Source: Chitinophagaceae bacterium
GTDB taxonomy: Bacteria; Bacteroidota; Bacteroidia; Chitinophagales; Chitinophagaceae
Length of the DNA stretch: 14,918 bases
Assembly (NCBI GenBank): GCA_026785745.1
Contig: JAJAZO010000041.1
Span: forward strand, 1 to 14,918
Direction of reading: 5' to 3'
How positions within the stretch are numbered: the stretch's first letter is position 1; the number at the start of each line of letters is the position of its first letter. The notes under the pieces are model-generated. The model was not told the DNA's origin and searched no databases. It was given only the letters and a program-made list of their open reading frames with translations. Below, in pieces: positions 1-14,918 of the stretch. The translations under genes were made by a program, and so were the position numbers.

Positions 1-1268
1 GGCTTACCCCGGCAAAAAAATATTCTTTTACCGCTAACTTAGAGGGAAGCCGTAACCAAAGTATTGTTTCCGGCAACCTGTTTGGTATTGGTCTTAACGT
101 TGGTTTACAAAACCGGAATTTTGCTAGAGCCGCTAATGTTGCGAATACCAATATCCGGTATGGTATTGAAATAAGTAGTGATAGCAATTTTGTACAAACC
201 CAGCAATTTTCAATAAGTCATAATATCTATTTCCCGAAACTTGTTCCCCGGATGAAATGGATTCCTGAAAGGTTTAAAGAAAATGTGAGGACAAGTTTGT
301 CTTTTAATGCTGGTAACACAGAGCGAAAAGACCTGTTTAATCTTATTACACTCAATGGTTCATGGGGATATGAACTTCAGGCAAAGAATACATTGTTTTC
401 ATTGCGGTTACCAAATATCGAGTTTTCTTCTCTCACCCCCCTTAAAAACCTGGACACCCTTTTTAAGTATAATCCATCACTAAAAAATATTTTTACGGAT
501 GGACTTATCGTTTCCACTATTCTCGGTGTTACAATTAATAATAATAAGGACAACATACAAAAAGTTTTCAGGGCTAATGCAGAGTTATCAGGTTTTCCTG
601 CTTCACTTATCAGCAACAATAAATTTTTGGATGACAATCTTTATCGTTTCATCAAGGTAGATGCTGAAGTAATCAGAAAAATGAGTTTTGCAAAATCGGC
701 ATTGGTGCTGCGCCTTTTTACAGGTGTTGGTTATGAATTTAACGCTACTGCAAATCCTTTAAAGAGAAACAATCTTCCGTTCTTCAAACAATATTTTGCG
801 GGTGGCCCTAATAGCATGCGGGCCTGGGGTTTAAGAAAATTAGGACTGGGTTCCAGTCAAAGAGCATTTTCAGGTACAGGCAGCACACCGGAACGATATG
901 GTGATGTGCAACTGGAAGGCAACATCGAATATCGTTTTCCCCTTTTTAAACCCTTCGGTATAAATATAGATGGTGCCTTATTCACCGATATTGGCAATAT
1001 CTGGTTTTTGAAAGAAAAGGCCGACACAGCAGGCTCTAAAGAAGTTTTCAATTTGGGCAGATTAGGAGAAGACCTGGCCGTTGGAATAGGTATGGGCTTC
1101 CGGATTGACTTTAGCTTCTTTGTTGTTCGCCTCGATTACTCTTATAAAGCAAAAGACCCAAGTCCTAATCCCAATACTAATGCATCTAAACAAAACAAAT
1201 GGTTTAGTTATAGTCTTTTCAAAGGCGACCAGTTTCAGTTAGGTATCAGCTATCCTTTTATTTTATAG
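1..1268 (+). CDS. Omp85/BamA-TamA family outer membrane barrel protein, C-terminal part (TamL-like)
   Basis: The reading frame is open from the window edge (first full codon at base 3) to the TAG at 1266-1268, so the gene lacks its 5' end here and about 422 codons are visible. An internal ATG at 252 is not the true start, because the frame is open and barrel-like before it. Alternating hydrophobic/polar stretches suggest beta strands. The segment coded near 798-845 reads GGPNSMRAWGLRKLG, matching the conserved loop-6 region of Omp85 proteins (the RGF/RAW motif that enters the barrel). It is followed by GDVQLEGNIEYRFPLF and DIGNIWF, both typical of D15/BamA barrels. The last residues, QLGISYPFIL, resemble a final barrel strand. 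In this phylum such proteins are often TamL, the lipoprotein partner of TamB in outer membrane assembly. The N-terminal POTRA and lipobox parts are outside the window, so TamL versus another Omp85 member cannot be settled. Confidence 0.85.
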   Translation, partial: LTPAKKYSFTANLEGSRNQSIVSGNLFGIGLNVGLQNRNFARAANVANTNIRYGIEISSDSNFVQTQQFSISHNIYFPKLVPRMKWIPERFKENVRTSLSFNAGNTERKDLFNLITLNGSWGYELQAKNTLFSLRLPNIEFSSLTPLKNLDTLFKYNPSLKNIFTDGLIVSTILGVTINNNKDNIQKVFRANAELSGFPASLISNNKFLDDNLYRFIKVDAEVIRKMSFAKSALVLRLFTGVGYEFNATANPLKRNNLPFFKQYFAGGPNSMRAWGLRKLGLGSSQRAFSGTGSTPERYGDVQLEGNIEYRFPLFKPFGINIDGALFTDIGNIWFLKEKADTAGSKEVFNLGRLGEDLAVGIGMGFRIDFSFFVVRLDYSYKAKDPSPNPNTNASKQNKWFSYSLFKGDQFQLGISYPFIL

Positions 1269-1961
1269 TGAGGGCTTCATTTTTTCCTGGATGTCCTGGG
1301 TGGTTTGGGCATCCGTTACTAAATATTCTCCTATTCTTGTGCGGCAAAGGCTGCTGAGATAGGCTCCGCAACCCAGTGCTTCACCAAAATCTTTTGCAAG
1401 GCTGCGAATATAAGTGCCGGTGGTACAGACGACACGAAAATGGATAACAGGTAATCCGATAGCTATCGGATCTATTTTTACAATTTCAAACTCTTTAATC
1501 CTTACTTTTCTTGGTTCCAATTTTACTTCTTTACCTTGTCTTGCCAGTTCATACACTCTCTTGCCACCCACTTTAATGGCGGAATGTGCAGGTGGTACCT
1601 GTTGTATCTCGCCGGTAAATCGTAGGGTAGCTGATTTTATTTCTTCTTCTGTTATATGATCAAATGGTTTAAAATTCTCCGGATCACTTTCCAAATCATA
1701 CGTTGGCGTAGTGGCACCCAATGTAAACGTTCCGGTGTATTCTTTCTCCTGCGCCATATATTCATTTATCTTCTTGGTAAATTTACCCGTGCAGATAATC
1801 AGCAGCCCGGTTGCTAATGGATCTAATGTACCGGCATGCCCAATCTTTTTTATCTTGATTATGTAGCTGAGTTTTTGCACCACATCAAACGATGTCCACT
1901 CAAGAGGTTTATTGATAAGCAATACCTGGCCTTGTTCAAAGTCTTCTTTTGTATAATTCAT
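1263..1961 (-). CDS. truB: tRNA pseudouridine(55) synthase TruB
   Basis: TruB isomerises uridine 55 to pseudouridine in the T loop of tRNAs. The 232-residue product has the N-terminal signature INKPLEWTS (16-24) and the catalytic motif GHAGTLDPLATGLL, whose nucleophile would be Asp47. It also has VPPAHSAIKVGGKRVYELAR (122-141) and CTTGTYIRSLAKDFGE (179-194). It is shorter than the E. coli protein (about 314 residues) because the C-terminal PUA domain is missing, which is common in this phylum. The stop overlaps the end of the convergent barrel gene by 6 bp, and no terminator is visible between them. The ATG at 1961 is preceded by a TACATTTG that fits the -7 consensus of this phylum, but I see no -33 partner. 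Odd point: residues 164-169 (DPIAIG) are encoded by an 18-bp palindrome and look like an insertion between a beta strand and the conserved LP-V-FRVVC stretch. Confidence 0.95.
   Translation of the reverse strand: MNYTKEDFEQGQVLLINKPLEWTSFDVVQKLSYIIKIKKIGHAGTLDPLATGLLIICTGKFTKKINEYMAQEKEYTGTFTLGATTPTYDLESDPENFKPFDHITEEEIKSATLRFTGEIQQVPPAHSAIKVGGKRVYELARQGKEVKLEPRKVRIKEFEIVKIDPIAIGLPVIHFRVVCTTGTYIRSLAKDFGEALGCGAYLSSLCRTRIGEYLVTDAQTTQDIQEKMKPSL
1454..1471. repeat. 18-bp perfect palindrome inside truB
   Basis: ATCCGATAGCTATCGGAT equals its own reverse complement. It lies within the truB frame and encodes roughly D-P-I-A-I-G. Removing 18 bases here keeps the frame and joins I163 directly to L170-P171, which restores the usual TruB pattern (strand, then LP-x-V-x-FRV). 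From memory, the core CCGATAGCTATCGG is an abundant dispersed palindrome in Bacteroidota genomes; I could not check this. No second copy was seen in this window. Confidence 0.7.
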
Positions 1962-2035
1962 TGGCGCAAATGTAAAGCTTGTTGCCGGGTTCTGGGTACT
2001 GTCTTAGTTTGAATTGTGTAGTATATAAAATAAAC

Positions 2036-2106
2036 CACTGAGACACCGGGAACAATGAGATTCACGGAGTTTCTCTGTGCTGCTTTGTGGACTCCGTGTC
2101 TCTGTG
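2036..2106. repeat. Imperfect inverted repeat in the DUF58-truB spacer
   Basis: The 175-base spacer between the DUF58 stop and truB holds an imperfect palindrome. The left arm is CACTGAGACACCGGG (2036-2050) and the right arm ACTCCGTGTCTCTGTG (2091-2106). An inner pair, CACGGAG/CTCTGTG, lies near 2063-2079. The vocabulary (cacagagacacggag...ctctgtgtctctgtg) matches a class of spacer hairpin that I recall as common in this phylum. It is not followed by a T run on the minus strand, so it is not an obvious terminator. It may be a dispersed non-coding element separating truB from the upstream operon. Confidence 0.6.
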
Positions 2107-2136
2107 TTTCAAAAAATTTAAACCAGATAGTCTACC

Positions 2137-3462
2137 TTAGATTGACATTCTCGTTTTTAATTCCAGGTATTTGTTAATGGTGTTTACCGTCAGATTCTCC
2201 GGCGTTGTAAGTATAGAAGGGATGCCATTTTTATGCAATTCTTTTACCATCAGTCTTTTTTCATACGCAAATTTTTCTGCTATGGTTTTTATGTAAATAT
2301 CTTCCAGCGAATCAGCTTTCCTTTCCAGCAGCGATTTTAATTCGGTATTCTCAAAAAAAACAATCAACAGTAAATGATACTTGGCAATTTTCCGGAGGGC
2401 TGTCATTTCCCGTTGCAGGCTTTCTAACGATTCAAAATTGGTGAACAGCACCAGCAGACTTCGGTTAGTGACCTTGTTGCGGATAACAGAAAATAATTTT
2501 TCAAAATCAGATTCTAAGAAATCTGTTTTTTGCCGGTACAAACTTTCCAATATCAGGTTCATCTGTGTGGGCTTCTTATCTGCCTGCAAATAAGTATCAA
2601 GATTTTTTTCAAAAGTGATGATGCCGGCTTTATCCTGTCTTGTCAGTGCCACATTGGATAACACTAATGATGCATTGATAGCATAGTCAAGCAATGTCAT
2701 TCCATTAAAAGGCATTTTCATTACCCGTCCTTTATTAATAAGGCAATAAATCTGCTGGCTTCTTTCATCGGTGTAATTATTCACCATCAATCCTTCTTTT
2801 CTTGCCGTGGCTTTCCAGTTGATGGTACGGAAATCATCACCCCGTACATATTCTTTGATTTGCTCAAACTCCATGCTATGCCCGATCTTCCGGATTTTTT
2901 TTACTCCGGCTTCCTGTAACCGGTTACTTACTGCCAGCAACTGGTAGCGCCGCATTTGCATATAAGACGGATACACTTTTACAACCTGTCTCACCGAAAA
3001 AATATATCTCCGCTTTACCAATTGCAATGGCCCAAGTGCAAATACATTTATATCATTAAATACATACTCTCCTCTTGAGGCCGGCTTTAAGGAATACTCC
3101 AACTGGTACGGCTCCTCTCTTGCAACAGTTGCTTTTCTTATCCATTTTTTTTCCTGGAATTGTATTGGTAATTCATCAATAATACTTGTACGGACAGGAA
3201 AGGCATAATGATTAGTAAGGCTGATGATAACTTTATTTGGGTCTCCGATACTAAATCGTTCAGAAACTATTCTCTCGGCTTCAATACCTTTCTTTTTACT
3301 ATAGACAAAAATAGCATCTAACACAATGGCGATAGCAAGGAGTAATAAAATCAACCCGCCCATACGAAATAAGGATGGTTGAAAATAACTAATAACAAAA
3401 ACCACCGCCGCAGATCCGGCGATGTAATAAACAACGTTATTTAGATAGAAACTTTTAATCAC
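2137..3462 (-). CDS. DUF58 domain membrane protein
   Basis: The 441-residue protein has two N-terminal membrane segments (about 10-27 and 34-54), a beta-rich middle region (about 60-165), and the DUF58 signature at 199-230, including VRGDDFRTINWKATARKEGL. A von Willebrand A-like alpha/beta fold is expected over the C-terminal half. DUF58 proteins are usual genetic partners of MoxR ATPases and are thought to act with them at the membrane; the biochemical role is not established. The start is a GTG (3462-3460) overlapping the TGA of the upstream four-helix-bundle gene (GTGA). No ribosome binding site is evident, and the first 20 residues read well as an amphipathic start plus membrane helix. 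In other genomes DUF58 normally follows moxR directly; here they are separated by the four-helix-bundle unit, so expression may depend on read-through or translational coupling. Confidence 0.9.
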   Translation of the reverse strand: MIKSFYLNNVVYYIAGSAAVVFVISYFQPSLFRMGGLILLLLAIAIVLDAIFVYSKKKGIEAERIVSERFSIGDPNKVIISLTNHYAFPVRTSIIDELPIQFQEKKWIRKATVAREEPYQLEYSLKPASRGEYVFNDINVFALGPLQLVKRRYIFSVRQVVKVYPSYMQMRRYQLLAVSNRLQEAGVKKIRKIGHSMEFEQIKEYVRGDDFRTINWKATARKEGLMVNNYTDERSQQIYCLINKGRVMKMPFNGMTLLDYAINASLVLSNVALTRQDKAGIITFEKNLDTYLQADKKPTQMNLILESLYRQKTDFLESDFEKLFSVIRNKVTNRSLLVLFTNFESLESLQREMTALRKIAKYHLLLIVFFENTELKSLLERKADSLEDIYIKTIAEKFAYEKRLMVKELHKNGIPSILTTPENLTVNTINKYLELKTRMSI

Positions 3463-3851
3463 AAGTTCATAGTTGATGGTTGATAGTTCATAGCAGCAAG
3501 CTGCATTGAACTTCGAAGTTTCGTAATCATTTTACAAAGGATCTCATACCCGTCATAATGTTTTTGATATATCTCATTAGCAACATACTTTCTTTTGTGA
3601 GCTAAATAAAGGCATGCAACGACTTCGACTGCCGACCTCAAAACAATTCCCAAAAATCGTTTGAATTCAGGAGTTGATTGCCCGGTACTACCTTCTGCAA
3701 TATTTAATACTACAGAATCTGCTGCCCTCTTATTCTGAGATGCTAAGCTAAATCTCTCTTCAATTGGGAATGTCTTAGCCAGCAAATCTATCTCATTAGA
3801 TAAATCCGCTGCAATATGCCATACTTTCAATTCTTCAAATCTGAATGCCAT
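3459..3851 (-). CDS. Four-helix-bundle protein (TIGR02436 / S23 family)
   Basis: The 130-residue protein begins MAFRFEELKVWHIAADLSNE and contains LNIAEGSTGQSTPEFKRFL (49-67). These match the four-helix-bundle family first described from 23S rRNA intervening sequences and structurally related to the Avd accessory protein of diversity-generating retroelements. Four amphipathic helices can be placed at about 5-27, 35-55, 60-85 and 93-118. The biochemical role of stand-alone members is unknown. The C-terminal tail AAMNYQPSTMNL is encoded by the flanking inverted repeat, so the repeat has supplied the end of the gene. There is no reverse transcriptase or template repeat nearby, so a retroelement function is not supported. 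It lies between moxR and DUF58, overlaps the DUF58 start by 4 bp, and has an imperfect inverted repeat on each side. Confidence 0.88.
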   Translation of the reverse strand: MAFRFEELKVWHIAADLSNEIDLLAKTFPIEERFSLASQNKRAADSVVLNIAEGSTGQSTPEFKRFLGIVLRSAVEVVACLYLAHKRKYVANEIYQKHYDGYEILCKMITKLRSSMQLAAMNYQPSTMNL

Positions 3852-3891
3852 AACAAATCTTTAATGACTCCAACTATGAACCATCAACCAT
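3476..3891. mobile_element. Candidate inserted unit: four-helix-bundle gene between inverted repeats
   Basis: ATGGTTGATAGTTCATAG at 3476-3493 is matched in inverted orientation by CTATGAACCATCAACCAT at 3874-3891, 17 of 18 positions. The pair brackets the four-helix-bundle gene and splits moxR from DUF58, genes usually adjacent. The repeats are of a low-complexity type (gttgatggttcatagtt) that recurs in spacers of this phylum, so they may be independent spacer repeats rather than transposon ends. No transposase is encoded and no clear target duplication was found. Calling it an inserted unit is an inference. Confidence 0.4.
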
Positions 3892-3900
3892 TAACGAACT

Positions 3901-4878
3901 CTACCTCGGCACATCCATCCCCTGGATAATTTGCTTAATCACATCATCTTCGGTTATTCCTTCCATTTCCTTGTCCGGTGAAAGGATGATACGATGACGA
4001 AGCACCGACGGCACTACGGCTAAAATATCTTCCGGTGTTACAAAATCTCTTCCTTGCATGGCGGCCATTGCTTTCGATGCATTCATAATGGCAAGCGATG
4101 CCCTGGGTGATGCACCGAGATAAATAGATTTATGATTTCTTGTCTGGTGAATAAGTTTGGCTATAAACTGCAACAACTTCTCTTCTATTAACTGCGTTTT
4201 TATTTGCTGACGTAAGGAAGCCACCTGTTGCGCATCCAGCGCCGGATTTATCAAATCCAATGCCCTGGTATTTCCCATACTATTAAACTGTGTAAGGATA
4301 CCCAGTTCTTCCACCTCTGTTGGATAAGGAACAATAATTTTAAAAAGAAAACGGTCCAGCTGTGCTTCGGGTAAGCGATAAGTTCCTTCCTGCTCCACCG
4401 GGTTTTGGGTAGCTAATACCATAAAGGGCTGTGCCATTGGATAAGTTTTGCCATCTATGGTGGCTTGTCTTTCTTCCATGATTTCCAGCAAGGCAGATTG
4501 TGTTTTTGCCGGAGCCCTGTTGATCTCATCGACCAGCACAATGTTGCTGAATACCGGGCCTTTTTTAAATTCAAAACTTGCTTCTCTTGGATTGAACACC
4601 GGTGTACCGAGTACATCAGATGGCATCAGGTCAGGAGTAAATTGAATGCGGGAGAAACCGGCATTCACACTTTTGGCTACCAGCTTTGCTGTTAATGTTT
4701 TTGCCACACCCGGTACTCCTTCAATCAACACATGACCATCCGCCAGCAATGCTGCAATGATGAGTTTCACCATTTCATCCTGGCCTACAATAATTTTTTT
4801 TATTTCATTGCGAATGGATAATACTGCATTGTTTAATGCGGTAAGATCGGTACGTTGCTGAAAAATTTGTTCTTCCAT
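3901..4878 (-). CDS. MoxR family AAA+ ATPase
   Basis: The 325-residue protein shows the full MoxR set: Walker A GVPGVAKT (54-61), Walker B VLVDEIN (114-120, with Asp117-Glu118), and EIMEERQATIDG (132-143). It also has sensor 1 ATQNP (156-160) and LPEAQLDRFLF (169-179), followed by the C-terminal lid domain. MoxR proteins are ATP-driven chaperones or assembly factors that usually work with VWA/DUF58-type partners. The start is ATG at 4878; the length is normal for the family and nothing is missing. It lies downstream of DUF4350 with a 65-base gap carrying a small hairpin, and upstream of the four-helix-bundle insertion. This should be the energy-using component of the cluster. Confidence 0.95.
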   Translation of the reverse strand: MEEQIFQQRTDLTALNNAVLSIRNEIKKIIVGQDEMVKLIIAALLADGHVLIEGVPGVAKTLTAKLVAKSVNAGFSRIQFTPDLMPSDVLGTPVFNPREASFEFKKGPVFSNIVLVDEINRAPAKTQSALLEIMEERQATIDGKTYPMAQPFMVLATQNPVEQEGTYRLPEAQLDRFLFKIIVPYPTEVEELGILTQFNSMGNTRALDLINPALDAQQVASLRQQIKTQLIEEKLLQFIAKLIHQTRNHKSIYLGASPRASLAIMNASKAMAAMQGRDFVTPEDILAVVPSVLRHRIILSPDKEMEGITEDDVIKQIIQGMDVPR

Positions 4879-4909
4879 AATATATTTTTATAAAATTTTG
4901 TGCTTTCAC

Positions 4910-4929
4910 CTTCTCCATTCTTGGAAAAG
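4910..4929. repeat. Short imperfect hairpin between DUF4350 and moxR
   Basis: CTTCTCCA (4910-4917) and TGGAAAAG (4922-4929) form a 7-of-8 inverted repeat with a 4-base loop, followed by a G-rich tract up to the DUF4350 stop at 4944. The wording resembles the degenerate ctctcc...ggagag-ggttgggg spacer repeat that I recall from this phylum. It is one of only two sizeable gaps in an otherwise tightly packed operon, and could be an mRNA processing or stability element. No function is shown. Confidence 0.35.
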
Positions 4930-4943
4930 GGTTGGGGATAGGG

Positions 4944-6176
4944 TTATGCTTTTTTATAGAATGATTCCAATTGTTTATGAAAATCTGTTAACTGCTTATC
5001 ACTGATGGCCGGTGCATCTTCCACATATTTAATAAAAGAAACAATACCCCGGACTTCATGCTCCTCTGCCCCTGATTTATACTGTAGCTTTTTTACAAAC
5101 TCTTCATCCAGTGTACCGGTCAACAGTTTATACTTATTTCGAACATGCTCCAGGAAATAGGCCGACATCTTGCTGCTAAGATTTTTGTGGTCACCTTTGT
5201 CAAAATATAAACGGCCAATTGTTTTTACAAAGTCCATTGAATCGTTTCTCGGTTTCTTTACCACCGGAATGTAGCGTTGCTTTCTTCTCATCTCCAGCAA
5301 CACATAAAGCAGCAATGTAAAAATAGCTGTTAGTAAAGCAGCCTTTAATGCCGGATACCTTGACAATACATTGAACCAGCCATTTTTCTTTTCCTTCTCC
5401 TCATTAAACATTTTTTTGTTGAGGTAATACTCATCCCAAACTACTTTCCTGGTGTCCGGGCCAATTACAGATAATGCCTTTTCATAATACCTGATATTTT
5501 CATTTTTCAATAAAAAATAATTAGTGAATGCAAGCGGTGCCAGGTGGATGTAAAGGTTTCCTTTACCTGATTGCAGGCGGATAAAGTTTGGCCGGCCCCG
5601 GTCGTCCTCACCCAGCACCCCGGTGGTCTTCTCATCAATTTTTGAAAAGAAAGCATCCAGCTTCTTTCCGGGATAGGAATACGTTGTATGTTTTTCAAAT
5701 GGAGGGGTGTTTAAATAAACACTCAGGCTGTCTTCATCTCTTATTTCTTCATCGGTATAAGCTGAACTAAAGCTGCTGGTAACACTGCAATTCATAATTT
5801 CTGCTGCCCTGAATGAAATTGTTCTTGCACTTACAAACACATCATTTCCTTCTTCAATAAAAGTGATTATCTTTTTCATTTCATCCTCATCTGCATTAAA
5901 CTTACCGGCGATGATGAGTAGTGCCTGCCCTGTTTCATTATCAGAAAGAGAATTCCATAAACCCGGTTCTGCCATATTCGTATAAACAGCAGCCTTTGGA
6001 AAAATATGTTGTAATGAATTATATGCTACATAAGTGCCGTAAGGTATTTTATCTTTTTTGCGAAGTGTTACCCGTTCGTCAAGCTGCTTCTCCCTGTTAT
6101 TATTACCGGTAAAAAGCAATGCTGCAATTGCTGCTGTGAGCAAGAATGCAAGAATGTATGGTGTATATTTTTTCAA
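4944..6176 (-). CDS. DUF4350 domain membrane protein
   Basis: The 410-residue protein has an N-terminal membrane segment or signal anchor (about 5-23), a large domain of about 250 residues, a second membrane helix at about 276-294 with a basic stop-transfer end (MRRKQRY), and a cytoplasmic helical tail (about 305-410). In the large domain, KIPYGTYVAYNSLQHIFP (43-60), ALLIIAGKF and VVWDEYYLNKKMF (245-257) fit DUF4350, which resembles glutamine-amidotransferase-like folds but lacks a proven enzymatic role. DUF4350 genes regularly sit beside moxR, DUF58 and DUF4129 genes. The next gene upstream (DUF4129) ends 4 bases before this start, so the two are surely co-transcribed. Function is inferred from context only: a membrane component of the MoxR system. 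Confidence 0.85.
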   Translation of the reverse strand: MKKYTPYILAFLLTAAIAALLFTGNNNREKQLDERVTLRKKDKIPYGTYVAYNSLQHIFPKAAVYTNMAEPGLWNSLSDNETGQALLIIAGKFNADEDEMKKIITFIEEGNDVFVSARTISFRAAEIMNCSVTSSFSSAYTDEEIRDEDSLSVYLNTPPFEKHTTYSYPGKKLDAFFSKIDEKTTGVLGEDDRGRPNFIRLQSGKGNLYIHLAPLAFTNYFLLKNENIRYYEKALSVIGPDTRKVVWDEYYLNKKMFNEEKEKKNGWFNVLSRYPALKAALLTAIFTLLLYVLLEMRRKQRYIPVVKKPRNDSMDFVKTIGRLYFDKGDHKNLSSKMSAYFLEHVRNKYKLLTGTLDEEFVKKLQYKSGAEEHEVRGIVSFIKYVEDAPAISDKQLTDFHKQLESFYKKA

Positions 6177-6180
6177 CTTT

Positions 6181-7050
6181 CTATCTCAATTCTTTATCAA
6201 ACTGGTCAAAATCGCTTCGGATCAATTTAAAGGCATCTTCGCTAACATTAAACTGCCCGTACCAACTGTACTCATAGTTACGGGTAACTCTGAAGAAGCT
6301 GTTATAATAATTGGTTGGATGCAACTCCATTAAATAGTCAAGATTGGTTTTATCCTGTTTGTAACGGATAATGTTTTTCTCCGACATATTCTTCAGCAAC
6401 CGCAAAAACATAAGCCGGATAGCAAGCCGGTAATTGCCCTGGGCTGCCGCTTTATCAATTTCCTTCTGGTAATTAATAGCAAAGATGTCTCCCGTTATTT
6501 CTTCCTCCCCTGCATTGGCTGCTTTCACATTTTTCTTTCTGAATAGTCCCACATTGCTGCCACCAAGATAAATTGCCAATCCTGTTGCAAACACAGCCAG
6601 GATTACAATCCATAGTAAAGTTTGAAACCATGACCGCTGACCAAGCGGAACATAAGAATTGTCTCTTTCGTTTACAGCCTGTTCGTTTTTTCCTTTTTGT
6701 CCTTTCCTGCCCTGCTCTTTTTCATACGCAATCTGCTCTTTGGATTTCTTTTTCTTTATATTGGCATTGGCGTACCAAAAATCTTCATCCTCTTTCATTT
6801 TCTTTACCGCATCACCCGGAAGACTGCGTTGCTTCACCGACAAAGTATCCCACCTGTTACTAAAAGGATTTTTTTCAGAACTGCTTACACCCACTTCCGT
6901 TTCTTCATCAGGTTGAGCCATAATTGCTGTTGTGTCGGCGACAATTTTTTCTTCGTCCTGTGCATTTGACAAGAAAGAAAAAAACAGCAATCCGGAAACC
7001 AGTATTGTTTTGCGGCTAAGGGATCCGAACATATTTTTTTTAACTGTCAT
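6181..7050 (-). CDS. DUF4129 domain protein with signal peptide
   Basis: The ATG at 7050 is chosen; a GTG two codons earlier (7056) and an ATG at 7032 are alternatives, the latter placing the signal sequence right at the N-terminus. A signal peptide (SRKTILVSGLLFFSFLSNAQ) precedes a charged, low-complexity periplasmic stretch rich in Lys/Glu. A single membrane helix follows (about residues 142-163), then a cytoplasmic DUF4129 domain. The domain is recognised by the patterns AAAQGNYRLAIRLMFLRLL, DKTNLDYL, and YEYSWYGQFNVSEDAF near the C-terminus. It lies 6 bases after the SpoIIM stop and 4 bases before DUF4350. DUF4129 domains accompany MoxR/DUF58 systems widely; their molecular role is unknown. 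Confidence 0.85.
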   Translation of the reverse strand: MTVKKNMFGSLSRKTILVSGLLFFSFLSNAQDEEKIVADTTAIMAQPDEETEVGVSSSEKNPFSNRWDTLSVKQRSLPGDAVKKMKEDEDFWYANANIKKKKSKEQIAYEKEQGRKGQKGKNEQAVNERDNSYVPLGQRSWFQTLLWIVILAVFATGLAIYLGGSNVGLFRKKNVKAANAGEEEITGDIFAINYQKEIDKAAAQGNYRLAIRLMFLRLLKNMSEKNIIRYKQDKTNLDYLMELHPTNYYNSFFRVTRNYEYSWYGQFNVSEDAFKLIRSDFDQFDKELR

Positions 7051-7056
7051 CAGCAC

Positions 7057-8025
7057 TTATACTTCCTCCTCGTTTAACTGTAGTAATAATTTTTTGCCCA
7101 GCCTGATGGGATAAATAATAAAATACCAGACAACAAATAATACCGATAAAACAAAAATGAGAGTGGTAAGAATGGAAATATCGTTGTACAACCTGGTAAT
7201 AAATCCTTCAAAAAAAGCAGCTAATGCAAACACCGGCAATAAACCAATCATTATTTTCACTCCATCTTTTGCCCCTTGCTTAAATGCATCAATCCTCCTG
7301 GCGGTTCCGGGAAATAAAAAACTTTTTCCCAATACCAATCCTGCAGCACTTGCCAGTATGATACCTGTTATTTCCAATGTGCCATGCACAAACACAACCA
7401 ACCAAAAATCAACCCCAAAACCTCTTGCTGTAAAAAACTGGTCGAAAGTACCAAGCATCACTGCATTTTGTATGGACAAATAAAGACTTGGTATGCCACA
7501 AAAAATACCAGAAACAAATAGGAGAAACGAAACCCTGATATTATGTATCATCAGGCTGATCCAGCTTAAAAAGGCGTTACCATGTTCATACACACCAAAT
7601 GGATTTCCTTTGGCAATATTTTCCTGGGTATCATCAACATACCCATCCCCAAAAATACTTCTGGCAACACCTTCATCTTTTGCCGAAGTAAAAAAACCGA
7701 TAATAAAAAAGATAAGAAAGAATATAAAAGCAAATAAAACAACCTTGTGATGTTTTCTTATAGTAAGTGGCAGGTCATACTTCCAAAAGGTTATCAGCCG
7801 GTTCGACTCTTCTTTTCTGTTCTTATAAATATCAAGGTAAATTTTTGAGGCTTCTGAATTGATAAAACCGGTAACCTTTCCTGAAGGATAAAAAGTTTTG
7901 GCATATGCCAGGTCATCTACCAACTGCGTAAAATCCGCCGCCATTTCATCCGGATCATCTGACGGCTGCTGCTGGTTCTTTAGCCAGCGGTCTTTATTTT
8001 TTTTAATGAAAAGGGCTTCTCTCAA
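7057..8025 (-). CDS. Stage II sporulation protein M-like (SpoIIM/DUF95) membrane protein
   Basis: The 322-residue protein has a cytoplasmic N-terminal region (1-90) and about five to six membrane helices (roughly 94-113, 152-174, 176-195, 207-233, 256-273, 285-305). The HGTLEITGIILASAAGL stretch (214-230) is the family signature. In Bacillus, SpoIIM works in engulfment with the SpoIID/SpoIIP peptidoglycan hydrolases. Here no sporulation genes are present and the protein is part of the MoxR cluster, so a sporulation role is not implied. The start is a TTG (8025); no in-frame ATG or GTG lies between it and the upstream stop near 8094, apart from a less fitting GTT/CTG context. MREALFIKKNKDRW fits the usual N-terminus of this family. 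It is the first gene of the leftward operon. Confidence 0.88.
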   Translation of the reverse strand: MREALFIKKNKDRWLKNQQQPSDDPDEMAADFTQLVDDLAYAKTFYPSGKVTGFINSEASKIYLDIYKNRKEESNRLITFWKYDLPLTIRKHHKVVLFAFIFFLIFFIIGFFTSAKDEGVARSIFGDGYVDDTQENIAKGNPFGVYEHGNAFLSWISLMIHNIRVSFLLFVSGIFCGIPSLYLSIQNAVMLGTFDQFFTARGFGVDFWLVVFVHGTLEITGIILASAAGLVLGKSFLFPGTARRIDAFKQGAKDGVKIMIGLLPVFALAAFFEGFITRLYNDISILTTLIFVLSVLFVVWYFIIYPIRLGKKLLLQLNEEEV

Positions 8026-8089
8026 GATTGTTTCTTTGGGTTGTAAAATACTTCTTTTTGCAACAGGGGAAAGCAGCGATGCGAAAATT

Positions 8090-8112
8090 AATTAGGTAAA
8101 AAAATCCTAATT
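8090..8112. promoter_or_regulatory. Dyad in the divergent spoIIM / RDD spacer
   Basis: The 113-base spacer between the two divergent starts must hold the promoters of both transcription units. It contains an exact 7-bp inverted repeat, AATTAGG (8090-8096) and CCTAATT (8106-8112), around an A-rich 9-base centre. The dyad lies about 25-50 bases upstream of the RDD start and could be an operator or a 5' UTR hairpin. I could not place convincing -33/-7 promoter pairs. Low confidence in function; the dyad itself is plain in the sequence. Confidence 0.35.
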
Positions 8113-8138
8113 TGAACCCTTAAACAAGATTCCGGCCA

Positions 8139-8954
8139 ATGGCGGTAATAAAAGTCCCTACTAATTTTAATATTGACGTAGAATTTGAGATCCCTGAGTT
8201 TTACCGGCGATTGATTTCCCTCCTTATTGATGTGGTGATTGAATACTTCTATCTGCGGATAGCCGGAGAAATCTATAGCACCATTCAACGCAACAGCGGT
8301 TGGGATACTGACACCCGGTATAATCTGCAGGCGGTTGGCCTTTTACTCCTTTTACCCGTTTTGCTTTATCATATAATAATGGAGATAACCATGAACGGCC
8401 AGAGCATTGGCAAAAAACTCATGGGCATACGAGTGGTAAATGAAATTGGTGGGCGGCCAAGCATCAGCCAGTTTCTTATTCGCTGGCTGCTCCGGGTTTC
8501 AGACCTGTGGATTGCCCTCCTTCTTTTTATGATTATCAGTAATCCAGGTTTTGGTCGTGATATGGAAACTACTTTTATTATTTTGGCTGGACTTGGTTTC
8601 CTGATTACTGATATTGTACTGGTGGTTTCTTCTAAAAAAGGACAACGCATTGGCGATATATTGGCCAAAACAATTCTTATCCGCATCAATACCAGAAGTA
8701 ATATTGAGGACACGGTGTTTATTGATGTGGCAGACAGCTATGTTCCTTCCTTTCCCCAAATAATGCAGTTGAGCGATAAAGACATTAATGCCATTAAAAG
8801 TATTTTGGAAACAGCCATGAAAAAAGGAGATTTTGCTATGGCGGAGGCTGCTTGTCACAAAATAAAAACACACCTGAAGATTGAATCCAACATGCCGCCG
8901 TTTGATTTTTTAGATGTGCTGCTGAAAGATTATAATTATTTATCCACCAAATAA
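8139..8954 (+). CDS. RDD family integral membrane protein
   Basis: The 271-residue protein begins MAVIKVPTNFNIDVEFEIPEFYRRLISLLID, in which the Arg pair (23-24) and Asp31 form the first RDD signature. The second family stretch, NGQSIGKKLMGIRVV (86-100), and the closing KKGQRIGDILAKTILI (166-181) are both present. About four membrane helices lie at roughly 25-45, 64-82, 123-135 and 144-164. After residue 190 comes a soluble tail of about 80 residues, mostly helical and without an identified domain. RDD proteins are small membrane proteins of mixed or unknown function; some have been linked to transport. Divergent linkage to the SpoIIM/DUF4129/DUF4350/MoxR/DUF58 operon is common in the phylum, so a shared role is likely. 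A hairpin begins right after its stop. Confidence 0.9.
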   Translation: MAVIKVPTNFNIDVEFEIPEFYRRLISLLIDVVIEYFYLRIAGEIYSTIQRNSGWDTDTRYNLQAVGLLLLLPVLLYHIIMEITMNGQSIGKKLMGIRVVNEIGGRPSISQFLIRWLLRVSDLWIALLLFMIISNPGFGRDMETTFIILAGLGFLITDIVLVVSSKKGQRIGDILAKTILIRINTRSNIEDTVFIDVADSYVPSFPQIMQLSDKDINAIKSILETAMKKGDFAMAEAACHKIKTHLKIESNMPPFDFLDVLLKDYNYLSTK

Positions 8955-8976
8955 AAGTCCCGCACAATGGCGGGAC
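8949..8976 (-). terminator. Terminator between convergent genes
   Basis: GTCCCGC (8957-8963) and GCGGGAC (8970-8976) form a perfect 7-bp GC-rich stem with a 6-base loop. On the minus strand the stem is followed by TTTTATTT (8956-8949), the form of an intrinsic terminator for the leftward transcript from 9031-9480 or proS. On the plus strand there is no T run, so it would only weakly end the RDD transcript. It overlaps the RDD stop codon region. Confidence 0.7.
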
Positions 8977-9030
8977 GAGTTAGTTAATTGTAACTTTTGT
9001 AGAATTTATTAAAAAATGTTTGTGACCCGG

Positions 9031-9480
9031 TTACATAGCCCCCATGATTCCAATAAGCATCAATAAAAGAAAAAGAATCATCAAAATAGCCCAAAAGGCA
9101 AAGAAATTTCTTGCATTGGCAAAACCACCATTCAACAATTCCATATTATTGGTTTTAAGGCCGCTGTTTATTTTATTTCCTGCATTTAAAGCAAACATAC
9201 CGCTCAAGCCGTAAAGCAGTCCAATCACAACATACATTACCAATCCCATGTTTCCAAGGGAGCCAGCACTGATGCCACTTCTTCCGGAGCTATAGCTGTC
9301 AAACCCGCTGAAGCTCCCTGCCTTTTGCTGAAAAATGATTCCGCCAATAATACAAAGAACAGCAATTATGATACTAACGACACCAAGCACTTTTGCCCAT
9401 GAAGCAACGCTTCTTAATGTATAGCTGTTTTGCGCATCAAGATTGAGAGAAAAAAGGGAAGAGTTTTGATTTTGTTCCAT
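9031..9480 (-). CDS. Small membrane protein, DUF5362-like
   Basis: The frame stays open upstream to 9549, but that extension translates the hairpin next to proS and starts from TTG. The ATG at 9480 (MEQNQNSSLFSLNLDAQNSY) is the natural start, giving 149 residues. Membrane helices lie at about 29-50, 80-97 and 126-147, with a Gly/Ser-rich loop (about 52-75) and the sequence NAGNKINSGLKTNN between the second and third. The product resembles the DUF5362 family as I remember it, which has no known function; this assignment is tentative. Transcription would be leftward, either by read-through from proS or from the promoter-like sequence at 9501-9531, and would stop at the hairpin near 8957-8976. 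Confidence 0.75.
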   Translation of the reverse strand: MEQNQNSSLFSLNLDAQNSYTLRSVASWAKVLGVVSIIIAVLCIIGGIIFQQKAGSFSGFDSYSSGRSGISAGSLGNMGLVMYVVIGLLYGLSGMFALNAGNKINSGLKTNNMELLNGGFANARNFFAFWAILMILFLLLMLIGIMGAM

Positions 9481-9500
9481 AACAGTAGTTTTAGTTGGTA

Positions 9501-9531
9501 TAAATTTAATGACTTTGTACAGGGTTGCCAA
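9501..9531 (-). promoter_or_regulatory. Candidate promoter of the small membrane protein gene
   Basis: On the minus strand, TTG at 9531-9529 lies 20 bases before TAAATTTA (9508-9501). This fits the Bacteroidota pattern TTG-N17-23-TAnnTTTG with one mismatch. Transcription would start about 15 bases before the ATG at 9480. The -33 element is inside one arm of the inverted repeat at 9521-9553, so the repeat could influence promoter access. Confidence 0.35.
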
Positions 9532-9553
9532 CTTTTTTAATGTTGGCAACCCT
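9521..9553. repeat. Perfect 12-bp inverted repeat downstream of proS
   Basis: AGGGTTGCCAAC (9521-9532) and GTTGGCAACCCT (9542-9553) are exact inverse complements around a 9-base loop containing six T. The stem is long and stable. Neither strand has a T run right after the stem, so it is not a canonical intrinsic terminator. It sits just 3' of proS, beside a separate 10-bp palindrome, TAACCGGTTA (9558-9567), that covers the proS stop codon. It could be an mRNA 3'-end stabiliser, a binding site, or a dispersed palindrome. Confidence 0.6.
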
Positions 9554-9564
9554 ATGGTAACCGG

Positions 9565-11040
9565 TTAATAAGCCCTTGCAAATAACACCCTTTGTGCAGA
9601 TGGCTTACCCGTCAAAACACACTTCCCATCTTCCTGCACATTATTAAGTGGTATGCAACGGATAGTCGCTTTTGTTTTTTCTTTGATTGTTTCCTCTGTT
9701 TCAGGAGTACCGTCCCAATGTGCTGCAATAAAACCGCCCTTTTCATCCAGCAGTTTTTCAAACTCATCCCAGCTATCAGCAGGTGTTATGTGTTCGTCCC
9801 GGAATGTTTTTGCTTTGTTGAACATATTCCGCTGAATCTCCAGCAATAATCCGTCAACATATTGTGCAATGCCATCCAGACCCACAATCATTTTTTCTTT
9901 TGTATCCCGGCGGGCCACTTCCACTACATTTTTCTCCAAATCTCTTGCTCCGAGTGCCAACCGAACCGGTACCCCTTTCATTTCATATTCTGCAAACTTC
10001 CAGCCCGGCCTGTTATTATCATTGTCATCGTACTTTACCCTTATACCAAGATTTTTCAGGTTCGCCATTATCTCTTTTGCCTTTTCATCAATCACTGGTT
10101 TTTGTTCATCACCTTTGTAAATGGGAACGATAACCACCTGCAACGGAGCAATCTTTGGTGGCAATATTAATCCCTGGTCATCACTGTGTGCCATTACCAA
10201 TGCACCTACCAATCTTGTACTTACTCCCCAACTGGTAGCCCACACATGTTCTAATTGGTTTTCTTTATTGGAAAACTTTACATCGAATGCTTTAGCAAAA
10301 TTCTGCCCCAGGAAATGTGATGTTCCTGCCTGCAATGCTTTTCCATCCTGCATCAGTGCTTCAATGCAATATGTATCTACTGCTCCTGCAAACCTTTCAT
10401 TAGCTGTCTTCACCCCACGAACCACCGGCACCGCCATAAACTCTTCTGCAAAAGTGGCATACACTTCCAGCATCTTTTCTGTTTCTTCTATTGCCTCCTG
10501 AGCGGTAGCATGGGCCGTATGCCCTTCCTGCCATAGAAATTCAGTAGTCCTTAAAAACAGTCTTGTCCTCATTTCCCAACGCACCACATTGGCCCATTGA
10601 TTTATCAGTAATGGTAAATCACGGTAAGATTTTATCCAGTCCCTGTATGTATTCCAAATAATAGTTTCGCTGGTTGGCCGGATAATCAGATCTTCCTCCA
10701 GTTTTGCATCGGGGTCAACAAATACACCGCCGCCATTGGGATCATTTTTTAACCGGTAATGTGTTACCACTGCACATTCTTTGGCAAAGCCTTCCACATG
10801 TGCTGCTTCTTTGCTTAAAAAACTTTTGGGAATGAACAACGGAAAGTAAGCATTTACATGCCCGGTATCTTTGAACATTTTGTCTAATGCATCCCTCATA
10901 TTCTCCCACAGGGCAAACCCGTACGGCTTAATGACCATGCAGCCTTTTACGGCTGAATAATCTGCCAATTCTCCTTTTATTACCAGGTCGTTGTACCATT
11001 TCGAATAATCGGTTGCTCTTGCTGTAATCTCCTTGCTCAT
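9565..11040 (-). CDS. proS: Prolyl-tRNA synthetase, archaeal/eukaryotic type
   Basis: ProS joins proline to tRNA-Pro. The 491-residue length and the absence of an editing insert between motifs 2 and 3 indicate the archaeal/eukaryotic-like type. The substrate loop RPTSET is at 121-126 and motif 2 runs from [18 protein letters not shown] (154-171) into EGHTAH (172-177). Motif 3 is [12 protein letters not shown] with Arg276, and the anticodon-binding domain spans about 299-400. The C-terminal domain ends in the typical VLFARAY with terminal Tyr. In that domain only Cys462 and Cys474 are seen where the zinc form has four cysteines, and AAHWDG stands where the first would be expected, so zinc binding is doubtful. 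The start is ATG 11040. It appears to have its own transcript and is followed by the hairpin at 9521-9553. Confidence 0.96.
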
Positions 11041-11062
11041 GTTTCTGGTTATTGGTTGCTTG

Positions 11063-11590
11063 TTACTGGTTGCTTAAAGGACTTAGATTCGTTACAGAAA
11101 ACAACAAGTCATTTTTGCCAATCAGTATTGTCAACTCCTTTTATAAATAGATTTAATTTTCCCCTGCTATTTCTAACCTGGCGTGAAGATAATTATAGAG
11201 AACTTCATCTTGTAAAGATTTCGTTTTATACAGATTTTCCATGTGGTCGGTAGTTTCATCATTAGAGCCGAGTGCATACACCAAAAATTTAATAAACTCC
11301 GCTTTATACCTTTTCCTTCCATAACCTTCCACAATATTGCTTTTTACTGATTTGGACGACCGTCCTAATTTGTGAGCCTTCTTCATACATTTCAAACTTA
11401 GGCAGTTTAGAAAGGGTCATGTCGTGAATTTCAACAACCAGCTCATCTGCCAACTTCCATATGTCCAGATTTTTATAGCTTATCATCTCACCACTTAAGG
11501 CTTGCAGATTAATAAATGATTCTATCAACATCAACAACCAAGACCAGAGACCACCATTCCAACGACTCCTGGTCTCTGAGAAACCAGTAA
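11063..11590. repeat. Imperfect inverted repeats bracketing the second four-helix-bundle gene
   Basis: TTACTGGTTGCT at 11063-11074 is matched in inverse orientation by AGAAACCAGTAA at 11579-11590 (11 of 12). Around each arm the sequence stays rich in the words ggttactggttgctt or their complement (11043-11075, 11581-11612). A separate hairpin, CAGAGACCA (11545-11553) with TGGTCTCTG (11570-11578), lies next to the right arm. The layout parallels that around the intact four-helix-bundle gene at 3459-3851, although the repeat words differ. Confidence 0.4.
11153..11486 (-). pseudogene. Four-helix-bundle protein, frameshifted (second copy)
   Basis: Two overlapping frames add up to one protein of the TIGR02436 family. 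The first runs from the ATG at 11486 ([20 protein letters not shown]) to [10 protein letters not shown]. The second continues with [20 protein letters not shown] through to LHARLEIAGEN and the TAA at 11153-11155. The join is at minus-strand AGGACGG (11366-11360): dropping one A (about 11363) gives QIR-RSSKS, the usual family sequence. So there is a single-base insertion, a sequencing error, or less likely a programmed shift. The restored protein is about 111 residues, and its C-terminus seems around 10 residues short of typical members. Outside the shift the sequence is well conserved, so the event looks recent. It differs clearly from the copy at 3459-3851, so the two are not a recent duplication. 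Confidence 0.8.
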
Positions 11591-11670
11591 TCAGAACCCA
11601 GCAACGAGTAACCTTTAAAATTAATTTAACAGGCCTCCGTGCAATATTTCACCAAATGGCTGAATCTTTG

Positions 11671-11703
11671 TTGTATAAAAGGCAAACGATTGTGTTACGT
11701 TTA
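11671..11703 (+). promoter_or_regulatory. Candidate promoter of the lipoprotein gene
   Basis: TTG (11671-11673) is followed after 22 bases by TACGTTTA (11696-11703), matching TTG-N17-23-TAnnTTTG with one mismatch. Transcription would start near 11710, leaving a leader of about 45 bases before the ATG at 11755. The rest of the 11613-11754 spacer is AT-rich, with no other clear signal. Confidence 0.35.
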
Positions 11704-11754
11704 AAGTCGCACAAAAGTAGTAACTTCATTTTTAACTTAAATAAACCATTTGCC

Positions 11755-12477
11755 ATGAACTCAAAAATTTTACTTCTGGCAGTAACTGTAGCCGTTTTAA
11801 GCAGTTGTACCACTTCGTACAAAACCGGTCAAACACCCGATGATGTTTATTATTCTCCGACCCGTCCGCAGGGCGAAGAATATGTACAAAGAGATAAAAA
11901 AGATGATGACCGCAGATACCGTGATACTGAGGATGATTATTATGAGGATCAATACCTGCGGATGAAAGTAAGAAATCGCTACCGCTGGTCTGATATTGAC
12001 GATCCTTACAATAGCCGGTATAACTACAGCATTTATAATTATGGTGGCTTCAACAATCCGTGGACACCGGCCACCTACTGGAACAATAATTACAATCCCT
12101 ATTACCACGGTACTGTGATTATTAGTTCGCAAACTCCAACAAGATATTCCGGGCCAAGAACATTTAATCTTAACTCTTATAATAACACCGCATTAACCAA
12201 CGGAAGTTATACCAATCCAAAAGCCACAGGGCCAGGTAGTGGGTCTTCCAATACTAACAATACCTACAATGCTCCAAGGAGCAGTAGTTCCAATAACGGC
12301 AGTAATTCGGGTAATATTCTGAGGAATATATTCAACAGTAATAGTAGCAACAATAACTCATCGGGCAGTAGTGGCTCTACTAATAATTCTTCTACCAGTA
12401 CCCCCAGTACCCCGGGCAGCTCCAGTTCATCATCATCTGGAAGCAGTGGCAGCAGTGCTCCTGTAAGAAGATTTTAA
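11755..12477 (+). CDS. Ser/Asn/Gly-rich lipoprotein of unknown function
   Basis: The frame is open from 11656, but the ATG at 11755 starts a clean lipoprotein signal, MNSKILLLAVTVAVLSSC, with the lipobox LSSC and Cys18 as the lipidated residue. The mature protein begins with a Thr/Ser linker, then has a highly charged segment (KKDDDRRYRDTEDDYYED) and a Tyr/Asn-rich region with repeated aromatic motifs (YNSRYNYSIYNYGGFNNPW, YWNNNYNPYYHG). The last 75 or so residues are almost entirely Ser, Asn, Gly and Thr, before the basic end APVRRF. No enzymatic domain is visible. The composition suggests an extended, disordered surface or periplasmic protein; I do not recognise a named family. A strong terminator follows directly, so it is monocistronic. 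Confidence 0.85.
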   Translation: MNSKILLLAVTVAVLSSCTTSYKTGQTPDDVYYSPTRPQGEEYVQRDKKDDDRRYRDTEDDYYEDQYLRMKVRNRYRWSDIDDPYNSRYNYSIYNYGGFNNPWTPATYWNNNYNPYYHGTVIISSQTPTRYSGPRTFNLNSYNNTALTNGSYTNPKATGPGSGSSNTNNTYNAPRSSSSNNGSNSGNILRNIFNSNSSNNNSSGSSGSTNNSSTSTPSTPGSSSSSSSGSSGSSAPVRRF

Positions 12478-12485
12478 ATGACTTC

Positions 12486-12524
12486 AAATAGCCTTTCCCC
12501 CCGGAAAGGCTATTTATTTATTTT
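12486..12524 (+). terminator. Intrinsic terminator after the lipoprotein gene
   Basis: AAATAGCCTTTCC (12486-12498) and GGAAAGGCTATTT (12503-12515) form a perfect 13-bp stem around a CCCC loop, followed by ATTTATTTT. It begins 9 bases after the TAA of the lipoprotein gene. The A-rich left side would also permit some termination in the opposite direction. Confidence 0.88.
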
Positions 12525-12578
12525 AAACAGCGTTCAAGTTTCTGAACATATTATTCATTGCCTTTAATTCATAACACC

Positions 12579-14132
12579 ATGAGAAAGATATTTTTCATAT
12601 TTACCTGTATTGTATCATCCTCTCCCCTGTTTGCCCAGGAACCGGCTGATGCACTCCGCTATTCCTGGATCACTTCCAGCGGTACTGCCCGGCAACAAGC
12701 TGTCGGTGGCGCAATGACATCACTAGGTGGAGATATTTCGGCGGCTTATGTAAACCCGGCGGGGCTTGGTTTTTATAAAACCGGCGACTTTGTGCTGACA
12801 CCAGGTTACAATTTCCTCAACAATAATTCCACTTACTATGGCCGTAGCGAAAAGGATAAGAAAAATGGTTTTTCCTTCGGCACATCTGGTGTGGTACTCG
12901 GCACCGGAACAGAAAAAAACAGAAAAGGAAAGTCATCGGGTATGGCCGTTGCTCTTGCTATAAACCGAACAGCCAATTTTGGCAGCAACATATTGTACCG
13001 TGGTGCCAACAACCAAAGTTCTTACTCGCAAAAATTTCTCGAAGAAATAAAAAAAAATAATGAAAGGGATCCGAACAATGTAGCCAGCAACTATCCTTTT
13101 GGCACCAGCCTCGCCTTTAATGCCTATTGGATAGATACCGTTGCCGGTGGTACATCAGGCAATTTCCAGTTTCAAACAAGGGCTCCAATATCCACTGGCT
13201 TATTACAGGAGAATACTGTTACTAACAGAGGCGGCATTACTGAATTGGCTTTAGCGTTTGCCGGTAACAATAAAGACAAATTTTATTTTGGAGGAACAAT
13301 TGGTGTACCATTTCTCCATTATGAAAAGCAAGCTACTTTTACTGAAGCAGATGCCACTTCCAATGCTAACAACAAATTTGATTTTGCTTCTATTACCGAA
13401 AACCTGACAACCAGTGGTGCCGGTGTGAATTTGAAAATGGGATTTATTTTCAAACCAGTGGAATATGTTCGTCTTGGTTTGGCCTTTCACACACCTACAT
13501 TTTATATGATGACGGACAGGTACAACGCATCAGTAACTGCCAACACAGAAAGCTATAAAGGAATGCTTACACAAGAGTCTGGTTTATTTACCAACGGTAC
13601 TGATGCGGAATTCAACTATCGCATGTTTACCCCTTACCGCATTATGGCGAGTGCCTCTTATGTGCTGCGGGAAATTGAAGATGTAAGGAAACAAAAAGGG
13701 TTTTTAACTGCCGATATTGAATATGTAAATTATGCAGGCTCTTCTTTTTCTACCGACCCAGAAGGTGACGAAAGCCAGTCTACAAAAAATTACCTGAAAT
13801 CATTGAACAGTGCAATTGATAAAGCTTATAAAGGAGCATTGAATTTTAAAGCCGGTGGCGAATTGAAATTTACCACCATCATGGCGAGACTTGGAGCAGC
13901 TTATTATGGCAATCCGTATAAAGATTTGGGACATGCTGAAAAAGGAAGCCGTTTCTCTGTAAGCGGTGGATTAGGATACAGGAATAAAGGCATGTTCATT
14001 GACCTTACCTATGTACACACTATGGGCAAGGATGTTCATTTTGCCTATCGTTTACAAAACTCAGCTTTTGCTGGTGCCGCTATAAAACAAACAGGCGGTA
14101 ATGCATTAGTGACAGTTGGTTTTAAAATTTAG
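12579..14132 (+). CDS. OmpP1/FadL/TodX family outer membrane transport protein
   Basis: The ATG at 12579 is taken as the start; an in-frame TTG at 12558 adds seven residues before the signal and is unlikely. The signal peptide MRKIFFIFTCIVSSSPLFAQ is followed by EPADALRYSW. The mature N-terminus carries the FadL-family motif VNPAGLGFY (NPAGL at 59-63), preceded by RQQAVGGAMTSLGGDISAAY. The 517-residue protein continues as alternating strands with large polar loops and closes with GNALVTVGFKI, a plausible terminal beta strand. FadL-type barrels carry hydrophobic compounds across the outer membrane; the substrate here cannot be predicted. The gene has its own terminator at 14161-14185 and is separated from the lipoprotein gene by another, so it is probably transcribed alone from the 12525-12578 spacer, where no clear promoter was found. 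Confidence 0.9.
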   Translation: MRKIFFIFTCIVSSSPLFAQEPADALRYSWITSSGTARQQAVGGAMTSLGGDISAAYVNPAGLGFYKTGDFVLTPGYNFLNNNSTYYGRSEKDKKNGFSFGTSGVVLGTGTEKNRKGKSSGMAVALAINRTANFGSNILYRGANNQSSYSQKFLEEIKKNNERDPNNVASNYPFGTSLAFNAYWIDTVAGGTSGNFQFQTRAPISTGLLQENTVTNRGGITELALAFAGNNKDKFYFGGTIGVPFLHYEKQATFTEADATSNANNKFDFASITENLTTSGAGVNLKMGFIFKPVEYVRLGLAFHTPTFYMMTDRYNASVTANTESYKGMLTQESGLFTNGTDAEFNYRMFTPYRIMASASYVLREIEDVRKQKGFLTADIEYVNYAGSSFSTDPEGDESQSTKNYLKSLNSAIDKAYKGALNFKAGGELKFTTIMARLGAAYYGNPYKDLGHAEKGSRFSVSGGLGYRNKGMFIDLTYVHTMGKDVHFAYRLQNSAFAGAAIKQTGGNALVTVGFKI

Positions 14133-14160
14133 TAGTAATCAAAGCTAATTACTCATTAGA

Positions 14161-14185
14161 GACATCAGCAATGATGTCATTTTTT
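14161..14185 (+). terminator. Intrinsic terminator after the OmpP1/FadL-type gene
   Basis: GACATCA (14161-14167) and TGATGTC (14172-14178) pair perfectly around a GCAA tetraloop (GNRA type). After one A comes a run of six T (14180-14185). It lies 28 bases after the stop codon of the barrel gene. Confidence 0.8.
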
Positions 14186-14486
14186 ATACACTCAAAGAGA
14201 AAAATAAGTCTCCGAAGTTTGAAGACATGACCAGCAATATCCAGGTATCAAAAAAATAAACTATTCCTAAATTCAACACAACGGCGTAGTGAATCATAAA
14301 AAAATCATACAATAAGAAAAATAAAATCGTTGCGGATTCATTCTTTTATAGTGCTGAGTGTAATTAATTCAGGCAACATTTTTAGGGTAAATTGTAAAGC
14401 CCTGCATGAGCAAACATTTGGTAAAACAATCATGTTGTAGTGACTTTTGGTAGCTGTTATTAAATACTACAACCAGTGGAAAGCAA
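14186..14486. other. Gene-free AT-rich spacer
   Basis: I see no convincing coding region, RNA gene or ordered repeat in these 301 bases. All frames are broken by frequent stops, and no family motif was recognised in short peptides on either strand. It separates the terminator of the barrel gene from the minus-strand terminator and tRNA-like fragment to the right. Confidence 0.5.
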
Positions 14487-14524
14487 TAAAAAAGCCCAAA
14501 TCTCTGATTAACAAGACTTAGGCT
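14487..14524 (-). terminator. Intrinsic terminator after the tRNA-like fragment
   Basis: AGCCCAAATCT (14493-14503) and AGACTTAGGCT (14514-14524) form an 11-bp stem, nine matches plus two G-T pairs, with a 10-base loop. On the minus strand it runs into a T tract (complement of 14488-14493). Its position directly 3' of the tRNA-like acceptor end suggests it was once the terminator of a tRNA gene. Confidence 0.75.
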
Positions 14525-14525
14525 T

Positions 14526-14581
14526 AGTACGGGAGAGCAGACTTGAACTGCCGTCTGCGGCGGCGGATATGAACCCGTTGC
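14526..14581 (-). pseudogene. tRNA-like 3' fragment with a palindromic insert
   Basis: On the minus strand an anticodon-like loop TTCATAT (14573-14567) carries CAT at the anticodon position. Further on, GCAG-TTCAAGT-CTGC (14551-14537) has the exact T-loop pattern TTCRANY on a 4-bp stem, then CTCCCGTA as a possible 3' acceptor strand. The matching 5' acceptor strand (about ACGGGAG) and D arm are absent; the GIY-YIG remnant occupies that place. The variable-loop region is replaced by GCCGCCGCAGACGGC (14564-14550), a near-perfect palindrome (6-bp arms with one G-T pair), which also spoils the 3' side of the anticodon stem. It cannot be a working tRNA. It may be a remnant or an integration-site duplicate. 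Confidence 0.5.
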
Positions 14582-14698
14582 TCAATGCGGAAATGTTTTA
14601 ATAAAATCTCTACCAGCTCCGGTCTTTAACCATTTTTCATGGGCTAAAGCATCCTGTTTCGTTTCAAATTCTTTTGTATAAATTAATTCCCACGGTCT
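14582..14698 (-). pseudogene. GIY-YIG endonuclease remnant, C-terminal part
   Basis: This short frame encodes 38 residues beginning RPWELIYTKEFETKQDALAH and ending EKWLKTGAGRDFIKTFPH, then TGA (14584-14582). It matches the C-terminal half of small stand-alone GIY-YIG nucleases: PW-x-L-x-Y, then EF-x-T-x-x-x-A, E-K-x-L-K, G-R-x-FI. The codon before RPW is a TAA stop (14701-14699), and further upstream only disconnected fragments are found, with stops in all frames. No GIY or YIG motif remains, so the catalytic N-terminal half is lost or too degraded to see. The stop codon abuts the tRNA-like fragment on the same strand. Too short to be found by a normal gene search. Confidence 0.72.
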
Positions 14699-14835
14699 TT
14701 ATTTTCCACCGAACTGATGGATGATAACTTTCTACTGCCTGTTTCTTGGAAAGTTACTGAGTAGCCGCAGGAGTTAGTTTATTGCAGGATGTTTGTTTAC
14801 CATATCAGTTAAATAAATATTATATAGAATTTTCT

Positions 14836-14877
14836 TTACTCATAATATTGAGTAATTTTACTCATTACATTGAGTAA
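14836..14877. promoter_or_regulatory. Tandem dyads, candidate operator of the right-edge gene
   Basis: Two copies of TTACTCA-N6-TGAGTAA occur at 14836-14855 and 14858-14877. Both half-sites are identical in all four arms, the spacers are 6 bases (TAATAT, TTACAT), and the centres are 22 bases apart, about two helical turns. The second ends 10 bases before the ATG at 14888. This is the layout of a repressor or activator binding two dimers on one face of the DNA, in a position to block the promoter of the right-edge gene. The regulator is not identified. Confidence 0.6.
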
Positions 14878-14887
14878 ATTGTAAAAT

Positions 14888-14918
14888 ATGTTTGAACGTC
14901 ATCATTTACATGCACTTA
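14888..14918 (+). CDS. Start of an unidentified gene cut by the window edge (possibly DUF4143-type ATPase)
   Basis: ATG at 14888 is followed by ten open codons (MFERHHLHAL) to the window end. An in-frame stop at 14882-14884 makes this the earliest start. The residues resemble the opening of DUF4143-type AAA ATPases as I remember them, but ten residues cannot prove this. The tandem dyads right before it support a genuine, regulated start. Confidence 0.4.
   Translation, partial: MFERHHLHAL

Follow-up and report, generated by a model that had tools for sequence, protein, structure and literature searches.

Mobile ORFs (mORFs) have been described in fungal mitochondria, in atp6 of Allomyces macrogynus and in atp6, atp9, cox2 and nad3 of Glomus (PMC3630166). 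In the available excerpts of that account, the mORF insert brings an endonuclease ORF and a new end for the gene, the native end of which comes to lie farther downstream, and one case, in atp9, involves a GIY-YIG nuclease (PMC3630166). The available portion of a second account describes SegB, a free-standing phage GIY-YIG homing endonuclease that adjoins tRNA genes, cuts tRNA-containing DNA and causes a 718-bp tRNA-segB unit to be amplified in tandem through recombination (PMC13096335). Prokaryotic Slx1-like stand-alone GIY-YIG proteins have been described as predicted repair proteins, with one fusion to a TrmH-like tRNA methylase and, in the excerpts available, no mention of linkage to tRNA genes (PMC1564403). 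Within the literature surveyed, judged mostly from titles and the opening lines of abstracts and excluding subscription papers and preprints, we found no recognition in bacterial chromosomes of the arrangement described here, in which small GIY-YIG genes lie between an intact tRNA gene and a broken copy of it.

The window examined is the whole of one contig (C41; 14,918 nucleotides) of a fragmented Chitinophagaceae genome that is 73% complete. On its minus strand, positions 14585..14698 are what is left of a small Slx1/UPF0213-like GIY-YIG nuclease gene, identified by translation, tblastn to L088 and blastn to L307; read from 14698 to 14585 they translate as RPWELIYTKEFETKQDALAHEKWLKTGAGRDFIKTFPH, the C-terminal half, and the N-terminal half is missing. 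The TGA stop (14582..14584, minus strand) abuts the dead 3' part of an elongator-type tRNA-Met (14527..14581, minus strand), which comprises the anticodon-stem 5' strand, a CAT loop, the T arm and the acceptor 3' strand. Over 27 nt, positions 14553-14527 (CGGCAGTTCAAGTCTGCTCTCCCGTAC) agree at every base with the elongator-type tRNA-Met that this genome carries on C422 (L013), and because of this identity the loop with CAT, the T arm and the acceptor strand are assigned to tRNA-Met. The chance expectation of such a match is about 8e-11, assuming equal base use, and a fortuitous resemblance is excluded. The anticodon-stem 3' strand is replaced at 14554..14567 (minus strand) by TCCGCCGCCGCAGA (14567-14554), which is read as a decayed form of a palindrome found in relatives and has TCCGCCGCGGCGGA as its counterpart in L307. 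An intrinsic terminator follows at 14488..14525 (minus strand, 14525-14488) and is probably the native tRNA-Met terminator, displaced along with the 3' part; the tRNA end and terminator together align at 79% to the tRNA-Met locus of G027 (L309).

Less worn copies clarify what this remnant once was. One of them, L088 of G009, matches the window at 60.5% over 38 aa (tblastn, E 8e-14) and 74.9% over 179 bp, and it has the same tail after an intact 80-aa ORF, with an intact tRNA-Met 30 bp upstream of the ORF. L307 (77% over 182 bp, blastn) also has this tail, with a perfect palindrome, in repeated units on a contig of G063. An earlier note on this DNA had described a degraded minus-strand GIY-YIG nuclease followed by a CAT loop, a T arm, an acceptor-like strand and a terminator, and each of these features was recovered: the remnant matches the C-terminal half of the intact L088 nuclease, the parent tRNA that it proposed to seek through the T arm and end is present in the same genome, and the tail that it expected behind intact GIY-YIG genes is present at L088. 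Its view that the nuclease had replaced the 5' half of a tRNA has to be revised, as the piece is the displaced 3' part of the host tRNA and a complete tRNA stands across the ORF in the less worn copies. The tRNA-finder and covariance searches that it advised gave nothing for the tRNA-like piece: ARAGORN called no tRNA between the remnant and the contig end at 14918 or elsewhere in the window, and Rfam returned nothing at gathering score, matches with E of 5-8 being dismissed as noise. An ancestral tRNA site beside the outer-membrane gene that neighbours the remnant was also considered and rejected, since no tRNA was found around this gene in 29 relatives (stretches of up to 1.5 kb on each side); therefore the remnant has moved or the locus has been rearranged. 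What the window retains is an old remnant that has lost the N-terminal half of its ORF and has no tRNA left beside it, that side having been lost or rearranged. Elsewhere on the minus strand of the window, 3459-3851 and 11153-11537 encode two small proteins that we take to resemble the four-helix-bundle/S23 family, the latter split over two frames.

To place this remnant in context, we scored 100 GIY-YIG loci among the matches listed for 58 genomes, the own genome (L001-L003) and 57 relatives (L029-L125). This set omits matches with open frames above 200 aa (except L037 and L042), G008:C22 (111 aa) and G031:C5:405-617, which is a second unit in L053; the own partial matches L004 and L005 were not counted, and the handles L040/L160 and L088/L126 each denote one locus. 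Linkage to a tRNA was scored by local alignment to 126 tRNAs. Among these listed matches, 54 of the 61 ORFs of 94 aa or less were tRNA-linked and seven were not, compared with 10 of the 37 ORFs of 95-170 aa (27 unlinked) and neither of two longer ones. The threshold was reached by only 3 of 192 pseudo-ORFs drawn from the same loci, a count obtained with a smaller tRNA library and again when the control was repeated with all 126 tRNAs. The statement in the earlier note that small GIY-YIG genes often sit against tRNA-derived sequence thus holds for the short ORFs. Its suggestion that such an element targets or captures tRNA genes, and that the copy in the window is an old trace of it, gains support from this linkage and from the parent tRNA, which contradict the two outcomes that it had named as refuting, a lack of similarity to any tRNA of the genome and unrelated sequence behind intact GIY-YIG genes.

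An intact tRNA on the same strand lay within 130 bp of the ORF in 50 of the 100 loci among the matches listed, upstream in 34 and downstream in 17, with L032 counted in both (its downstream tRNA is an ARAGORN call despite a broken D arm); within the same distance and the same matches, no locus had an intact antisense tRNA. The 64 linked loci carry 16 labels representing 15 amino-acid isotypes, fMet being kept separate from other CAT tRNAs. In class A loci, where the intact tRNA stands upstream, the match of the sequence after the stop codon to that tRNA exceeded every one of 100 shuffles in 28 of the 32 cases open to testing (misses at L103, L114, L121 and L123; L110 and L117 too short). Where the tRNA follows the ORF (18 rows, 17 testable, L068 being too short), the tRNA-like sequence preceding the ORF beat all 60 shuffles in 17 of 17, with small margins in L059, L070 and L107; this sequence was a 5' part in 15, an intact tRNA in L032 and a 3' part in L077. 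The dead 3' part was closer to the tRNA of its own genome than to the mean of the others in 40 of 40 Met rows, and its own tRNA was top or tied in 33 of these 40, in which two loci are counted twice. tRNA genes are known integration sites, and the nuclease might for that reason simply hitch-hike on integrase islands at such hot spots; this we regard as highly improbable, given that the tRNA and the dead copy leave room for one ORF only, that the spacing does not exceed 55 bp in 32 of the 34 class A cases, that antisense tRNAs are absent beside the listed ORFs and that the elements are isotype-faithful, as described below.

Insertion was examined by comparing occupied and empty sites. At the tRNA-fMet/era region, 30 loci, read in 30 of 42 genomes of the genus with an era match, comprised 22 empty, 2 occupied (G000 and G008) and one remnant (G063), and 5 were not scorable because of an inverted tRNA (L238), no tRNA (L239, L241, L245) or a contig edge (L240). 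In two of the empty loci, L237 (G001) and L244 (G031), tRNA-fMet and era are separated by other insertions, of about 700 bp. The occupied layout reads intact tRNA, another terminator, GIY-YIG ORF, dead tRNA 3' part and native flank. After the dead copy, the flank of both occupied loci matches the same 11 of 20 compared empty loci over about 80-105 nt (97/106 to L234 and 92/102 to L229 for L225; 87/104 to L234 for L246), and the match to 9 more distant empty loci is poor. The element terminator between tRNA and ORF (32-33 nt) differs from the native terminator of the same era locus; its best match, 28/30, is to the native terminator of a distant congener, G006 (L254), although that of L246 also matches the close L234 at 27/30 and 32-33 nt are too short to settle the origin. 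Occupied and empty alleles thus occur at one site in related genomes, as expected of a homing endonuclease, and the insert restores the tRNA with its own end while displacing the native end, as in mORFs.

The mirror form, class B, reads dead 5' part, ORF and intact tRNA. At tRNA-Leu(CAA), the sequence ahead of the dead 5' part corresponds to the native 5' flank, as judged against the empty own locus L022 (94/105, 82/97 and 70/80), and the end of the ORF precedes the intact tRNA (33/38 to 36/43, short local matches). The corresponding test of native flanks at the Phe locus L085 gave the weak matches 26/32 (T2) and 15/18 (T1). A AGTTCTTT-like motif, which presumably resembles a boxA signal, occurs just before the ORF start in L030, L059, L063, L070 and other class B loci. 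Transcription of the ORF in class B may start at the tRNA promoter. At another tRNA locus, that of the tRNA-Asn element of L057, an RNase P RNA gene lies about 1.1 kb away (1-276, minus strand).

The nuclease itself belongs to an abundant group: one search for small GIY-YIG proteins returned 1400 homologues, and the names given to such proteins go no further than putative endonuclease or GIY-YIG family protein. The own-genome locus L001 matches PF01541 at E 1.2e-17 (65.6 bits against a cut-off of 22.6), and the nuclease profile A1 matches 1ywl, 1zg2 and SLX1, so that UPF0213 proteins and SLX1 are the nearest solved relatives by sequence; the window remnant is assigned to GIY-YIG through its matches to relatives. 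On profile evidence, the nuclease is a GIY-YIG protein (PF01541) of the Slx1/UPF0213 branch, and the linked short ORFs consist of the bare domain of ~80 aa. Its only NCBIfam match, a group I intron endonuclease, is below threshold (18.7 against 56.05). A group I intron reading was rejected, as Rfam at gathering scores found no group I ribozyme in the window or in 10 loci, which yielded only tRNAs and the RNase P RNA of L057.

A tree of 122 proteins was built from 97 of the 100 loci and a random 25 of 79 loci from a scan of named genomes (93 columns, modest support), with labels set by hand for L033, L035, L044, L105, L148, L185 and L187, and L036 mislabelled as Leu. On this tree, 29 of the 36 unlinked proteins and two linked ones share one side of the midpoint root, and the other 7 unlinked proteins are placed among linked ones. 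With 'none' added to the 16 isotype labels, the resulting 17 labels require 36 changes, compared with 79.8 when shuffled, and none of 200 shuffles was as low. The nuclease tree, within its modest support, follows tRNA isotype and identifies the element as isotype-faithful; the clustering is incomplete, as Glu and Lys do not cluster and Arg does so weakly. L168, in a Cloacimonadota record, has a Met-type nuclease beside tRNA-Asn and is a possible isotype switch. Across 12 nuclease pairs, dN was 0.17-0.49 and dS was 0.97-3.1 in four and saturated in eight. The low dN would suit a domesticated host gene, vertically kept and with a role related to tRNA genes, as would the upstream gene shared by G021, G022 and G025 at tRNA-Leu(CAA). 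We nevertheless consider a non-mobile host gene unlikely, since the elements are patchy, with 2 of 30 era loci occupied and 119 of 296 genomes of the phylum matching the Met-type profile (E<=1e-12), and since native flanks are displaced and remnants and arrays are found.

The Met-type profile behind the count of 119 genomes also takes in types of other isotypes. The scan of named genomes for the Met type gave 79 loci (the best 80 of more matches), mostly in Bacteroidota, with others in Balneolaceae/Gracilimonas, Cloacimonadota, KSB1 and Kryptoniota records; 74 of the 79 were tRNA-linked by score, three more (L148, L185, L187) by reading the sequence, and L131 and L159 lie at contig starts. In 20 regions chosen from the phylum scan, five of them picked for arrays, 16 had an intact ARAGORN tRNA adjoining the ORF and four (L257, L269, L274, L275) a tRNA piece recognized by eye. 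A pattern scan of viral contigs found one distant relative of the nuclease, at 37% identity; with this single distant match, and with the loci read lying on contigs of bacterial genomes, a phage origin was rejected. On contig C429 of the own genome (L004/L017), a tRNA-Gly, a tRNA-Leu-like copy with a palindrome in its anticodon arm, an intact tRNA-Leu(UAA) and a partial GIY-YIG gene follow one another and constitute another element.

Tandem arrays contain 5 units in L256, 8 in L257, 5 in L258, 5 in L259 and 3 in L260, with a period of about 315-450 bp. Such arrays could mean that the nuclease amplifies tRNA sequence against tRNA-cutting defences or toxins, with the dead copies as decoys, and the accessible part of the SegB account provides a parallel in a tRNA-associated nuclease that amplifies tRNA-Tyr in phage T6 (PMC13096335). 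What is amplified here, however, is dead tRNA with broken arms, and ARAGORN found one intact tRNA in each of L256, L258, L259 and L260 and none in L257; a role in dosage or as a decoy therefore seems quite improbable.

Many dead copies carry a palindrome, for which we examined 88 Met-type loci (79 named loci, 8 relatives and the window; L040 and L160 are one locus). A perfect inverted repeat was present in 58; in 56 of these it belonged to the TCCG type and lay immediately 3' of the anticodon position, and in two (L142, L170) it was different; 30, including the decayed window copy, had none. The TCCG-type palindromes span records named as several phyla, and in three loci both arms have changed together (TCCGTC/GACGGA in L173 and L201; TCCGTTAG/CTAACGGA in L194). 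In the examples read of other isotypes, other palindromes occupy the D, anticodon or T arms. In L039, L074, L104, L111, L124 and L182 the palindrome lies in the T loop of the dead copy, where TTC/GAA and the T stem lengthen it into a longer hairpin; palindromes seem to grow at hairpin centres. The same sequences also occur scattered in genomes, TCCGCC..GGCGGA 51 times in G000 and 5-15 times in five others, and CCTGCCTGCCGGCAGGCAGG 0-9 times. No tRNA piece was found at 19 of 20 such sites, which rules against dispersed palindromes as general relics of tRNAs. The exception is L217 (G028:C30:138470-139330), a tRNA-Leu(CAA) with two CCTGCCTGCCGGCAGGCAGG palindromes nearby that is possibly a solo relic. 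Palindromes are therefore frequent in dead copies without being unique to them, and as they are also found away from tRNAs, they may be generic repeats.

These palindromes bear on a puzzle raised by the elements, namely how a nuclease residing at a tRNA locus spares the intact tRNA. At era, the dead copy is interrupted, but the two occupied loci and 16 of the 22 empty ones have the same intact tRNA-fMet, without a difference in 73 nt. Protection by a recoded tRNA is thus not seen at this site, and the altered recognition site by which a classical homing element is guarded seems to be missing from the intact tRNA. A structure-selective, Slx1-like nuclease could instead have as its substrate the dead copy's palindrome, or a tRNA gene extruded as cloverleaf DNA, rather than a sequence in the intact tRNA, and breaks in dead copies would then drive recombination with other tRNA copies, producing arrays and transfer into tRNA genes. 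We put this forward tentatively. The position of the TCCG-type palindrome in 56 of 88 loci from several phyla, the paired changes, the palindrome at every unit boundary of the arrays L256 and L258, the nearest solved relatives, the bare domain of the ORFs and the lack of recoding at era all fit such an action, which would also solve the sparing of the intact tRNA. Against it stand the occurrence of the same palindromes away from tRNAs, their variation between isotype types, the 30 of 88 loci with no perfect palindrome and the fact that insertion of whole palindromes would equally produce paired changes. That the elements are phylum-wide parasites of tRNA genes whose nuclease works by DNA shape, at the hairpin of the insert edge or at tRNA cloverleaf DNA, is likewise a possibility we hold with considerable doubt. 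If true, one protein fold could colonise 15 labelled isotypes without a recoded recognition site, restore the tRNA from either end and build arrays.

The explanation that we consider probable is that these are homing elements of the bacterial chromosome, each with a free-standing, Slx1-like GIY-YIG nuclease, which give a tRNA gene a new end in place of one of its own and displace the native one; the window holds a decayed member. The comparisons of loci described above demonstrate, at the level of sequence, insertion, polarity, a restored tRNA, a displaced native end, isotype fidelity, low dN and tandem arrays. The minimal mobile element would be a unit of about 315-450 bp, as measured in the arrays, with a single gene for a free-standing GIY-YIG nuclease of about 80-100 aa. 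A class A block would bring a replacement tRNA 3' end and its own terminator, and a class B block a replacement whole tRNA or 5' end; because the inserted block carries the replacement, the tRNA stays intact. The host's own tRNA end and the native flank come to lie beyond the ORF, where the displaced end forms the dead copy that often holds a palindrome. We infer that the nuclease cuts the target locus and that homologous recombination, using the tRNA sequence to either side, copies the block in; arrays would arise from the same breaks or when tRNA copies recombine unequally. Such homing through tRNA homology accounts for the arrays, for the displacement of the native end and for a dead 3' part that tracks the local tRNA; it does not explain the sparing of an intact tRNA that equals most empty alleles at era.

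The nearest precedents for these tRNA elements appear to be the fungal mitochondrial mORFs and phage SegB. As far as the available excerpts go, mORFs share the class A layout, but reside in protein genes of fungal mitochondria rather than in bacterial tRNA genes, and those excerpts mention no tRNA hosts, palindrome in a dead copy, class B mirror or arrays (PMC3630166). As the host is not a mitochondrial protein gene, the element is considered to work like a mORF and is not classed as one. SegB, in the portion of its account available, is alike in being a GIY-YIG nuclease adjacent to tRNA genes and in forming tandem units of tRNA and nuclease, which here contain dead tRNA copies; it differs in belonging to phage genomes with no isotype preference reported, whereas the tRNA elements are chromosomal, isotype-faithful and made of the bare domain, and that portion mentions no split or displaced tRNA copy (PMC13096335). 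Slx1-like/UPF0213 proteins (PDB 1ywl, 1zg2) are of the same sequence family as the nuclease of the tRNA elements. Group I intron homing endonucleases in tRNA genes likewise place a nuclease gene inside a tRNA gene, but the tRNA elements restore the tRNA by duplication and not by splicing. The comparison ties most short GIY-YIG proteins of the sampled genomes to one mobile-looking design that dwells in tRNA genes in two mirror forms, accounts for the partial tRNA copies adjoining small GIY-YIG genes, and provides a bacterial tRNA-gene counterpart to the fungal mORFs and phage SegB.
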